The notes under the pieces are model-generated. The model ran no database searches. It was not told where the DNA came from and saw nothing but the letters and a program-made list of their open reading frames with translations. From Natrinema hispanicum (GTDB lineage: Archaea; Halobacteriota; Halobacteria; Halobacteriales; Natrialbaceae): a stretch of DNA of 64,000 bases. Positions 1-64,000 of this stretch are shown piece by piece. The stretch is taken from contig NZ_FOIC01000005.1 in assembly GCF_900111485.1 (NCBI RefSeq), forward strand, positions 1-64,000. Reading direction: 5' to 3'. The first letter of the stretch is position 1. Each line of letters opens with the position of its first letter. The translations under genes were made by a program, and so were the position numbers.

Positions 1-551
1 CGGTCAGGAAATACCGTGCAGACGCTGAAAGTGACGACATTAACTGATATAGAGTCGCTCGCTGTTCTCGATGTCCATATCACAGCACGGTGGAAGCACG
101 ATACGAAGACCGGACCGCAGGTCGTCCGCCGAAACGCGGACGACCTGCAGTCCGTGGTTGCCGACAACGCGTTCCAAGACTGGCACACTGAGTACGAAAT
201 CTCCGCACTTGACGTTGAGTACCTTGTTCACTACCGCGGCTCATCACCGAATGCAGTCATGAACAACGCGCTCATCCGGGCAAAAGGATACTCTCAGCGC
301 TGGATGGCCGAAACCTCGTACTCAACAACGAAGCGCTCGCTCGGCGAGAGTGGTCTGCGTCACTTCTAAATCGTGGCTACACCGGTACGCTCTTCGAATC
401 CGGCGACTCGAGCGAACGCTTCCGAAACGAGTATTCAAACCAAACCCCGATCACTCACGCCGTGCGAGCGCTGGGCTGGTATCGGCAGTTCCGTGAAATT
501 GTCCTGATGTTCGCCCTCATCAATATAGAATCGCTGTGTGAGCCTCTGTAA
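1..551 (+). pseudogene. IS5-family (ISH type) transposase remnant, 3' part
   Basis: The reading frame is open from the window edge to 369 and carries residues typical of the C-terminal half of haloarchaeal IS5-type DDE transposases, including RWKHDTKTGPQVVRRNADDL and SQRWMAETSYSTTKRSLG. After RSLG the frame is broken by roughly 100 bp of unrelated sequence. The expected tail (VRALGWYRQFREIVLM, then INIESLCEPL) resumes in another frame from about 460 and ends with TAA at 549-551. An intact family member runs directly from RSLG into this tail, so the copy is disrupted by an insertion or rearrangement and should be inactive. Its 5' part lies outside the window. Confidence 0.8.
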
Positions 552-1071
552 CCGTGACTCAGCATCTATTCAACAGAGCAGTTAACATTGCAAATGAAGA
601 AACCTAATTTTTGTAGCGGTTCTCCACATCAGCTGGAAAATATCTAAAGCCGACCAAAATTTGGGAAGTACTCCTGAATAGAACCTCCGCATTTTCAACT
701 ACTGTTGATCTACAGTCTGGACGATTTGAAAACGATCCGCACGCCGCTGGCAGCTGTGGTGGGCCGAAGCAAGGGGAGGCTATTGATCCCCAACGGCACA
801 TCGAGGGTCGATCGACGCGACACGGCCCGCGTGAGGGGGGTACGCGGGACCGTGCGGAAGGCGTCGCGACCCTGGGATGGTCGGATGCGGGGAGGTTCGG
901 GGGACCATCAAGGCGTTCAGTGAAGGGCTTTCTCGTCCCCCAATCGCTTCATCCGGTGCCATCGTATTAGTGATACGAGTGCGTTTTCAGGGTTGGAAAA
1001 CGCGGTGTACTCGAGGGTACCCTGCTCACACGCACCACAGGGTTCTTCGAGATCGCCGTTCGAGGGACGCT
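552..1071. other. Intergenic stretch with no recognisable gene
   Basis: This 520-bp stretch follows the transposase remnant. The first 150 bases are AT-richer than the surroundings and probably include the eroded insertion-sequence end. The rest is GC-rich but its short ORFs lack haloarchaeal codon bias and acidic composition. An ATTAGTGATACGA segment near 965-977 could hold promoter elements. I see no RNA gene. Confidence 0.5.
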
Positions 1072-1455
1072 ATGCACTATCTCGTGGGAACTGACTCCGT
1101 TCACACGACGGCGGCGATCTGTGATTACCTCGCGGAACGCGTGACGGCCGACGATACCGTCTCGGTGGTCGCTGTCGCGCCAGCGGACGATCCGACGGCA
1201 CGCCGCGATGCTGACGAAGCGCTGAACGTCGCCACCGTTCGGCTTGCGGCCGTCGGCGACGTCGAGACCGACCGGCGATCGGGAACGCCTCCCGACGTGC
1301 TCTGTGAAGCCACAGCAGACTACGACGTCGACGAAATCGTCATCGGCGCACACAGTGGCGATCCCGACACGACGCGCGATGTTGGGGCGACTGCACGAGA
1401 GGTTCTCGCGGCTGCGGATCGGCCGGTCGTCGTCGTACCGATTCCCGATCTCTAG
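1072..1455 (+). CDS. UspA-type universal stress protein
   Basis: A 127-aa single-domain UspA fold protein. It opens with the short first beta strand (MHYLVGTD), has the mid-domain strand DYDVDEIVIGAHSG, and ends with the strand DRPVVVVPIP usual for the family. The ATP-binding signature G-2x-G-9x-G-S/T of ATP-binding Usp proteins is degenerate (GAHSGDPDTTRDVG), so it may belong to the non-ATP-binding subgroup. An upstream extension of the frame exists, but the ATG at 1072 fits the family start. It stands alone between the transposase remnant and a converging VOC gene. A specific role cannot be assigned. Confidence 0.85.
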   Translation: MHYLVGTDSVHTTAAICDYLAERVTADDTVSVVAVAPADDPTARRDADEALNVATVRLAAVGDVETDRRSGTPPDVLCEATADYDVDEIVIGAHSGDPDTTRDVGATAREVLAAADRPVVVVPIPDL

Positions 1456-1469
1456 TGCTCGAGGCAGTT

Positions 1470-1579
1470 ATACTGCCGGATAGAACGACGTGCAGATCGG
1501 TCGCGCTGCTGCGGCCGTCACCGGTGGAGACGGCCGCGAATTCACGACCGGCTTCGTATTGACTGCTGTCCGGCAGTAT
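1470..1579. repeat. Short inverted-repeat element, ATACTGCCGGA family, copy A
   Basis: A 110-bp element bounded by perfect 11-bp terminal inverted repeats, ATACTGCCGGA at 1470-1480 and TCCGGCAGTAT at 1569-1579. It fills almost all of the space between two convergent genes, and its last base is the first base of the minus-strand gene's TAA stop. The inner right part (ACGACCGGCTTCGTATTGAC) is nearly identical to copy B at 13233. It could be a miniature mobile element, a bidirectional terminator or both. Confidence 0.75.
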
Positions 1580-2373
1580 TAGAAGGGGAACAGCGAGTCT
1601 GCCTCGAGGTCGCGCTCTATGAGTTCGATCTCGTGGCCGTCCGGGTCCTTCGTGAAGGCGTACATGTTGTCGTTGCTCTCGGGGTCGCGGTAGTCGTCGG
1701 CCTCGCGCGTCATGAGCTGGTCCCAGTCCTCCGCGAGGTCGTCGACGCGGACACAGAGGTGGCCCCAGGCGTCGCCGAATTCGTAGCTGCGACCGTCGTA
1801 GTTGTAGGTGAGTTCGACGGACATCGCTTCGGGAGCCGCGTCCGTGGGTTCGACGAAGTAGTTTGCGAACGTATCGGCCTCCCAGCGGCCGACCTCGTCG
1901 TAGCCGAACTTCCGGGTCCAGAAGCCAAGCGCCTCGTCAGCGTCTTCGACGCGGATCATCGTGTGATCGAGCGACCAGCGTGCCCCCTCGTCGGGGTCGC
2001 GCTGGACGAGTTCGATCTCGTGGCCGTCCGGGTCTTTGACGAACGCGTACCGACCGCCACAGGACTCGGGGTCGCGGTAGTCGTCGACGCCTTCGTCCAT
2101 GAGCTGCTGGTAGTAGTCCTCCAGTTCGCCTTCGGGAACGCGGACCGCGATATGGCCCCAGGCGTCGCCCACTTCGGGTTCCTCGCCTTCGTTGTGGGTG
2201 AGCTCGAGCATCGCCCCCTCCTCGTGCATCTCTTCGGGCCCGAGATAGACGATGGTGAACCCGTCGCCCTCGTAACGGTCTTTCTCCTCGTACTCGAGGT
2301 GCGTTTGGTACCAGTCGAGCGATTCCTCGAGGTCCGCGACGCGAATCATCGTGTGGTCGAGCGTTCCGTCCAT
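1579..2373 (-). CDS. Two-domain VOC (glyoxalase I-like) protein
   Basis: A 264-aa protein made of two tandem vicinal-oxygen-chelate modules, each beginning LDHTMIRV and ending KDPDGHEIELxxRD. Each repeat shows the conserved His near its start and the Glu in HEIEL that coordinate a divalent metal in this fold. Closest recognisable types are lactoylglutathione lyase or ring-cleavage dioxygenase-like proteins, but haloarchaea mostly lack glutathione, so the substrate is unknown. I place the start at the ATG at 2373. The frame runs on to a TTG at 2400, but the domain begins right after the ATG. The two halves differ enough to suggest an old duplication. Confidence 0.85.
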   Translation of the reverse strand: MDGTLDHTMIRVADLEESLDWYQTHLEYEEKDRYEGDGFTIVYLGPEEMHEEGAMLELTHNEGEEPEVGDAWGHIAVRVPEGELEDYYQQLMDEGVDDYRDPESCGGRYAFVKDPDGHEIELVQRDPDEGARWSLDHTMIRVEDADEALGFWTRKFGYDEVGRWEADTFANYFVEPTDAAPEAMSVELTYNYDGRSYEFGDAWGHLCVRVDDLAEDWDQLMTREADDYRDPESNDNMYAFTKDPDGHEIELIERDLEADSLFPF

Positions 2374-2421
2374 ACCCCAGTAGAAGCCTGCGTACTCCAA
2401 AAAATTGGCGGCTGCGGTCGT

Positions 2422-4119
2422 CTACTCGGCCCCGTCGGGCGATTCCGTGGTCGTCTCACGACCACGGTGATCGACGTCTGCTGTCGTCTGCGTGGCAACT
2501 GGCTCGAGGTCCTTTCGAGCGGCGTCGAACTTCGAGAGGCCGACAACGAGCCCGACGAGGGCGACGACGCCAAGTGGCAGGAAGACGAGCGCGGGCACGC
2601 CCAGATAGCCGTTGAGCAAGTAACAGCCCACGACGACGAGGAAGACAGTCGCAGCATAGGGTATTTGGGTCCGCACGTGATCGATCAGGTCGGCTCCACT
2701 AAACGTCGCTGAGAGCACCGTCGTGTCCGAGATCGGCGAGGCGTGATCGCCGAAGATCGCCCCGGAGAAGAGGGCACCGACAGCGACCGGGACGAGTTCG
2801 AATCCCGTCCCGAACTCGGTTGCGACCGGCACGGCGATGGGCGTGACAAGCCCCATTGTTGCCCACGACGATCCCATCGTGAACGCGACGAAGGCGGCGA
2901 CGAACAGGATAAGGACGGGGAGCAGCTCTGCCGACAGATAGCCCTGCGCGAGCCCGGCGACGTAGTCGCCCGTGCCGAGCGTGTCCGCGACGCTGCTGAT
3001 CGTCCAGGCGAGGACGAGAATCGTCACTGCCGTCAGCATGATCCCGAAGCCGTCGAGGACGGTGTCGACGGCCTCACCGATATCGAACAACCCGTAGACG
3101 AGCCCGAGGACGATCGCCGAGACGACCATGGCGAACGATCCCCAGGTCAGCGCCGTCGCGAAGTCGCCCGCACCGACGATGTCGATCAGCACCTGCGTCA
3201 GTCCCGTCTCGTTTGCGGCCGCGCCGATCGCCGTCGGCGCTCCCGCTTCGGCCTGGCTCGAGAGCCACGACTGATAGCCCGTCCAGAACGCACTCGCAAG
3301 CGTCACCACGATCAGGACGGCGACGGGCGCGAAGAAGATCCGGAGCATCGGCCGCTGATCGATCGGGGCGCCCAGTTCCTCCTCGACCTTCTGCAGCGGC
3401 TGTGCGTCCTCGCGGTTGACGTTCCCGGTCGTCCACGCTCGATGCTCGGCGTTGAGCATCTCGCCATAGTCCCGGCCGGTGTAGACGACGATTCCGACCA
3501 TGACGATCGCCAGCAGCGCATAGGTGTTGTAGGGAATCGATCGGACGAACGTCTCGAACGCAGTCGGTGCTTCCTCCGCGACGCCCATGTCCTCGTATGC
3601 GCCGCTGATTAACGAAAGCTGGAACGCGACCCAACTCGAGATGCCGAGCGTCGCGACGGGGGCGGCCGTCGAGTCGACGATGTAGGCGAGTTTCTCGCGG
3701 GAGATCCGCAACTCGTCGGAGATCTCACGCATCGTACTCCCGACGATCGCCGTGTTGGCGTAGTCGTCGAAGAACATAGCGATCCCGAGAATCCACGTTG
3801 TCACTCCGACGGTCCGCTGACTCTGGAGTCGGGCTGTCGCCCACTCGCGGACGGCGAGCGCGCCGCCGAGTCGCCAGATGAGTGCAACGCCCGATCCCAG
3901 TAACAGCGTAAAGATGAGGATCTGGACGTGAAAGCCGTCGTCGACGATGATCGCGGCGACGATCCAATCGAAGGTCTGTCCAATGCCGAGGCCCCCAGTG
4001 TAGATGACTGCTCCCGACCAGATGCCGAGAAAGAGCGACAGCATCGGCCGCCGGGTCACGATCGCGAGACCGATCGCAAGCAGCGGGGGAACGAGCGAGA
4101 GCGCGCCGAACTCTGCCAT
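2422..4119 (-). CDS. nhaC: NhaC family Na+/H+ antiporter
   Basis: A 565-aa polytopic membrane protein with about 11-12 hydrophobic helices, starting MAEFGALSLVPPLLAIGLAI. The segments FFDDYANTAIVG and SDTTVLSATFSGADLIDHV are hallmarks of the NhaC/ArsB-like antiporter fold. The C-terminal tail (about 40 residues) is hydrophilic. It should exchange cytoplasmic Na+ for H+ across the cell membrane. Some family members exchange arginine/ornithine or malate/lactate, and sequence alone does not exclude this. The gene is monocistronic, with 218 bp upstream that contain a palindrome at 4181-4196. Confidence 0.9.
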   Translation of the reverse strand: MAEFGALSLVPPLLAIGLAIVTRRPMLSLFLGIWSGAVIYTGGLGIGQTFDWIVAAIIVDDGFHVQILIFTLLLGSGVALIWRLGGALAVREWATARLQSQRTVGVTTWILGIAMFFDDYANTAIVGSTMREISDELRISREKLAYIVDSTAAPVATLGISSWVAFQLSLISGAYEDMGVAEEAPTAFETFVRSIPYNTYALLAIVMVGIVVYTGRDYGEMLNAEHRAWTTGNVNREDAQPLQKVEEELGAPIDQRPMLRIFFAPVAVLIVVTLASAFWTGYQSWLSSQAEAGAPTAIGAAANETGLTQVLIDIVGAGDFATALTWGSFAMVVSAIVLGLVYGLFDIGEAVDTVLDGFGIMLTAVTILVLAWTISSVADTLGTGDYVAGLAQGYLSAELLPVLILFVAAFVAFTMGSSWATMGLVTPIAVPVATEFGTGFELVPVAVGALFSGAIFGDHASPISDTTVLSATFSGADLIDHVRTQIPYAATVFLVVVGCYLLNGYLGVPALVFLPLGVVALVGLVVGLSKFDAARKDLEPVATQTTADVDHRGRETTTESPDGAE

Positions 4120-4180
4120 AGCTACCTAATCGAGCGGTCGATGGGTCATCACCGTTGCGGTTCGGACAGAATCCCACCAA

Positions 4181-4196
4181 CAATCATACATGATTG
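4181..4196. promoter_or_regulatory. Candidate operator palindrome upstream of nhaC
   Basis: CAATCAT and ATGATTG form perfect 7-bp inverted arms separated by AC. The site lies 62-77 bp upstream of the nhaC start in an AT-richer promoter region. Binding by a dimeric regulator is inferred only. Confidence 0.35.
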
Positions 4197-4337
4197 GGTG
4201 TTCGAATACGACGTTCTATCACCAATTTAGACTTATTTCAGGAATAAAATGAAGGAGAGCTGATCTGTAACAGAGTAGTATCGCTGGCTCGAACAGCGAA
4301 ACAGACGACGTTGGAACCGACGACGAATCGATGTCGG

Positions 4338-5450
4338 CTACCGGCGCAAAATCAGCTTCAGCACGTCTTCGTCCTCGAGGACGTGATCCATCCCGACCTG
4401 CTGTTCGTCGTGGGTCGCGCTGGGGCCGCTGACGCGGGCAAAGCGGAACCGCTCTTCCATCTCGCCGCCGAGTTTCTCGATGGCCTCACCGACGGTGGCT
4501 CCTTCTTCGATCACGAGCGGTTCCTCCCAGTCGACGCCGCGACCGGGTTTGTCCATGTAGACCCGGATGAGGCCGAGGTTCTCCCAGATACGGTCTTTGA
4601 GCGCCTCGAGACCCTTCTCTTTCTCGGCGCTGATGAACGTGACTTCTTCGGGGTCGAGATCGCGCTCGCGTAACTGTTCGTCGACGGTCTCTTTGTAGTC
4701 CGGCTGGATCAGGTCGACCTTGTTGACGCAGGTGATCGAGGGGATATACTCGCGGTTGTCCATCAGCCCGTCGACCAGCCGGTCGATGGTGACGTTTTCC
4801 TGCAGGTTGAGGTCGGCGTTGACGTAGCCCTGGTCACGGAGCACGTCCTGAATCGTCTTCTCGTCGAGGTCCTGATCGGTGCTCGAGGTGATCTTGATAC
4901 CGTCTTTGATCTTCGGGCGGACGGTGACTCGCGGGGGTTCCTGGTCGACGCGGATGTTGATGTCGTAGAGTTCCTTCTGCAGGCGGTCGTACTGGTCGAT
5001 CTCGAACACCGAGAGGACGAACACGATCAGGTCGGCGTTGCGGACGACCGCCAGCACCTGCTGCCCGTCGCCTTTCCCTGTCGCCGCGCCCTCGATCAGC
5101 CCCGGTACGTCGAGCAACTGGATGTTCGCGCCGCGGTGGTTCAACATCCCCGGGTTGACATCCAGCGTCGTGAACTCGTAGGAGCCGGTTTCGCTCTCGG
5201 CGTTGGTCAGCGAGTTCAGCATCGACGACTTGCCGACGCTCGGGAAGCCAACCAGCGCGACGGTCGCGTCGCCGTGTTTCTCGACGGAATAGCCGCCACC
5301 GCCGCCCGAACCCGACTGCTGTTTCTCGAGTTTCTCCTTTTTCTCCGCGAGTTTGGACTTCAGCCGGCCGATGTGGGCCTCCGTCGACTTGTTGTAGGGC
5401 GTGTTGGCGATTTCTTCCTCGATTGCCTCGATTTCATCCTCGAGCCCCAT
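4338..5450 (-). CDS. drg: DRG-family (Obg-like) GTPase
   Basis: A 370-aa developmentally regulated GTP-binding protein. An N-terminal helical segment (1-45) is followed by a glycine-rich linker, the G1 loop GFPSVGKSS (68-76), G3 DVPG (114-117) and G4 NKVD. A C-terminal TGS domain ends KLILRR. Archaeal and eukaryotic DRG proteins associate with ribosomes. The start is the ATG at 5450. The longer open frame upstream reads into non-family sequence, and a TTTTT-containing box lies about 26-34 nt before this ATG, consistent with a leaderless mRNA. Confidence 0.95.
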   Translation of the reverse strand: MGLEDEIEAIEEEIANTPYNKSTEAHIGRLKSKLAEKKEKLEKQQSGSGGGGGYSVEKHGDATVALVGFPSVGKSSMLNSLTNAESETGSYEFTTLDVNPGMLNHRGANIQLLDVPGLIEGAATGKGDGQQVLAVVRNADLIVFVLSVFEIDQYDRLQKELYDINIRVDQEPPRVTVRPKIKDGIKITSSTDQDLDEKTIQDVLRDQGYVNADLNLQENVTIDRLVDGLMDNREYIPSITCVNKVDLIQPDYKETVDEQLRERDLDPEEVTFISAEKEKGLEALKDRIWENLGLIRVYMDKPGRGVDWEEPLVIEEGATVGEAIEKLGGEMEERFRFARVSGPSATHDEQQVGMDHVLEDEDVLKLILRR

Positions 5451-5599
5451 TTGTCCGTACACAACCGGTCGTGCCGAAAAACCCTTTCGAGACCCGCACG
5501 CTGAGACGGATCGATGGCCTCGATCCGATACGTCGAAAGAATTACCAATACTAATGGAGTTTCGACACACATAAACGACGGGCCAGCAACCGACCACAT

Positions 5600-5803
5600 A
5601 TGCCAGACGCGTCGCAGCTGCGCGACAGTACACAGATCGTCCTCCCCCGAGAGACACTCGTGGGGCTCGAGACGCAGCTCGATGACGTCTGTACGGTCTC
5701 CGTTTTCGCTGAGGGCGAGGACCACTGCCGGATCGTTGGCAGTCCGGTCGAGATCAAACGGGCCACCGAGTTCCTCACCCGCCACGGCGTCAGCGTGCGC
5801 TGA
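5600..5803 (+). CDS. Small conserved haloarchaeal protein (VNG_1110C-like)
   Basis: A 67-aa protein (MPDASQLRDSTQIVLPRETL...) with an acidic, coding-like composition. From memory it resembles the VNG_1110C-type small haloarchaeal family. The middle (CRIVGSPVEIKRATEFLTRHG) could form a compact alpha/beta fold with a terminal helix. It is divergent from the DRG gene, and the 150-bp spacer should hold both promoters. No function is known to me. Confidence 0.7.
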   Translation: MPDASQLRDSTQIVLPRETLVGLETQLDDVCTVSVFAEGEDHCRIVGSPVEIKRATEFLTRHGVSVR

Positions 5804-5844
5804 CTGCCAGAACCGTTCCTGAGTGATATGAATTTGAGCGCATA

Positions 5845-6206
5845 CCTCCGTCTTCAGGCGGAGGTCCAGCGGTAGGCTCAGCATGCTACTCGCAATCGGT
5901 GGCCAGGCCGGATTTCCATCATAACCGTTTTCATGTGGTTTACCGTAGCATGGAGTGCTACGAATACCGTGAGATGCCGACCCCGAACCACAAGGGGAAA
6001 CGGATCAGCGGTGGTTCGCACGACGATGACATGGTATTCGATGGGGCCTGTTTGACCGGGCCACAGCCCTATACAGGGGAGGAAACGAGAGTTCCTCCGG
6101 TATGCTGCCGGTTCCCCTTGAGTGCGGGTTGGAACCTTGAACGCCACATTCGGCGGAAATCCGATGGTCGGATTCCACGTCCTTCAGGGCGTGGAGGAGG
6201 TCAATT
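5845..6206. mobile_element. IS200/IS605-like palindrome-ended relic (PATE-like)
   Basis: About 360 bp bounded by two hairpins with TTCAGG loops: CCTCCG/CGGAGG at 5845-5864 and CCACG/CGTGG at 6175-6194. The right hairpin is followed by GAGGAGGTCAAT, which resembles the right ends of haloarchaeal IS200/IS605 and IS1341 elements (hairpin, then GGAGGATGTCAA). The interior has no tnpA or tnpB reading frame that I can recognise. This fits a non-autonomous palindrome-associated element or a heavily deleted insertion sequence. The ORFs crossing it do not look coding. Confidence 0.4.
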
Positions 6207-6348
6207 ACTGCCCACCGACTTGACGGCGGTTCTGTTCTACAGATGCGCAAGGCGAGTGCCTGTTCGCGACGCTGCCGGCTGGACCGTTGGACTGCCCAGC
6301 GTGGGCCACACCGTTGTGAGTGGCCGTGGCGGGTCGAAACCAGAATGC
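6207..6348. other. Short non-coding stretch between relic and metal-box promoter
   Basis: With the palindrome-ended relic this completes the 570-bp gap between the small VNG_1110C-like gene and the metal-box promoter. I see no gene, tRNA or clear repeat. The last 20 bases lead into a TATA box. Confidence 0.4.
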
Positions 6349-6373
6349 CTATATTGATTTAGGCCCACCTAAA
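6349..6373 (+). promoter_or_regulatory. TATA box with DtxR-type metal-box palindrome
   Basis: CTATATT at 6349-6355 is centred about 25 nt before the ATG at 6377, the spacing of a leaderless archaeal promoter. Directly downstream, TTTAGG at 6358-6363 and CCTAAA at 6368-6373 form an inverted repeat with a 4-bp spacer. TTAGG-N-CCTAA boxes of this kind are recognised by DtxR-family metal-dependent repressors (SirR/Idr/TroR type) in haloarchaea. Its position between TATA and start would block transcription when bound. Regulation by iron or manganese is inferred. Confidence 0.6.
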
Positions 6374-6376
6374 AAT

Positions 6377-6499
6377 ATGGCGGGAAAGCAGACAGGGAAT
6401 GCGAACCCGGCGTATCGGAACCGATTCGGGGACTGGAACGGCGTCGTCGAAAGACCGATGCACGTCGACTGTTCGCCTATGATGGTGTCTCACCAGTGA
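6377..6499 (+). CDS. 40-aa small ORF behind a metal-box promoter
   Basis: The ORF reads MAGKQTGNANPAYRNRFGDW... and ends ...VSHQ, with TGA at 6497-6499. Support comes from an ideally spaced TATA box, a DtxR-type palindrome just upstream, and a stop codon that overlaps the GTG start of the next gene (GTGA), implying translational coupling. The protein has no membrane segment or metal-binding cluster beyond one Cys and two His. I recognise no family. It could be a leader or regulatory peptide, or the surviving 5' end of a truncated metal-regulated gene. Confidence 0.5.
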   Translation: MAGKQTGNANPAYRNRFGDWNGVVERPMHVDCSPMMVSHQ

Positions 6500-6999
6500 C
6501 CCCCGAGACGACCCCCGGAACGGACGAGTACGCGATGCCGGTCGAAACGATCAGGGCGGCACGAGACACTGTCGCCGCGCTTCAAAGCGCCGAGGGCGAC
6601 TTCGTCGTCTCCTGTCGCGAATCGGGGATTCGACCTGAACCGGTTACGGACGCGCGATTCGACAGCCACAGCGATGCCCAGCAGGCCTGTGACGCCGCTT
6701 GCCGCTATCGCGACGCGATGCGAACGCTGGACCCGTCACTGTCACAGTACGATCTCGTCGTCTCGCCGGTCGACGAGACCGCACTCGAGGTCGCGAGCGT
6801 TCGCGAACAGACCGGGCGACGACGCGCCAACGGACTCCCCGCATCGCGCCGGACCGTGACGCTCGCTGGCACCGGCAGCGACGAGTGGCTTCGCGTCGAG
6901 AACGGCCCGGTCGTTCACTTTACCGGTCCCGATTCACTGCTCGACGACGAGGTCATCGCGCGACAACTGCGGTCGAAACTCGACAAGAAACGCGGCTGA
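6496..6999 (+). CDS. Haloarchaeal protein of unknown function
   Basis: A 167-aa acidic protein. The N-terminal half (AARDTVAALQSAEGDFVVSC, then RFDSHSDAQQACDAACRYRDAM and YDLVVSP) resembles a haloarchaeal domain of unknown function that I associate with the DUF7551/DUF7552 group, an assignment from memory. The C-terminal part (WLRVENGPVVHFTGPDSLLDDEVIARQL) is a short alpha/beta region. The start is GTG at 6496, which overlaps the stop of the small ORF upstream, so both probably lie on one mRNA under the metal box. Function unknown. Confidence 0.7.
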   Translation: MTPETTPGTDEYAMPVETIRAARDTVAALQSAEGDFVVSCRESGIRPEPVTDARFDSHSDAQQACDAACRYRDAMRTLDPSLSQYDLVVSPVDETALEVASVREQTGRRRANGLPASRRTVTLAGTGSDEWLRVENGPVVHFTGPDSLLDDEVIARQLRSKLDKKRG

Positions 7000-7434
7000 G
7001 CGCCGTCCGTCTTTCCAACGGCTGGACAGGTCGACATGGTGTTCCCCTCCGCGTCGATGTCGGCGATGACGACCGTCGCGCTGTCACCAACTGATACGGT
7101 CTGCTGTCCCGCTGTCCCGGTAGGCCCGCAGTGCGGGTTGTGGTCCCACCGGAACCCACTGACAGGAGTCCGTATGAACCAGTCGGCGACTGCGCCGCCG
7201 GTCACGATGGCAATCTTGTCTTCGAGCAGTGCGACAGCTGGCTCCACCAGGGGGCGACAACTGTGTTCTGTCCCCTCGCTCGAGCGGGACGTCAACACTC
7301 GTTGTCAGTCAGGTCGGGTATCCGTTGCTGGCGCTTTTCGAGGGCGTCCTGGACCGATACCACGATCGCTACTGACCTATCACGGCTATTGCCAGTCGCG
7401 GTAGATCCTTGCTCGCCCGGCGTCTACGTGGACT
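7000..7434. other. Intergenic stretch holding repeat copy R1
   Basis: A 435-bp gap between the unknown protein and the second UspA gene. It contains the 82-bp inverted-repeat element at 7094-7175. A reading frame ending with TGA at 7372 gives a protein-like tail (LVVSQVGYPLLALFEGVLDR) with no start or supported upstream part, perhaps an old gene end. Nothing else is recognisable. Confidence 0.45.
7094..7175. repeat. 80-bp inverted-repeat element, ATACGG family, copy 1
   Basis: It starts ATACGGTCTGCTGTC and ends TGACAGGAGTCCGTAT, which match each other as imperfect terminal inverted repeats. The interior has CCGGTAGGCCCGCAGTGCGGG. The same architecture recurs at 7886, 13309, 21001 and 37470. 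Confidence 0.75.
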
Positions 7435-7839
7435 ATGACTCGCGTCCTGGTTCCGATCGATGGCTCCTCGCAATCGACCGACGCACTCGAGGAAGCGTTC
7501 GACCTGTTTCCCGGCGCCGAGATCCACGTCTTGCACGTCATTCAGGTTACTCGGGTCCCGTCGGATCCGGGGATGACGCCCTACGAATACGCCAAGGAGA
7601 AGGGCCAAGCGTTTCTCGAGGACGCGGCGACGACCGCCGATACACATGGTCGGCGGATCGAAACGGCGCTCATCGAGGGCCATACCGCTCGCACGGTCCT
7701 CCGGTATATCGACGAGCACGACATCGATCACGTCGTGATGGGCAGTACCGGTCGGTCCGGGATGTCGAGAGTCCTGCTGGGAAGCGTCGCGGAGGCGGTC
7801 ACCCGTCGCGCTCCCGTTTCGGTCACGATCGCCCGGTGA
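7435..7839 (+). CDS. UspA-type universal stress protein, ATP-binding type
   Basis: A 134-aa complete single-domain UspA. It starts MTRVLVPIDGSSQSTDALEE, with the D in the first loop, and contains the full ATP-binding signature in GSTGRSGMSRVLLGS. It ends APVSVTIAR. This marks the nucleotide-binding subgroup of the family, unlike the UspA at 1072. It is a single gene flanked on both sides by copies of the 80-bp ATACGG repeat. Its stress role is inferred from the family. Confidence 0.9.
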   Translation: MTRVLVPIDGSSQSTDALEEAFDLFPGAEIHVLHVIQVTRVPSDPGMTPYEYAKEKGQAFLEDAATTADTHGRRIETALIEGHTARTVLRYIDEHDIDHVVMGSTGRSGMSRVLLGSVAEAVTRRAPVSVTIAR

Positions 7840-7885
7840 CGGGCTCGTATCGCCGGGTGCAAGCCACGTCATACGAACCACTGCC

Positions 7886-7966
7886 ATACGGCCTCCTGTC
7901 AGTGGGTTCCGGTGGGCCCGCGACCGCTCCTGCAGATTCCCGGTCACTCAGGACAGGGGATCGTAT
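7886..7966. repeat. 80-bp inverted-repeat element, ATACGG family, copy 2
   Basis: It begins ATACGGCCTCCTGTCA and ends GGACAGGGGATCGTAT, with CCGGTGGGCCCGCGACCG inside. It lies between the UspA gene and the converging tiaS gene, whose stop is 33 bp beyond. Confidence 0.75.
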
Positions 7967-7998
7967 CACCAGTTCCCCTTCGAACGATGGACTGTCGG

Positions 7999-9294
7999 CT
8001 ACCGCTCGGGATGTGTCGGCGCGTCGAATCCGCCCCGGACGAGCGGCTTCGCGACGTGGCGGCGCGCACACGGCGGCACCTCGTACCACCCGACCTCGAG
8101 ATCGCGCTCGAGGTCCCGTGTTGCTTTCTCAGCCGCCGTTGTCCCACAGTCTCGACAGCGATACCCCTGATTCCGGCCGGCGCTTTTCATCGTCCGGCCG
8201 CAGTCTGGACAGGTCGGGGTTACCCGTTCGGTCCGCACGAGCTCGCGGATGGCAAACTTCTCGAGTTTGAGCGTGCCGTCGGAAACCTCGCCACAGGCAG
8301 TGAGTCGGTCGCCGACACGCAGTGCGCGGACGCGATCGCGAAAGCGTTTCGTCGGCTCGAAAGCGGCACACGTGAGTCGGTCGGTCGCACTGTCGCCGGC
8401 CCCCGGTGAAACGAGGTCGACGAAGACATGCCCGCCGCGTCGCGTGTCGGGGTCGCTCGTGACACGTCCCTCGAGGCGGTAGGCGTGGCCGTCCTCGACT
8501 GTCGACAGCGAGCCGTCCTGCAAGTGAACATCCGTCCCCTGATTCGTGACGAACAGTTGGGTCGCGTCGACGGGTTCGCTCTCGATCCGGTTTGCGACCG
8601 CACGCACTGCGTCTGCATCGTCGCCACGAATGCCATGCAAGATCGGGCCGGGCGTGTGGGGCACGCAGACGGTCTCGTCTTCGCCACGGTCGACCGTATC
8701 CCACACGTCGGGATAGCCCCAGTCGGCGGCGGCGAAGACGCTCTCGTGGTCCACCTCACGGGGCGTTCCCCACCGGTCGGATTCCCGGTAGGAGATGTAC
8801 TCGTAGGTCCACTCTGTGAGCGCGTCCCACGCCCCGATCGCAGCCAGCGCGCCGATCCGGCCGCGGCCGTCGCCGGCGTGCCACGATCGGTACCCGTAGC
8901 GGTCGATCAAGGCCTCGGCGTCGGCGATCTCGAGGTGGTCGCGGATCGCTGCGCGTGCAAACCGCGTAACATCGTCGGGGGCTGTGTCGTCGTCTGGATC
9001 GTGCGCCGCAACGACCAGTCCGGGGTTCGTCCGCTCGTCCGTGGTTTCGGCCAGCGACTCGAGTCGCTCTCGCGCGAGCGCGTACGCGTGATCGGGATCA
9101 CAATCGGTATGGATCGCCAGCGCGGCGTTGCCCCGGGTTTTGTACTCGACGGCGGGGTTGAGCCGGATGAGCAGGAGCCGCGAGATCGTCTGTCCGCCAT
9201 CCTGACGGAGCCGGTCGGCGATCTCTGCGGCGACGTACGTCGTACACATTCCCAACTCGCGTGAGTCTGTATCGTCGATCCCGACGACGGTCAT
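7999..9294 (-). CDS. tiaS: tRNA(Ile2) 2-agmatinylcytidine synthetase
   Basis: A 431-aa protein that attaches agmatine to C34 of tRNA-Ile(CAU), so that the anticodon reads AUA rather than AUG, using ATP. It starts with the family hallmark MTVVGIDDTDS, has a central OB-fold region (about 275-335, YRLEGRVTSDPDTRRGGHVFV), and ends with a C-terminal zinc ribbon of two CxxC pairs (CPDC and CRDC). The start is the ATG at 9294. Five upstream codons are open but precede the motif. The gene is divergent from a DNA-binding regulator. Confidence 0.95.
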   Translation of the reverse strand: MTVVGIDDTDSRELGMCTTYVAAEIADRLRQDGGQTISRLLLIRLNPAVEYKTRGNAALAIHTDCDPDHAYALARERLESLAETTDERTNPGLVVAAHDPDDDTAPDDVTRFARAAIRDHLEIADAEALIDRYGYRSWHAGDGRGRIGALAAIGAWDALTEWTYEYISYRESDRWGTPREVDHESVFAAADWGYPDVWDTVDRGEDETVCVPHTPGPILHGIRGDDADAVRAVANRIESEPVDATQLFVTNQGTDVHLQDGSLSTVEDGHAYRLEGRVTSDPDTRRGGHVFVDLVSPGAGDSATDRLTCAAFEPTKRFRDRVRALRVGDRLTACGEVSDGTLKLEKFAIRELVRTERVTPTCPDCGRTMKSAGRNQGYRCRDCGTTAAEKATRDLERDLEVGWYEVPPCARRHVAKPLVRGGFDAPTHPER

Positions 9295-9366
9295 CGCCGA
9301 TGTTTGCACGTCCGCTGAGTAACGCCTTTCGGGATTGGCCCCAGCATCGCTGGCGGCAGAAACCGG

Positions 9367-9440
9367 TATATAAATATACTCCTAGTACAGTCGCGAATCG
9401 CGACACGGGACGCAGACATCACGGGGAAAACGTCTTATAG
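9367..9440. promoter_or_regulatory. Divergent promoter region between tiaS and the HTH gene
   Basis: TTATAG at 9435-9440 is centred about 26 nt before the HTH gene ATG at 9463, a leaderless-type TATA box. A much stronger AT run, TATATAAATATA at 9367-9378, lies about 75-90 nt from either start and is not placed for a leaderless transcript of either gene. It may drive a transcript with a leader or a small RNA. Confidence 0.5.
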
Positions 9441-9462
9441 CAGGAATCGCTTACAACCCCGT

Positions 9463-10428
9463 ATGTCCCGCTCCGCACTGGTCGGCAACGTGACCGCGAT
9501 GTTAGAGGACGCGGGATTCGCGGTGAGCGATCGGTGTGCGATTCGACCGAAGAGTTTCGATATTGCTGCCCGACGTGGTGACGATCTGATCCTCGTCAAG
9601 ATCCTCGCGAACATCGACGCGTTCAACGAGGCGACCGGCCACGAGATGCGTCGGCTTGGAACCTACCTCGAGGCAACGCCGCTGGTCATCGGGCTTCGCA
9701 GCCGCGATGAGGACCTGAAACCGGACGTCGTTTACTTCCGCCACGGCGTCCCCGTGTTCAGTCCCGATACGGCGTATAACCTGTTTATCGAGAACGTCCC
9801 ACCGTTGATTTACGCTGCCCCCGGTGGCCTCTATGTCAACATCGACGGCGACCTGCTGGCCGACGAACGTCAGGACAAAGACTGGAGTCTCGGCCAACTG
9901 GCCAGCGAACTCGGCGTCTCACGCCGGACCGTCTCGAAGTACGAAGACGGGATGAACGCCTCCGTCGAGGTTGCGATGGCACTCGAGGAGTTGTTCGACG
10001 CACCCCTGACGAGCCCGGTGGACGTCCTCGAGGGTGCCGACGAGGTCCACGAAAGCGACGCGACGCCGGACGATCCGGAGGCCGATCCGGACGACGAACA
10101 GGTGGTCGCCGTCTTCACGCGGGCCGGCTACAGCGTGCATCCGACGGTCCGCTCGCCGTTTACCGCCGTCAGTGAGGACGAAGACGACAGCGACATCGTC
10201 TTAACGGGTCACTCGGAGTTTACGAAGGCCGCGGAGAAACGGGCCCGCATCATGAGTTCGATCGGCGAGATCACCCGCACGCGGTCGGTCTATGTCGTCG
10301 ACCGCGCGAAACAGGAGTCCGTCGACGGCACGGCACTGGTCGAACGCGAGGAACTCGCTGCCCTCCGAAACGCCGACGAACTTCGAGACGTCATCCGGGA
10401 GCGCTCAGAGTACGAAGAAGCAGTCTGA
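9463..10428 (+). CDS. Archaeal HTH (XRE-type) transcriptional regulator
   Basis: A 321-aa protein of the archaeal COG1395-like regulator family. The N-terminal region (1-120) resembles a restriction-endonuclease-like fold ([22 protein letters not shown]). It is followed by a Cro/XRE helix-turn-helix at about 146-170 ([21 protein letters not shown]). A charged acidic linker precedes a C-terminal domain repeating the nuclease-like pattern. It starts at ATG 9463 with a TATA box at the right distance. The divergent pairing with tiaS is common in haloarchaea as I recall. The target is unknown. Confidence 0.85.
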
Positions 10429-10538
10429 GCAGTCACGTCTTCCGAACACCACTCGAGACGTATTCTGCTGGTCGGCACGGCGGTTCGTGTCTCAGCACGA
10501 ATCGGTAGCGCTGTCGCAGTAACCGATAGCCGCCGGTC

Positions 10539-10796
10539 TCAGGCCGACTCGTCGCCGTACGTTTCCTCGAGATACTCGACGATCTCACTGCTCTCTGGCA
10601 TGCCTTCGACGCCGGTTGCCTCGTCGGTGATGACTGGCACACCCGTCTGGCCGCTGACTTGCTTGACTTCAGTCCGGTCGCTGCGCAAGCGGGGGACCTC
10701 GATTACGTCGTAGTCGAGGTCGAGGTCGTCGAGTTTCGTCCGGACCATCGCACAGAACGGACAGCCAGGGAGGTCATACAGCGTGATATCTGCCAT
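10539..10796 (-). CDS. Glutaredoxin-like thiol oxidoreductase
   Basis: An 85-aa thioredoxin-fold protein of glutaredoxin type. The catalytic motif CPFC is at residues 11-14, the cis-Pro segment is TGVPVITD, and the C-terminal helix region is EIVEYLEETYGDE. The start at 10796 (MADITLYDLPG) is right for the family. It would reduce disulfides in the cytoplasm. Haloarchaea use gamma-glutamylcysteine rather than glutathione, so its partner is probably that thiol. It lies on the minus strand downstream of the nucleobase permease with a 121-bp gap, so shared transcription is possible. Confidence 0.9.
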   Translation of the reverse strand: MADITLYDLPGCPFCAMVRTKLDDLDLDYDVIEVPRLRSDRTEVKQVSGQTGVPVITDEATGVEGMPESSEIVEYLEETYGDESA

Positions 10797-10917
10797 CGTG
10801 ACCGAAGGTAGGGGCCTCGAGCCCCAAGAGCACAGTGATTGCGATGACCCGGTATCGGCCAGCAACGACTGCACACGAACGCGTGCTGAACGGGTCGATT
10901 TAGTGGTCGCCGTGAGC

Positions 10918-12381
10918 TTAGCCGAGCATCCCGCTGGTGGCAACGTAGAAGTAGCCGACCAGCGCGACGGCGATTGCCCACTGTCCGAGGCGGACGTCTC
11001 TGCGTTCGCCCACAGCCGTTTTGATCAGGGGATAGGCGATGATCCCGGCAGCCAGGCCGGTCGCGATCGAGTAGGTCAGCGGCATGATCGTGATCGTGAG
11101 GCCGGCCGAGACCGACCATGCGGGATCTTGCCAGTCGATATCGAGGACGCCCTGGAGCATGATGACCCCGACGGCGACGAGCGCGATGAACGAGGCGTAG
11201 GCGGGGATCGCGGCGACGACTGGCACTGCAACCAGCGACAGCGCAAACAAGATTGCGACGACGAGCGCAGTGAACCCGGTACGGCCGCCTTCCTCGACGC
11301 CAGTCGAGGATTCGACGAAGGTCGTCACCGTCGACGTGCCGACCATCGCCCCAACGGTCGTCCCGACCGCGTCGGCCATCAGCGGCTTCTCGGCCTCGGG
11401 GAGTTCACCGTCCTCGTCGAGGAAGTCACCGAACTGGGCGACGCCGATGAGCGTCCCGGCGGTATCGAAGAAGTCGACGAAGAAGAACGTGAACACGACG
11501 AGCACGAACGTCAGTGGATCGATGTCGCGCAGTCCCTCGACGAACGCGCCGACCAGCGGCGTGATGTCGTAGTGTGGTGACGTCACCGCTTCGAAGGTGA
11601 CCTCGCCGGTCTGCTCGTTGAGCAACGCATCGGGTGCGAGCGCCGATGCGCTCGCAACGCCGGTGAGCAACAGCGCCCACCCGACGACGGCCGTCGTGAG
11701 AATCCCGGCGATGATCGCGCCTTTCATGCCGCGTGCCCAGAGGATGAACGTCAAGAAGAGCCCGGCGAGACCAAGGATTGCAGCCGGCGTCTGTGCGATA
11801 TTGCCGAGCGTGACCATCGTCGCGGGGTCCGCCGCGACGATCTGCATCTCCTGAAGCCCGATAAACAGCAGGAAGACACCGATCCCTGCACCGACCGAGA
11901 ACTTCACCGGTTCGGGGAAGAGATTGATGACGTATTTACGGGCCCCGACGGCCGTGATGGCGATGAAGATAATTCCCTCGACAAACACCGCAGCGAGGGC
12001 CGTCTGCCACGGAATCCCCATCCCGATGACGACGGTGAACGTAAAGAAGGCGTTGAGCCCCATGCCGGGAGCCAGCCCGAACGGTCGGTTGGCGTACAGC
12101 GCCATGACGAGGATCGCGACGACCGAGGCGATGATCGTCGCGATCGCGAGCATCTGGAACACCTCGTTTGACTCGTAGACGGCCCCATTGATCGTCGTCT
12201 GCTGGTTGATATCGCCCTGTTCGTTAAAGCCCATAATCGCCGGCAGCAACACCGTCGGGTTGACCACGATGATATACGACATCGCCAGAAACGTCGTAAT
12301 CCCCGCGACCAGCTCGGTCGTGAAGTCAGTATCGTGTTCCTCGAACCCGAAATACGATGCCAGTAAGTCGATAGCCCCCAT
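10918..12381 (-). CDS. NCS2 family nucleobase permease (AzgA-like)
   Basis: A 487-aa polytopic membrane protein with about 12-14 hydrophobic helices. It starts MGAIDLLASYFGFEEHDTDF and includes MGLNAFFTFTVV, FFFVDFFDTAGTLIG and GTSTVTTFVESSTGVEEGGRTG. These are signatures of the AzgA branch of NCS2, which imports hypoxanthine, guanine and adenine by H+ symport. The start is the ATG at 12381. A longer frame exists but lacks family sequence. A palindrome at 12443-12458 lies upstream of a TATA-like CTTAACTA (minus strand, about 30 nt before the start). Confidence 0.9.
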   Translation of the reverse strand: MGAIDLLASYFGFEEHDTDFTTELVAGITTFLAMSYIIVVNPTVLLPAIMGFNEQGDINQQTTINGAVYESNEVFQMLAIATIIASVVAILVMALYANRPFGLAPGMGLNAFFTFTVVIGMGIPWQTALAAVFVEGIIFIAITAVGARKYVINLFPEPVKFSVGAGIGVFLLFIGLQEMQIVAADPATMVTLGNIAQTPAAILGLAGLFLTFILWARGMKGAIIAGILTTAVVGWALLLTGVASASALAPDALLNEQTGEVTFEAVTSPHYDITPLVGAFVEGLRDIDPLTFVLVVFTFFFVDFFDTAGTLIGVAQFGDFLDEDGELPEAEKPLMADAVGTTVGAMVGTSTVTTFVESSTGVEEGGRTGFTALVVAILFALSLVAVPVVAAIPAYASFIALVAVGVIMLQGVLDIDWQDPAWSVSAGLTITIMPLTYSIATGLAAGIIAYPLIKTAVGERRDVRLGQWAIAVALVGYFYVATSGMLG

Positions 12382-12442
12382 TTTGGATGCTCGAGCGTAG
12401 CAACACCGGTTAGTTAAGCGTTTTTGTCCAGCTCCGTCTATC

Positions 12443-12458
12443 ATGAACGTACATTCAT
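12443..12458. promoter_or_regulatory. Candidate operator palindrome upstream of NCS2 permease
   Basis: ATGAACGTACATTCAT matches its own reverse complement at seven of eight base pairs. It is 62-77 bp upstream of the permease start and about 110 bp from the divergent TrkA gene, so it could regulate the permease or both. Confidence 0.4.
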
Positions 12459-12570
12459 ACATATTGGCTGACAGCGTGCCGATCCGTCTCTCGAGCTGTC
12501 GATGTGGGTGGACGGCTCCTGTCGACCGGCGGACGAACGTATTTCACCCCGGAACGCGTACTGTGGTAGC

Positions 12571-13233
12571 ATGAGGTTTGTCATCGTTGGGTACGGTCGA
12601 GTCGGCTCACGGACGGCAACGATCCTCGCCGAGGAGGGCCACGATGTCGTCGTCGTCGATACCGATATCGATCGGCTCAAGCGTGTGTCCGACGACGAGT
12701 TCGAGACGGTACACGGCGATGGGTCTGACGAAGACGTCCTCGTCGAGGCAGGCATCGAGACGGCCGACGCGATCGGGGCTTTTACGCCCGATCTCAACGT
12801 CAACTTCGCGGCCTGTATGGTCGGCACCCACCACGGCTGTCGGACCGTCTTGCGGATCGACGCGGACTACCGCGAGGACATCTACGAGAAGTACGCCGCA
12901 GAGGTCGACGAGATCATCTACCCCGAACGACTCGGTGCTGCAGGTGCCAAAACCGCCCTGCTTGGCGGCGACTTCAACGTCGTCGCCGACCTCGCCGCAA
13001 ACCTCCAACTGACCGTCCTCGAGATCAAGGAGGGGTCGCCTGCGGTTGGCAAGCGAATGAGCGAACTCGAGTTGCCCGAATCCGCGCGGATCTATGCCCA
13101 TGGCCGCGCACACGAACCGCTGACGATTCCGCTTCCGGGAACGGAACTCGAAGCCGGCGACGAGGTCGCGATCATCACCGAGACCGACCGCGCGGATGCG
13201 GTTCGAGCCGCCCTGTTACCCGCCAGTGCCTGA
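12571..13233 (+). CDS. trkA: TrkA-type K+ transport regulator (RCK protein)
   Basis: A 220-aa soluble protein with an N-terminal RCK_N/TrkA_N Rossmann domain (GYGRVGSRTA at 7-16, followed by VVVDTD) and a C-terminal RCK_C domain from about 135 (EIKEGSPAVGKRMSELELP to EVAIITETDR). Such proteins bind NAD(H) or nucleotides and gate TrkH-type K+ channels. No channel subunit is adjacent. The start is the ATG at 12571. The earlier in-frame start at 12502 reads through a promoter-like region. The TGA stop overlaps the first base of repeat element B. Confidence 0.9.
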   Translation: MRFVIVGYGRVGSRTATILAEEGHDVVVVDTDIDRLKRVSDDEFETVHGDGSDEDVLVEAGIETADAIGAFTPDLNVNFAACMVGTHHGCRTVLRIDADYREDIYEKYAAEVDEIIYPERLGAAGAKTALLGGDFNVVADLAANLQLTVLEIKEGSPAVGKRMSELELPESARIYAHGRAHEPLTIPLPGTELEAGDEVAIITETDRADAVRAALLPASA

Positions 13234-13307
13234 TACTGCCGGACATAACGACGTGAAGCCGGTCGCAAATTCGCGACCGGCTTCGTATTGACTTCTGTCA
13301 GTAGTAT
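13233..13307. repeat. Short inverted-repeat element, ATACTGCCGGA family, copy B
   Basis: A 75-bp element starting ATACTGCCGGA at the last base of the trkA stop codon and ending in a degenerate GTCAGTAGTAT. The centre is a perfect 12-bp hairpin, GAAGCCGGTCGC / GCGACCGGCTTC, with a 6-nt AAATTC loop. It shares both ends and the CGGCTTCGTATTGAC segment with copy A. Confidence 0.7.
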
Positions 13308-13308
13308 G

Positions 13309-13389
13309 AGACGGGCTGTTATCCCGAGGTCCCAGCACACCCGATGGGTAGGGCAGCGTGTATCGGCACTGACTGATCGCAGTCCGTCC
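13309..13389. repeat. 80-bp inverted-repeat element, ATACGG family, copy 5 (diverged)
   Basis: It starts AGACGGGCTGTTATC, one base after element B, and ends CGGCACTGACTGATCGCAGT, then CCGTCC. The ends and the CCCAGCACACCCG interior align with copies 3 and 4, but the terminal repeats are eroded. The remaining sequence up to the methyltransferase stop at 13593 holds no gene. Confidence 0.55.
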
Positions 13390-13592
13390 GACGCTGGCTG
13401 TGAGAGATGGTTCCGCGACTCGAGCCGCGGTATCCCTGACGTGCCTCTGACACTCGAACCAAACGGTTATGGGGGTAAGAGAAACGGGAGCAGGCGCGCA
13501 GGCGAGGGATGGGGGGAGTGTGGTGGGGAGGCCGCCAGCGCGCCTATTGGTTTCGTCACCCGGAGGGATAATAAAACCGCGTCAGACGGGGG

Positions 13593-14660
13593 TCAGACGG
13601 ACGACGGAGCGCCGTTTTCGGGACGGAAGACGAGCACGTTCTGGTGGACCATCGAGGGGACGAACGAGAACGGATAGCCGTAGACGTGGAGGTCTTTGCT
13701 CGGGTCGTACCAGATCAGATTCGCCGCAAGCGACAGCGGCGCGGTCGACTCGATCGCCTGTGCGAGCTCCGCCGAGAGGAACTCGTAGGACTGCTCGCGG
13801 TACATGTCGCCGATGAAGACAACGACATGGCCGTCCGGGGCGACGGCGTCGGAAAAGCGGTCGAACTTCTCGGCCATGTCCGCGAGCCAGTCGGCTTTCG
13901 TCTCCCAGGTTACGTCCGCCTCGGAGGCAGCGTCGCCGTTCTCGTCGTCTCCCTCGTCAGACCGATCGAACGAACCCAGCTTGCTTTCGCGGGTCCGGCG
14001 CTCGTTGCGCGTCTGCTCGAGTTCGTCCATGTGCCAGTAGGGCACGTCGGTCAACAGGAGATCGATCGCGTCGTCGTCGACGTCGTCGATCAGATCGGCA
14101 CAGTCGCCGTGGCGCATGTCCTGTGTGGCGAGTGGCGGGTCGCCACGCGCACGCCGCTCGTCGTTTTCGCGCTCGAGGACCTCGTGATAGATCTCGATCC
14201 ATCGATCGGTGCGCTCGAAGCCGATCGCATTCCGGCGGCCGGTGCCCTCGTGTTCACAGAGACTTGCACCCAGCAAGGTGCCGCCGACGCCGGCGAAGGG
14301 GTCGAGGACAGTGTCGCCGGCCTTGCTGAACCGGCCGATCAACTCGGCACAGAGCCGCGGGGGTTTCTGCCCGCCGTGTTCGCTGCGCAGGTCGTGTTGG
14401 AGGTCGGGTGGGTAGCCTTCGGCGATCACCGACTTCGTGGCGTACTTCCATTCCTTGCCGGTCAGATCGTTCACGCGATTGCGCTCGTCGTAGATCCCCC
14501 GACCCTCGATATAGCGCTGGTGGTCGGCCAACTCGTCGGTGTCGATCACCTTGCCATCTTCGACCGGCAGTGATTCCTCGCGTGCGCGGTCGGCGTCGAA
14601 CCCGCCGTCCTCGTCCGTGAACAGCCGACTCTGGCGGTGTCGCTCCCCGTCGTCTGCCAT
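13593..14660 (-). CDS. Orphan DNA (N4-cytosine or N6-adenine) methyltransferase
   Basis: A 355-aa SAM-dependent DNA methyltransferase. The SAM-binding motif DPFAGVGGTLLGA lies at 120-132 and the catalytic motif IV appears as TDVPYW at 204-209, a variant of [DNS]PP[YFW] with Val for the first Pro. Motif I precedes motif IV. A conserved region KPPRLCAELIGRF comes just before motif I. The central stretch 225-250 is a low-complexity acidic insert. No restriction enzyme or specificity subunit is nearby, so it is a solitary modification enzyme. Haloarchaea carry a widespread orphan CTAG methyltransferase, but identity with it is only a guess. Confidence 0.8.
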   Translation of the reverse strand: MADDGERHRQSRLFTDEDGGFDADRAREESLPVEDGKVIDTDELADHQRYIEGRGIYDERNRVNDLTGKEWKYATKSVIAEGYPPDLQHDLRSEHGGQKPPRLCAELIGRFSKAGDTVLDPFAGVGGTLLGASLCEHEGTGRRNAIGFERTDRWIEIYHEVLERENDERRARGDPPLATQDMRHGDCADLIDDVDDDAIDLLLTDVPYWHMDELEQTRNERRTRESKLGSFDRSDEGDDENGDAASEADVTWETKADWLADMAEKFDRFSDAVAPDGHVVVFIGDMYREQSYEFLSAELAQAIESTAPLSLAANLIWYDPSKDLHVYGYPFSFVPSMVHQNVLVFRPENGAPSSV

Positions 14661-14777
14661 ACCCTCGAGTGCTCACGGGGACCGCTTAAACGCTTGTGCC
14701 TCGCGCCGATCGCGACGGTCGGCGACTCACCGTGCCCGACGTTTTTCACCGTGTCCTGAGAAGAGCAACCAAGACCG

Positions 14778-15767
14778 ATGAGTGTCGTCGTCGACGTTGG
14801 GATGCTCGTCGTCGGCGTCGTCACTCTCTGGGGCGGCGCACGCCTGCTCGTGACTGGGGCCTCGAGACTCGCCGGTGCGGCCGGCGTCTCCGCGCTCGTC
14901 GTCGGCCTCACGGTCGTCGCCTTCGGCACCTCCGCGCCGGAGATCGCCGTTTCGGTCGAGGCCGCGTTCGCGGGCCGGGGCGACGTCTCGGTCGGCAACG
15001 TCGTCGGCTCGAACCTCTTCAATCTCGGCGTGATCCTCGGTCTCATCGGCGTCCTTTCGCCGTTTCGGGTCACTGAGACGCTGGTCCGTCGGGACGCACT
15101 CGCGATGGCTGCCGCGACAGCGGTCGCCGCCGTCGCCCTCCTGAACGGAGCCGTCTCGAGACTCGAGGGAGCCATCTTGCTCGCGTTGCTCGGCGGCTAC
15201 CTCGGTGCGCTCGGCGTTGCGATTCGGACGGCGAGCCAAGCGGACAGCGGTCAACTCGACGCAGTCGACGACGGAGCGACGGTTCCGCCGCTCGACGCTG
15301 ATGAAGAGACGCCACGCGAAATCCGGTCGGGTCTCGAGGGTGGTCGCGTACTCGTGGGTCTGCTCTTGGTGATCGGCGGCGGGCGCGTGTTGATCGACGC
15401 GGCAGTCGGATTGGCCCTGGCCGTGGGCATCTCCGAGTGGGCGGTCGGCGCGACGATCGTCGCGACTGGGACCTCACTGCCGGAACTCGTCACCTCCGTC
15501 GTCGCCGTCCGCCGCGGCGACGTCAGCATTGCAGCGGGCAACGTCGTCGGCTCGAACGTCTTCAACGCCCTCGGCGTTCTGGGGATCGTTGCTGTCGTCC
15601 GACCGACGGCGGTCGATCCCGCCGTTTTCCTCGGCATCGCGTGGCTCTGTGTGCTGACTGCGTTCGCGACGGTCGTGCTCGCGACCGGGCGTCGGCTAAC
15701 CCGTCTCGAGGGTGTTGCCCTCGTCGCACTCGGAGCGGGGTACTGGGTTGTGAGCATGGCACTCTGA
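14778..15767 (+). CDS. CaCA family Na+/Ca2+ exchanger-like protein
   Basis: A 329-aa membrane protein with about ten helices in two homologous halves. Each half has an alpha-repeat: VVAFGTSAPEIAVSVEAA with GNVVGSNLFNLG, then IVATGTSLPELVTSVVAV with GNVVGSNVFNALG. The acidic Glu in GTSAPE and GTSLPE and the Asn in GSN are the ion ligands of this superfamily. An acidic cytoplasmic loop (about 150-190) separates the halves. It probably extrudes Ca2+ in exchange for Na+ or H+. It is a single gene facing away from the methyltransferase. Confidence 0.93.
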   Translation: MSVVVDVGMLVVGVVTLWGGARLLVTGASRLAGAAGVSALVVGLTVVAFGTSAPEIAVSVEAAFAGRGDVSVGNVVGSNLFNLGVILGLIGVLSPFRVTETLVRRDALAMAAATAVAAVALLNGAVSRLEGAILLALLGGYLGALGVAIRTASQADSGQLDAVDDGATVPPLDADEETPREIRSGLEGGRVLVGLLLVIGGGRVLIDAAVGLALAVGISEWAVGATIVATGTSLPELVTSVVAVRRGDVSIAAGNVVGSNVFNALGVLGIVAVVRPTAVDPAVFLGIAWLCVLTAFATVVLATGRRLTRLEGVALVALGAGYWVVSMAL

Positions 15768-15859
15768 GGTCTCGATCGACGGACGGCAGTAACAAGCGGC
15801 GAACCCGGTGACGTGGGTGTTAGCGAGGGTACTTGCCGCTCGCGACCCGAGACGAGTCT

Positions 15860-16870
15860 ATGAATATGCTCGTCGACGGTGAGTGGCACACCGACGCCTT
15901 CGAGGTCACCACCGAGGACGGTGCGTTCCAGCGCCAGGAGACGCCGTTTCGAGACGAAATCCGAGCCGATCCCGACGCCCGGTTTCAGCCCGAGGCGGAT
16001 CGGTACCACCTCTACGTCTCGTATGCCTGTCCCTGGGCCCACCGGACGCTTTTGATGCGGTCGCTGTTGGGGCTCGAGGATGCGATTTCGGTCTCGGTCG
16101 TCGACCCGTATCGTGGCGAGGGCGGCTGGCAGTTCACGCCCGAGAAGGACGGCTGTACCCGCGATCACGTTCACGACGCGGAGTATCTCCGAGAACTCTA
16201 CATCCGCGCAGACCCGGACGCGACTTGCCGTGTGACGGTGCCAGTCCTCTGGGACACGAAGGAAGATACCATCGTCAACAACGAGTCCGAAGAGATCATG
16301 CGGCTGTTCGATACCGAGTTCGACGAGTATGCGCAACGAGACGTCGACCTGTATCCCGAGGGTTATCGGGACGAAGTCGATCGGGTCATCGACGAAATAT
16401 ACGAGCCGATCAACAACGGCGTCTATCGGGCCGGCTTCGCCACGAAACAGGACCCCTACGACGAGGCGATCGACGACCTCTTCGCGGCGCTCGATCACTG
16501 GGACGAGGTGCTCGCAGATCAGCGCTATCTTGCGGGCGATCGGCTGACCGAAGCCGACATTGCGATGTTCACCACCCTCGTTCGCTTCGACAACGTCTAT
16601 CACACGCACTTCATGTGTAACGTCCAGCCAATCCGAGAGTACGACAACCTCTGGCCGTACCTGCGCGATCTGTACCAGACGCCCGGCGTCGCCGAGACGG
16701 TGCACATGGCCCACATCAAAGAACACTACTACACGACCCACCCCGACGTGAATCCCCACCGGATCGTCGCCCGCGGTCCCGACCTCGAGTTTTCGGCCCC
16801 ACATGACCGTGACGCGCTTCCCGGCGGGCCGCCGTCTGGCCTGCGCACAGCGGCCAGTGCGGACGACTAG
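15860..16870 (+). CDS. ECM4/YqjG-type glutathionyl-hydroquinone reductase-like protein
   Basis: A 336-aa protein of the omega-class glutathione-transferase branch. The catalytic Cys sits in YACPWAHR (Cys57). The thioredoxin-fold part runs to about 165 (VPVLWDTKEDTIVNNESEEI), and the C-terminal helical domain includes RYLAGDRLTEADIAMFTTLVRFD. These enzymes remove thiol adducts from hydroquinones. Haloarchaea use gamma-glutamylcysteine, so the natural thiol is likely different. The start is the ATG at 15860. A TTG start 27 bp upstream is less likely. Confidence 0.9.
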   Translation: MNMLVDGEWHTDAFEVTTEDGAFQRQETPFRDEIRADPDARFQPEADRYHLYVSYACPWAHRTLLMRSLLGLEDAISVSVVDPYRGEGGWQFTPEKDGCTRDHVHDAEYLRELYIRADPDATCRVTVPVLWDTKEDTIVNNESEEIMRLFDTEFDEYAQRDVDLYPEGYRDEVDRVIDEIYEPINNGVYRAGFATKQDPYDEAIDDLFAALDHWDEVLADQRYLAGDRLTEADIAMFTTLVRFDNVYHTHFMCNVQPIREYDNLWPYLRDLYQTPGVAETVHMAHIKEHYYTTHPDVNPHRIVARGPDLEFSAPHDRDALPGGPPSGLRTAASADD

Positions 16871-16937
16871 TAGCGGTGGGTGTGAAGCGAAAACGATGTG
16901 ACGACGATGTTACGATCCGCCGTTGGATCGACTCGAT

Positions 16938-17225
16938 TTAGGCGTCTTCGGCCGCGTCCTCGTCGGTTTCATCCTCCTCGCCCTCGGCATCGTCATCGGC
17001 CTCGAGCAGATCGGTGCTGGCACGGTCTGCTTCACGCCGCCACGTCTCGAAACTATGCTCGAGTTCCTCGTCCGAGACGAACACCTTCCAGAGAACCCAC
17101 ACGACAGCCAGCACGGGGAGAAGTGGAAGAAGGACGATTACGAGTACGCCGGCCATGATGTAGCCGAACAGGGACATCTGTGTGTTCGGCCCATAGCCGG
17201 TCGACTCGGACACCTTGACTGACAT
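16938..17225 (-). CDS. Small single-helix membrane protein
   Basis: A 95-aa protein with one strong hydrophobic stretch at about 19-48 (FGYIMAGVLVIVLLPLLPVL, then AVVWVLWKVF), followed by an amphipathic segment and a highly acidic Asp/Glu tail (70-95). Topology suggests an N-out anchor with a cytoplasmic acidic tail. No known domain is seen. It converges with the ECM4-like gene. Confidence 0.7.
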   Translation of the reverse strand: MSVKVSESTGYGPNTQMSLFGYIMAGVLVIVLLPLLPVLAVVWVLWKVFVSDEELEHSFETWRREADRASTDLLEADDDAEGEEDETDEDAAEDA

Positions 17226-17313
17226 GTGTGTGCCTACGAACGTGTCGGTATTCCGTGTTACGATTCCGTGGATCCGTTTCGGAACGAATACACGTCGACG
17301 TGACTGCCCAGCA

Positions 17314-18120
17314 TTAGCTCGTCTCGAGCCCGTTTCGCCCGTCCGGCGCGTCGCGCAGAACCGCTTCGGCGTCGTCGGTGGGTCGGTATGCGAGCGCCTG
17401 CATCGTCTCGGCGAGCGAAAGGAAGCGTTTGGAGTTATTGGAGATCCCGTGCGCGATCAGCGGTGACGTCTCGAGTGTCCCCGTCGCGGCCGCGTTGAGC
17501 AGCCGTCGGCAGTCGCCGGGGCTGAGCCACATCGCGCGGGCGTAGCGCTCGCCGGCTCCGTCTCGCTCGCGACACTCCTGACGGAGTTCGTCGCGGGTGA
17601 GTAGCCAGCCGATCCGGAGATTGACGACCTCGAGTCCGTGGCGGTTCGCGTAGTACGATCCCATCGCCTCGCCGAAGACTTTCGTGACGCCGTAGTAGGT
17701 GTCCGGATCGACCGGATCGTCTGGCCGGACGATCTCGGGCGTGCCGACCGTCGACTCCGGACGGCTCGGCGAGACGGTGGTTCCCATGTTGACCGCGTGG
17801 TTCGAACTCGCAAAGACCACCCGCTCGAGGTCGTTTTCGATTGCAGCCTCGAAGGCGTTGGAGAGCCCGTCGATGTTCGGCCCGCGAAGCTCGTCCCACG
17901 TGGCCCGCGGCGAGGAGATGGCCGCGAGATGAATCACCACGTCTTGTCCCTCGAGCGCGTCGACGAACTGTTCGCGGTCGGTGATCTCGAGGAGTGTCGT
18001 CTCGAGGGCTGCGGTCTCGCTGTGAGAGAACAGGGTCAAGTCGTGCTCGTCGGCCGGGAACGCATCGACGATCGCCCGCCCAACGTTCCCCGCCGCGCCG
18101 GTGATGGCGATGTTCGCCAT
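17314..18120 (-). CDS. Azf-like NAD(P)-dependent sugar dehydrogenase/epimerase
   Basis: A 268-aa extended short-chain dehydrogenase. The nucleotide motif TGAAGNVGRA is at 7-16 and the catalytic YGVTK at 143-147. The segments FASSNHAV and MWLSPGDCRRLL match what I recall of Azf, the archaeal NAD-dependent glucose-6-phosphate dehydrogenase of Haloferax, and also the related uronate dehydrogenases. It lies in a redox-rich region but not in a sugar operon. The substrate is uncertain: it may be a second Azf paralogue rather than the main enzyme. It starts at ATG 18120. Confidence 0.8.
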   Translation of the reverse strand: MANIAITGAAGNVGRAIVDAFPADEHDLTLFSHSETAALETTLLEITDREQFVDALEGQDVVIHLAAISSPRATWDELRGPNIDGLSNAFEAAIENDLERVVFASSNHAVNMGTTVSPSRPESTVGTPEIVRPDDPVDPDTYYGVTKVFGEAMGSYYANRHGLEVVNLRIGWLLTRDELRQECRERDGAGERYARAMWLSPGDCRRLLNAAATGTLETSPLIAHGISNNSKRFLSLAETMQALAYRPTDDAEAVLRDAPDGRNGLETS

Positions 18121-18281
18121 GGCGAACTGACACCGACGCGGCGGAAAGAGGCTGCCCCAGCGCGTTCCGGCCGATTCGTCTCCGATCGAGCGACGCGAAA
18201 CTCAGTCGGTCACTGCGACAAGGCGATTGCTTGCAGGCTGCCGACCAGAGGCCTTTTTTCTGGCCGGTCGTACTTGTATTC

Positions 18282-18656
18282 GTGACTGCCCCCACGACGT
18301 GGGACGTCGAACTTCGTGTGCCGGCAGACGCCGAGCTGGACGCTGCCGGCGAATCCCGAACGATCGAGGTCCGTGAGGACGAATCGATTCTCGAGGCGGC
18401 CCGGTCGGCGGGCATCTGGCTTTCTGCGGACTGCCAGCAGGGCTGGTGTATCACCTGCGGGGCGACACTCATCTCCGGCGAGGTCGACCACAGTCGGGCC
18501 AAGCGGTACTATCCCGAAGACGAGGCGGCGGGCTTTGTCCTTACCTGTGTCGCACGCCCTCGCTCCGATTGCGTCATCAAAGTCGAACAGTACGGCGAGT
18601 TGCTCCAGCACCGCGCCGACAACGACAGGCCGCCAGGACGGTCGAAGCTCGGATAG
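18282..18656 (+). CDS. Plant-type [2Fe-2S] ferredoxin
   Basis: A 124-aa electron carrier. The four cluster ligands are Cys51, Cys56 and Cys59 (CQQGWCITC) and Cys89 in LTCVA, the plant/halobacterial ferredoxin spacing. Unlike the classic haloarchaeal ferredoxin it lacks the long acidic N-terminal insertion, so it is probably a specialised paralogue. The start is taken at GTG 18282, where homology begins. A TTG at 18231 is in frame but gives a hydrophobic, unlikely extension. The DCC-family gene follows 72 bp downstream. Confidence 0.85.
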   Translation: MTAPTTWDVELRVPADAELDAAGESRTIEVREDESILEAARSAGIWLSADCQQGWCITCGATLISGEVDHSRAKRYYPEDEAAGFVLTCVARPRSDCVIKVEQYGELLQHRADNDRPPGRSKLG

Positions 18657-18728
18657 TGGCACAGCCACACGCACCGCCCAAGCGTGTGTCCACTGAACGT
18701 TTTCACCCCGCACGATGTACGGGCCACT

Positions 18729-19163
18729 ATGTCGTCGCAGTTTACCGGTATCCTGCTCTACGACGGTGATTGCCCGTTCTGTTCGGCCGCCTCGACCGCG
18801 ATGCGCCAGCTCGAGGGTGTCGGCGTCGTCTCCTGGGACGAGCCGGCCGCACAGGCCTTTCTCGAGGCCCAGTTCGGCGACGTTCCCTTTGCGCTGTTTT
18901 TCGTCGATAGCGAAGCCGAGACGGTCTGGGCGGGCCGAGCCGCCGCGACCGAACTCTGCGAGCGAGCCGGCATGCCGGTCCTCGTTCAGGACATCGTCGA
19001 CGAGAACTACGAGCGCGTTGCCGACGCGATCCAGTCCGTCATGGGAACCGACCGCGAGATCGATCCCTACCACGACGCCTACCCGCTGGCCGATGACGCC
19101 GCGGCGCTGTTCGACGACGTGGCGGCAAACGCCAGTCGGACGCATGTGCCTGACTCGGCGTAA
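18729..19163 (+). CDS. DCC-family thiol-disulfide oxidoreductase-like protein (DUF393)
   Basis: A 144-aa thioredoxin-like protein. The family signature is LYDGDCPFC near the N-terminus (CxxC), followed by a helical region with FFVDSEAETVWAGRAAATELC. DCC proteins act as predicted disulfide oxidoreductases with unknown partners. The start ATG 18729 places the motif at residue 10, as in the family. It follows the ferredoxin on the same strand, so a shared redox role is possible but unproven. Confidence 0.85.
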   Translation: MSSQFTGILLYDGDCPFCSAASTAMRQLEGVGVVSWDEPAAQAFLEAQFGDVPFALFFVDSEAETVWAGRAAATELCERAGMPVLVQDIVDENYERVADAIQSVMGTDREIDPYHDAYPLADDAAALFDDVAANASRTHVPDSA

Positions 19164-19254
19164 ATCGCTCGAGCAGCCACACTCGAGGGTGGAATCAATA
19201 TCCAGCGTGGCCGAGCGAGGAGTCGGTTGGTGACAAAGCGATGGTAGCGAGTGA

Positions 19255-19476
19255 CTACTCGTAGAGTGTGCCGAGAAGATAGATCACGACGATCCCACCG
19301 ATCAAGGCTAACGCCACTTCAGGATAGAAGCGGAGGTCTTCCGGGCCGAAGTAGCTGTCGAGAATTATGTCTACCCATCCGATCATCGCGATCGGGAGCA
19401 ACACTCCCAGAAGCAGTTGAACGATTGTGACTACATCGGCGACGTACTCCGGAATCTCCAGCCCATCCGAGAACAT
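19255..19476 (-). CDS. Small two-helix membrane protein
   Basis: A 73-aa hypothetical protein with two predicted transmembrane segments, about 15-37 (VVTIVQLLLGVLLPIAMIGW) and 54-70 (VALALIGGIVVIYLLG). A short soluble loop (LDSYFGPEDLRFYPE) joins them. The sequence is AT-richer than its neighbours. It has no family I recognise. The 80 bp upstream is AT-rich and promoter-like. Confidence 0.6.
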   Translation of the reverse strand: MFSDGLEIPEYVADVVTIVQLLLGVLLPIAMIGWVDIILDSYFGPEDLRFYPEVALALIGGIVVIYLLGTLYE

Positions 19477-19558
19477 ATCAACGCATACGATAGTGTCTGT
19501 CTTAACTATTATCGGCGGCTCTAGTTTGGATTCCGACCTTACACAGCGGGGTCACTCG

Positions 19559-20836
19559 TTATGCCGGGTTCGGCGCAGGCAGAGACCGCAGCTCTCGCGG
19601 TGGCACGAGGTAGTTGGCCCGGTTGTGGACGCTTAGATACTGGAGAATGCCGTTGTTTGTTCGTGCGCCGACCGAGCCTTCGGTGAGATCGGTCCCAGTC
19701 ATCGCCTCGCGGGTCTTCACGAAGTCGGCGATCGACCGCTGCAAGGAGAGAAAGTGCGTGGCTGCCCGGTCGTCGTCGGTCGAGTCGAAGTCCCGCCGAA
19801 GGATGATCGGTTCGCCGTCCTCGCGGGCGCGAGCGGTCTTCTGGGCGTGGCCGACCGTACCCTCGTTCCGAGCGTCGTCAGCCGCACTCTCAGCGACCTC
19901 AGTGACGCGGTTCGAGTCGCCAAGATTGTGCCCGGCCCCCTCGACGAGGTCGTCGGCGGCATGGTCTGGCGAGAACATCTTGGCGACACGTTGGTCACGA
20001 CTGTCCTGGTCGTACCACTGGTGGAGGTGCAACTGGAGCCTCGAGAGATGGATCGTCGTGCCGCCGGCGAACGGCCCGTCCTGAATCGTCACGCGGTCTT
20101 CGCTCGCCTGCGTCTTCCGAAAGCCCGATTTGAACCCCATGAACATCGGTGCGTCCTCCGGAACCGGATTGCCGTCGGGAATCCCATAGACATCGGATTG
20201 ATTGTCGGCTGGCAGTCCGCGACCGATAAACCCCGTCCGGCGGTCGGCGATATCGAAGACGCCGTCGAAGGTCCCCTCGACGTCGATGCCGTTGAGTTGC
20301 TCGAGGTCACCTTTCATGGCTTCTTCGACACTGAGCGTGACGTGGCCGTAGTCGCTGGCCAGATGGAGCAACGCATCGTACGCATCGAGCGTGGGATCCT
20401 CGAACGGTGTCAGCGCCGTCGGCGCTGGCAGCTCGACACCGGTGGGGGTTGCGTCGAACCGGTCGAAGTACGCTGGGCTATAGGCGATGGTAAACGCCAG
20501 TCCCTCGTTGCCGCGTTTGTACGCCGTCTCGATGGTTCGGAACGCGGCCTCGAGTTGCTCGCGCTCGTCGGCCGCGTCGGCAGGGCCGTCACCGACGTAC
20601 TCGAGGCCCAGTAGGAGGTGGTGTTCGGGCGGCACCACGTTGCCGTGGTCGTCGGTCGCGAGAAACTCGTTCCAGGCGTGTTGCCGATCAGGGAGTTCGT
20701 CGAGTGCGAGAGTCGCCTGTGGCACGTCTTCGGTCGCTTCGCGCTGGAGGCAGGCGGAAAGCGCGCTTGCACCGCCGATGGCGACGGCGCTGCGAACGAA
20801 CGCGCGACGCGAGATCCCACGATCCGGTCGGTCCAT
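19559..20836 (-). CDS. Tat-exported lipoprotein resembling DyP-type peroxidases
   Basis: A 425-aa secreted protein. A twin-arginine signal (ISRRAFVRSA, Arg10-Arg11) leads into a hydrophobic stretch and a lipobox LSAC (Cys29), so it is probably a lipid-anchored extracytoplasmic protein. The body has DyP-like features: GIPDG at about 215 recalls the catalytic GxxDG loop, GTTIHLSRLQLHLHQWYDQD recalls the DyP haem-side strand and helix, and FLSLQRSIADFV recalls the C-terminal helix. It may be the family annotated DUF7405 (from memory). Haem binding is inferred. ATG 20836 is chosen because the Tat motif follows at once. The frame extends to a TTG at 20863. Confidence 0.7.
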   Translation of the reverse strand: MDRPDRGISRRAFVRSAVAIGGASALSACLQREATEDVPQATLALDELPDRQHAWNEFLATDDHGNVVPPEHHLLLGLEYVGDGPADAADEREQLEAAFRTIETAYKRGNEGLAFTIAYSPAYFDRFDATPTGVELPAPTALTPFEDPTLDAYDALLHLASDYGHVTLSVEEAMKGDLEQLNGIDVEGTFDGVFDIADRRTGFIGRGLPADNQSDVYGIPDGNPVPEDAPMFMGFKSGFRKTQASEDRVTIQDGPFAGGTTIHLSRLQLHLHQWYDQDSRDQRVAKMFSPDHAADDLVEGAGHNLGDSNRVTEVAESAADDARNEGTVGHAQKTARAREDGEPIILRRDFDSTDDDRAATHFLSLQRSIADFVKTREAMTGTDLTEGSVGARTNNGILQYLSVHNRANYLVPPRELRSLPAPNPA

Positions 20837-21000
20837 AGACGACTCTGTGTGCCCGTCAGGCAAGGAAATTACGGTCCCGCTGATCCCGTGAGATGGCCGA
20901 TTCGACGCTCGACACGAAACTCATCCGTCTCGATACCGGCTCGTCACGACGCTTGACGACTCTGTGCACGCGACAGCCGTCTCGGACGGACTGACGGCTG

Positions 21001-21081
21001 AGACGGCTTCCTGTCACTGGTTCCCGGTGTACCCGCAGGACGGTCGCGTTCCCATCGGCACTGACTGCCAACAGACCGTAT
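21001..21081. repeat. 80-bp inverted-repeat element, ATACGG family, copy 3
   Basis: It starts AGACGGCTTCCTGTCA and ends ACTGCCAACAGACCGTAT, with CCCGGTGTACCCGCAGG and CATCGGCACTGACTG inside. It occupies the 390-bp gap between the Tat lipoprotein and the ferritin-like gene. The rest of that gap holds no gene. Confidence 0.7.
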
Positions 21082-21223
21082 GAATGTCTGCTCAGACCGT
21101 CGTCTGACTGACTAGATGCGCTCGATTCGCTGTCAGATATTTGTGATTGTAACGAGAAAACGAATACGGTCTCGAGACTGTACGCGAACCTCTAAGTGCT
21201 GCGTTATGGTGTCAATGGATGCG

Positions 21224-21883
21224 ATGTCTGATGACAAACCACATTCCGCAGGTAGCGTTAGTCACGGCGACACAAGTGAGCGCGTCGGGATGGAAGTCAT
21301 CCGCGAACGTGGACTCGAGCCGGAAGACCTCCGTGAGAAACTGATCGATGCGATCGGTGCCGAGTTCACCACCTACTACTACTATACGAACCTGCGGATG
21401 CATCTGGCGGGGCACGAAGATTACAAGGAGATCACCGAAGACGCCCGCCTCGAAGATCGGGCTCACTTCGAACTCGTCGCACCGCGAGTGTACGAACTCG
21501 GCGGGGCGCTCCCCAACGACATCCGGGACTTCGCCGACCGTGCATCCTGTCCGGACGCCGAGGTACCGACGCCGATGGACGACGAGGGTGGCTTCAACAC
21601 CGGCAGCCTCGATGCCGAAGGGATTCTCGAGGTCCTGCTCGAGGCCGAACGCTGTGCGATCCGGACGTGGTCGGAGGTCTGTGACATGACCCGCGACGTC
21701 GACCCGCGGACCTACGACATGGCCTCGCGCATCCTCCAAGAGGAGATCGAACACGAGGCGTGGTTCGTCGAACTGCTCTCGATGGAACGCGACGGCGAGA
21801 TCAACCCGGCTGGCCACTTCGTCCGGGGCGAGCCCGGCGACGCGCCGCTCTCGACCAACCGACGGTTCAACGACAGCGCCTAA
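21224..21883 (+). CDS. Ferritin-like (Dps-type) diiron protein
   Basis: A 219-aa four-helix protein. The helices carry the diiron ligand pattern: [14 protein letters not shown], then [18 protein letters not shown], a second pair around [16 protein letters not shown], and [13 protein letters not shown]. It matches the haloarchaeal Dps-like ferritin superfamily branch that stores iron or protects DNA against peroxide. Two ATGs (21206, 21215) lie just upstream in frame. 21224 (MSDDKPHS) is preferred but not certain. It lies near other redox genes. Confidence 0.85.
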
Positions 21884-21966
21884 GCTGTCAGTTTACCACA
21901 CTCGAGCGGTCGCGCCACCGTGGCAGCGACCGGTACAGCCTTTCCTGTGTATGTGCTACGGGCTCT

Positions 21967-22413
21967 ATGAACGAGGTCGAGGTGTTCGTCGAAATCGACG
22001 CGCCGCCCGCGGTCGTCTGGGATGCCCTGCTCGCCTTCGACACTTATCCCGAGTGGAACCCGCTCACCCGTCGGGTCGAGGGGGTCGTGATCGATGGGAC
22101 GGTTCAACGAGGGCGGGACGACCTCGCTGACTCTCGTGGACTCCTCGACGGCCAGGTGCTCGCCACCGTCGAACCATACAAACGGCTCGCCTGGCTCGAT
22201 CGGTTCGTCCTCCCGTTTGCACTCGATCGCTACCACGAGTTTCACCTCCAGCCGATCGACGATGGGCAGCGGACGCGGTTGCTCCAGCGGGAGACGGTTC
22301 GCGGCGCACTCGCCTCGCTGGTGTTCGACGAGACCAAGGTCGAACGGGCGTTCGTCGCAATGAACAAGGCAGTCGCGGACCGCGCCGAGCGACGGGCGAG
22401 CGCGACGCCGTAA
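21967..22413 (+). CDS. SRPBCC (polyketide cyclase/START-like) domain protein
   Basis: A 148-aa helix-grip protein. It begins with a VEVFVEIDAPPAVVWDAL strand-helix, then FDTYPEWNPL, central strands and a long C-terminal helix (FVAMNKAVADRAERR). Proteins of this fold bind hydrophobic ligands, and the family is annotated broadly as polyketide cyclase/dehydrase or lipid transport. No substrate clue exists. The ATG at 21967 is unambiguous. Confidence 0.85.
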   Translation: MNEVEVFVEIDAPPAVVWDALLAFDTYPEWNPLTRRVEGVVIDGTVQRGRDDLADSRGLLDGQVLATVEPYKRLAWLDRFVLPFALDRYHEFHLQPIDDGQRTRLLQRETVRGALASLVFDETKVERAFVAMNKAVADRAERRASATP

Positions 22414-22541
22414 CCGCCAGTCGACTGCACACATCCGCAGGTTCAAGTACGGACGGGCAGCCAAGCCCGACGTGATCCGCCAGACAGCACACACTACGAG
22501 TCGCGAGGACCGGCTGCCGTCACTGTCAGCCCGGGTGAACG

Positions 22542-23162
22542 ATGGGTCATAGGGCGCTGGTCGCCTATCGGCGACTGGACCACCTCTACGACGTGCGATA
22601 CAGTCACTGGGGCGGCGACGACCTGTCGCTAACAGATGAGATCAGCGCCACCGCTCCCCTTGCTGCCGGTGCGGTCGAGCCCTCGCTCGTCGCGGACTCG
22701 ATCACCCGCGACCGAATCCTGACGGACCATCTCGATCCCTGCGCCTACGAGGCGCTGTATCTCGTCGATCCGGCGGCTGACTACGCGGTCGATGCCTACC
22801 GGGTCTGCTGGCTCGAGTGGTGCGACGGTCGCGACGGTGGCCGCGGCGCGATCGTCGCGGTCGACCCCGATGACGACCGCGCACTCAGAGACTGGTTTCG
22901 CGCGACCAAAACCGCGCTCGCCGACGTCATCGAGATGGGCGGCCTCTCCCGGCGGGCCGCACAGGCCTACCTCGAGGCGCGCGTCTGCGAGGCGTACGAC
23001 AGCACCGTCTACAGGCGGAGCAGGCCGAGTGCCTCGGGGCTTGACCCCGAGGCGGTTCACACGTACGGCGGAGTGATCGATGGCGATCGCAGGGACGGAT
23101 ACGAACCCACGCCGGATCGGTGGCCCGCGGATGACGACTACCGCGGGGATCGACAGAACTAG
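22542..23162 (+). CDS. Haloarchaeal conserved protein (DUF6735-like)
   Basis: A 206-aa protein starting MGHRALVAYRRLDHLYDVRYSHWG, which I recognise as the haloarchaeal family annotated DUF6735 (from memory). The N-terminal half is an alpha/beta domain (YEALYLVDPAADYAVDAYRV). The tail from about 165 is charged and probably disordered. No catalytic motif is evident. It converges with the MutS-related gene. Confidence 0.8.
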   Translation: MGHRALVAYRRLDHLYDVRYSHWGGDDLSLTDEISATAPLAAGAVEPSLVADSITRDRILTDHLDPCAYEALYLVDPAADYAVDAYRVCWLEWCDGRDGGRGAIVAVDPDDDRALRDWFRATKTALADVIEMGGLSRRAAQAYLEARVCEAYDSTVYRRSRPSASGLDPEAVHTYGGVIDGDRRDGYEPTPDRWPADDDYRGDRQN

Positions 23163-23205
23163 GGTGACGGGGGAGACGGCGAGTGACGGAGCGGCCCGTC
23201 CCCTG

Positions 23206-24981
23206 TCACTCCTCGGCGCTCCACTGGGCGTCCGCGAGCGTCCGCTGGACGACCTCATCCCCGACAGCAGCCGCCAGCGTCTCGAAGCCGGCCCGCTCGC
23301 GCCGGTCGCCTGCGTTGGCGACCAGCCGCGAGACGATGAACTCCGGCGTCGACCGGCCCACCGTGTCGAAACGCGGCTGGTAATCGACGCGCAACTCGAG
23401 GTCGGGATCCAATCCCTCCGCGAAGATGCCGTCGACCCGTGCTTCGGGCGGTAGCGGCTCTAAGTCGTCCGCGAGGTGGGTGACGAACACGCCCAGTGCG
23501 TCGCGGTCGACAGTCAGTGTCACCAGCCCGTGTAACAGGTCGGCCGCGCTGCCCGGTTCGGTGATCGCCTCGAATTCGTCGACCAACATGAGCGTGCGGC
23601 CACCCGACGACAGCGGCGGGACGATCGAACGCAACGTGGACTCGAGGACGCCGGCGTTGAAACTTGCGTGACGGCGGTGAAAGACCAGCGAGTCCACGGG
23701 CGTCACTTCGGCCCGATCGGCAGGGACTGGCAGTCCCATCGTCGCCAGGAGGACGACCTGACACAGCGTCTCGAGCAGCGTCGTCTTCCCGCCGCTGTTG
23801 GCCCCGGTCAGGACGGCGACGCGTTGCTCGCCGGGGACTGTGTTCACGTCGTCTGGCACGCTCACCACGTCGTGCTCGCCGAGCGCGTAAGTGACGAGTT
23901 GAACCGACTCCTCGTCACGTGCCGCAAGCGTGAGATTACGCGCGCTGACGACGGAGACGGCCGCCTGCTCGTCCTCGACGAACGTCGGCCGGGTACAGTC
24001 GTACGCGAGCGCAAAGCGGGCCAGCGAGAGCTGCAACGCGATCTCGTCGACCGCTTCGACTGCTCGATCGACGGCTTCGCGGGCGTCTGCGAGCGTGTCC
24101 TGTAACTCGCCCGCGACGGTTTCCTCGCGTTTGTCGACCGCCGCGGTGAGGTCGTTCCGAAGGGTGCGCAACGTCCCGCCGACGAAGTCAGTCGCGTCCG
24201 TCGCGTCGGTCGGCATTGCGTCTCGAACCCGGTCGATCGTCACGTCCGTCTCGCTCAGAAGGTGATCCTCGAAGGCCTGGCGAAAGCCTTCGACATCGCG
24301 AACGCCCTCCGAACGCAGGTCTTCGATCAGTTCGGCTGCGTTGGCGTCCATATCCTCGACGACACCCAGCGCGTCACGGAGTTGGTCGAGTTCCTCGTCA
24401 GCACCGTCGCGGACGCGGTCGCCGTCCAATGCTGCCAGCGCGTCAGCGGCCGCCTCGAGACTCGTGCGCTCGAGGTCCGCAACCGCGGCGAACGGTCCGG
24501 AATCGACGCCGGCCTCGAGTAGTGCGAGCGCGGCCTCGACGGCAGCGCGTTCGCTGCCCTCGCGCTCGTCGTAGCGCTCGTAGGCCGCGAGGACTGTCTC
24601 GCGGTTAGCGTCGTCGAGGGCGGCCCAGGCGTCCCGGGCGGCGAGGACGTCGTCAAGCCGCGCTTCCATCGCGGCTCGGCTCTCGAGTGGCGTCAGCACC
24701 CGAATGCGATCTGCCGCGCGCTGTGTGACGGCGTGGTCGACCGCGAGATCCAACAACTCCTTATAGGCCGATCGCGCGTCGCTGGTCGCCAACACGTCCA
24801 TGCCAGCACTATCGGTCGCCCGACGGAGGATTCGCGTCGCCCGCCCGCGAGCCAACCCAGCGTCGGCGAGCGTCCGGACGTCCCCACTCTCGATCGCCTG
24901 GATCGCCCGCTCGCGACCCAACGCGTCCACCAGCGTTTCTCGCGTCTTCGGACCGACTCCCCAGTACTCCTCGAGTCGCAT
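23206..24981 (-). CDS. MutS-related ATPase with N-terminal helix-hairpin-helix
   Basis: A 591-aa protein. A helix-hairpin-helix DNA-binding segment comes first (about 5-50, YWGVGPKTRETLVDALG). A long helical lever/clamp region follows (60-330), then a MutS-type ABC ATPase with Walker A GANSGGKTT (393-401) and Walker B TLMLVDEFEAIT (463-474). The mismatch-recognition domain of MutS1 and the Smr nuclease of MutS2 are absent. Archaeal proteins of this type are suspected to act in recombination or repair, but the role is not settled. It starts at ATG 24981. Confidence 0.9.
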   Translation of the reverse strand: MRLEEYWGVGPKTRETLVDALGRERAIQAIESGDVRTLADAGLARGRATRILRRATDSAGMDVLATSDARSAYKELLDLAVDHAVTQRAADRIRVLTPLESRAAMEARLDDVLAARDAWAALDDANRETVLAAYERYDEREGSERAAVEAALALLEAGVDSGPFAAVADLERTSLEAAADALAALDGDRVRDGADEELDQLRDALGVVEDMDANAAELIEDLRSEGVRDVEGFRQAFEDHLLSETDVTIDRVRDAMPTDATDATDFVGGTLRTLRNDLTAAVDKREETVAGELQDTLADAREAVDRAVEAVDEIALQLSLARFALAYDCTRPTFVEDEQAAVSVVSARNLTLAARDEESVQLVTYALGEHDVVSVPDDVNTVPGEQRVAVLTGANSGGKTTLLETLCQVVLLATMGLPVPADRAEVTPVDSLVFHRRHASFNAGVLESTLRSIVPPLSSGGRTLMLVDEFEAITEPGSAADLLHGLVTLTVDRDALGVFVTHLADDLEPLPPEARVDGIFAEGLDPDLELRVDYQPRFDTVGRSTPEFIVSRLVANAGDRRERAGFETLAAAVGDEVVQRTLADAQWSAEE

Positions 24982-25213
24982 ACACGTTGACTCGCGGCAA
25001 CCATCTTGAACACTGTGTCTCGAGCCCCACGAGAGTCGAAGACGGGACGGCGTCGTCGATCGCGACACTCGTCTACCGGGAGACTCGTAATCGAGTATTA
25101 CAGCAGGAACGGGCCATGATGAGGCCCTGCCATCGTGTGATCTCTCCCCCAGTATACACGAACGTGGATATAATACGAGACTGGTACCGACTATAGAAGC
25201 ACAAACACGGGGG

Positions 25214-25220
25214 TTTTTAT
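25214..25220 (+). promoter_or_regulatory. TATA box for purF
   Basis: TTTTTAT centred 28 nt before the ATG at 25245. The spacing supports a leaderless mRNA and the first ATG as start. Confidence 0.55.
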
Positions 25221-25244
25221 CGGCTCGATGCCCTACAGACTCCC

Positions 25245-26756
25245 ATGACTGATGGGCGGGGCGAGACTCCCCGGCGAACAGGAATGACCGAGAAGTGCGG
25301 CGTCGTCGGCGTCTCACTTGACGGTCGGGACGCGGCACGACCGTTGTACTATGCGCTCTATGCGCTCCAGCATCGGGGCCAAGAGTCAGCAGGGATCGTC
25401 ACACACGACGGCTTTCAGCAGCACAGCCACGTCGAAATGGGGCTCGTCGGCGACGCCTTCGACGAGGGGGGCCTCGAGACGCTCAACGGGGCGGCCGGGA
25501 TCGGCCACGTCCGGTATCCGACGGCCGGCTCCGTCGACTCCTCCTGTGCACAACCATTCTCCGTCTCGTTCAAGAGCGGCTCGCTTGGCCTCTCGCATAA
25601 CGGTAACCTCGTCAACGCCGATGAGATCCGCGAGGAACTCGCGGCGGCGGGCCACGCCTTCACCAGCGACGGCGATACCGAGGTCATCGCTCACGACCTC
25701 GCGCGCAACCTCTTGGAGGAGGATCTGGTCCGCGCCGTCAAGCGAACGATGGGCCGGATCCACGGCTCGTACTCGCTGACGATCAGCCACGACGACACGG
25801 TGCTTGGCGTCCGCGACCCGCAGGGGAACCGGCCGCTGTGTATCGGCGAACTCGAGGACGGTTATATCCTCGCCTCGGAATCGGCGGCGATCGACACGCT
25901 CGACGGCGAACTCGTCCGCGACGTGCGGCCGGGCGAACTGGTCGTCCTGCAGGACGACGGGCAAGGCTTCGACACCTACCAACTCGTCGAGCAGGAACAC
26001 ACCGCCCACTGTTTCTTCGAACACGTCTACTTCGCGCGCCCGGACAGCGTCATCGACGACACCCTCGTCTACGAGGCCCGGCGCGAACTCGGGCGCAAGC
26101 TCTGGGAGGAAAGCGGCGTCGAGACCGACGTCGTAATGCCCGTCCCCGACTCGGGACGTGCCTTTGCCTCGGGCTATGCCGACGCTGCAAGCGAGACGAC
26201 TGCCGACGGCGAGCCACGTGACGTCGAGGACGAGGGCGTCGAGTTCGCCGAAGGGCTGATGAAAAACCGCTACGTCGGCCGGACGTTCATCATGCCGACC
26301 CAAGACGAACGCGAACGCGCCGTCCGGCTGAAACTCAATCCGATCAAGTCCACGATCGAGGGGAAGACGGTCACCGTCATCGACGACTCGATCGTCCGCG
26401 GAACGACCTCAACCCAGCTCGTCCAGCTCTTGAAGGACTGTGGCGCTGAGGAGGTCCACGTCCGAATCGGTGCGCCGGCGATCGTCGCCCCCTGTTACAT
26501 GGGCATTGACATGGCGACCCGCGAGGAACTGATCGCCTCGGACAAATCGACCGCCGACATCCGCGACGAGATCAGCGCCGACAGCCTCGCGTACCTCTCG
26601 ACCGACGCCGTCGCAGAGGTGCTCGGCAAAGACCGCATTGACCTCTGTCTTGGCTGTGTCACCGGCGAGTACCCCTACGACATCGAGGGCGAGGAAACCG
26701 ACCGCGACGTGAGCCGCCCCGATATCGGCGGCCAGCAGTTGCCTGCGGACGACTAA
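25245..26756 (+). CDS. purF: Amidophosphoribosyltransferase
   Basis: A 503-aa enzyme for the first committed step of purine synthesis (PRPP + glutamine to 5-phosphoribosylamine). The N-terminal nucleophile domain has the catalytic Cys in MTEKCGVVG, exposed by propeptide cleavage, with QHRGQESAGI and GHVRYPTAG following. The phosphoribosyltransferase domain has the PRPP loop VTVIDDSIVRGTTS (about 376-388). The start at 25245 puts the Cys at residue 18. An internal ATG at 25284 would put it at 5. The TATA spacing favours the first. Confidence 0.95.
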   Translation: MTDGRGETPRRTGMTEKCGVVGVSLDGRDAARPLYYALYALQHRGQESAGIVTHDGFQQHSHVEMGLVGDAFDEGGLETLNGAAGIGHVRYPTAGSVDSSCAQPFSVSFKSGSLGLSHNGNLVNADEIREELAAAGHAFTSDGDTEVIAHDLARNLLEEDLVRAVKRTMGRIHGSYSLTISHDDTVLGVRDPQGNRPLCIGELEDGYILASESAAIDTLDGELVRDVRPGELVVLQDDGQGFDTYQLVEQEHTAHCFFEHVYFARPDSVIDDTLVYEARRELGRKLWEESGVETDVVMPVPDSGRAFASGYADAASETTADGEPRDVEDEGVEFAEGLMKNRYVGRTFIMPTQDERERAVRLKLNPIKSTIEGKTVTVIDDSIVRGTTSTQLVQLLKDCGAEEVHVRIGAPAIVAPCYMGIDMATREELIASDKSTADIRDEISADSLAYLSTDAVAEVLGKDRIDLCLGCVTGEYPYDIEGEETDRDVSRPDIGGQQLPADD

Positions 26757-27112
26757 CAACGTTTTACTCTGCGGTTTGCCGCGCTGGTGGCGTCGCCACA
26801 CAGCGCGACGTCCCTCAGTAAACGGTTGATCAAAAGCACCGAAAGACGATCCTGCTCGCTATCGCTCGCAGGCTACAACTTCCAAGCCTTCGTTCGCTTC
26901 GTCTTCGCGCGGCAACACCGCTCGAACAGCCTGCGAGACCCCCGGTCTCGCACTGCTCACGAAGACACTCCTCCTCCATTCGCTCGTTTCACTCGCTCGC
27001 GGCTATGCCGTTCGCCCTGCCGCGGCGCTTCGCGCCGCGCACCCGCTCGCTCGTCGATGAAGAGACCGACGGGCCGCGGAACGCACAAGAGACTGACCAG
27101 CCAACTCGAGAT
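26757..27112. other. Low-complexity intergenic stretch
   Basis: About 355 bp between purF and the tautomerase gene, rich in CGCTCG- and TTCGCTTCG-type repeats (for example GCTCGCTATCGCTCGC and TTCGTTCGCTTCGTC). Such sequence is common between haloarchaeal genes and gives false ORFs. No gene, RNA or mobile element is evident. Confidence 0.6.
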
Positions 27113-27499
27113 ATGCCACTCTTACAGTTCGAGACGACGCTGTCGCTGTCGGACGAAGAAAAGACCGCGTTTGCTGACCACGTAACGGACCTGTATACGA
27201 CCGAGATGGCGACGACAGCGGGTCACGTCGCCGTGTCGATCCGCGACCGCGAGACAGCGGACCTCCACCTTGGACGCGCCGTCGACGGGCCATTGCTCTT
27301 TCTCGACGCCGAGATCCGACGCGGCCGCTCGTTCGATCGAAAGCGAGCCTTCGCCCTCGCAACCATGGAATACGTCGGCGAGACGTTCAATGTCCCCGAC
27401 GAGAACATGAAGGTCGTCTTCACCGAACACCCCGGCGAGACGATGATGGGTGTCGACCGCGTCGGTGGCGAGTGGGGCGAGAACGGCGACAAAGAGTAG
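27113..27499 (+). CDS. Tautomerase / MIF-family protein
   Basis: A 128-aa protein starting MPLLQFET, so the mature N-terminus is the catalytic Pro of the tautomerase superfamily. The MIF-like core follows: AGHVAVSIRDRE, LDAEIRRGRSFDRKRAFALA and VVFTEHPGETMMG. The C-terminal 20 residues are acidic. It would catalyse keto-enol tautomerisation of an unknown substrate. The start is fixed by the Pro. A longer in-frame extension covers low-complexity DNA. Confidence 0.85.
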   Translation: MPLLQFETTLSLSDEEKTAFADHVTDLYTTEMATTAGHVAVSIRDRETADLHLGRAVDGPLLFLDAEIRRGRSFDRKRAFALATMEYVGETFNVPDENMKVVFTEHPGETMMGVDRVGGEWGENGDKE

Positions 27500-27687
27500 A
27501 CAGCACCGGATCTGTTGAAATCCGCTTTTCAGGCGCTTGTTTCATCGAAATGGCCATCACACTGCTCATGCTTATTAAACACTGGACGGTCTGTTAGGAC
27601 TGATAGATATTCGGAATAGCGTGCTGAATATCAGGCTCGAAGGAACTGCGAATAAGCTCTTTGTAACGTCATCGTGTGGTTTGCTGT

Positions 27688-27876
27688 ATGGGTTCGCAGG
27701 CACTCAAAAAATCAGCTATTTCGGGGGTTATTTCTCTCGCAATCACATTAGTTATAACCTATATTGCATCACTAATCTGGCCGACACCGTCAGAACTGTT
27801 TATTGCTGTCGGATTAGCTTCATTCTTTTCAGCATTTGGTAGCGCGTACGGCGCACACATAGAATATCGTGATTGA
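27688..27876 (+). CDS. Small two-helix membrane protein in AT-rich patch
   Basis: A possible 62-aa protein (MGSQALKKSAISGVISLAIT...) with two hydrophobic segments (about 8-28 and 35-52) and a short polar tail. The region 27500-27930 is clearly lower in GC than its surroundings, which suggests transferred DNA. Codon use is unlike the neighbours, and an alternative ATG lies 12 bp upstream. I recognise no family. Confidence 0.45.
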   Translation: MGSQALKKSAISGVISLAITLVITYIASLIWPTPSELFIAVGLASFFSAFGSAYGAHIEYRD

Positions 27877-27924
27877 ACGTTGAGGGGATAGCTCACGTTG
27901 TGAATGCCATACTATCCTGTACTT

Positions 27925-28182
27925 TAAGAGATCCACAGCATCGAGTGTGCTGCCGGCAGTTCGCTCAAGCCGGCCGGTATCGCGTGGACGGTTCGCGCGG
28001 CGACAGGCGATCCCGCGGAGACGATCCGCGCTGCGGCCGACGAATATGACAGCGACGCCATCGTCATCGGCGTTCGCGACCGGTCGCCAGTCGGCAAGGC
28101 GCTGTTCGGAAGCGTCACCCAGTCGGTGATCCGCGAGAGCGATCGACCGGTGACTGTCGTCTCAGCAGCCGGAGAAGCGTAG
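27925..28182 (+). pseudogene. Truncated universal stress protein (UspA), 3' half only
   Basis: There is no start codon, but after a TAA at 27922-27924 the frame is open. It reads GDPAETIRAAADEYDSDAIV, then the UspA ATP-binding signature around GVRDRSPVGKALFGS and the terminal strand DRPVTVVSAAGEA, stopping at TAG 28180-28182. The N-terminal half of a normal 140-aa UspA is missing and replaced by the AT-rich patch upstream. The retained part is well conserved, so the truncation is probably recent. Confidence 0.8.
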
Positions 28183-28215
28183 GGCCGCTCGGAACGAAAG
28201 CGATCGCAACGACGA

Positions 28216-29442
28216 TCAGCGGAGGCAGGCGGCGACGACCGCGAGCATGTCCTCGCCACGGACTTCGTCGGCGAACAGCGGCACACGCCGGACGTCGGTG
28301 CCGCGGAAGAGATCTTGTGCTTCGGCGAGTGCGGACTGCTGGACATCCCAGCGACGTTGACAGAACTCGCAGTCGTCGAGATTCGGCTGGAGGAACTCAC
28401 CCTCGACGTCGTCGGTGACGTTGGATAGTGGCTCCATCACGCGGTTGACGACGACGGTGCCGACGGGAATCTCGAACTCCTGAAGCTGCTGGCGGAGCCG
28501 TTTGGACTCGAAGACGCTCATCTCCTCGGGAATCATGACGATTCGGAAGTCCGTCCGCGCGGGATCTTGCAGGGCGGCCCGCAGTCGCTCGATACGTTCG
28601 CGCAACACTTCCAGATCCTCGAGGTCGTTTTCGGCTTCCGGCTGCTGTTGTCCGCCGAACATCCCCTTGACGCCCTCTAACATGCCGCCGATGCGCTGGC
28701 GGAACTTCATCAGCCGGCCCATCATCGTATCCATGATCTCGGGTAACTGCAGCAAGCGGAGGGTGTGGCCGGTCGGAGCCGTGTCGACGACGACGCGCTC
28801 GAAGCGCTCGTCGTCCATATACTCGAGTAAGAGCTGCATCGCGGCGGCCTCGTCAGCGCCGGGCATCGCGCCGCCGAAGAGGGCGTCCATCGGCGATTCG
28901 CCGCCGAGCATGTCGCCGAGCCCGCCCAGCGGGCCGCCGTCGGCTCCCTCACCACCGGGGAAGGGCGAGGCTCCGCCTGCACCCTCGTCGCCGGGGAACG
29001 GCGACTCCTCGTCAGTTTCTGTCCCCGCACTGCCGAAGGGAGTCTCGCCACGCTCCATTGCAGCCTCGGGATCGATCTCGGCCGCATAGAGCGGGATGTC
29101 GTCCCGAATGCGGCCAGGTTCGGCTGGAATGTCGGTATCGAACGTGTCAGAAAGCGAGTGTGCGGGGTCGGTCGAAACCACCAGTGTCGGCGTCCCGGCG
29201 CGGGCACTGTCGAGGGCGGTCGCGGCTGCCATCGTTGTCTTCCCAACACCGCCTTTCCCGCCGTAGAGGACGTAGTCGGGGCCGTCGATCGGCTCGTCGG
29301 ACGGCTCGACGTCGATGGTGTCGCGCTCCTCGTCGGCGTCGACGGAGTCCGTCGGCGTGACCTCGATGGTGTTTCCGCCATCGTCACTGTCCATCGTCGT
29401 TTCCTCGTCTTCTTCGACCGGTTCGACGTCGATACCGCTCAT
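28216..29442 (-). CDS. arsA: ArsA/Get3-type ATPase
   Basis: A 408-aa P-loop ATPase. The first 55 residues are acidic and unlike the family core. The deviant Walker A GGKGGVGKTT is at 61-70, the switch STDPAHSLSDTF follows, and DTAPTGHTLRLL is at 220-231. A Cys pair in CEFCQRR resembles the zinc site of Get3-type dimers. A Gly/Pro/Glu-rich insert at about 137-190 contains a repeated SPFPG-EGA unit. Get3 homologues target tail-anchored proteins, while arsenite extrusion is less likely with a single domain. Start ATG 29442. Confidence 0.9.
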   Translation of the reverse strand: MSGIDVEPVEEDEETTMDSDDGGNTIEVTPTDSVDADEERDTIDVEPSDEPIDGPDYVLYGGKGGVGKTTMAAATALDSARAGTPTLVVSTDPAHSLSDTFDTDIPAEPGRIRDDIPLYAAEIDPEAAMERGETPFGSAGTETDEESPFPGDEGAGGASPFPGGEGADGGPLGGLGDMLGGESPMDALFGGAMPGADEAAAMQLLLEYMDDERFERVVVDTAPTGHTLRLLQLPEIMDTMMGRLMKFRQRIGGMLEGVKGMFGGQQQPEAENDLEDLEVLRERIERLRAALQDPARTDFRIVMIPEEMSVFESKRLRQQLQEFEIPVGTVVVNRVMEPLSNVTDDVEGEFLQPNLDDCEFCQRRWDVQQSALAEAQDLFRGTDVRRVPLFADEVRGEDMLAVVAACLR

Positions 29443-29504
29443 ACCCGTCTTTCCCAGTCCCGACACGAGTATTCGTCGGTCTCGAGCGTCCTGCCGCGTC
29501 GCTC

Positions 29505-30605
29505 TCAGTCGAAATATGCTGCCAGTCGCTCGGCTGCTTCCTCGACGCGCGGCGTCACAAGCGCGAATCGCAGCCACTCGCTGCGCGAATCGCCGAAGGC
29601 CTCGCCGGGCATTCCGGCGACGCCGGCCTCGTCGATCAGCCGCTCGACGTTTGCGAGCGTGCCCGGATAGCCCTCGAAGCGTGCCATCACGTAGAACGAG
29701 CCGCTTGGCGTGGTATATTCTGCCCCGGCCGCCTCGAGTGCGTCAGTAAACGTTGCGACCCGCTCGCGGAGCCGCTCCCGGTTGCGCTCGTAGTAGTCGG
29801 GTCCCGTCTCACGAAGCGCCTGTAGAACTGCGTACTGGCCGGGGCGGGTGGTCGCGACGTTGACCAGCATGTGGCGGCTCCTGGCGTCTGCGACGAGTTC
29901 CGGCGGGAAGATCGCATAGCCCACCCGGACGCCGGTGATCGCCATCGACTTCGAGAACGCGTTAGTGACGATCCGGTGAGCCGAGTCGGTCTCGAGCGCG
30001 CTTGCGAACGTCCCCGAAAGGTCGTAGTGGTCGTACACCTCGTCGCTGATCAGGATCGCGTCGTACTCCTCGGCGACGGCGACGAGTTCGCGCATCGTTT
30101 CGGCGCGATAGACCGCGCCCGTCGGGTTATTCGGCGTGTTCACGACGATCGCGGCCGTCTCGTCGCTCGCGGCCGCGCGGACGGCTGCGGGATCCAGTTG
30201 TCCCTCGTCGTCAGTCGCGACGAATCGCTGGGTTCCGCCGAGCATCGTCGTCTTCCCCGGATAGTACGGATAGACGGGATCGGTCAGCAGGATCTCGTCT
30301 CCCTGGTCACGTTCGAGCGCTCGCGCCATCGCGAGATAGTTCGCCTCGCCCGCGCCGTTGGTGACGACGACCTGTTCGGCGTCGACGCCACGGCGCGCGG
30401 CGATCTCCACGCGCAACTCGCGTAGTCCCGCGCTGGGTGCGTACTGGAACCGGTCTGGCTCGAGGTCGGCATACTCGCGGAGCCCCTCCCGAAGGGCTTC
30501 GGGTGGCTCCCAGTCGGGGTTTCCGCTGACCATATCGATGACGTCGCGGTCCGCCGCGTCCGCATACTCCATCACGTGGAAGAAAAGCGGCGTCTCGTAG
30601 TCCAT
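29505..30605 (-). CDS. Class I/II PLP-dependent aminotransferase
   Basis: A 366-aa fold-type I aminotransferase. It has GNPDWEPPEALREGL near the start, TNGAGEANYLAMARAL, NTPNNPTGAVY (substrate/PLP Asn), SDEVYDHYD and the PLP-lysine segment NAFSKSMAITGVRVGY. It is in the size range of archaeal aspartate/aromatic aminotransferases. The exact amino acid is not decidable. The ArsA-like gene follows 62 bp downstream on the same strand, so co-transcription is possible. Start ATG 30605. Confidence 0.9.
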   Translation of the reverse strand: MDYETPLFFHVMEYADAADRDVIDMVSGNPDWEPPEALREGLREYADLEPDRFQYAPSAGLRELRVEIAARRGVDAEQVVVTNGAGEANYLAMARALERDQGDEILLTDPVYPYYPGKTTMLGGTQRFVATDDEGQLDPAAVRAAASDETAAIVVNTPNNPTGAVYRAETMRELVAVAEEYDAILISDEVYDHYDLSGTFASALETDSAHRIVTNAFSKSMAITGVRVGYAIFPPELVADARSRHMLVNVATTRPGQYAVLQALRETGPDYYERNRERLRERVATFTDALEAAGAEYTTPSGSFYVMARFEGYPGTLANVERLIDEAGVAGMPGEAFGDSRSEWLRFALVTPRVEEAAERLAAYFD

Positions 30606-30736
30606 ATCGGATACTCGGCAGTCACTCCCCGTGTTCTTTCCGTTTCGGGGTCGCACGGTGTGTCGTCGGTATCACGAGCGAGGCGACCGTGGTCGCGACC
30701 CGCGCTTTCACAACCGTGCCGCCCGTCGACTCGCGC

Positions 30737-31249
30737 ATGAACGACGAGATCGACCGCGAACTGCCGATGGCAGTCGGCGACGCGCTTCGCGACCGCGAGG
30801 AGACGCTGGCAGTCGCCGAGTCCTGTACCGGCGGGTTGATCGGTGCTGCGATCACCGCTGTCCCGGGTGCCAGCGACTACTTCGATGCCGGGCTGACGAC
30901 CTACGCTTACGACGCCAAGCGCCGCCATCTCGGCGTGAGCCGCGAAGCACTGGACGAACACGGTGCCGTCTCCGAGCCAATCGCCCGTGAGATGGCACAG
31001 GGAGTCCGCGACGTTGCGGATGTGACGTGGGGAATCGCAACGACTGGAATCGCCGGTCCGAGCGGTGGGACCGACGACAACCCGGTCGGCACCGTCTACA
31101 TCGGCATCTCCTACGCAGCCCCGTGGGGCAGCGAAGCGTCGTATACGACCGTCTCCCGGTACGTCTTCGACGGCGACCGCGCCGCCGTTCGCGCGAAGAC
31201 CGTCGATCAGGCACTCGTGGATCTGCTTGCCGAACTCGAGACAGCATAA
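30737..31249 (+). CDS. pncC: CinA C-terminal domain nicotinamide-nucleotide amidase
   Basis: A 170-aa stand-alone CinA C-terminal domain. The motifs are AVAESCTGGLIGAAITAVPGAS near the N-terminus, YDAKRRHLGVS, VSEPIAREMAQGVR and GIATTGIAGPSGGTDDNPVGTV. Such enzymes deamidate NMN to nicotinic acid mononucleotide in NAD recycling. The N-terminal MoaB-like domain of full CinA is absent, as in E. coli PncC. ATG 30737 fits the domain start. Confidence 0.9.
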   Translation: MNDEIDRELPMAVGDALRDREETLAVAESCTGGLIGAAITAVPGASDYFDAGLTTYAYDAKRRHLGVSREALDEHGAVSEPIAREMAQGVRDVADVTWGIATTGIAGPSGGTDDNPVGTVYIGISYAAPWGSEASYTTVSRYVFDGDRAAVRAKTVDQALVDLLAELETA

Positions 31250-31323
31250 CGCCCAAACCGGTTCGCGTTGGCGACTCTCTCGAGAGAAAACTATTCCCCA
31301 CGTGACTCCCCAGATAGCGGTAG

Positions 31324-31809
31324 ATGAACAAGAAGGGTCACGTGCTAAACGCCGTGCTGTTGAGCATCGGGCTTGGGTATCTGTTCGTGCCGGTGGGGGA
31401 CGTAGAGACGTTCAAGACGATCATCATGATCGGCGTCCCGATTACGCTGGGGGCACTCTTTCCGGACGTCGACACTGCATTTGGCAAACACCGAAAAACG
31501 CTGCACAATCTGCCGGTCTTGCTTGGATTCGTCGCCTTTCCGTACGTCTTCGGTAACCTCGAGTACGTCTGGATCGGTGTGTTGACTCACTACGTGCTCG
31601 ACGTGGCGGGGAGCAAGCGTGGGATCGCGCTGTTTTACCCAATCTCAACGCAAGAGTACGGGCTCCCGACTGGTGTCACAGTCAGCAGCAAGCGCGCGGA
31701 CTTCGTGACCGCGGTCGTCACCGTCGGCGAGCTGGCGCTGGCAGCCATGGTCGTGTTCGAGCTCCCACAGTTGGTATTTGAACTTGGACGACAGCTCGTC
31801 GGGCTGTAA
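31324..31809 (+). CDS. YdjM-type membrane-bound metal-dependent hydrolase-like protein
   Basis: A 161-aa membrane protein starting MNKKGHVLNAVLLSIG. It has GALFPDVDTAFGKHRKTLHN (Asp/His cluster) and HYVLDVAGSKRG, matching the YdjM/DUF457 family, with four or so hydrophobic helices. The family is annotated as a putative membrane-bound hydrolase, but activity is not established. Another member lies at 51564. Single gene. Confidence 0.8.
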   Translation: MNKKGHVLNAVLLSIGLGYLFVPVGDVETFKTIIMIGVPITLGALFPDVDTAFGKHRKTLHNLPVLLGFVAFPYVFGNLEYVWIGVLTHYVLDVAGSKRGIALFYPISTQEYGLPTGVTVSSKRADFVTAVVTVGELALAAMVVFELPQLVFELGRQLVGL

Positions 31810-31935
31810 CTCGCTTGCAGAGCCGATTTCGTCTCTCTCAGTTTTCGTGACTCGAAGGCGGGCCTTCGATCGGACGGTCAACTCGAGTGAAAGACCTGAG
31901 ACGAGCCTCGGTTAGAAAACGCGTCCAGTAGTCGA

Positions 31936-32907
31936 CTACTGCCGGTTCGGCGTCCACTCCTCGCAGGCGTCCATGTCGTCCATGGCCGTCTCGTGGCGAG
32001 CACAGTAGGGTACCATCCCATCGGAGGACCGGACGTATTCGAAGTCCGCACAGTTCCCACAGTAGCGGTCTGTGGGTTCGGCCGGCTGGTCGGGTGTCGA
32101 CTCGACGATTTCGGCGTCACGGCCGTCACCGGCATCCAGCGGCGACGAAATATCGGAGACGGCGGAGCCACCGTCGCTGGTGGCTGTGCCGGCGTTGGGG
32201 CGGCGTTGAGAAGTGGGAGTGCTAGCCGACTGCTGTGACGTCGTCGCACTCGAGCGCTCGTCGTACGACAGCGTCGAGTCGGACGTGTTGTCTGCGTTGG
32301 TCTGTGTCTCGACGTCTCCGTCGGGCGTGCCGCCGAAGAATCCGATCCCGCCGAGGCCACTCGGGGTGTCGTCGTTGTCATCGGCCTCGATGACCGTCTT
32401 GTTGTGGCGGGTGACGTTCATCTGGAGGGTGCCGCCAGGATCGTTACGCTGTTTGAACGTCGCGACGGCGCTGAACAGACTCCACACGGACGTCAACAGA
32501 CCGAGCAGGTAGACGACCGACACCTCGAGCGTGAGCTGCTGTCCGTAGCCGCGCCAGTGTGTGGGGTAGGCATACCAGAAGAGTGCGATGCCGAGTAGAC
32601 AGAGGCTCGCGCTGATCGCGGCAGCGGCCTGGACGCGACGGCTGGCCGGCAAGACGACGAAGACGCCGACGAGCGCCACCGGGATGCTCAGTCCGGCGAG
32701 CGCGCCGCCGACACGGACGGTCGCGAACTGGGCGGCGATATCGCCAGAGAGTTCGACTGCATACCCGCCGAAGAGGTCGGTCGTCGCCACGAGCACAGCT
32801 ACGACGGCCAGGATCGCACCGAGTATCACGAGCGCCGTGCCAGCGTACAGCCGGCGGCCCGTCACCCCCGGTGCGGTCCCGTCGTAGACCTCCGTCAGGC
32901 TTGTCAT
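31936..32907 (-). CDS. Haloarchaeal membrane protein with C-terminal Cys cluster (DUF7139-like)
   Basis: A 323-aa protein. The N-terminus (MTSLTEVYDG) precedes four predicted membrane helices between about 20 and 150. A long polar Ser/Thr/Asp-rich linker (165-280) follows, and the C-terminal zinc-binding-like module has CGNC, CARH and DACEEW (four Cys and a His). The layout matches a haloarchaeal family I recall as DUF7139. The linker and Cys module should face the cytoplasm. Function unknown. Start ATG 32907. Confidence 0.75.
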   Translation of the reverse strand: MTSLTEVYDGTAPGVTGRRLYAGTALVILGAILAVVAVLVATTDLFGGYAVELSGDIAAQFATVRVGGALAGLSIPVALVGVFVVLPASRRVQAAAAISASLCLLGIALFWYAYPTHWRGYGQQLTLEVSVVYLLGLLTSVWSLFSAVATFKQRNDPGGTLQMNVTRHNKTVIEADDNDDTPSGLGGIGFFGGTPDGDVETQTNADNTSDSTLSYDERSSATTSQQSASTPTSQRRPNAGTATSDGGSAVSDISSPLDAGDGRDAEIVESTPDQPAEPTDRYCGNCADFEYVRSSDGMVPYCARHETAMDDMDACEEWTPNRQ

Positions 32908-33045
32908 ACGCGGCCGTTCGGTGCCCCGCCACAAAACGATACGTCAGACACACCTCGGTTGCCGGAGAGGTTCCGGCGGTTCTGGACCGCCCGCACGACC
33001 CATGGAAGCGAAAGTTTGAATCACCGCGCTCGCAAACCGACGCCC

Positions 33046-33333
33046 ATGAGTGACGATGACGAGGACGCGGAGCCGGCTGTCTCGCTTGGGACGCACACGC
33101 CCGTCGAGGGTTCGCCGCTTGCTCGCGTGAGTTCGCGACTGACCTGGCCCAAAGAGAAAAGCGAAGTCGACCGACTCGAGGGCGAGACCGTGATCCGGAC
33201 CCCTGACGGCCCTCGCGAACTGTCCGACGTGCTTGCAGACGTCGACGAGACGTACTTCCAGCGCCATCAGGAGTTCGAGGCGCACGTCCGTGATGTGATC
33301 GGGACTGGCCCGATTCCGACTGCTGACGAGTAA
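33046..33333 (+). CDS. Small haloarchaeal protein (DUF5789-like)
   Basis: A 95-aa acidic protein. Its core SRLTWPKEKSEVDRLEGETV plus IRTPDGPRELSDVLADVDE resembles the haloarchaeal DUF5789 fold (from memory). The end IGTGPIPTADE is short and flexible. The start ATG 33046 is preferred over the longer upstream frame. It lies 3 bp before the CPBP-like gene, so both are probably one operon. No function is known. Confidence 0.75.
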   Translation: MSDDDEDAEPAVSLGTHTPVEGSPLARVSSRLTWPKEKSEVDRLEGETVIRTPDGPRELSDVLADVDETYFQRHQEFEAHVRDVIGTGPIPTADE

Positions 33334-33336
33334 CCT

Positions 33337-34032
33337 GTGTCGTCCGAGCCGGATCGACACGGCGTCCGCTGGTTCCGGGACCGGCTCCGACTGTCCTGGG
33401 TCCAGAAGACACTCGTCGTCGGTGCCGTGCTCTCGCTGCTGTGGATGTCCCTGGTCCCCAGTGAGTTGAACCGCCGGCTCGTCGTCGACGGCGTGCTCCT
33501 GATCGGCGGGCCACTCGCGCTCGGCCTGACACACGGGAACCGTATCGGCTGGCACGTCGACCGCGTCGCGGTACGAAACACCGTCCTGCTTGCGCTGTTT
33601 GTCCTCCCATTTTATGTCGTCGGCTCGACACTACCAACGATCCGCGCGTACTATCCGATCTGGACGACGTCGACCGTGCCCGCGGCGTTCGGCCTCCACG
33701 CGCTAAAGCTGCTTCTGCTCGCGCTTGCTGCTGAAACCTATTACCGCGGGCTCCTCTGTGTCGGCGTCAAGAAGATCGGCATCGCCGCAGTGTTCATCAG
33801 CCCCGTCGTCTACATGCTCCACCATACGTCGAAGCCACCGATCGAGTTCCTGCTGTCGGGCCCGACCGACGTCCTGTTCGGTGCCGTCGACTACGCGTCC
33901 GACTCCATTCTCCCGTCAGTCGTCGCCCACGGCGGCGGCCTCGTCTTGCTCGACTGGCTCGTGCTACACGAGCCGGTGTTCGATCCGCTGCTCGTGATGC
34001 AATTACTCGAGTGGCTGCCGGTCCCACTGTAG
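33337..34032 (+). CDS. CPBP-family intramembrane protease-like protein
   Basis: A 231-aa membrane protein with about six helices. It has the ABI/CPBP-type motifs in modified form: AETYYRGLL (Glu and Arg of the EExxxR motif, the first Glu replaced by Ala), VVYMLHHTSK (His) and VVAHGGGLVLLDW (His). The altered first motif leaves activity in doubt. GTG 33337 is the likely start, three bases after the preceding stop, so the two genes are probably co-translated. Confidence 0.75.
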   Translation: MSSEPDRHGVRWFRDRLRLSWVQKTLVVGAVLSLLWMSLVPSELNRRLVVDGVLLIGGPLALGLTHGNRIGWHVDRVAVRNTVLLALFVLPFYVVGSTLPTIRAYYPIWTTSTVPAAFGLHALKLLLLALAAETYYRGLLCVGVKKIGIAAVFISPVVYMLHHTSKPPIEFLLSGPTDVLFGAVDYASDSILPSVVAHGGGLVLLDWLVLHEPVFDPLLVMQLLEWLPVPL

Positions 34033-34149
34033 CTGTTAGTGATCGACCGTCCGCGGCCCCGCTCGCGTTCCGGGACTGACAGCCAGCCAGCGACCGCCGC
34101 GTGCATCGGTCATCGCGTCGCTGATGGGAACAGTATGGATTGCTAACAT

Positions 34150-34155
34150 TTATGC
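34150..34155 (+). promoter_or_regulatory. TATA box for the AI-2E family gene
   Basis: AACATTTATG with TTTATG at 34150-34155, centred about 26 nt before ATG 34178. This supports that start over the longer frame from 34124. Confidence 0.55.
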
Positions 34156-34177
34156 GCCCTTCGCGAGTGACAGACGT

Positions 34178-35266
34178 ATGGACGCTCGATCCGCGGTGTT
34201 TGCCCTCCTGATCTGCGTCCTCGGCGTGCTTGCCACACTGATCGTTCTGCCGCTCGTCGAGTACGTGTTGGCTGCCTGTCTGCTCGCGGTCGTTCTCCGG
34301 CCGGCCTACGAGCGACTGGTGCCACGCATCGGCGCACGAACCGCCGGCGTCGCACTCACTGCCCTCGCCGTCGCTGGCGTCGTCATCCCACTGGTGGTCA
34401 TTTCGCTGGTCATCCTCGAGACCGTCACGTCGGCGCTCGAGTCCGGCGCTGCCGCCCAGATCGTCACCGCCGGGCGGACGTTCGCACAAACGACACTTGG
34501 ATTGGACACAGCGTCGATCGCCCTCATCGAATCGATTCTCTCGAGCGAACTCGCGGAGACGATCGGAGCGGCGGCTGATCTCTCCGTCTCTCAGACCGTC
34601 GGTCTCGTGGCCACCGTCGCCGACGTCGTCGCCGGAACGCTCGTGTTCGTCTTTGTCCTCTACTCCCTGCTCGTCGACGGCCCTGCGGCCCTCGACTGGG
34701 TCCGGCGGGTCGTCCCGCTCGAGCGCCGACTCGTCGACGAACTGTTCACTGAGGTTCACGTCGTTGTCCGGGCAACCCTCCGCAGTCATTTGCTGGTCGC
34801 AGTGTTGCAGGGGATACTCGGAGCGCTGGGGCTGGTCGTCCTCGGCGTCCCGTATGCGGCTGTGTTGGCGGTCGCGCTGTCACTCGTGTCGGTGCTCCCG
34901 ACGGTTGGGATCTGGCTCGTCTGGGGCCCAGTGACCGTCGCCCACGCGTTCTCGAGCAGTCTCCTCGGGAGTGTGATCCTGCTGGGGTATGGGGTCGCCG
35001 TCCTCGCCGTCGTCGACATCTATCTCCGGGCGTTTTTGGTCGACCAGCAGTCCGGGCTGCATCCGGCAATCGCACTGATGGGTGTCGTCGGCGGTGGTGT
35101 GCTCTTCGGGATCGTCGGCCTGTTCGTCGGCCCGGTCGTGCTCGCAGCGTTCAAAGCCAGCGTGACCGTCGTCGATCGGAGCCACCGTGCATCACCGTCG
35201 GCTTCCGATTCCGGCTCCGACACCGATCCCGATCGAGAGCAGCCGCTCGCGGAGACCGATCAGTAG
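34178..35266 (+). CDS. AI-2E family (PerM/UPF0118) transporter
   Basis: A 362-aa polytopic membrane protein with about eight helices. It has the family features LRPAYERLVPRIG near the N-terminus, a central soluble region (ALESGAAAQIV...), VVRATLRSHLLVAVLQGILG, LPTVGIWLVWGP and LFVGPVVLAAFKA. Members export autoinducer-2 or act as Na+/H+ antiporters in halophilic bacteria. Ion transport is the more plausible role here but is not shown. The C-terminal 35 residues are acidic and polar. Confidence 0.9.
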   Translation: MDARSAVFALLICVLGVLATLIVLPLVEYVLAACLLAVVLRPAYERLVPRIGARTAGVALTALAVAGVVIPLVVISLVILETVTSALESGAAAQIVTAGRTFAQTTLGLDTASIALIESILSSELAETIGAAADLSVSQTVGLVATVADVVAGTLVFVFVLYSLLVDGPAALDWVRRVVPLERRLVDELFTEVHVVVRATLRSHLLVAVLQGILGALGLVVLGVPYAAVLAVALSLVSVLPTVGIWLVWGPVTVAHAFSSSLLGSVILLGYGVAVLAVVDIYLRAFLVDQQSGLHPAIALMGVVGGGVLFGIVGLFVGPVVLAAFKASVTVVDRSHRASPSASDSGSDTDPDREQPLAETDQ

Positions 35267-35296
35267 CTCGGACGGTGGACGACCCGCCCGTCCGAA

Positions 35297-36598
35297 TCAC
35301 TCCAGGTTCGAGAACGCGTTTAGATTCGACTGCAACCCGGCCGCAAGTTCGGATTTGCGCTGCAGGCGCGCGTAGGAGACCGGGAGTTGCGTCGCGACCT
35401 CCGCGACCCCCTTGTGGAACGTCTCCGCTTCACCGTATTCCCCATCGAAGGCGTTGCGAACGCTCTCGCGGACCTGCCAGACGCCGACGGGGGCCCAGTA
35501 GTCGTCTGACACCTCGCGCAAGACGAGACACTTCGCCTGTCGGCCGATCGACTCGAGATACTCGAGGACGCCAAGCCGGGCGGCATAGTAGGCACCCGCG
35601 GTCTCCTCGACGTAGCTCGAACGACCCTCGTAGCCTTCGCTGGCGCTCTGGAGCCAGACGTCGTCGTTCGGGTTCGGATTCCAGATACTGCCCGGCGCTT
35701 TCATTTCGACGAGTTCGAACTCCCAGCTGCCGGGTGCGAGGACGACCCAGTAGCGGTTGCCCATGTACTCGTTGGCCCAGACCTGCACCTCGTCGATGCT
35801 GGGTGCGTTCCGGATGCGCCCGCGCAGGTACTTCCCGACGGTGTCGTCGACGGCCGTGATCGACCACCGCGTCGGCACGAGTCGGCGCTGCTTGGTCTGG
35901 CCGAGTGCGCCCGCCGAGAGGATCGAGTTGATGTCGTAGACGTCGAAGCCACGTCTATAGAGATAGGTCATCGCACCCTCGGCTTGCCAGTCGTCGTCCT
36001 CGAGGGTCTTCTTGACCGGGCGGGGCACGTATGGATTTTCTCGCAACTCGGCGTTGCGAGCGGTGGCACGCGGCCCACGCGGCGTCGCCACGTCCGTGCC
36101 GGCATCGAGGCCGAGGTCGGGCGTATCGTCTAACCCGATCTCTAAGTCGACCGGCCGGTCCGCGATGGCGATCTCACGCTGGACGCCGACGAAGCCGTCC
36201 CACGTATCATGGACGGAGGGTGTCAGCCGGCTCGCAATGGACGGCGAGTCGACGTTCGCGCGCTTGCTCGAGTTCAACAAGCCAGTTCGGCGCTGGAGTA
36301 CGTCGTTGATCGCGTATCCCTGCTGGTACCAGTCGCCGTCGGTGACGTATTCCGTGGCGGCACCTTCGTCGCCGACTGGCGAGAGGAGCCCGACGGGGAT
36401 GTCTGGGTAGTTCGACCGTCCGACGAAGATCGAGGGTGCGGTCGAGCCGACGAGCGTCTCGCCGCTTGTGGCGTCGTCGAACCGGCGTTCGAAGTCCTCG
36501 AGATGGTCCGTGATCGCGTAGGACTTCTCCTTGGCGAGGCGGCGGCGCTCTGCCTCCTCGTCGGGCTCTAACTCCTCGATGTAGTCGTCGAGGCGCAT
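35297..36598 (-). CDS. nreA: DNA repair protein NreA with PCNA-binding tail
   Basis: A 433-aa protein of the archaeal Nre family, implicated in repair of DNA damage (mitomycin sensitivity in Haloferax). It starts MRLDDYIEELEPDEEAE and contains SIFVGRSNYPDIPVGLLSP and REIAIADRPVDLEI, with a C-terminal half beginning ENPYVPRPVKKTLEDDDW. It ends with a PIP-box, QSNLNAFSNLE, fitting QxxLxxF. This tail should tether it to the sliding clamp. Length and start (ATG 36598) match the family. No zinc-finger Cys pairs are visible at the N-terminus. Confidence 0.93.
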   Translation of the reverse strand: MRLDDYIEELEPDEEAERRRLAKEKSYAITDHLEDFERRFDDATSGETLVGSTAPSIFVGRSNYPDIPVGLLSPVGDEGAATEYVTDGDWYQQGYAINDVLQRRTGLLNSSKRANVDSPSIASRLTPSVHDTWDGFVGVQREIAIADRPVDLEIGLDDTPDLGLDAGTDVATPRGPRATARNAELRENPYVPRPVKKTLEDDDWQAEGAMTYLYRRGFDVYDINSILSAGALGQTKQRRLVPTRWSITAVDDTVGKYLRGRIRNAPSIDEVQVWANEYMGNRYWVVLAPGSWEFELVEMKAPGSIWNPNPNDDVWLQSASEGYEGRSSYVEETAGAYYAARLGVLEYLESIGRQAKCLVLREVSDDYWAPVGVWQVRESVRNAFDGEYGEAETFHKGVAEVATQLPVSYARLQRKSELAAGLQSNLNAFSNLE

Positions 36599-36838
36599 TC
36601 ACTCGCCGTAGGACGGGCACGACTTTGAATGTTGATACTGCCGGACTGTACGTCGATACCCGAGTAAGATGTCAGAGGCAGAGATCCGGTCGGGCGTCGA
36701 GCAACCGGATCTCACATCGATGTTTCGACTGGGGTATAAAGTAACCGCCACCGTCTTTTCTCCCTCTGAAAATCCGACCGCCACTCACTGTTTCCGAGCG
36801 CCTCCGTCTGGATCGCTCGAGCAGCCATCGAAAGACAA

Positions 36839-36848
36839 CGGTTAAAAA
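36839..36848 (+). promoter_or_regulatory. TATA box for the zinc-finger/aEF-1beta operon
   Basis: GGTTAAAAAC is centred about 26-27 nt before the ATG at 36871, consistent with a leaderless bicistronic transcript. Confidence 0.5.
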
Positions 36849-36870
36849 CGGCGGGCGGGAAGGGAAGAGT

Positions 36871-37050
36871 ATGAGTACGACCGACGACCGAGAGGCACGT
36901 GCCTGTGTCTCTTGCGGGCTCAACATCGCGGGCACGAACGCTGCTGCGTTCAAGTGTCCAGACTGCGGCCAGCAGATTTACCGCTGTGCCAAATGTCGCA
37001 AGCAGAGCAACCTCTATGAGTGTCCCGACTGCGGTTTCACCGGCCCGTAA
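36871..37050 (+). CDS. Two-zinc-finger small protein (HVO_2753 type)
   Basis: A 59-aa protein with four CxxC knuckles: CVSC, CPDC, CAKC and CPDC, ending [11 protein letters not shown]. Length, spacing and end match the Haloferax zinc-finger protein HVO_2753 as I recall it. That protein folds around two zinc ions and affects swarming and biofilm formation. It was found by direct translation. The stop is 5 bp before the aEF-1beta ATG, so both are on one mRNA. A role close to translation is suggested by this pairing. Confidence 0.9.
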
Positions 37051-37055
37051 CTACC

Positions 37056-37322
37056 ATGGGAAAAGTCGCTGCCAAAATCAAGGTCATGCCGGACAGCCCC
37101 GAAATCGACCTCGACGCGCTCCAGGAGCGCCTCGAGAGTACCCTCCCCGAGGGTGCGAAGATCAACGGCGTCGAACGTGAGGAAGTCGCGTTCGGCCTCG
37201 TTGCCCTCTACCCGACCGTGATCGTCCCCGACAGCGCGGGCGGCACGGAGACCGTCGAAGAGAACTTCACCGAGGTCGACGGCGTCGAAAGCGTCGGCGT
37301 CGAGAACGTCGGCCGTATCTAA
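37056..37322 (+). CDS. ef1b: Translation elongation factor aEF-1beta
   Basis: An 88-aa archaeal EF-1beta, the guanine-nucleotide exchange factor for aEF-1alpha. It starts [20 protein letters not shown] and has [21 protein letters not shown] and [18 protein letters not shown], giving the compact ferredoxin-like fold of the family. The start codon follows the zinc-finger gene by 5 bp. A terminator-like hairpin follows directly. Confidence 0.95.
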
Positions 37323-37421
37323 ACGGCGACCGCCGTTCGTTTTTAGCCGTTTCGCCGCTGGCCACTCGCGGCCAGCGGCAGACAATATCACTCCGCCAGT
37401 AGCGGTCGCTGTCGCTACTGG
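37322..37421 (+). terminator. Terminator and tandem stem-loops after aEF-1beta
   Basis: AACGGCGACCGCCGTT is followed by CGTTTTT (to 37344), a hairpin plus T-run. Two further inverted repeats follow: GCCGCTGGCC/GGCCAGCGGC (37354-37379, perfect 10-bp arms) and CCAGTAGCG/CGCTACTGG (37396-37421, perfect 9-bp arms). The first is a typical terminator. The others may strengthen termination or stabilise the mRNA end. Confidence 0.6.
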
Positions 37422-37469
37422 ATGGACCGTCGTCAGAACGTAAGTCGGGACGACGAACGACGAGCGCTT

Positions 37470-37548
37470 ATACGGTCTGCTACCACTGTGTCCCGGCACA
37501 CCCGCGACGGGTCGTGAGTGCGCCGGCACTGACTGGGCAGAGTCCGTA
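37470..37548. repeat. 80-bp inverted-repeat element, ATACGG family, copy 4
   Basis: It starts ATACGGTCTGCTACC and ends GGGCAGAGTCCGTA, with CCCGGCACACCCGCGACGGG and GCCGGCACTGACTG inside. It lies between the aEF-1beta operon and the converging 145-aa gene, ending at the base before that gene's stop codon. Confidence 0.7.
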
Positions 37549-37986
37549 CTACTGGTCTTGATCGCCGCGGTTCGCACCGAGATTGGCCTGCGAAACGATT
37601 TCCGCGCCAATCGCCGAGAGGTCGACGGTCACGTCGTCGGTAACGGCCTTGCTGATTTCGTCTAAGTTCCCCGCGAGGACGGTCAAGACGTCGTCGGGGT
37701 TGGTGTAGACGAGCATGTTTCCGTCCTGGCCTTCCGCGACGAGTTGCGTGTCGTTTAAGACGATCTGGTCGTTCTGGATCGTCGCCGAGACGACCGGCAG
37801 CGCCGCCGGTTTCCCCGGTTCGTCGTCCCTGACCTTGCGGATGTGGACCGCATCGAGGTCGAGGACGTCCTTGTACTCCTTGATCTGTTCGGCACAGTTG
37901 ACCATGTCGTTGAGAAGCGCCGTGCGACGCTCGTTGCCGTGATCGCCATCGAGACAGTGCTGACAGACGCGGAGTTCGAGTCGCAT
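37549..37986 (-). CDS. Conserved haloarchaeal hypothetical protein
   Basis: A 145-aa acidic protein (MRLELRVCQHCLDGDHGNER...) with a CxxC-x-DGDH start that may bind a metal. An alpha/beta core (VVSATIQNDQIVLNDTQLVA) and a C-terminal segment (LDEISKAVTDDVTVDLSAIG) follow. Length and codon use look genuine. I do not recognise a function. The stop TAG overlaps the edge of repeat copy 4. Confidence 0.7.
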   Translation of the reverse strand: MRLELRVCQHCLDGDHGNERRTALLNDMVNCAEQIKEYKDVLDLDAVHIRKVRDDEPGKPAALPVVSATIQNDQIVLNDTQLVAEGQDGNMLVYTNPDDVLTVLAGNLDEISKAVTDDVTVDLSAIGAEIVSQANLGANRGDQDQ

Positions 37987-38105
37987 TACCCCGTTTTGGT
38001 CGTCGACACCGATGAGAATTCCGCTTCAGTTCCGTCCTCGGCCGTGGCTGTGGCCCTACACTGGGATCGATCGACACCGCAGTTTCGTTCGTGCGCTTAC
38101 TTGCG

Positions 38106-38780
38106 TCACTGCTCGTAAATCTCGCGAATCCTGTCACGTCCCTGTGGGACGTAGCCCCCATGATAGCACAGCGTGTGGTCGATCTCGAGGCCGGCCAACT
38201 TCCCGACGGACTCGATCGCGCGGTCCATGTCGGGCGTAAACTGCGGTTTCGGGCCGGCAAGGGGTTCAGTCCCGTCCGCGACGAGTACATCACCGGCGAC
38301 GAGCAGGTTCCCATCGGGGAAGTACAGCGAAACGTGTCCCGGCGCATGACCCGGCGTGGCGACGACCTCCATCGGCCCAGCACTTGTCGGAATCCGAACG
38401 CCGCCGGCCAGTTCGATGTCGACGGGCACCGACGGGTAGCGGTCACCGTCGCCCTTGATCGGATCGCACTCGCCCGAGATGTACGGCGCTTCGTCGCGGT
38501 GGGCCGCAACGACGGCGTCGACGCGTTCGTTTAATTCTGCCAGCCCACCAGCGTGGTCCCCGTCGTGGTGGGTGAGAACCACCAGCCAGATATCCTCGAG
38601 GCCGTAGCCCAGGCTTCGCAGGTGGGTCTCGAGGCCGCCGATGGTGCCCTGTGGACCCACGTCGCACAACACGAGGCCGCGATCTGTCTCGACGATCACG
38701 GGTGTGATCGTCAGTTCTCTCCCACCGTATTCGACCGTGATCGGCAGCGTATGCACACCAGCGCCGTCTTCATCTTGCAT
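38106..38780 (-). CDS. Metallo-beta-lactamase fold hydrolase
   Basis: A 224-aa MBL-fold protein. The metal motif is LTHHDGDHAGG at 70-79 (HxHxDH with Asp in the third position), followed by TPGHAPGHVSLYF with a metal His and a VAGDVL Asp segment, and a C-terminal CYHGG His. The fold covers glyoxalase II-like and lactonase-like hydrolases. The substrate is not identifiable. Start ATG 38780. Confidence 0.88.
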   Translation of the reverse strand: MQDEDGAGVHTLPITVEYGGRELTITPVIVETDRGLVLCDVGPQGTIGGLETHLRSLGYGLEDIWLVVLTHHDGDHAGGLAELNERVDAVVAAHRDEAPYISGECDPIKGDGDRYPSVPVDIELAGGVRIPTSAGPMEVVATPGHAPGHVSLYFPDGNLLVAGDVLVADGTEPLAGPKPQFTPDMDRAIESVGKLAGLEIDHTLCYHGGYVPQGRDRIREIYEQ

Positions 38781-38918
38781 ACGACGAGCATTCGCTGCCA
38801 GTACGATAGGTGTCCTGGGTTCCCCAGCGCTCGCGGGGCTGCTCCGTGTCTCAGCTTTCGCCTATCGTGAACGGATTGCGACCGTCGCGACACCACCGCT
38901 GTCACTGGCTGTGGCCGA

Positions 38919-39194
38919 TCAGGCGTTATCGCCGACCTCGAGGCCGTCCGGACGCCGCGTTACGTAGAGAAACTCGAGTACGAACAGCGAGACGAAGATG
39001 CCGACGATCCAGAGCAGGATCTCGATGTCAGTGCGATAGAGATGATAGAGGACGATCGGGATCGCGACGGTCGTCCCGAGCAGACCGACCGCGGGAACGA
39101 GGGGGTTCGATCCGGTCTCATCGGCGAGTCGGAGATTTGTGTAGTTCGTGACCGCGAACGACGCCAGGAACGCGACTGAGCCGAATTCGGTGCG
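38919..39194 (-). pseudogene. C-terminal remnant of an APC-family amino-acid permease
   Basis: Without a start codon, the minus strand reads FGSVAFLASFAVTNYTNLRL, then ADETGSNPLVPAVGLLGTTV and IEILLWIVGIFVSLFVLEFL, stopping at TGA 38921-38919. This is the characteristic tail of haloarchaeal APC-superfamily amino-acid permeases. The remaining 85-90% of the gene is absent. The open frame ends at the TGA of the holin-like gene upstream, marking the break point. Confidence 0.75.
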
Positions 39195-39485
39195 TCATCG
39201 TCTTTCGTATTCGTCTTCCGTTCCGCCCCGACGGAAGCGATTGTAGAGCCAGGCGAGGAGATACGCGCCGACGAACCCGTCGGCGAACGCCCAGCCAGCA
39301 CCGACTGCTAGCCCTCGGCTCGTCGAATTGTACCCGATATACACGTCTGCAAGCAGGTCACGCCACTTCTCACCCCACCCTAGCCGTGCCGTCAGCCCAA
39401 GGAAGACGACGGCACCAGCCCAGAGCGTCCCCATCGCCATTCCGAATGCCGTACCATCGACTCGAGTTTCACTGGACACGCTCAT
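39195..39485 (-). CDS. Small two-helix membrane protein, holin-like
   Basis: A 96-aa protein with two hydrophobic segments (about 14-33 and 60-81). [18 protein letters not shown] and [20 protein letters not shown] match the short haloarchaeal proteins annotated as bacteriophage holin family. No other phage gene is near, so the label describes only the topology. The hydrophilic C-terminus [12 protein letters not shown] is probably cytoplasmic. Start ATG 39485. Confidence 0.75.
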
Positions 39486-39623
39486 AGGGACTTGGTCGTC
39501 GTCTCGTCACTTAATCCGTTGCCCCGGCTTCCACAGTCCGGCCAGACGACGAAACCGCCAGCACTCGAGCAACCCGAATACGTGTGTTTTATAACCATCA
39601 CCGGACAAAGCGGTCGTACGACT

Positions 39624-39932
39624 ATGCCGAAATCTAATGGCCCTCGTCAGGGAACCCGGCGAAAGCTCGCAAACGATCCTCGAGACCGTGGCACGTCGCC
39701 GCCACAGCGTGCGATTCAGGAGTACGAGGAGGGTGAGAAAGTCCACCTGAAGATCGACCCAAGCGTTCCGGACGGTCGCTTCCACCCACGCTTCGACGGT
39801 CTGACCGGCGAAGTCGTCGGGAAACAGGGCAGCGCATTCAAAGTCCAGATCAACGACGGCGGCAAGGACAAGACGCTGCTCGTCACCGCGGCCCACATGC
39901 GCGCACAGAACCAGGAAAAGAGCCGGATCTGA
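39624..39932 (+). CDS. rpl21e: 50S ribosomal protein L21e
   Basis: A 102-aa protein of the large subunit. It starts [20 protein letters not shown] and has the SH3-like core ([20 protein letters not shown]). TTTTATAA at 39587-39594 is a TATA box about 33 nt upstream, so the mRNA may have a leader of a few bases. The rpoF gene follows after 6 bp. This is the head of a conserved archaeal cluster. Confidence 0.95.
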
Positions 39933-39938
39933 ACAGGG

Positions 39939-40295
39939 ATGACGATCTTCAAAGAGATCGTCGACGAGGAGTTCCTGACGGTCTCGGAGACGAAGGAGCT
40001 GCTCGCCGACATCGAAGCCGAACGCGCGATGGACGAGGATCGCGAGCTGCGCTATGAACTCGCGCGAGCGATCGAACACGCCAATCGGTTCGCCGTCCTC
40101 GAGCCCGATGAGGCCCAGGCGCTCGTCGAGGACCTTCAGGACCTCGAGAAGGTCGACGAACCGACGGCCTACAAGATCGCCAACCTCCTGCCACAGGACC
40201 GGGACGAACTCCGGTCGGTGTACGCACAGCAGCGCTACTCGCTGTCGGGGGACGAGCTCGACGACATTCTCAATGTCGTCGCACAGTACGTCTGA
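39939..40295 (+). CDS. rpoF: DNA-directed RNA polymerase subunit F (Rpb4)
   Basis: A 118-aa subunit that with RpoE' (Rpb7) forms the polymerase stalk. It starts MTIFKEIVDEEFLTVSETKELL and ends with the HRDC-like helical domain (DEPTAYKIANLLPQDRDELR, then LDDILNVVAQYV). It sits 6 bp behind rpl21e. In other archaea the DUF655 gene follows directly, but here about 660 bp intervene. Confidence 0.95.
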   Translation: MTIFKEIVDEEFLTVSETKELLADIEAERAMDEDRELRYELARAIEHANRFAVLEPDEAQALVEDLQDLEKVDEPTAYKIANLLPQDRDELRSVYAQQRYSLSGDELDDILNVVAQYV

Positions 40296-40630
40296 GCGCG
40301 GCGTTCGGATACTAATTCTCTCGAAATTGCCGCGGCGATCCGGACCCCCAACCGCTGTGTATCACGTCGTCCGTGAGCACAGCTCGTGGTTGTCCTCGAG
40401 CGTGCGCGATCGGCCCGGCTCGTCGCCGACCAAGCTGGCATGTGGCCACTGACTGCCAGCAGCCAGTACCACAAGCGTGATACCGGCTCGATAATCATCG
40501 CCGAACGTGACCGTTCAGCGATCGCACCAGCGACCGCCTCGATCCCACTCGCGCTGGACACCTCGTCTAACGGCTGGCAACGGTGGGGCCCTCGGACGAG
40601 AGAGACACGGCGATAGCGGGGTGATCGATC
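40296..40630. other. Non-coding part of the insert between rpoF and DUF655
   Basis: A 335-bp stretch without a convincing gene. ORFs on both strands here (including a long minus-strand frame 40235-40888) lack family resemblance and acidic composition. No repeat copy of the ATACGG or ATACTGCCGGA families was found. Confidence 0.45.
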
Positions 40631-40792
40631 GTGGCCCCGCCTGAGACGGAACCCGACGCCGTCGTCGCCACGGGCAACGACTCGCTCGAGCGGAATCTCG
40701 GCCTGCTCGCGAGCCTCGAGTTCGTCAGCGTCGCACTGGACATCTCGGCGCTGATCGTCGGGATCGTGCTGTGGTTTGCCGTCATCGAGTGA
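40631..40792 (+). CDS. Possible 53-aa single-helix membrane protein
   Basis: A GTG-initiated ORF right after an in-frame TGA. It has an acidic N-terminus (PPETEPDAVVATGNDSLERN) and one hydrophobic segment (about 32-51) ending LIVGIVLWFAVIE, then stop. Base composition at third positions is coding-like. It was found by direct translation. Haloarchaea have many such tail-anchored small proteins. No homologue is recognised. Confidence 0.45.
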   Translation: MAPPETEPDAVVATGNDSLERNLGLLASLEFVSVALDISALIVGIVLWFAVIE

Positions 40793-40958
40793 GACAGACA
40801 GCAGGAGAGATCCGATCGTGTCGCGCATGAAGGCGGGAGCCGATCGCCACCGGCCGAGGAGACGCGAGTGCAATCGCATCAACACCACGGCCGTTCCCCG
40901 TGCCGCCTCTTGAAAGCGAGCCGACTCTTTAAGTACGCCCTCGCCGTAGCAAACGACA

Positions 40959-41555
40959 ATGAGCGAAGCCGATGGCGACGAGACGGACGTTCGGCGCGCG
41001 GTCGTGTTGGATTACCTCGCACACGGGCTGTCTGACGACGGTCGACCGCAGTACGCGAAGTCACCGGCAGGGTACGCTGTCGGCATCGAGGACTTCCAGC
41101 TCTATCAGGTCGCGTTCGACGAAGAGGAACGGCTCACGATCGGCAGCGAGGTTGTCGTTGAGCCGCCCGCCGAACGCGAGGTCGTCACCGAGGCCCACCG
41201 CGTCGAGTACAACGACCTCTCCTCGGGAGCCCAGTCGGAACTCGAGTACGTCGTCGCCGATCTCGTCGAGGAACACGAGGAGCGCTTCGTCGACTTCTAC
41301 AACGATGCCCAGCCGATCACGTTGCGGCTCCACCAGCTGAACTTGCTGCCGGGGATCGGGAAGAAACTCCGTAATAGCATCCTCGATGAGCGCAAGCGAA
41401 AGCCCTTCGAGAGCTTCGAGGAGCTGTCCGAGCGCGTCTCCGGGCTCCACGATCCCGATCAGATCCTCGTCGATCGCATTCTCGAGGAACTGCGCGACGA
41501 CGACCTCAAGTACCAGACCTTCGTGGGTCGGCGCGAGCAGGAACAGAACCAGTAA
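40959..41555 (+). CDS. DUF655 family protein
   Basis: A 198-aa archaeal protein with an N-terminal OB-like part (AVVLDYLAHGLSDDGRPQY, then AVGIEDFQLYQVAFDEEERL) and a C-terminal double helix-hairpin-helix (LLPGIGKKLRNSILDERKRK). It always occurs near rpl21e, rpoF and ksgA, suggesting a role in RNA metabolism or ribosome assembly. CTTTAAGTA about 30 nt upstream suggests its own promoter here. Start ATG 40959. Confidence 0.9.
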   Translation: MSEADGDETDVRRAVVLDYLAHGLSDDGRPQYAKSPAGYAVGIEDFQLYQVAFDEEERLTIGSEVVVEPPAEREVVTEAHRVEYNDLSSGAQSELEYVVADLVEEHEERFVDFYNDAQPITLRLHQLNLLPGIGKKLRNSILDERKRKPFESFEELSERVSGLHDPDQILVDRILEELRDDDLKYQTFVGRREQEQNQ

Positions 41556-41645
41556 CACGCTTCTGATTATGGGCTCGGCCTAACGCAACCCGCCATCCGC
41601 GCCCGAGACGGTGCGTTTACACCGACGCCAGCCGAAGCGCTGGCA

Positions 41646-42485
41646 ATGAGAGATCCAGACGGACTGATCGCCCGGGCGGGTATCCGCGGCGATCCGGATC
41701 GCGACCAGCACTTTCTCGTCGACGATCGCGTCCTCGACAGACTGCCGACCTATCTCGAGGAGATCGACGCCGACACGAGCCACGTCCTCGAGATCGGCGG
41801 CGGGACGGGCGCGCTGACCGACCGGCTGCTCGCGGTCGGTGACGAGGTCACTGTCGTCGAACGGGACCCCGACCTCGCTGCGTTCCTGCGCGAGGAGTTC
41901 GCCGACGAAATCGCGGCCGGCGACCTGACTGTGATCGAGGGCGACGCCCTCGCAGTCGACCTGCCCGACTTTACGGCCTCGGTGTCGAACCTGCCCTACG
42001 GCGTCTCGAGCGAGATCGCCTTCCGGTTGTTCCCCGAAGGGAAGCCGCTCGTCTTGATGTTCCAACAGGAGTTCGCCGAGCGGATGGTCGCCGAGTCAGG
42101 GACGAGCGAATACGGTCGGCTCTCGGTCTCGAGCCAGCATTATGCGGATATCGAACTCGTCGAGTCGATCCCGAAAGAGGCGTTTTCGCCGCCGCCGGCG
42201 GTCCAGAGTGCGGTAATTCGTGCAGTCCCGCGCGAGCCCGACTACGAGGTCGACGACGAGGACTTCTTCCTGCGGTTCGTCAAAGCGCTGTTCACCCAGC
42301 GCCGGAAGACGATCCGGAACGCGATCCGGAACACGGCACACATCTCCGGGCTCGCAGAACCGGAGACAGTCGTCGATACAGCCGACGACGATGTCCTGCA
42401 AAAGCGGGCCGGCGCGATGGCCCCAGCCGAGTTCGCCGCGCTGGCTCAGCTCGCGTGGGAGGTCGGCGAGCCAGACGACGACTGA
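41646..42485 (+). CDS. rsmA: 16S rRNA dimethyladenosine transferase KsgA/RsmA
   Basis: A 279-aa SAM-dependent enzyme that dimethylates two adjacent adenines near the 3' end of 16S rRNA. It has QHFLVDDRVLDRL, the SAM motif VLEIGGGTGALTD (47-59), the catalytic NLPY at 115-118, and the C-terminal helical domain LRFVKALFTQRRKTIRNAIR. The start ATG 41646 fits. It is 90 bp after DUF655 in the conserved order. Confidence 0.97.
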   Translation: MRDPDGLIARAGIRGDPDRDQHFLVDDRVLDRLPTYLEEIDADTSHVLEIGGGTGALTDRLLAVGDEVTVVERDPDLAAFLREEFADEIAAGDLTVIEGDALAVDLPDFTASVSNLPYGVSSEIAFRLFPEGKPLVLMFQQEFAERMVAESGTSEYGRLSVSSQHYADIELVESIPKEAFSPPPAVQSAVIRAVPREPDYEVDDEDFFLRFVKALFTQRRKTIRNAIRNTAHISGLAEPETVVDTADDDVLQKRAGAMAPAEFAALAQLAWEVGEPDDD

Positions 42486-42565
42486 TTGAGTGACGGCTCG
42501 AGCCGGACGGGCCCAACCAACGGATACTCAAAGCTGCGCGGACGACAGATCGGAGAGATGAACGC

Positions 42566-43723
42566 ATGGCCGGACTACTGACCGGGCTCGATTGGCTGTC
42601 GGAGGCGGCTTCGACGACCGAGCTCAAACTCGCGGTCTCCATCGTGGCGGTCGCGCTCGTGATCGCCGTGCTCTTCTCCTATCGGCGGCTTCACACGTGG
42701 ATCTGTGAGCGGACGCGGCCGCTGTACGCCGACGTCGTATCGATGTCGGTGCTCATCGCAGCCTGTCTGGTAAGTCTCGCCGTCGTGACGGGTGTCTGGG
42801 GGCGCACGGAGGAGGTTCAACGGCTCTCGACGAATCTCGGGCTCGACAGTGACGATGTCGCGCGCGCCATCGTCTCGTTTCTCCTGCTGGTCGTGACGGT
42901 CATCGCCACCCGCTTTGTCAGCCGGGTGGTTGAGGGGATCTTCAACTCCTCTGCGGCCGTGACGGCCCACCAGCGGAAGGTGACCCACCGGCTCTCGCAG
43001 GTACTCATCTGGGCGGTCTCGCTGGTCGTTGTGCTCGGTATCTGGATCGAGGATCTCGGCAGCCTGCTCGTCGGGGCTGGGTTCCTCGGGATCGTCCTCG
43101 GGATGGCGGCTCGGCAGACGCTCGGGACCGTACTCGCGGGCTTCGTCCTGATGTTCGCTCGGCCGTTCGAGATCGGCGACTGGATCGAAGTCGAGGGTGA
43201 CGAGGGCGTCGTCACCGACATCTCGATCGTCAACACCCAGGTCCGGTCGTTCGACGGCGAGTACATCATGATCCCCAACGACGTCATCGCTTCGGGGACG
43301 GTGACCAACCGCTCGAAGCGCGGCCGGCTGCGACTCGAGGTCGAGGTCGGCGTCGACTACGGGACCGATGTCGACCGGGCCGCTGCCCTCGCAAAAGCGG
43401 CGATCGACGAGGTCGATGAAGCGATGACGGCACCGGCTCCACGGGTCGTCGGCAAGTCCTTTGGCGACTCTGCGGTCGTACTCGGGGTTCGGTTCTGGAT
43501 CGATACCCCAAGCGCCAGACGCTACTGGAACGCCCGGACCGCTGCGATCAGTGCTATCAAGGAGACGTTCGAAGACGAAGATATCAAAATCCCGTACCCA
43601 CAGCGTGAACTTACCGGGCGGCCCGAGGCCGGCGGCTTTCGTGTCACCGATGAACGTGGGGCGATATCAGGCGACGAATCCAGTGACCACCGCATGACAA
43701 CGACAACACCGGAGGAACAATAG
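42566..43723 (+). CDS. mscS: MscS-type small-conductance mechanosensitive channel
   Basis: A 385-aa channel. About four transmembrane helices precede the pore segment GMAARQTLGTVLAGFVLM and the conserved FARPFEIGDWIEVEGDEG beta domain. The C-terminal alpha/beta vestibule includes VGKSFGDSAVVLGVRFWID. The tail (365-385) is polar. It releases solutes on hypo-osmotic shock. A long cytoplasmic tail and the next gene 1 bp after the stop indicate an operon with the HemK-like gene. Confidence 0.93.
   Translation: MAGLLTGLDWLSEAASTTELKLAVSIVAVALVIAVLFSYRRLHTWICERTRPLYADVVSMSVLIAACLVSLAVVTGVWGRTEEVQRLSTNLGLDSDDVARAIVSFLLLVVTVIATRFVSRVVEGIFNSSAAVTAHQRKVTHRLSQVLIWAVSLVVVLGIWIEDLGSLLVGAGFLGIVLGMAARQTLGTVLAGFVLMFARPFEIGDWIEVEGDEGVVTDISIVNTQVRSFDGEYIMIPNDVIASGTVTNRSKRGRLRLEVEVGVDYGTDVDRAAALAKAAIDEVDEAMTAPAPRVVGKSFGDSAVVLGVRFWIDTPSARRYWNARTAAISAIKETFEDEDIKIPYPQRELTGRPEAGGFRVTDERGAISGDESSDHRMTTTTPEEQ
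43711..43716 (+). promoter_or_regulatory. Shine-Dalgarno site for the HemK-like gene
   Basis: GGAGGA lies 8 nt before the ATG at 43725, inside the last codons of mscS. Most genes in this window have no such site, so it marks internal translation initiation in the operon. Confidence 0.6.
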
Positions 43724-43724
43724 C

Positions 43725-44297
43725 ATGGGACTCGAGGACCGACGCGACCAGGAACCGGACGTCTACCAGCCTGCCGAAGACTCGCAGCTACTGGCTGATA
43801 CCGCCACCGATCGCCTTACAGGAGACGAACTCGTGCTCGAGGTCGGCACCGGCTCGGGCTACGTCGCGGGCCGGATCGCCGACGAAACGGCGGCACGCGT
43901 AATCGCGTCGGATCTGAACCCGCATGCGGTTCGCCAGGCCCGGGCTGCGAACGTCGAAACGGTGCGGGCGGATCTGGTCGCCCCGTTTCGGGATGGCGTG
44001 TTCGACGCAGTCGCGTTCAATCCGCCGTATCTGCCGACCGATCCCGAAAACGAGTGGGACGACTGGATGGAACACGCACTGTCGGGCGGTGAGGACGGCC
44101 GGGCCGTCATCGACCCGTTCCTCGAGACAGTCGGCCGTGTGCTCGCGCCCGATGGCGTCGTCTACCTACTCGTGAGTAGCCTGACGGGTGTCGATGCGGT
44201 CGTCGAGCGAGCCGGCGAAGAAGGCTTTAGCGCTGTCGCCGTCGCCGACGAGTCGTTTCCCTTCGAGACGCTGACTGTGCTCGAGTTGCTTCCGTGA
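43725..44297 (+). CDS. HemK/PrmC-like (Mtq2-type) N5-glutamine methyltransferase
   Basis: A 190-aa class I methyltransferase with the early motif DVYQPAEDSQLLAD, the SAM motif LEVGTGSGYVAG (38-49) and the catalytic NPPY (99-102). It is short, without the N-terminal domain of bacterial PrmC, like eukaryotic and archaeal Mtq2/HemK2. It probably methylates the GGQ glutamine of aRF1. The mscS stop is one base upstream, with a good Shine-Dalgarno site. Confidence 0.92.
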   Translation: MGLEDRRDQEPDVYQPAEDSQLLADTATDRLTGDELVLEVGTGSGYVAGRIADETAARVIASDLNPHAVRQARAANVETVRADLVAPFRDGVFDAVAFNPPYLPTDPENEWDDWMEHALSGGEDGRAVIDPFLETVGRVLAPDGVVYLLVSSLTGVDAVVERAGEEGFSAVAVADESFPFETLTVLELLP

Positions 44298-44346
44298 GCC
44301 GCTATTTCATCCGAAAACACTTATTGGATGGCTGACCGCTACTGGG

Positions 44347-45555
44347 ATGATGCCCTCCACGAGACGGACACTGTTGACGACCGTCGGTGCGACGAGCGTC
44401 GCGCTTGCGGGTTGTTCGATGCCTTCTCGGTTCTCGGAGCCCGACGACCCGCCGCCCGCCGGCGTCGCTGAGGAACCCGATCCTGACGGCCACGTCGCTG
44501 GCGCGAACGGCGACTGGTCGACGTTCGGCTGTAACGCCGCCAACACCCGCGAGATCGCGGATGGAAAGGCTCCCGTCGACGGCGTCACCGAACGCTGGCG
44601 AGTCGAGGTGACGCAACTTTCCTCTCAGGAACCCGTCGTCGCTGATGGACACGTCTACTACGTTGACCACCGCACCCTTCGCGTCTTCGACGCGACCGAC
44701 GGGACGGAACTGTGGTCGTTCGAGGACGTTCGGACGCCGCCGCTGCTCTGGGATGGGATCGCCTATGTAGCTACCGCCGGGACGCTCCATGCACTCGAGG
44801 CTGACACTGGGAAACCAGTGTGGGACCGCGAGTTCGAGGCCCCTGGTTCGGTGACGACGCCGGGGACCTACGCCGGCCGCCGACTGGTCTTCGGGGTCGG
44901 AGAGCAGGTTGTCGCGCTCGACCCGGCCGACGGGTCTCTCCAGTGGCGACGCGATGTCTTCGGTCAGGTACTCGATCACGTTGCCGTCTTCAAGGGATAT
45001 TGGTACGTCATCGCTACCGAGGCCGGGGAAGTCTACTTGCTCGATGGGGAGGGGATCGGTGGACGGCGGTGGCAACTGCCTGCAGCACCGACGGCTCCGC
45101 CCAGCGCCGATTCGGATTCGGTCTATGTCACGTGCCGGGACGGAACGACGTACGCCCTGATGGATGACGGGCTCTCGAGCCCGGGGATCAACTGGACCGC
45201 CGATACCGGCGGGGTCGAACGCGGGATCGGTGTGGTGGATGGGCTCGTCCTCGTCGCGAACGGTGGCGGGCTTCATGCCATCGATTCGGAATCCGGCGAT
45301 CGACGCTGGAAGTCCGCGATCGGCGACTGGCAACACACGGCCCCGGCAGCCGGTCGCGACACGGTTTTCGTCGGTGGCGACCGTCTGTGGGCGTTCGATC
45401 CAACGCCTGGCAACAGCTTGGGCAGCGGGCCTGCTGTCCGGTTCGAACAGGAGTTCGCGGGGAGGGTCGGCCCTGGCCCGATTCTAGACGACGGCACCCT
45501 CTACGTCGTCGCGCACGTCGACGATGAAACGTACGCGTTGCTGGCCCTCGAGTAA
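44347..45555 (+). CDS. Tat lipoprotein with PQQ-type beta-propeller
   Basis: A 402-aa exported protein. A twin-Arg signal (PSTRRTLLTT) leads to the lipobox LAGC (Cys23). The mature part has repeated WxxxVxx...L(W/A)ALD units, such as VYYVDHRTLRVFDATDGTEL, VALDPADGSLQWRRD and LHAIDSESGDRRW, giving a seven- or eight-bladed quinoprotein-like propeller. It could assemble or scaffold membrane proteins (BamB-like) or bind a cofactor. No catalytic site is visible. Two consecutive ATGs allow a start at 44347 or 44350. Confidence 0.85.
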   Translation: MMPSTRRTLLTTVGATSVALAGCSMPSRFSEPDDPPPAGVAEEPDPDGHVAGANGDWSTFGCNAANTREIADGKAPVDGVTERWRVEVTQLSSQEPVVADGHVYYVDHRTLRVFDATDGTELWSFEDVRTPPLLWDGIAYVATAGTLHALEADTGKPVWDREFEAPGSVTTPGTYAGRRLVFGVGEQVVALDPADGSLQWRRDVFGQVLDHVAVFKGYWYVIATEAGEVYLLDGEGIGGRRWQLPAAPTAPPSADSDSVYVTCRDGTTYALMDDGLSSPGINWTADTGGVERGIGVVDGLVLVANGGGLHAIDSESGDRRWKSAIGDWQHTAPAAGRDTVFVGGDRLWAFDPTPGNSLGSGPAVRFEQEFAGRVGPGPILDDGTLYVVAHVDDETYALLALE

Positions 45556-45658
45556 CGGCCCGCACTTGTGTGTCATGCAGCCGCGTTCGGGGTTTCTCGA
45601 TGAGGGATCGAATTCTCCGATTGACCGACCGCAAAGCGGCGAAAGCTGCAAAAATTAC

Positions 45659-45672
45659 TGTAATGCATTACA
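45659..45672. promoter_or_regulatory. Perfect 14-bp palindrome upstream of the methionine synthase genes
   Basis: TGTAATGCATTACA equals its own reverse complement. It lies 47-60 nt before the ATG at 45719 and about 8 bp upstream of an AT-rich TATA-like run (AAAATATTAAG, 45681-45691). Position and symmetry suggest an operator near the transcription-factor-B recognition element for a dimeric regulator, perhaps sensing methionine. Confidence 0.55.
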
Positions 45673-45718
45673 TCGGATGGAAAATATTAAGCGTCGGTAT
45701 ACCCTAGCCGAGTGTACG

Positions 45719-46723
45719 ATGACTGAGTACGTTTCGACCACGCCGGGGCTGTATCCGCTCCCGGACTGGGCGAAAGACGACCTCTCGCATCTCAAAGGCC
45801 ACCAGAAACACGACCTCATCAGCGGCGACGAGGGCGAGGACATCACCGCGGTCTACGAAGAGGCCCGCGACGAAGTGATCGGCGTCCAGCAAGACGCCGG
45901 CCTCGACCGCATCGTCGAAGGCCAACTGCGCTGGGACGACATGCTCGCCCATCCGCTTGCGGTCGCTGACGCCGTCGAGACGCGCGGGATCGTCCGTTAC
46001 TACGACAACAACAACTTCTATCGCGAGCCCGTCGTCACCGACGACCTCGCGGCCACCGGTGACGTCGCCTCGGAACTCGAGGCGGCCGCCGATCTGACCG
46101 ACGGTGACGCCCTTCAGGCCGTCCTCCCCGGCCCGTACTCACTCGCCGACCTTGCGACTGACGAACACTACGGCGACGATTCCGACTTCCTCGCTGCGAT
46201 CGCCGACTTCCTCGCCGACGAGGCCGACGCCTTCCCCGATGTCGAGACGCTGTTCCTGCTCGAGCCTTCGCTGGTCGAGAACGTACCCGACGACGGCGAA
46301 GACGAACGCGCGAGCGAGGCGATCGATCAGGTCGCAAGCGCCGTCGACGCCGATGTCGTCGTCCAGCCCTACTGGGGTGCACTCGAGGAGAAGGTCTACG
46401 CCCACTTGCTCGACGCCGACATCGACGCCGTCGGCTTCGACTTCGTCTCGAATCAGGACGACAACCTCTACAACATTCAGGAGTACGGCACGACCGACGA
46501 CGTCGCGCTCGGCCTCGCTGACGGCCAGAACACCCTCGTCGAAGACCCCGAAGCGATCCGTGACCGCGTCGAGTGGGTCGAGGGACAGCTGCCAACGACC
46601 GACTTCGAGACGGTCTATCTGACGACGAACACCGAGACGTTCTACCTGCCGTATGCAAAGTACGTCGAGAAACTCGAGGTCCTTGCGGAAGCCGCGGACC
46701 TCGCGGAGGTGACCGCAGCATGA
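45719..46723 (+). CDS. MetE-like protein, first gene of split methionine synthase pair
   Basis: A 334-aa UROD/MetE-fold TIM-barrel protein (MTEYVSTTPGLYPLPDWAKD...) with VLPGPYSLADL and FLLEPSLVENVP segments. It lacks the HxC...C zinc ligands of catalytic MetE, including the LHVC and PDCG motifs present in the next gene. It probably corresponds to the non-catalytic half and would pair with the downstream protein. Its stop overlaps the next start (ATGA). The start follows an AT-rich promoter and a palindrome. Confidence 0.85.
   Translation: MTEYVSTTPGLYPLPDWAKDDLSHLKGHQKHDLISGDEGEDITAVYEEARDEVIGVQQDAGLDRIVEGQLRWDDMLAHPLAVADAVETRGIVRYYDNNNFYREPVVTDDLAATGDVASELEAAADLTDGDALQAVLPGPYSLADLATDEHYGDDSDFLAAIADFLADEADAFPDVETLFLLEPSLVENVPDDGEDERASEAIDQVASAVDADVVVQPYWGALEEKVYAHLLDADIDAVGFDFVSNQDDNLYNIQEYGTTDDVALGLADGQNTLVEDPEAIRDRVEWVEGQLPTTDFETVYLTTNTETFYLPYAKYVEKLEVLAEAADLAEVTAA
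46705..46712 (+). promoter_or_regulatory. Strong Shine-Dalgarno site inside the first MetE-like gene
   Basis: GGAGGTGA, a full complement of the 16S rRNA 3' end, lies 7 nt before the ATG at 46720 and ensures re-initiation at the overlapping stop/start. Confidence 0.65.
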
Positions 46724-47790
46724 GCGAGAACAAAGATCAATTCCGACCCGAGGACCACGAGAACGACCACTTTCTGCTGACGAGCGTCGTCGGCTCCTAC
46801 CCCAAACCCAAGTGGCTCAACCGCGCGAAAGAGCTCTACGAGGACGACGAGGCCGACTTCGACGAGGACAACTGGCAGGAAGCGAAAGACGACGCCGCCC
46901 GCGTCATCACGAACGAACACGAGCGTGCCGGCCTCGATACCGTCGTCGACGGCGAGATGCGGCGCAACGAGATGGTCGAGTTCTTCGCCCACCGAATCGA
47001 CGGCTACGAGTTCAACGGCCCCGTCAAGGTGTGGGGACACAACTACTTCGATAAGCCAAGCGTCGTCAGCGAAGTCGAGTACGACGAAAGCTGGCTCGTC
47101 GACGAGTACAGATTCACCGCCAGCGCCACCGACCGCCCCGTGAAGGTCCCGATCACTGGACCATACACGCTCGCGAGCTGGGCGTTCAACGAGGCCTACG
47201 AGGACGACGCGGAACTCGCCTACGCCCTCGCCGACCTCGTCAACGAGGAAATCGAGAAACTCGTCGACGCCGGTGCCCGCTACATCCAGATCGACGAGCC
47301 CGCGCTCGCGACCACGCCTGACGACCACGCCATCGTCGGCGAAGCCTTAGAGCGCATCGTTGCCGACATTCCCGAGGAGGTCCGCATCGGCCTCCACGTC
47401 TGTTACGGCGACTACTCTCGTATCTACCCCGAGATCCTCGAGTTCCCTGTCGACGAGTTCGACCTCGAACTCGCAAACGGCGACTACGAGCAACTCGACG
47501 TGTTCAAAGATCCCGAGTTCACCGCTGATCTCGCACTCGGCGTCACCGACGTCCACGTCGCCGAGGTCGAATCGGTCGAGCAGATCGAGGAGAACATCAA
47601 GAAAGGCCTCGAGATCGTCCCGCCGGAACAGCTGGTCGTCTCGCCGGACTGTGGCCTGAAGCTGCTGCCTCGTGAGGTCGCCTACGGCAAGATGGAGAAC
47701 ATGGTGCAGGCAGCCCGGAACGTCGAGGCGGACCTTGACGCGGGGAACATCGACATCGAGCGCGAGACGCCGACGCCGGCCGACGACTGA
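46720..47790 (+). CDS. metE: Methionine synthase, cobalamin-independent (MetE C-terminal type)
   Basis: A 356-aa catalytic MetE half. It starts MSENKDQFRPEDHENDHFLL, then TSVVGSYPKPKWL. The zinc ligands expected in MetE are present: His and Cys in IGLHVCYGDY and Cys in SPDCGLKLL, with the conserved IDEPAL segment. It transfers a methyl group to homocysteine. The methyl donor (folate or other C1 carrier) is not evident, since the usual N-terminal MetE domain is a separate gene. ATGA overlap and a full Shine-Dalgarno site couple it to the first gene. A T6 run at 47825-47830 may terminate. Confidence 0.92.
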   Translation: MSENKDQFRPEDHENDHFLLTSVVGSYPKPKWLNRAKELYEDDEADFDEDNWQEAKDDAARVITNEHERAGLDTVVDGEMRRNEMVEFFAHRIDGYEFNGPVKVWGHNYFDKPSVVSEVEYDESWLVDEYRFTASATDRPVKVPITGPYTLASWAFNEAYEDDAELAYALADLVNEEIEKLVDAGARYIQIDEPALATTPDDHAIVGEALERIVADIPEEVRIGLHVCYGDYSRIYPEILEFPVDEFDLELANGDYEQLDVFKDPEFTADLALGVTDVHVAEVESVEQIEENIKKGLEIVPPEQLVVSPDCGLKLLPREVAYGKMENMVQAARNVEADLDAGNIDIERETPTPADD

Positions 47791-47984
47791 TCGGTCGATC
47801 GACGTACGATCTCCTCTCTCAACGTTTTTTCGCGCCGGATTACGGCAGCGCAACCGGGTTCGCAGTACCTAGTGATCGCCACTGTCACGGGTGTCTATCA
47901 CACGCAAATCATTACAGACAGCAGTGTATATTCACCAGACATGACCACGACACGAGTGTTACCTGGTATCCCGTTTGTCCGATA

Positions 47985-47995
47985 ACGTATACATA
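47985..47995 (+). promoter_or_regulatory. TATA box for the nitroreductase gene within an imperfect palindrome
   Basis: CGTATACATAT lies about 28 nt before ATG 48019. The wider CGATAACGTATACATATCG is an imperfect inverted repeat, so a regulator could bind over the TATA box. Confidence 0.45.
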
Positions 47996-48018
47996 TCGCA
48001 GGTCCCTACCAGCGATCG

Positions 48019-48648
48019 ATGGCAGAATCCACTGCGACTCGACACGACCTGCGCGACGACGTTGCCGAACACCGCGACCCCGACCACGAGATCGACCCGC
48101 TGTTCGTCAACCGGTGGTCGCCACGCGCGATGACCGGCGAACCGCTCGACGAAGCCGAGTATCTCCCGCTGTTCGAGGCCGCCCGCTGGGCACCCTCCGC
48201 GTTCAACAACCAGCACTGGCGGTTCATCTATGCAAGTCGCGAGGACGACGAGTGGGACACCTTCGTCGACCTCCTCTCCGAAGGGAATCGGTCGTGGGCA
48301 AGCGACGCCGCCGTGCTCGCGGTCATCGTCTCGAAAACGACGTTCGACCACAACGGCGAACCGGCACCCGTCCACTCCTTTGACACCGGTTCGGCCTGGC
48401 AGAACCTCGCGCTCGAGGGCGCACGCCGCGACCTGGCCATCCACGGGATGGCTGGCTTTGACTACGAGCGTGCGGCCGCCGAACTCGACGTTCCCGACGG
48501 ATTCGATGTCGAAGCGATGGTCGCGATCGGCGAGCGCGCACCGCCCGAAACGCTCCCTGACGAGCTCCAAGCGCGCGAACAGCCGAGCGACCGCAAGCCA
48601 CTCGAGGAAATCGTCCATCACGGTGGCTTCGAAACCGACGCGGCGTAA
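48019..48648 (+). CDS. Nitroreductase-family FMN oxidoreductase
   Basis: A 209-aa flavoprotein. The signature FVNRWSPRAMTGEPLDEAEY is followed by LFEAARWAPSAFNNQHWRF (FMN-phosphate contacts) and HSFDTGSAWQNLALEGARR and ends VAIGERAPPE. It would reduce nitroaromatics, quinones or flavin-linked substrates with NAD(P)H. Start ATG 48019 with a well-placed TATA box. Single gene. Confidence 0.9.
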   Translation: MAESTATRHDLRDDVAEHRDPDHEIDPLFVNRWSPRAMTGEPLDEAEYLPLFEAARWAPSAFNNQHWRFIYASREDDEWDTFVDLLSEGNRSWASDAAVLAVIVSKTTFDHNGEPAPVHSFDTGSAWQNLALEGARRDLAIHGMAGFDYERAAAELDVPDGFDVEAMVAIGERAPPETLPDELQAREQPSDRKPLEEIVHHGGFETDAA

Positions 48649-48704
48649 CCACCCCGGCTGCCGCACCACAAAGCGCTAACTACCGGGCCGGTGAACGCCC
48701 GCCC

Positions 48705-49820
48705 ATGCCTCTCGAGGTCGGCGTGCTCGGCTATGGGTTCATGGGCAAAGCACACGCGAACGCGATGGCGCGGCTGCCGATGTTCTTCCCGGACGCGCCC
48801 GCGATCGACCGCAGCGTCCTGATCGGCCGCCACGAATCGGCGCTGGCCGACGCCGCCGACCGGCTTGGCTTCGACGCGACCGCGACCGACTGGCGCGACG
48901 TCGTCGACGACGTCGACGTCTTCTACAATCTCGGGCCGAACCACGTCCATCGCGAGCCGTCGGTCGCCGCTCTCGAGGTCGGCACACCCGTTTTCTGCGA
49001 GAAACCGCTCGCGCCGACGCTCGAAGACGCCGAGGCGATGGCCGCGGCAGCGCGCGAGGCTGGTGACGACGTTCCCGCCGGCTGTGCGTTCAATTACCGG
49101 TTCGTCCCCGCGATCCAGTATGCAAAGCGGTTACTCGAGGCAGGCGACCTCGGCGAGATCCACCACGTCCGGGGCCGCTATCTGCAGGACTGGATGGTCG
49201 ATCCCGAGGCCCCGTGGTCGTGGCGCAACGACGCGGAGATGGCCGGGTCGGGCGCACTGGGCGACCTCGGGGCCCATACCATCGATCTCCTGCGGTTTCT
49301 CGTCGGCGAGATCGACCGCGTCAGCGGCCACCTGACGACGTTCGTCGACGAACGACCGGTAGAGGGGGCCGGAACCGACGAGATCAGACCCGTGACCGTC
49401 GACGACGCCTACTCGGCGCAACTCGAGCTCGAAAACGGTGCAATGGGGACCATCGAGGCCTCCCGCTTCGCGACGGGACACAAAAACGATCACACGATCG
49501 AAATTCATGGCTCCGATGGCAGTCTGCGATTTTCCCTCGAGCGGCTGAACGAACTTGAGGTGCTCCGCGACGGTGATCGCGGCTACGAGACGATTCTCGT
49601 TACCGACGAAGACGACCCCTACATCGATCACTGGTGGCCGCCAGGACACGTGATCGGCTGGGAGCATCTGTTCGTTCACGAGAACTACGAGTTCTTGTGT
49701 GCCGTCGCCGACGAAAGTGAGTACGAACCCAACTTCGCGGATGGCCTCGCCGCCCAGCGGATCCTCGACGCGATCGAGAAAAGTGACAACCGCGGTGAGT
49801 GGATCTCACTCGAGTCGTAA
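48705..49820 (+). CDS. Gfo/Idh/MocA family oxidoreductase
   Basis: A 371-aa dehydrogenase. The N-terminal Rossmann domain has VGVLGYGFMGKAHANAM and the EKP motif in FCEKPLAPTLEDA. The C-terminal domain includes GCAFNYRFVPAIQYAKRLLE and the substrate/catalytic DLGAHTIDLLRFL. It acts on a sugar or inositol derivative with NAD(P). No pathway genes are adjacent, so the substrate is unknown. Start ATG 48705. Confidence 0.92.
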   Translation: MPLEVGVLGYGFMGKAHANAMARLPMFFPDAPAIDRSVLIGRHESALADAADRLGFDATATDWRDVVDDVDVFYNLGPNHVHREPSVAALEVGTPVFCEKPLAPTLEDAEAMAAAAREAGDDVPAGCAFNYRFVPAIQYAKRLLEAGDLGEIHHVRGRYLQDWMVDPEAPWSWRNDAEMAGSGALGDLGAHTIDLLRFLVGEIDRVSGHLTTFVDERPVEGAGTDEIRPVTVDDAYSAQLELENGAMGTIEASRFATGHKNDHTIEIHGSDGSLRFSLERLNELEVLRDGDRGYETILVTDEDDPYIDHWWPPGHVIGWEHLFVHENYEFLCAVADESEYEPNFADGLAAQRILDAIEKSDNRGEWISLES

Positions 49821-49837
49821 CGCTCGCACTCTCTGCC

Positions 49838-50467
49838 TTACGCGACGATTCGTTCGTAGGTCTCCTGAGAGAGGACCTGCGGTTCGTAGTCGATGCCGCG
49901 CTTTGCAAGCACGTCGACAAACGCGGACAGGTGGTTCTTCGAACTCTCCATCAGGTTGGAGTAGACGGTGATGATGTCGTCGTTGTCGGTCTGGTCGATG
50001 AATTCCTGGATGTCAATGATGTCGGTCTCTTCGATGAGTCCGCCAACCATCAGCGCCTCCGTGGGCGATTCGAGACCACGTGCCACCAGTGAATCGTAGA
50101 GCGACTGGAGTTCGTCGTTCGTGAACGACCCGATCGCATCGCGGTATGGATCGTCGAGGCCGTACTTGTCGATCAGGTTCTTGATCGCGTCCGTGTGCCG
50201 CTGTTCTGAATTCGCGATCCCATCGAATATCGTCAGGCCCCACTTCTCGTAGAACGTGAGATAGACGTCGCGAGCGAGCTTTTCTTCCTCACGCATGTAG
50301 CGAACCCCCGCTCGTTCCGCGTCCGACAACGTCTCGAGGGAGCCCGACGAATCATCGTTTTGACCCTTCCGCCGTCGTCGTGCGACAACTGTCCCGGTTG
50401 CTGCGGTGCCAGCAAGTAAACCGATTCCTCCGACGAACCCTCGCCGAGTGAGTTTGGTAGGTCGCAT
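49838..50467 (-). CDS. Tat-exported DUF2202 (ferritin-like) protein
   Basis: A 209-aa protein. A twin-Arg signal (KLTRRGFVGGIGLLAG) has a hydrophobic core but no lipobox, and is followed by RRRRKGQ. The mature part matches DUF2202: VRYMREEEKLARDVYLTFYEK, IANSEQRHTDAIKNLIDKYG and SSKNHLSAFVDVLAKRG. It is a helical ferritin-like domain with Glu/His at metal-ligand spacing. Extracellular location and metal binding are predicted. ATG 50467 is chosen because the Tat motif follows. The upstream frame is AT-rich promoter DNA. Confidence 0.88.
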   Translation of the reverse strand: MRPTKLTRRGFVGGIGLLAGTAATGTVVARRRRKGQNDDSSGSLETLSDAERAGVRYMREEEKLARDVYLTFYEKWGLTIFDGIANSEQRHTDAIKNLIDKYGLDDPYRDAIGSFTNDELQSLYDSLVARGLESPTEALMVGGLIEETDIIDIQEFIDQTDNDDIITVYSNLMESSKNHLSAFVDVLAKRGIDYEPQVLSQETYERIVA

Positions 50468-50737
50468 CTCGAGTTGAATTCGAGAGAGGCTACACATAGC
50501 GTTTGTAGTTGAATATTCGAAAATGGGAATTGAAAATGACTGGATAGGTGAATTTAACGCGGTATAGAAAACATATATTAAATATATCTCCATCAACACG
50601 TTCAGCATCAACGGCCCGGAGCCGATAGCAGCCAGCTAACTGCGTGACACGGCCTGTCGATCGGAGCAGGTTCCCGCCGAGACCGAACGACTCGGGCAAC
50701 CTAAGTATGGTCCGTTCTAACTCCTGCGTGAACGCCC
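50468..50737. promoter_or_regulatory. AT-rich divergent promoter region between DUF2202 and ctaA
   Basis: About 270 bp including a strongly AT-rich stretch (50500-50600, for example AACATATATTAAATATATCTCC). GCTATGTGTAG on the minus strand is near -26 of the DUF2202 start. No gene is present. Confidence 0.45.
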
Positions 50738-51583
50738 GTGTCGTACGACAATCATACGCCCGACTCGAGAGTTCGGTCGCTGATCGATCGGTTCAGTTAC
50801 CCGCACCTGTTGACCGCGACGCTCACGCTGGTCGCGGCGACGATCCTGCTGGGTGTTGCGGCGAAAGCAACGGGCTCCGGCCTGGCCTGTCAGGCGAACT
50901 GGCCCCAGTGTGATGCCGGCCCGTACAACCTGTTTCCGGCGAACCTTCCGAGTTTCTACGAGTGGTTCCACCGCTTCGTCGCGATGTTCGCCGGCTTCGC
51001 CATCATCGGCTCGGCGCTTGCAGCCTGGCGACTCCCCGATGTCGACCGACGCGTCACCGGGCTGGTCGTCCTCGGGATGGTGTTGACGCCGGTCCAGGTT
51101 GCACTCGGCCGCGAAACCGTCACGCAGTACACGATGGACATCCTGTCGCTGCACTTCTGGACGGCTGTCACCATCTTCACGCTGTTCCTCGTCGCGACAG
51201 TCCTCGTGTGGATATCGCGACTGACGACGACCCACGTCACCGGCGCGCTCGCGCTTGGAATCGTCGCGCTACCGGCCCACGTGATCCTCAGTCCCGTCGT
51301 CGATGCCGGCATTAAGACGTACTCGCCGACCATGCAACTGATTCAGTACGCCGTGACGCTCACACTGCTCGGTGCAGCAATCGTCGCCGCGATGGTCGGT
51401 CGCCGTCGGTTCACCGGACGGAGCGTGACTCCACTCCTCGTGGGGCCGCCGCTCGTCGTCTCGGTCCTCTTTTTCGGCCGGCAGGCGGTCAACCCCGCAC
51501 TCGAGATGCCCTATCTCGTCGCCGCAGCCGCACTCCTCGTGACGTTCGTCGCTGGGATGGCCGTCACCCGACGACAAGGGTGA
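50738..51583 (+). CDS. ctaA: Haem A synthase (CtaA/COX15)
   Basis: A 281-aa membrane protein with about eight helices. A Cys pair, GLACQANWPQC, lies in the first extracytoplasmic loop. Haem-ligand His residues are likely in YEWFHRFVAMFAG and ILSLHFWTAV, with a further His in LPAHVILS. It oxidises haem O to haem A for terminal oxidases. Start GTG 50738 gives the family N-terminus (MSYDNHTP...). No cox genes are adjacent. Confidence 0.9.
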   Translation: MSYDNHTPDSRVRSLIDRFSYPHLLTATLTLVAATILLGVAAKATGSGLACQANWPQCDAGPYNLFPANLPSFYEWFHRFVAMFAGFAIIGSALAAWRLPDVDRRVTGLVVLGMVLTPVQVALGRETVTQYTMDILSLHFWTAVTIFTLFLVATVLVWISRLTTTHVTGALALGIVALPAHVILSPVVDAGIKTYSPTMQLIQYAVTLTLLGAAIVAAMVGRRRFTGRSVTPLLVGPPLVVSVLFFGRQAVNPALEMPYLVAAAALLVTFVAGMAVTRRQG

Positions 51584-52055
51584 TCGAGAGGCCGGCGAGG
51601 GCGGCTGCGATCCCCAGCCCAAACAATCCGTAGTTGGCGACCGGGTTGTCTGCCGTCGTCACCTCGAGGGAGTAGCGGCGACGTGAGACCGGCCAGAACG
51701 GTCGAATCCCCATCGGCGTGAGCGCGTCCGCGAGGAGATGGGAACCGATCGAAACCACGCCGACGAGAAACGCGAACGTATCGATGCCGATGTCGACGAG
51801 TGTGGAGGATGCGTCGATGAAGACGGCAGCGAGTGTGGCGAGGCCGACTCCGACGGCCAACGCGAACAGGATCGTGTGGGTCGGCCCACGGTGGTCGATC
51901 AGCGGGAGCCGATGATCGTAGTCGGGCAGCGTCGACAGCGCCACACAGACGAGACCGCCGACGAGGGCGATTTCGCCGTACCCCATCAGGGCAACGATGG
52001 TCCCCAGCGGCGCATACGCCGTGAGTGCACCACCGTAATGGCCCGTCTGATACAT
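51564..52055 (-). CDS. YdjM-type membrane-bound metal-dependent hydrolase-like protein
   Basis: A 163-aa membrane protein with about four helices. It starts MYQTGHYGGALTAYAPLG and has LPDYDHRLPLIDHRGPTHT (Asp/His cluster) and GSHLLADALTPMG, both YdjM/DUF457 signatures. It is the second family member in the window. Its end overlaps the 3' end of ctaA by 20 bp on the opposite strand. ATG 52055 fits the family. The longer upstream frame is spurious. Confidence 0.85.
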   Translation of the reverse strand: MYQTGHYGGALTAYAPLGTIVALMGYGEIALVGGLVCVALSTLPDYDHRLPLIDHRGPTHTILFALAVGVGLATLAAVFIDASSTLVDIGIDTFAFLVGVVSIGSHLLADALTPMGIRPFWPVSRRRYSLEVTTADNPVANYGLFGLGIAAALAGLSITLVVG

Positions 52056-52200
52056 CTGCGACAGAAAACGAACGACCAAAACATAAACCCACCGCCGTCT
52101 GCATCGCCAGTCACGCTCGGCGACCACTCTCTGTCGATCGTCGCGCAACACGGCCTGATCCGACCGCTGTCGTTTTGTCTGCCCGCCGCCTTCATCCGGT

Positions 52201-52833
52201 GTGCAAAACGTGACCGACAGGACGAGCAACCCGTTCGGACTCGAGCCACCCTTTGACCGCTCCGATCCCGACGATCGACCGGCGGTCTTCGGCTACGGTG
52301 ACGCTAACGCCGATTTTCACGTGATCGGTGACTATCCCGGCGTCCACGGCGGCGAATCCACTGGCATCCCGTTTACCGAAACCGAGAGCGGACACGCGAT
52401 TCAGGACGTCCTTCGGGCAGTTGGCTTCGCCAGCGGTCCACGCGACGAACCCGTCCTCGAGAACTGCTTTCTGAGCTATATCCACATGTGTAGCCTGCCC
52501 GACGGGGACGTACCGACCGACGAGGACTATACGACCCTCGAGCGCTTTTTCGACGCCGAACTGCGTGCGATCAACGCACACATCCTCCTGCCCGTCGGTG
52601 CTCGCGCAACCGACCACGTCCTCCGTGAGTATACGACCCAGCGACATCGACTCGACCTCGAGATGGACGACCTTCACGCCACCGACATCCGCGGCCGCGG
52701 CTTTCTGGTCGTCCCGATCAAAGATCCAGTCGAGTGGTATGGCGACGACCGCGAGGCCATTATCTCGCAACTCGAGGCGATCCTCGACAGCGATTATCGG
52801 CAGACGAAAGGCGTCGCGACGACCGTCGGTTAA
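52201..52833 (+). CDS. Uracil-DNA glycosylase superfamily protein
   Basis: A 210-aa protein with a UDG-like motif A, IGDYPGVHGGESTGIPFTE (compare GExPGxxEDxxGxPF in families 4 and 5), a central FLSYIHMC segment and ILLPVGARATDHVL. It lacks the Cys cluster of family 4 and 5 UDGs, so it may be a divergent branch without an iron-sulfur site. It starts at GTG 52201. It converges with the cupin gene, the two stops overlapping by 4 bp. Confidence 0.85.
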   Translation: MQNVTDRTSNPFGLEPPFDRSDPDDRPAVFGYGDANADFHVIGDYPGVHGGESTGIPFTETESGHAIQDVLRAVGFASGPRDEPVLENCFLSYIHMCSLPDGDVPTDEDYTTLERFFDAELRAINAHILLPVGARATDHVLREYTTQRHRLDLEMDDLHATDIRGRGFLVVPIKDPVEWYGDDREAIISQLEAILDSDYRQTKGVATTVG

Positions 52834-53135
52834 GACTCCGTTTTCGGCGAGAAAACGAGCAGCGCCGCACTTGCCGTGAGCGCGTGCGGCGAGATTGGCT
52901 GGTCCCCGTCGAACCGGACGACAGCGCCCTGCTCGAGGTCGTAACTCTGGTTCCCGAGCGTCAGTTCGAGTGTCCCCTCCAAGACGTAGAGGACGACGTT
53001 CGACTCCGGATGGCGGTGTTTCGGCATGCGGTCGTCCGCCTCGAGCTGGAGGCGAACCGTTCGTGGCTCGTCGACGTCGAACACCTCGGCGTGTGGCGTC
53101 GACTCGAGTGCGTCTATCGACGTGATCTCTGGCAT
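52830..53135 (-). CDS. Cupin-domain protein
   Basis: A 101-aa single-domain cupin. The metal-binding His and Glu are in PKHRHPESNVVLYVLEGTLEL (motif 1), with motif 2 in GDQPISPHALTA. Such small cupins act as metal-dependent isomerases or sensors. The substrate is unknown. The start ATG 53135 is preferred over a longer frame. Confidence 0.85.
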   Translation of the reverse strand: MPEITSIDALESTPHAEVFDVDEPRTVRLQLEADDRMPKHRHPESNVVLYVLEGTLELTLGNQSYDLEQGAVVRFDGDQPISPHALTASAALLVFSPKTES

Positions 53136-53354
53136 GGGTGCACTGTGACGACGCGCCCACTTGTCTGTCGGGCCGAACACGTTCGATGCGGCGGATATCG
53201 ACGGCCGTGTGCCTCGATACGCCGCCGTAGACGCTGGGTCTCTCGGATCGCATCAGCCGATAACGCGACCTGCCGGGAAGTGTCGAACGAGCGGGCTCGA
53301 GGCTGCCGGCGAGAACGCGGGAAACACTAATCGGTGTCGACAGATACACTCCGC

Positions 53355-54719
53355 ATGATGGACGTTATCAATCCTGCCACTGGCGAGCGAGAGGACACGA
53401 TCGACGCACATTCCGAATCCGACGTCGAGGCGGCTATCGAACGGGCGTCGGCGGCGTTCGAGACGTGGCAAGATGAGCCGATCCGCAAGCGGGAAGAACT
53501 GCTCGCGGCAGCCGGCGACGTTCTCCGTGAGAACAAACGCGAGTACGCGGAGACGATGACTCGCGAGATGGGCAAACCGATCTCGCAGGCGATCGCCGAG
53601 GTCGAGAAGTGTGCGTGGGTCTGTGACCACTACGCGGAACACGGAAGCGCCTATCTCGAGGCCAATTCCCATGCGAGCCCGCCAGGGTCGGATGTCAAGA
53701 CTGTCTACGATCCGCTTGGCCCGATTCTGGCGGTGATGCCGTGGAACTTCCCGTTCTGGCAGGTGTTTCGCTTCGCGGCACCGCACCTCACGTCGGGCAA
53801 CGTCGGACTGCTCAAGCACGCCTCGAACGTCCCCGGCTGTGCACAGGCAATCGAAGACGTGTTTCGGCAGGCTGGCTATCCCGACGGCGTCTTCCAGTCG
53901 TTGCTGATCCCTTCCGATCTGGTCGACGATATCATCGAGGACGAGCGCGTCAAAGCCGCGACCGTCACTGGAAGCGGCCCCGCAGGCCGGGCAGTCGCCT
54001 CGACGGCTGGCGACCAGCTCAAGAAGTCGGTCCTCGAACTCGGAGGGAGCGACCCCTTCATCGTCCTTGACGACGCCGACATCGACGACGCGGCCGAGAC
54101 CGGCGCGTGGGCGCGCAACCAGAACGGCGGCCAGTCCTGTATCGCTGGCAAGCGATTCCTCGTCCATACCGACGTCTACGACGAATTCCTCGAGCGGTTC
54201 GTCGACGAGATCGAGTCACTCACCGTCGGCGATCCGACCGACGAAGAGACCGATATCGGTCCGCAGGCCAGGGAGGATCTTATGGACGACCTCCACGAGC
54301 AGGTCGAGGCGAGCGTCGAGGCCGGTGCTGACGTGCTCACGGGCGGCGAACCAATGGACCGCGAGGGTGCGTACTACCCGCCGACCGTGCTGACCGACAT
54401 CCCGGAGGGCTGCCCAGCCGACAGTGAGGAAACGTTCGGCCCCGTCGCCGCTGTCTACGAGCTCGACGACGAGGCAGCGATCGTCGCGAAGGCAAACGAC
54501 ACGGAATTCGGACTCGGCGCAAGCATCTGGACGACCGACCGCGAGCGCGGCCAGCGGCTCGCACGCGAGGTCGACGCCGGCTGTGTCTACGTCAACCAAC
54601 TCGTCAAATCCGATCCGCGAGTACCGTTCGGCGGCGTCAAGGAATCAGGCTACGGCCGCGAACTCGCGCGAGAAGGGATGCTCGAGTTCGTCAACCGAAA
54701 GACCGTCTGGGTCGAGTAA
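53355..54719 (+). CDS. NAD(P)-dependent aldehyde dehydrogenase (succinate-semialdehyde type)
   Basis: A 454-aa aldehyde dehydrogenase. It has MPWNFPFWQVFRFAAPHL, the nucleotide-binding TGSGPAGRAVA, the catalytic ELGG with Glu, the nucleophile in NQNGGQSCIAGKRF (Cys), and ETFGPVAAVY. The N-terminus (VINPATGERE) and overall pattern resemble succinate-semialdehyde dehydrogenase (GabD-like). ATG at 53355 or 53358 is likely, and a GTG at 53334 is also in frame. Single gene. Confidence 0.92.
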   Translation: MMDVINPATGEREDTIDAHSESDVEAAIERASAAFETWQDEPIRKREELLAAAGDVLRENKREYAETMTREMGKPISQAIAEVEKCAWVCDHYAEHGSAYLEANSHASPPGSDVKTVYDPLGPILAVMPWNFPFWQVFRFAAPHLTSGNVGLLKHASNVPGCAQAIEDVFRQAGYPDGVFQSLLIPSDLVDDIIEDERVKAATVTGSGPAGRAVASTAGDQLKKSVLELGGSDPFIVLDDADIDDAAETGAWARNQNGGQSCIAGKRFLVHTDVYDEFLERFVDEIESLTVGDPTDEETDIGPQAREDLMDDLHEQVEASVEAGADVLTGGEPMDREGAYYPPTVLTDIPEGCPADSEETFGPVAAVYELDDEAAIVAKANDTEFGLGASIWTTDRERGQRLAREVDAGCVYVNQLVKSDPRVPFGGVKESGYGRELAREGMLEFVNRKTVWVE

Positions 54720-54762
54720 GCGAGGTGCCAACCAAGAAATCGACCGCCGATCGAACCGGGAA

Positions 54763-55026
54763 TCAGTCCGCCAGTCCGCTCATATCGGATCCGCCTGAAC
54801 CGCTTCGTGTCGGTTCCGCGTCGGTGAATTGGTGCTGGCCTGACGCGGCGAGTTCGTACCGGCGGCTGCCGACCGACCGGATGTCGCCCTGATCACAGAG
54901 GCGATCACACGCTTGCTCGACTGTCAGCGGATGCTCGTCGATCATCCCGGCGAGATCGACAGCAGACAGCGGCCCCTCGTCGGCGAGGGCCATCAGAATC
55001 TCTCGTTCGAGTTGTCGTCCAAACAT
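54763..55026 (-). CDS. Small winged-helix protein
   Basis: An 87-aa protein starting MFGRQLEREILMALADEGPL. The N-terminal 60 residues have a winged-helix pattern (LSAVDLAGMIDEHPLTVEQA then CDRLCDQGDIR and a wing SVGSRRYEL). The tail from 65 is Ser/Gly rich. It may be a DNA-binding regulator or an accessory factor. A 50-aa ORF ends directly before its start. Confidence 0.75.
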   Translation of the reverse strand: MFGRQLEREILMALADEGPLSAVDLAGMIDEHPLTVEQACDRLCDQGDIRSVGSRRYELAASGQHQFTDAEPTRSGSGGSDMSGLAD

Positions 55027-55179
55027 CTATCGATCACGGGCTGTCCCGTTTGGTTCCAGCCGCGGTCGGTCGTCGTTTCGAACCGTGAGCGTGCAGTCAC
55101 CGGTTTCGTCACGCAGACGTGCCAGGGTACGTGGGTCGGTCCTCGCTCGTGGTGTGCCGTCAGTCGTTATCCGGGTCAT
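55027..55179 (-). CDS. Possible 50-aa small ORF
   Basis: An ATG ORF (MTRITTDGTPRARTDPRTLA...) whose stop TAG directly precedes the ATG of the winged-helix gene. The sequence is acidic and charged with no domain. The AT box upstream is weak, so the ORF may be part of a longer frame or not expressed. The remaining gap to 55369 holds no other gene. Confidence 0.3.
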   Translation of the reverse strand: MTRITTDGTPRARTDPRTLARLRDETGDCTLTVRNDDRPRLEPNGTARDR

Positions 55180-55368
55180 TGGGGTGCGGTCGCCGGAGTC
55201 TCGCTCCGGTCGGATCCTGCTCTCGCTCGAAAAAGAGCGGAGCGACAGTATCAACGGCTGGCGGATTCTCATGCCGTGGGAACCGTCAACGCCGTTCTTG
55301 CCCTGTGAAGCCGTAGCTAGCTTCTCGAGGCAAACACGTTTATTCGCGCCGAGATGACCCACTGATAG

Positions 55369-55776
55369 ATGGATCGCGACGAGGAGCATCCCGTGGATGG
55401 ACGGACCGGCGACGCTGCGGTGACCGATGACCGCGTCGAACTCGGGCTGGCGTTGCTCGCACGACTCGAGCACGACTCGCTCTCGCTTGCCGCGGTAATC
55501 GATCGGATCGAGACGATTACGAGCGATCCGACGGTCACGCGAACGATCCTCGATCAGGCCGAACTCCGCGGGCTGATCGAGCGCGAGGACGGGATCGTCC
55601 GCCCGAAGAGCCGCCAGTATGTCAGCTTTGACCAGGACGTCATCACGAAAGAAGGCGAGTTTACCTGCAAACGCTGTGGGTCCGGGCTGTCGACCGGCTA
55701 CTTCATCAAACTCGAGGCCGGCGAACTCGGTCCCTTCGGCTCGTCCTGTATTCGAAAAGTGACCGGTCGGGAGTAG
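55369..55776 (+). CDS. Haloarchaeal small protein with C-terminal zinc knuckle (DUF5830-like)
   Basis: A 135-aa protein. The N-terminal half is helical and acidic (VELGLALLARLEHDSLSLAA) and may be winged-helix-like. The C-terminal part has CKRCGSGLSTGYFIKLEAGE and SSCIRKVTG, giving three Cys in a treble-clef-like pattern. This matches the haloarchaeal DUF5830 family from memory. A regulator or adaptor role is possible. Start ATG 55369. Confidence 0.75.
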   Translation: MDRDEEHPVDGRTGDAAVTDDRVELGLALLARLEHDSLSLAAVIDRIETITSDPTVTRTILDQAELRGLIEREDGIVRPKSRQYVSFDQDVITKEGEFTCKRCGSGLSTGYFIKLEAGELGPFGSSCIRKVTGRE

Positions 55777-55812
55777 GCTGTCGAGTCTGTCTGGTCGCTG
55801 CTCACCGCGTGC

Positions 55813-56952
55813 CTACCGTCCCTGCCGAAGCTCCGCGATCAACTGCTCGATCGTCTCCCCTTGCTGTTCGATGATCTCGTTTTGCTGCTCGACTGCTGCC
55901 TCGAGTGCCTCGAGGCGCTCTATGAGTTCGGGATCGGGCTCGGTCGTGACAGGCTCAGCTCGCCGTGCAGGCTCGTCGGTACCGTCCCCCGTGTCTGCTT
56001 CGCCAGTCTCCTCGAAAAACGAGCCGGCGTTTGTAGCTGTCGCTGCGCTGTCGCTGTCGTCGCGGTTTGCTGTCTCCGTCCCCTGTGCCCACTGTGCCTG
56101 CACCCCATCGTCCGTGTTCGACTGTCGTTCAGCGCCGGCAGTCGCAGTCCCGTCGGACCCGCTGTCGGCAAGTGGATCAGTCGACTGGGTAGCAGCGCTA
56201 GTGCGTGCCGGCGTGTCGCGGTCGCCGTCGTCCGGCTCCGGCGGGTCGGCATCGAGCGGGTCGACACCACTGCCGAAATCGACCGATGCCTCGCGGCTGT
56301 CATCCTTGTCGTCGTCACCGACCGTCTCGTTGAGTTCCTCGAGCGAGCCGACGTCGTGATACTCGAACAGCGCACGTTTCAGTCGCTCTCGGAGATCGTT
56401 TGCCTCCTCGTTGGGGGCTTTGATCCGCTCAGGGCGGCCGTCGACGGTGAGGACGATTTGGGTCGCGACGCTCCCGTCTTCGAAGTCGAGGTTCGTCACG
56501 TCCTCGAACCGGTACTCCTCGTAGTCTTCGTCCCAGACTGCGCCCCCGATGTGTTTGACGAGCCGCTCGCTCGTGATGATCAGGGTCAGCTCGCTAAAGC
56601 GGTAGGTCTTGACGACCGTCTCGCCGGGATCTGTGATCCCGTTGCCGCTTAACACACCGGCGAGAACGGGATGGAGGACCTCGTCGGTCACGCTCGAGGG
56701 AACCGTAAACGCGTGTTCCCCCTCGAGAGCGTACTCGAGCGTGAACTTCGTCTTGCGCCGGCCTTCCGAGAGAGTCAGCCGGTCGGCGTCGTGTGGGTAG
56801 TCGTCTGCTGATTCGTCGCTCAGGAGGCCATCAGAACGATAGACGATGGTCCGCGTCGGCGTGATGAAAAGCTCGTCGTCGCCGCCGAGGGAGACGCGTG
56901 CTGCGATCTCCTCGCCGTCGAGAGTAGCAGTGACGATTCCAGGAACGCTCAT
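55813..56952 (-). CDS. Haloarchaeal PH-like domain protein (DUF7115-like)
   Basis: A 379-aa protein. The first 200 residues are beta-rich with two PH-like repeats (MSVPGIVTATLDGEEIAARV and SELTLIITSERLVKHIG). A long acidic Asp/Thr/Ser linker (205-330) follows, and a C-terminal coiled coil ends LEALEAAVEQQNEIIEQQGE. It resembles the family DUF7115 (from memory). The coiled coil suggests oligomerisation. Function unknown. Start ATG 56952. Confidence 0.75.
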   Translation of the reverse strand: MSVPGIVTATLDGEEIAARVSLGGDDELFITPTRTIVYRSDGLLSDESADDYPHDADRLTLSEGRRKTKFTLEYALEGEHAFTVPSSVTDEVLHPVLAGVLSGNGITDPGETVVKTYRFSELTLIITSERLVKHIGGAVWDEDYEEYRFEDVTNLDFEDGSVATQIVLTVDGRPERIKAPNEEANDLRERLKRALFEYHDVGSLEELNETVGDDDKDDSREASVDFGSGVDPLDADPPEPDDGDRDTPARTSAATQSTDPLADSGSDGTATAGAERQSNTDDGVQAQWAQGTETANRDDSDSAATATNAGSFFEETGEADTGDGTDEPARRAEPVTTEPDPELIERLEALEAAVEQQNEIIEQQGETIEQLIAELRQGR

Positions 56953-57020
56953 GCCCCGGAGTTAGTAACACCGTATGATAAATCCGTGGGTCCGCGTTGC
57001 ACGGCGGATTCGAATGAGAA

Positions 57021-57030
57021 GCTTAAAGAA
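57021..57030 (+). promoter_or_regulatory. TATA box for tRNA-Met
   Basis: GCTTAAAGAA is centred about 29-30 nt before the tRNA 5' end at 57055. Confidence 0.5.
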
Positions 57031-57054
57031 ATAGACGCCACTACTCCTAATCGA

Positions 57055-57205
57055 GCCCGGGTGGCTTAGCTGGACATAGCGCCGCACTCATAGGGTTCAG
57101 AGATTCGGTGCGGTTTCGCCTTGGAAGCCTCCGTGTCCCTCGAGGACTGCCGAGCCTCGAACCTGGGACATGCGGAGATCGAGGGTTCGGAGCCCTCCCC
57201 GGGCA
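57055..57205 (+). tRNA. Elongator tRNA-Met(CAU) with intron
   Basis: The acceptor arms GCCCGGG (57055-57061) and CCCGGGC (57198-57204) pair fully, with A73 at 57205. The D arm is GCTTAGCTGGACATAGC, the anticodon stem CCGCA/TGCGG, and the loop CTCAT-A with anticodon CAT at 57089-57091. The T arm is GAGGG-TTCGGAG-CCCTC. An intron of about 77 nt (57093-57169) interrupts the anticodon loop at the canonical 37/38 position. Haloarchaeal elongator tRNA-Met is known to carry such an intron. A T-run at 57206-57210 follows. tRNA-Ile2(CAU) is an alternative but normally lacks the intron. Confidence 0.9.
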
Positions 57206-57350
57206 TTTTTCAACGAAATCACGAACGTAGTGAGTTACGACGCTGTACAATTCTCGGGAAGGCGGAGAACCCGGTGGTCTTGCGTGAGCGACGGAAGAGC
57301 GACCGCAAGGCAGGAACGGCGAGCGAACAGTTCGGAGTGTTGACCGCCGG

Positions 57351-58085
57351 TCAGTCAGCTGCGTGCTCAGTCTGTCGGATCCGGTCGATGTCTAGTGGGT
57401 CTGTCGTCGAGGTCGCGGTGACCAGTCGCAAGAACTGACCTGCGTTCGTGAGGAGTTTGTTCTCGGCTTTCCGAAGGTGTTCTTCGTACGTCGAGCGTGC
57501 GACGGCGGTCTGCTCGGCCAGTTCACGAAGTGATGTCTGCCGGGGCTGTTCGTAGTAGCCGCTTTCCAGTGCCAGGCGAAGTGCGGCTAACTGCCGCTCG
57601 GTGATGTCTTCGAACAGTTGATCGACCGGGGCAAGCATACTGTGGGGGATCTGCTGGTCCGTGATCGCCGTTTTCGAAAGAACCTCGATATCACGATCAG
57701 CTTCCAAATCCTGCAGCAATGCGCGGACATCGTTCTCGTCGAACGCGATTACAGTGTAGTGCTCCCAGCCGTGGCGGTGGATCGTCGGCGGCTGGTACAG
57801 ACAGTTGTACTGTTCAAAGCGACCGATGATAGAGTCCTCTAACGAACAGAGACAGGACTGCGTGACGACGTGGAGACCGGAGTCGTCCACCGACTTGTGG
57901 AGAAGCGTTCCGATTTGATCGATCTCCTCGAGTAGTTCGTCGGCTGGCGATGCTGGCGAGGTGAGCTCGATCACTTGGCAGTCGCTTAGGTACCACTCGC
58001 GGATCGTGAGATCCGGATAGCGTTCCGAGATTTCTCGATACGGACACTCGTGTTTGACCCGGAACGAAGCCTCGTACAGACCCAT
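57351..58085 (-). CDS. Bat-type (HTH-10) transcriptional regulator
   Basis: A 244-aa regulator of the bacterio-opsin-activator family. The N-terminal 150 residues form a beta-rich sensing region with CLCSLEDSIIGRFEQYNCLY. The C-terminal HTH-10 is at about 165-225, with LFEDITERQLAALRLALESG, QTSLRELAEQTAVARSTYEE and HLRKAENKLL. Haloarchaea have many such regulators that respond to redox, light or substrates. It is divergent from a small ORF and an MFS transporter, which are its likely targets. Start ATG 58085. Confidence 0.88.
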   Translation of the reverse strand: MGLYEASFRVKHECPYREISERYPDLTIREWYLSDCQVIELTSPASPADELLEEIDQIGTLLHKSVDDSGLHVVTQSCLCSLEDSIIGRFEQYNCLYQPPTIHRHGWEHYTVIAFDENDVRALLQDLEADRDIEVLSKTAITDQQIPHSMLAPVDQLFEDITERQLAALRLALESGYYEQPRQTSLRELAEQTAVARSTYEEHLRKAENKLLTNAGQFLRLVTATSTTDPLDIDRIRQTEHAAD

Positions 58086-58126
58086 GGCGGACTAGTTGGT
58101 CTGTTACGAATTAACGGTGCCGGTCA

Positions 58127-58147
58127 TGTCCGGCAGCACCTATATTC
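58127..58147 (+). promoter_or_regulatory. Promoter with half-palindrome upstream of the small ORF/MFS pair
   Basis: TGTCCGGCAG at 58127-58136 lies within an imperfect palindrome (GGTGCCGG...CCGGCAGCACC). It is followed by CTATATTC at about 58140-58147, roughly 30 nt before ATG 58175. The arm could be the binding site of the divergent Bat-type regulator. Confidence 0.4.
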
Positions 58148-58174
58148 TGATACTTCCCATACGAGTGCATACTG

Positions 58175-58357
58175 ATGTCTGAGCGTCGCCCCGGTGACCG
58201 TGGCCGCACCCACGGGGAATTCGTCCAGAAACTCGCGTCGGCTCTCCCGGATCAGCCGTTGAGCCTCGAGCGCGTCAAGCGAACGAACGTGGGGCAAAAA
58301 CCCGCCGCCGAACTGGCTGAACTGGAACTGGGCCCGAACAACTGTACAGCAGCGTGA
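58175..58357 (+). CDS. 60-aa small ORF upstream of MFS transporter
   Basis: A polar protein (MSERRPGDRGRTHGEFVQKLAS...) with no membrane segment or cysteine cluster, other than one Cys near the end. It has a TATA box at suitable distance, and its stop is 3 bp before the MFS start, implying an operon. Homology is not evident to me. It may be an accessory or leader peptide. Confidence 0.5.
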   Translation: MSERRPGDRGRTHGEFVQKLASALPDQPLSLERVKRTNVGQKPAAELAELELGPNNCTAA

Positions 58358-58360
58358 GCT

Positions 58361-59653
58361 ATGCGGACGGAAACTGAACTCAAACAGGGCATCCGCGAGC
58401 ACCTCGGGCAGTTCTCGCTCCACGTCCTCCTGGTGTTCGCTACCGGGCTGACCATCGGTTCTGAACGCGCCGTCGTGCCCGTCCTCGGCCGCGACGTGCT
58501 CGGCGTCGAGTCGCTGTTCGTCATCGGCTCGTTCGTCGTCTCGTTCGGCTTCGTCAAGGGGCTCTTGAACCTCTACGCTGGCAAATGGGGCGGCGAGTAT
58601 GGGCGCAAGCCCGTGCTCGTTCTCGGGTGGCTAACTGCACTGCCGATTCCGGTCATCCTCATCTTTGCGCCGAGTTGGGGCTGGATCACCGTCGGCAACA
58701 TCCTGTTGGGCATCAATCAGGCGTTGACCTGGAGTATGGCGATCAACGCCAAGATCGACCTTGCAGGCCCCGAGCAACGAGGGTTGGCCGTGGGTATCGA
58801 CGAGGCGTTCGGATACAGTGGCGTCGCCGTCGGTGCCTGGATTACGGGCATCATCGCAGCGCGGACGAGCCTCCGGCCCGAGCCGTTCTACTTCCTCGCT
58901 GCCGTCGTCGTGCTGGCGTTTCTGATCTCGATCTTTCTCATCAAGGAGACCGTCCAGTTCGCGGCGGTAGAGGTCGCCGATGACGACCACCACGATGCGA
59001 ACCTCCCATTCGCGGAGGTGCTAAAGCGGGCGACCTACGGCGACAAGACGCTGTTCGCCGCGGCACAGGCGGGTCACATCGAGAAATTCGTCGATACGCT
59101 GTTCTGGCTTGCCGTCCCGTTGTATCTCACGAGCCACGGACTTGGAATCGCAGCAGCCGGGTTCGTCGTCGGCATCCACAGCGCGATGTACTTCCTCCAG
59201 ATCGCGACCGGTGGACTCGCGGACCGGATCGGTCGTCGTCCACCCGTCGTCGTCGGAATGTTCCTTACCGGCGCGGGCGTCCTCGGGATGGTACTCGTCG
59301 ACGGGTATCTCCCGTGGGCCGTCCTCTCCGGTGTGTCCGGCCTCGGAATGGCGTTGCTCTACCCGAATCTGATGACCGTTCCCGGCGACGCTGCCCACCC
59401 GACGTGGCGTGCGACCGGGATGGGCGTCTACCGGATGTGGCGCGACTCGGGCTACGGCGTCGGCGCAATCCTGATCGGGCTCTCGATGGAGTTCGTAACC
59501 GCCGAAGCTGCCTTCTATCTGACCGCTGCCTTGATGTTCGTCTCCGGGGCGATCGTATATCTCTGGATGGAAGAAACGCATCCCGACTTCGGGACGCACG
59601 AGCCGCCAGCACCTGCTCCTGAGCACTCAGGTCAGACGCTCCCTCAAGACTAA
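58361..59653 (+). CDS. MFS transporter
   Basis: A 430-aa major facilitator with 12 predicted helices. The A-motif-like loop is GKWGGEYGRKPVLVLG after helix 2. Helices 5-6 include GIDEAFGYSGVAVGAWITG, and the second A-like motif is GGLADRIGRRPPVV. The C-terminal 35 residues are polar. The substrate could be a drug, sugar or ion. It lies behind the small ORF and divergent from the Bat-type regulator, which suggests inducible expression. Confidence 0.88.
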   Translation: MRTETELKQGIREHLGQFSLHVLLVFATGLTIGSERAVVPVLGRDVLGVESLFVIGSFVVSFGFVKGLLNLYAGKWGGEYGRKPVLVLGWLTALPIPVILIFAPSWGWITVGNILLGINQALTWSMAINAKIDLAGPEQRGLAVGIDEAFGYSGVAVGAWITGIIAARTSLRPEPFYFLAAVVVLAFLISIFLIKETVQFAAVEVADDDHHDANLPFAEVLKRATYGDKTLFAAAQAGHIEKFVDTLFWLAVPLYLTSHGLGIAAAGFVVGIHSAMYFLQIATGGLADRIGRRPPVVVGMFLTGAGVLGMVLVDGYLPWAVLSGVSGLGMALLYPNLMTVPGDAAHPTWRATGMGVYRMWRDSGYGVGAILIGLSMEFVTAEAAFYLTAALMFVSGAIVYLWMEETHPDFGTHEPPAPAPEHSGQTLPQD

Positions 59654-60089
59654 CTTCGTTTGATCCGGACGGGTTCCCAACCCCATCGACGCTGTGTAAC
59701 GGTCTGTTCACGCTGTGCGTATCGAACACACACTCTCAGCACTCTCTCGACGACTGACCGCTATTCAACAACGGAGACCCGAATCGGTCGCTGAGAACAC
59801 CGCCGCGCAGTAACGCGGCAGCACGGACAGAAGGGTGTATGCAGGAGCTCCACTCTGTCCATCTTTATCTTCCGCAGGCGATGCGGATAACACCACCGAC
59901 ACGGACTCGAGCGGGCCCCGAAACACGAGGTCCCGCTGAAACGAACGTCTCGTCGATTCCGCACGGTGGTATCGGCGGTTCAGCTGAAACCTGGTTGTCA
60001 GCTGCAGGTGCGGTCTCACAGCCCGATCTGGGACCGTCAGGATGGGACAATCGATACCGCGTGACGGCACTGTCGCTCAGCACTCGGGC
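59654..60089. other. Intergenic stretch with no recognisable gene
   Basis: About 435 bp between the MFS gene and the end of the glycosyltransferase gene. Short ORFs on both strands are shadow-like. A GCCGCGCAGTAACGCGGC inverted repeat near 59801-59818 could be a terminator for the MFS transcript. No tRNA or convincing repeat is seen. Confidence 0.4.
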
Positions 60090-61187
60090 TCAGCTTCGCT
60101 CTTCGTCGGAGAGATGCCACGGACTCTCGACGTCAGTGGGACTCTCGTCCGTCGCGAGCGGGACCGTCTCGTAGAGCTGCTCGAGGTGATCCATGGTATA
60201 GTCGACCGCGTAGCGTTCGACGGCCGCTCTGGTATCGCGATCGGTCGTCAGACAGGTCTCGATGGCCTCGACCATCGACTCGCGGTCGCCGTAGGTGAAC
60301 CGTTCGCCGTTACCGGCCTCGATGGTACGAGTAAACGGCGCGACATCGGCGGCAGCGACGGGCGTCCCGCAGGCGTTGGCCTCGAGCGTCGAGAGGCCGA
60401 GCGTGTCGGCGGTCGAAGCCGTGACGAACGTATCGATCGAGGAGTAAAAGACGGGCAACTCCTCGCGGGGGAGAAAGTCACGAATCTCGACGTTGTCCGG
60501 GGCCGCACGCTCGAGGGAGTCGCGGTACGGGCCGTCGCCGACGATGACGAAGTCGTACTCCGGCAGCGCCTCGGCGGCTCGAAGGATCTCGCTGACGTTT
60601 TTCTCCATGCTGAGCCGGCCACTGTAGCCGACGACCGTCCGGTCGGGGTACCAGTCTTCCGCGGTCGGCTGGAAGAAGTCCATGTCGATCCCGACTGGCA
60701 ACTGAACGTGTTCGACATCGCGGTCGATCCGCTCGGTCGAGGCGGTGACGATATCGAAACTCTGTAGGAAGCTGTTTTCGACCGGCACATAGAGGTTCGA
60801 GAGCAGCCCGGCGACCGACTCGAGTTTGATGCTCTGGTGGAAGTATTCCTCGAGTGGCGTATGATGAGTGTAAATCGCCGGCAGGTCGTGTTTCCAGGCG
60901 TAGTAGCGGCCGAGGATGCCGATCGGTGCGGGGCCGTGACAGTGGACGACGTCGAGGTCGGGCAGCGTCGACGGCCGTCGGGTAAGCGGGATCCGGTAGC
61001 CGGCATAGAAGGGGTTCGGCATCGAGGTCACCGGAATCTCCCGGTCGCCGGGTTCGTAGTCGCCGTCCGGGTAGACGACGTACACCTCGTGTCCTTTCCG
61101 TTCCAATTCCTCGCGCCAGAGTTTGATCGTATACGTTACGCCATCGATCTCGGGAAAGTAACTGTCCGTAAAGAACCCGATCTTCAT
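60090..61187 (-). CDS. GT4 family glycosyltransferase
   Basis: A 365-aa GT-B fold protein. It starts MKIGFFTDSYFPEIDGVTYT (glycine-rich N-lobe) and has HCHGPAPIGILGRYYAWKHD and the acceptor-side YTHHTPLEEYF. The C-lobe has VVGYSGRLSMEKNVSEILRA and TADTLGLSTLEANACGTPVAA (E-x7-E-like, first position Asp). Similar archaeal proteins build glycolipids or N-glycans from nucleotide sugars. Its ATG at 61187 directly abuts the TGA of the next gene upstream, so the two are one operon. Confidence 0.9.
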   Translation of the reverse strand: MKIGFFTDSYFPEIDGVTYTIKLWREELERKGHEVYVVYPDGDYEPGDREIPVTSMPNPFYAGYRIPLTRRPSTLPDLDVVHCHGPAPIGILGRYYAWKHDLPAIYTHHTPLEEYFHQSIKLESVAGLLSNLYVPVENSFLQSFDIVTASTERIDRDVEHVQLPVGIDMDFFQPTAEDWYPDRTVVGYSGRLSMEKNVSEILRAAEALPEYDFVIVGDGPYRDSLERAAPDNVEIRDFLPREELPVFYSSIDTFVTASTADTLGLSTLEANACGTPVAAADVAPFTRTIEAGNGERFTYGDRESMVEAIETCLTTDRDTRAAVERYAVDYTMDHLEQLYETVPLATDESPTDVESPWHLSDEERS

Positions 61188-62171
61188 TCAGACCACCTCC
61201 TCGTACAACGACTGATACTGGTTCGCAACCGCATCAAGCGAAAATTCCTCGCTGCGGTCGGCCGCGTTCGATCCGAGTCGTTCTCGGAGCTCCGGATCGC
61301 GAAGTCGCTCAAGCGCCGCTGCGAAGCCGTCGACGCCCGATTCCGAAACTTTCAGGCTGTCCTCGCCGTCCTCGAGCCACGAGAACGTCTCGATGTCGCG
61401 GACGAGGACTGGTTTGCCGGCAGCCATCGCCTCGAGCAACGCGATCCCCTCGTTTTCCTCGTGGGTGGGGAAACAGAAGATATCGCCTGCTGCATACGCA
61501 CCGCGAATGTCGTCGACGTAGCCGGTGAACGTACAGTTGTCCGGCGCGTTCTCGATCAGCGCCGTCGTCTCTCGGCCCTTTAGGGAGAGATCCAGCGGGC
61601 CAAACCAGGCAAAATCCAGGTCGGGCAGCCGGCGGGCCAGTTCGACGAACGTTTTGAGTCCCTTGCGCTTGATGACGTGGCCGACGAGGAAAACGGTCGG
61701 CGACTCGAGGTCGTACCGATCACGATACTCGTCTTCGAGCGATTGGAACCCCGCGAGTTTCGACCGGTCGACGCCGTTCGAGACGACCGTCGTCGGCACA
61801 TCGGTGTACGTCTCGATCAGGTCCTGGTTGTACGCCGACGGACAGACGAGCGCGTCGGCTAACCCGTAGGCCCACCTGAGATACGGCTTGAGCGGCTTCG
61901 CGAGGGCGTTCGTGAACCGAAAGCTGTCGCCGAAGTCCTCGGCGGTCACATGCGTATTCGCGATGACGGGGACCCCCTTCGATCGCGCCTGCCGTGCATA
62001 CCAGACCGAGCGCGGTCCCATGAGGTTACAGTGGAAAACGTCGGCCTCGAGTGTCGGTTCGGTCGTGTAGGTCAGGTCCAGTCGATCCAGCATCTTCCGC
62101 TGGTGGACGACCGACTCGTGGATGCCGCCGGTGACGTGAGATTCGAGTTCGAAGTAGTGACTGATTTTCAT
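61188..62171 (-). CDS. GT4 family glycosyltransferase
   Basis: A 327-aa GT-B protein, shorter at the N-terminus (MKISHYFELESHVTGGIHES). It has NTHVTAEDFGDSFRF, the donor-binding FLVGHVIKRKGLKTFVELA, and the E-x7-E motif in EENEGIALLEAMAAGKPVLV. It is likely to act with the preceding glycosyltransferase on the same glycan or lipid. It stops with TGA immediately before the next start. Start ATG 62171. Confidence 0.9.
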   Translation of the reverse strand: MKISHYFELESHVTGGIHESVVHQRKMLDRLDLTYTTEPTLEADVFHCNLMGPRSVWYARQARSKGVPVIANTHVTAEDFGDSFRFTNALAKPLKPYLRWAYGLADALVCPSAYNQDLIETYTDVPTTVVSNGVDRSKLAGFQSLEDEYRDRYDLESPTVFLVGHVIKRKGLKTFVELARRLPDLDFAWFGPLDLSLKGRETTALIENAPDNCTFTGYVDDIRGAYAAGDIFCFPTHEENEGIALLEAMAAGKPVLVRDIETFSWLEDGEDSLKVSESGVDGFAAALERLRDPELRERLGSNAADRSEEFSLDAVANQYQSLYEEVV

Positions 62172-62269
62172 ACCTGACCCTCCTGTACCGGGTGCTGGTT
62201 ACCGTTGGAGATGCGAGACCGCCGCGGTGAGTCGACGGCCGGTGTTTTCGTCCCTGTTCGATCGCGGCG

Positions 62270-63130
62270 TCACTCGACTTCGAGCCACGGCACTTCCATG
62301 AGCGCCGGGATGTACGTCTCGATGTGGTGTTCCCAGACGCCCTCCTCGCCGAAGGCTTCGCCGTGGTCTGCGGTCACGATGACGGTGCCGTCGAGGTCAT
62401 CGACGATGTCGGCGACGGATTCGAGTGCGATCCGCAGGTTCTCCTCGTAGAGGGCCATCGCCGCCTCGCGCGTGCCGTTCGTGACGACCTCGGTGGGATC
62501 GAGCTCGAGCCACAGGCCCGCTTTCTGTGCGAGTTCGCTGCCCTCGAGCCTGTCTTCGACTTTCGGACGGATCGTATCGCCGAGTGAGGCAAGCGCACCG
62601 CCGCCACCATCCTCGCTTTGCTCGGCTTCCTCCTGTTTTCGAATCCCTTTCTGGATCTGTTTGAGTTTCTGGCCTTTGCCGCGTGCGAGATAGGGCGCGT
62701 GGGGCTGCATGTAGTGGAGCACCGTCCGGTCGGCTTCCTCGACGGCACCCTGGTTGTTGTAGAACGCCTCCGCGATGCCGTCCGGCGGCACCGTGCCGAG
62801 GTCATCGTCCCAGCCCGACTTCCACACGTCGAAGACGTTGCTGATGTGATTCGAAGCCGACCACTCGTAGTCACAACTGGCCCCCCACTTGAGCTCGTTT
62901 AACGGGATGCCGAGGTCGTTGATGAACGGGTTCCCCGAGAAGTACGCGATATCGTGTTCCTCGGTGAAAGTTCGATAGGCCCACTCCGGCGTCGACGAGC
63001 CGACACTCCGGCGCTTTTCCAGCGTCCCGTCGAGATATTCGTCGTAGACCTCGCTGAACACGTCATACCGACACGCATCCAGCACGAGACAGTAGTCCCA
63101 CTCCGACTCGAGGAAGTGCTGGTCGTCCAT
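62270..63130 (-). CDS. Alkaline-phosphatase/sulfatase superfamily protein
   Basis: A 286-aa protein. It starts MDDQHFLESEWDYCLVLDACRYDVF (metal-ligand Asp and nucleophile-type Cys/Asp in LVLDACRYD). It has HYMQPHAPYLARGKG and the late metal motif VIVTADHGEAFGEEGVWEHH. It is shorter than typical sulfatases. In haloarchaea such proteins occur in glycan clusters and may transfer or remove sulfate or phosphate. Start ATG 63130, 98 bp upstream of the glycosyltransferase. Confidence 0.85.
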   Translation of the reverse strand: MDDQHFLESEWDYCLVLDACRYDVFSEVYDEYLDGTLEKRRSVGSSTPEWAYRTFTEEHDIAYFSGNPFINDLGIPLNELKWGASCDYEWSASNHISNVFDVWKSGWDDDLGTVPPDGIAEAFYNNQGAVEEADRTVLHYMQPHAPYLARGKGQKLKQIQKGIRKQEEAEQSEDGGGGALASLGDTIRPKVEDRLEGSELAQKAGLWLELDPTEVVTNGTREAAMALYEENLRIALESVADIVDDLDGTVIVTADHGEAFGEEGVWEHHIETYIPALMEVPWLEVE

Positions 63131-63254
63131 TAGTTGCGACTATCTTTCGAACCAACCTATGTATTCTTGTTGGTTCCAGGAAAGTCACTAAAACAGCACT
63201 TTTCGGGCCTGTAAGCCGCAATACTGTCGGACAACGTCACGTCGGATCGACGTG

Positions 63255-64000
63255 TCACTCGAGGTAGCCAAGCTCCCGGAGCCGGTCGCGGGTCTCTTCG
63301 TCGGCCTCCTCGAGGGCGTCGACGTCGTCGGTATCGGTTTCGGATGGATCGTCCCACGCGCCGCCGGCGTTTGCCTCGAAGCGGGCAAGTGCCTGCTCGG
63401 TCGCAGCGACGACGTCGTCGTCGGCCGGCTCGACCGGTGACGTTTCGTCGGGATCCTCGCCGAGGCGGTAGCCCTCATCGGGGATGCGATCCGCGCGAAC
63501 ATACTTTGCGTCGGTGCTTCGGGCGGCACGGAGTCGTGAGTACGCGCGGTGGTCGTCGGGCAGGTCTATCCCGGCCTCGCTGGCTTTCTCCTCTAGGTGG
63601 TGCAGTTCGATGACCGGCTGGGCGTACTCGACGAACGCGTAGTCGTTCGCGTCGTCGGCCTCGAGGATCGCCTGTTGACCGGCATCGAGGTCGGCAGCCC
63701 CCTCGAAGGCGCGGTACTCGTCGGCAAGCAGCGAGCGCGTCGGGTCACGAGCGACGGCACCGGCAGCATCGCCAGCCAGACCGACCGCCTCGGGATCGAC
63801 ATCCAGCGAGTCCAACACGGTGTGATAGCAGTCGAGCAACTCAACGAGGTCGTCACGACGGTCGGCCTCGAGGTCGGGGTGTTTGACCAGTAGCGGGACG
63901 TTGATGAGGTGGTCGTAGAGGGCGAACTCGTGGCCGTAGAGGTCGTGTTCGCCGTGGAGTTCGCCGTGGTCAGCCGCAACGACGACGGTGGTGTCCTCCC
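63255..64000 (-). CDS. Sulfatase-family protein, C-terminal part (cut by window edge)
   Basis: The minus strand is open from the window end to 63255. The edge sequence reads EDTTVVVAADHGELHGEHDLY, then GHEFALYDHLINVPLLVKHP, the sulfatase metal/substrate motifs. The following half is acidic and ends ...DRLRELGYLE, as in many haloarchaeal sulfatases. At least 248 aa are visible and the N-terminal catalytic Cys/Ser region lies outside. With the second superfamily protein and two glycosyltransferases it forms a surface-glycan gene block. Confidence 0.85.
   Translation of the reverse strand, partial: EDTTVVVAADHGELHGEHDLYGHEFALYDHLINVPLLVKHPDLEADRRDDLVELLDCYHTVLDSLDVDPEAVGLAGDAAGAVARDPTRSLLADEYRAFEGAADLDAGQQAILEADDANDYAFVEYAQPVIELHHLEEKASEAGIDLPDDHRAYSRLRAARSTDAKYVRADRIPDEGYRLGEDPDETSPVEPADDDVVAATEQALARFEANAGGAWDDPSETDTDDVDALEEADEETRDRLRELGYLE

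Follow-up and report, generated by a model that had tools for sequence, protein, structure and literature searches.

A predicted iron-regulon box, a 40-codon open reading frame and a DUF7552 gene at a haloarchaeal locus

Related systems and the layout of the locus

The closest described system is the DtxR-family iron regulon of haloarchaea, with Idr1 and Idr2 in Halobacterium, Idr, SirR and TroR in Haloferax, and a predicted 'ferR' signal (Leyn and Rodionov 2015, cited in PMC11349517). According to PMC11349517, which cites Leyn and Rodionov 2015, all fhu siderophore-transporter genes and operons of Haloferax volcanii carry the predicted iron-regulon signal. Several fhu transporter products of this organism are increased under iron starvation (PMC11349517). 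A second group of relevant systems are the termination-reinitiation gene pairs. Huber et al. 2019 tested 14 pairs of overlapping genes, of which nine were taken from Haloferax volcanii and five from E. coli; they found strict coupling in 13 of them, and that the main use of Shine-Dalgarno motifs in haloarchaea is in reinitiation (PMC6728339). Siderophore ABC operons of the FecBCD/FhuCGD type and the DUF7551-DUF7552 fusion proteins (PF24420 + PF24422) complete the comparison.

The locus described here lies in a stretch of 64,000 nucleotides, referred to as the window, and its features are collected in Table 1. It shares with the haloarchaeal iron regulon a palindromic box, which is found at leaderless promoters of genes for siderophore transporters and other iron functions, and encoded DtxR-family regulators, but its target is a DUF7552 gene, and the likeness of the box to the published motif is one of general type. 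The 4-nt stop/start overlap and a Shine-Dalgarno-like motif inside the upstream ORF are as in the termination-reinitiation pairs (PMC6728339), whereas here the upstream ORF is short and without selection at the peptide level, and the overlap is GTGA instead of ATGA. With the fusion proteins the locus has in common the DUF7552 domain and an upstream box, which in the fusions is often paired at a distance of 36 nt; the window protein, in contrast, lacks DUF7551 and has a C-terminal part peculiar to it (residues 95-167, approximately). Similarity to the siderophore ABC operons is found in nine relatives, where DUF7552 directly follows a binding-protein gene under one box. The clade of the window differs in lacking the binding-protein gene, whose slot is taken by a 40-codon ORF.

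Table 1. Features of the locus (coordinates are those of the window)
Feature	Position	Strand	Remarks
TATA element TATATT	6350-6355	+	invariant in five genomes
Operator TTTAGG-N4-CCTAAA, predicted DtxR-family-type iron-regulon box	6358-6373	+	between TATA element and start codon
40-codon ORF	6377-6499	+	putative 5' end of a leaderless transcript; length and frame kept, peptide not
GGTG, Shine-Dalgarno-like	6484-6487	+	8 nt before GTG; invariant in five genomes
GTGA overlap of short-ORF stop and DUF7552 start	6496-6499	+	TGA 6497-6499, GTG 6496
DUF7552 (PF24422) protein, 167 aa	6496-6999	+	profile match, model

A sequence-only reading of this DNA had pointed out the TATA element, the palindrome, the ATG (at 6377) and the GTGA overlap, each of which is present as described, and the promoter geometry in that reading, which is of the leaderless kind, is supported. 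The box, TTTAGGCCCACCTAAA, is a perfect 6-4-6 inverted repeat and the only one in the window, even when up to two mismatches are allowed (0.23 expected from shuffled sequences). The alignment of five genomes contains a run of 29 invariant bases (6335-6363) which holds the TATA element and extends up to TTTAGG, while the sequence farther upstream is divergent or unalignable among the relatives. The ATG follows the end of the box at an offset of 4 nt; for siderophore-binding-protein genes this offset is 4-6 nt.

Upstream of the promoter a non-autonomous IS200/605-like element of about 377 bp is inserted (5828-6204). Its 3' end scores with the Rfam HgcC/sot RNAs, below threshold. Four more near-full copies with 95-98% identity are present in the genome, and a relative resembling N. 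hispanicum shows the uninterrupted site.

DUF7552 and its association with the box

The gene downstream of the short ORF had been regarded as unknown; it can now be placed in the haloarchaeal family DUF7552, whose members repeatedly bear the box. The 167-aa protein matches PF24422 with 90.1 bits (gathering cut-off 27, E 1e-25), and no signal peptide was seen in it. Its N-terminal domain was modelled as an alpha-beta-alpha-beta fold with a mean pLDDT of 91. Structure searches of the PDB with the full protein and the N-terminal domain gave no match below E 0.4, and a profile search of PDB sequences gave a single insignificant match (E 0.82). The domain occurs in 196 of the 292 sampled genomes of the class; Haloferax volcanii was its sole carrier among the 14 genomes searched as controls, and the matches in the named plasmid records searched were only distant. 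None of the papers searched names DUF7552, and an earlier listing in the original regulon study (Leyn and Rodionov 2015) is possible.

A box is present at each of the 19 short-type DUF7552 loci compared, among them that of the window; it lies either in the gene's own promoter or in the promoter of the directly preceding gene. At nine of these loci DUF7552 starts 1-3 nt after a binding-protein gene encoding 371-401 aa, whose ATG lies 4-6 nt past the box and whose product carries a twin-arginine/lipobox-like stretch at the N-terminus; the five binding proteins that were tested are all Peripla_BP_2. Another 40 DUF7552 genes were examined, most of which belong to other genera and families. For 24 of them a box was found at a distance of no more than 400 nt, exact in 23 cases, against an expectation of about 1e-5; the other 16 have none within this distance, and some of these carry a box farther off in the 4 kb stretch. 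The paralogue in the same genome is a DUF7551-DUF7552 fusion preceded by two promoter boxes 36 nt apart, and such paired boxes recur at the fusion genes of many members of the genus. As judged from these sequence comparisons, the linkage of the box to DUF7552 is ancient, which is the strongest result of the analysis. The regulon is of a known kind, and the DUF7552 gene is a real and conserved member of it, which is a useful new lead for an uncharacterised family.

The fusion paralogue is located on contig C49, at 4788-5708 of the stretch examined, and a DUF7260 gene follows it. Nearby ORFs resemble, by eye, a NifU-type scaffold gene and haem-synthesis genes (hemC-like).

The position of the short ORF raises the question of its origin. 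It might be the remnant of a binding-protein gene that underwent internal deletion while promoter and start were kept, which would be compatible with a role as a translated spacer. The arrangement of box, ATG, binding protein and DUF7552 in relatives, with the same order and spacing, speaks for this origin, whereas the DNA similarity of the short ORF to the nine binding-protein genes is not above the shuffled background, a result that decay could also produce. A recognisable piece of such a gene was thereby rejected, and we regard descent by deletion as conceivable but doubtful.

The 40-codon ORF and the start of DUF7552

The nearest named relatives of the window's genome are Natrinema limicola, Natrinema hispanicum and Haloterrigena sp. 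H1. The 40-codon ORF was found in five genomes only, all from one genus. In these five genomes the ATG, the stop, the frame and the box-to-GTG distance of 138 nt are identical, and no indel is present in the ORF, of which about half of the columns vary. In the 220 nt of 3' flank, the between-clade comparisons show 4-7 indels. Conservation beyond the box, a check that had been suggested earlier, is seen for ATG, length, frame and GTGA overlap but not for the amino acids. Between two clades the short ORF shows dN of 0.41-0.49 and dS of 0.20-0.52, and DUF7552 shows dN of about 0.07 and dS of 0.37-0.42 (dN/dS about 0.17). Since dN of the short ORF is about equal to dS, with no sign of purifying selection on the 40-aa peptide, and since variable sites are evenly distributed over codon positions (14, 23 and 20; p=0.33), the peptide is under no detectable constraint. 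No domain match above cut-off was obtained for it. The chance that the frame stays open in all five genomes was calculated as 0.17 for an open ancestor and 0.05 for a random one. An open frame by chance is thus not rare, and what speaks for translation of the short ORF is the geometry of the promoter together with the lack of indels.

When two of the relatives are compared, 32% of the sites in the 117-nt leader are different, as against 17% of the third positions in DUF7552 and about 6% of the 3' flank. This contrast is suggestive of recombination with a breakpoint close to the GTG.

The GTGA overlap is retained in all five genomes, and its GTG is the sole in-frame start kept in the five close relatives, two of which have ACT or ACG in place of the internal ATG at 6535. 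The translational coupling that had been proposed for the two genes is likely. The GGTG motif is presumably complementary to the 3' end of 16S rRNA, and a GTG preceded by this weak motif is a modest start. In four genomes the DUF7552 frame is open through the leader, to a length of 208 aa, but such a long extension was rejected, because the window offers no start codon for it and one relative has a TAG in it.

The 120-nt stretch could also be a plain 5' UTR with a fortuitous ATG, the ribosomes loading directly at the GTG by means of GGTG. The neutral drift of the peptide, the invariance of GGTG at standard spacing and the fact that an open frame of such length is not rare by chance agree with this explanation. 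It does not account for an ATG at the 4-nt box offset that is typical of genuine first genes of the regulon, nor for zero indels over about 120 nt despite rapid divergence. A conserved RNA structure was not found in the 120-nt leader either (covariation term positive; z from -1.4 to +0.8). A plain 5' UTR is in our view unlikely, and a translated short ORF is preferred.

The iron regulon and the proposed mode of expression

A pattern search of the 3.96-Mb genome gave 13 exact boxes, where 0.003 (third-order Markov model) or about 0.06 (base composition) would be expected. In the genome stretches examined, the arms of all 13 exact pairs are spaced by 4 nt and none by 0-3 or 5-12 nt. On contig C74 boxes are situated 5-7 nt before the starts of genes for a FecCD permease, two Peripla_BP_2 proteins, a DUF5059/copper-binding protein and a CARDB-domain protein. 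Further boxes precede an SBP_bac_6 (Fbp-like) binding-protein gene on contig C54 and an ABC ATPase gene with a TOBE_2 domain on contig C53, and degenerate boxes with two mismatches are found near a ferritin/Dps-family gene on contig C71. Because the exact copies are far above expectation and have siderophore-transporter genes as neighbours, the box is, on sequence evidence, a genuine DtxR-family-type iron-regulon box, whose type was correctly recognised in the sequence-only reading. The genome encodes two DtxR-family proteins in which both DtxR domains are present; the forms noted are one of 232 aa, where a FeoA domain accompanies DtxR N and C, and a short one of 142 aa.

Several boxes on contig C54 (190000-209000) precede genes with no obvious link to iron, namely those for an LPG_synthase_TM-type membrane protein, an RGP-type glycosyltransferase, a glycosyl transferase and a Gluconate_2-dh3 protein. 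Inside the siderophore-uptake cluster of contig C74 (6571-9099 of the stretch examined), two boxes at a distance of 34 nt precede a gene for an 824-aa secreted-type protein with DUF5059 and plastocyanin domains. The window's own contig also encodes a DtxR-family regulator, whose FeoA domain is C-terminal (C65:159482-159664).

The earlier suggestion of an iron or manganese response stands as far as a response to metal is concerned, and the content of the regulon favours iron over manganese. The box might serve a manganese-responsive or other regulator, since DtxR-family proteins sense Fe or Mn, at least two candidates are encoded and their specificity is unreadable from sequence. However, the box-linked genes code for components of siderophore and ferric-iron transport, and the fhu genes of Hfx. 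volcanii are reported with a predicted iron-regulon signal (PMC11349517). Another metal or regulator is highly unlikely. The box-linked iron-transport genes, the DtxR-family proteins and the Haloferax volcanii reports together support the assignment to iron well.

In view of the above, the locus is probably an iron-repressed leaderless unit in which the short ORF is translated as a spacer and DUF7552 is reached by reinitiation at the GTG. When iron is present, a DtxR-family repressor with ferrous iron would sit on the box and block initiation. At low iron it would depart, and a leaderless mRNA would begin at or beside the ATG. Ribosomes would then read the 40 codons, terminate at the TGA and reinitiate on the overlapping GTG, aided by GGTG, to produce the DUF7552 protein. 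The short ORF would deliver ribosomes, its peptide probably being dispensable, and in related genomes a siderophore-type substrate-binding-protein gene takes its place. We deduce the repressor action between TATA element and start, the leaderless initiation and also the reinitiation from the anatomy of the locus and from work on Haloferax (PMC6728339). That the 40-aa ORF encodes a conserved functional protein, for example an iron-responsive small protein acting with DUF7552, is very improbable: the five genomes keep its ATG, stop, length and frame without indels, but it is confined to these genomes of one genus, has no domain match and shows none of the peptide-level selection expected of such a protein. 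Peptide drift, the indel-free ORF, the sole conserved GTG, the invariant GGTG and the position of the ATG, taken together, favour a translated spacer with reinitiation over a microprotein.

From its regulation and gene order, we guess that DUF7552 works inside the cell as an accessory protein, either in the uptake of ferric siderophores or in iron use. A more far-reaching and tentative proposal is that the short ORF is a selected leader of which only the length matters, and which took the place of a transporter gene and ties DUF7552 obligately to leaderless translation under iron control; the DUF7552 protein would then be a new, class-wide cytoplasmic component in the archaeal use of ferric siderophores. 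If this is true, its role could be, for example, in iron release or in transporter control. The locus offers a clean natural test of a leaderless short ORF as a pure spacer for ribosome delivery. For DUF7552, present in about two thirds of the sampled haloarchaeal genomes, the box and the partnership with siderophore-binding proteins provide a first testable function.
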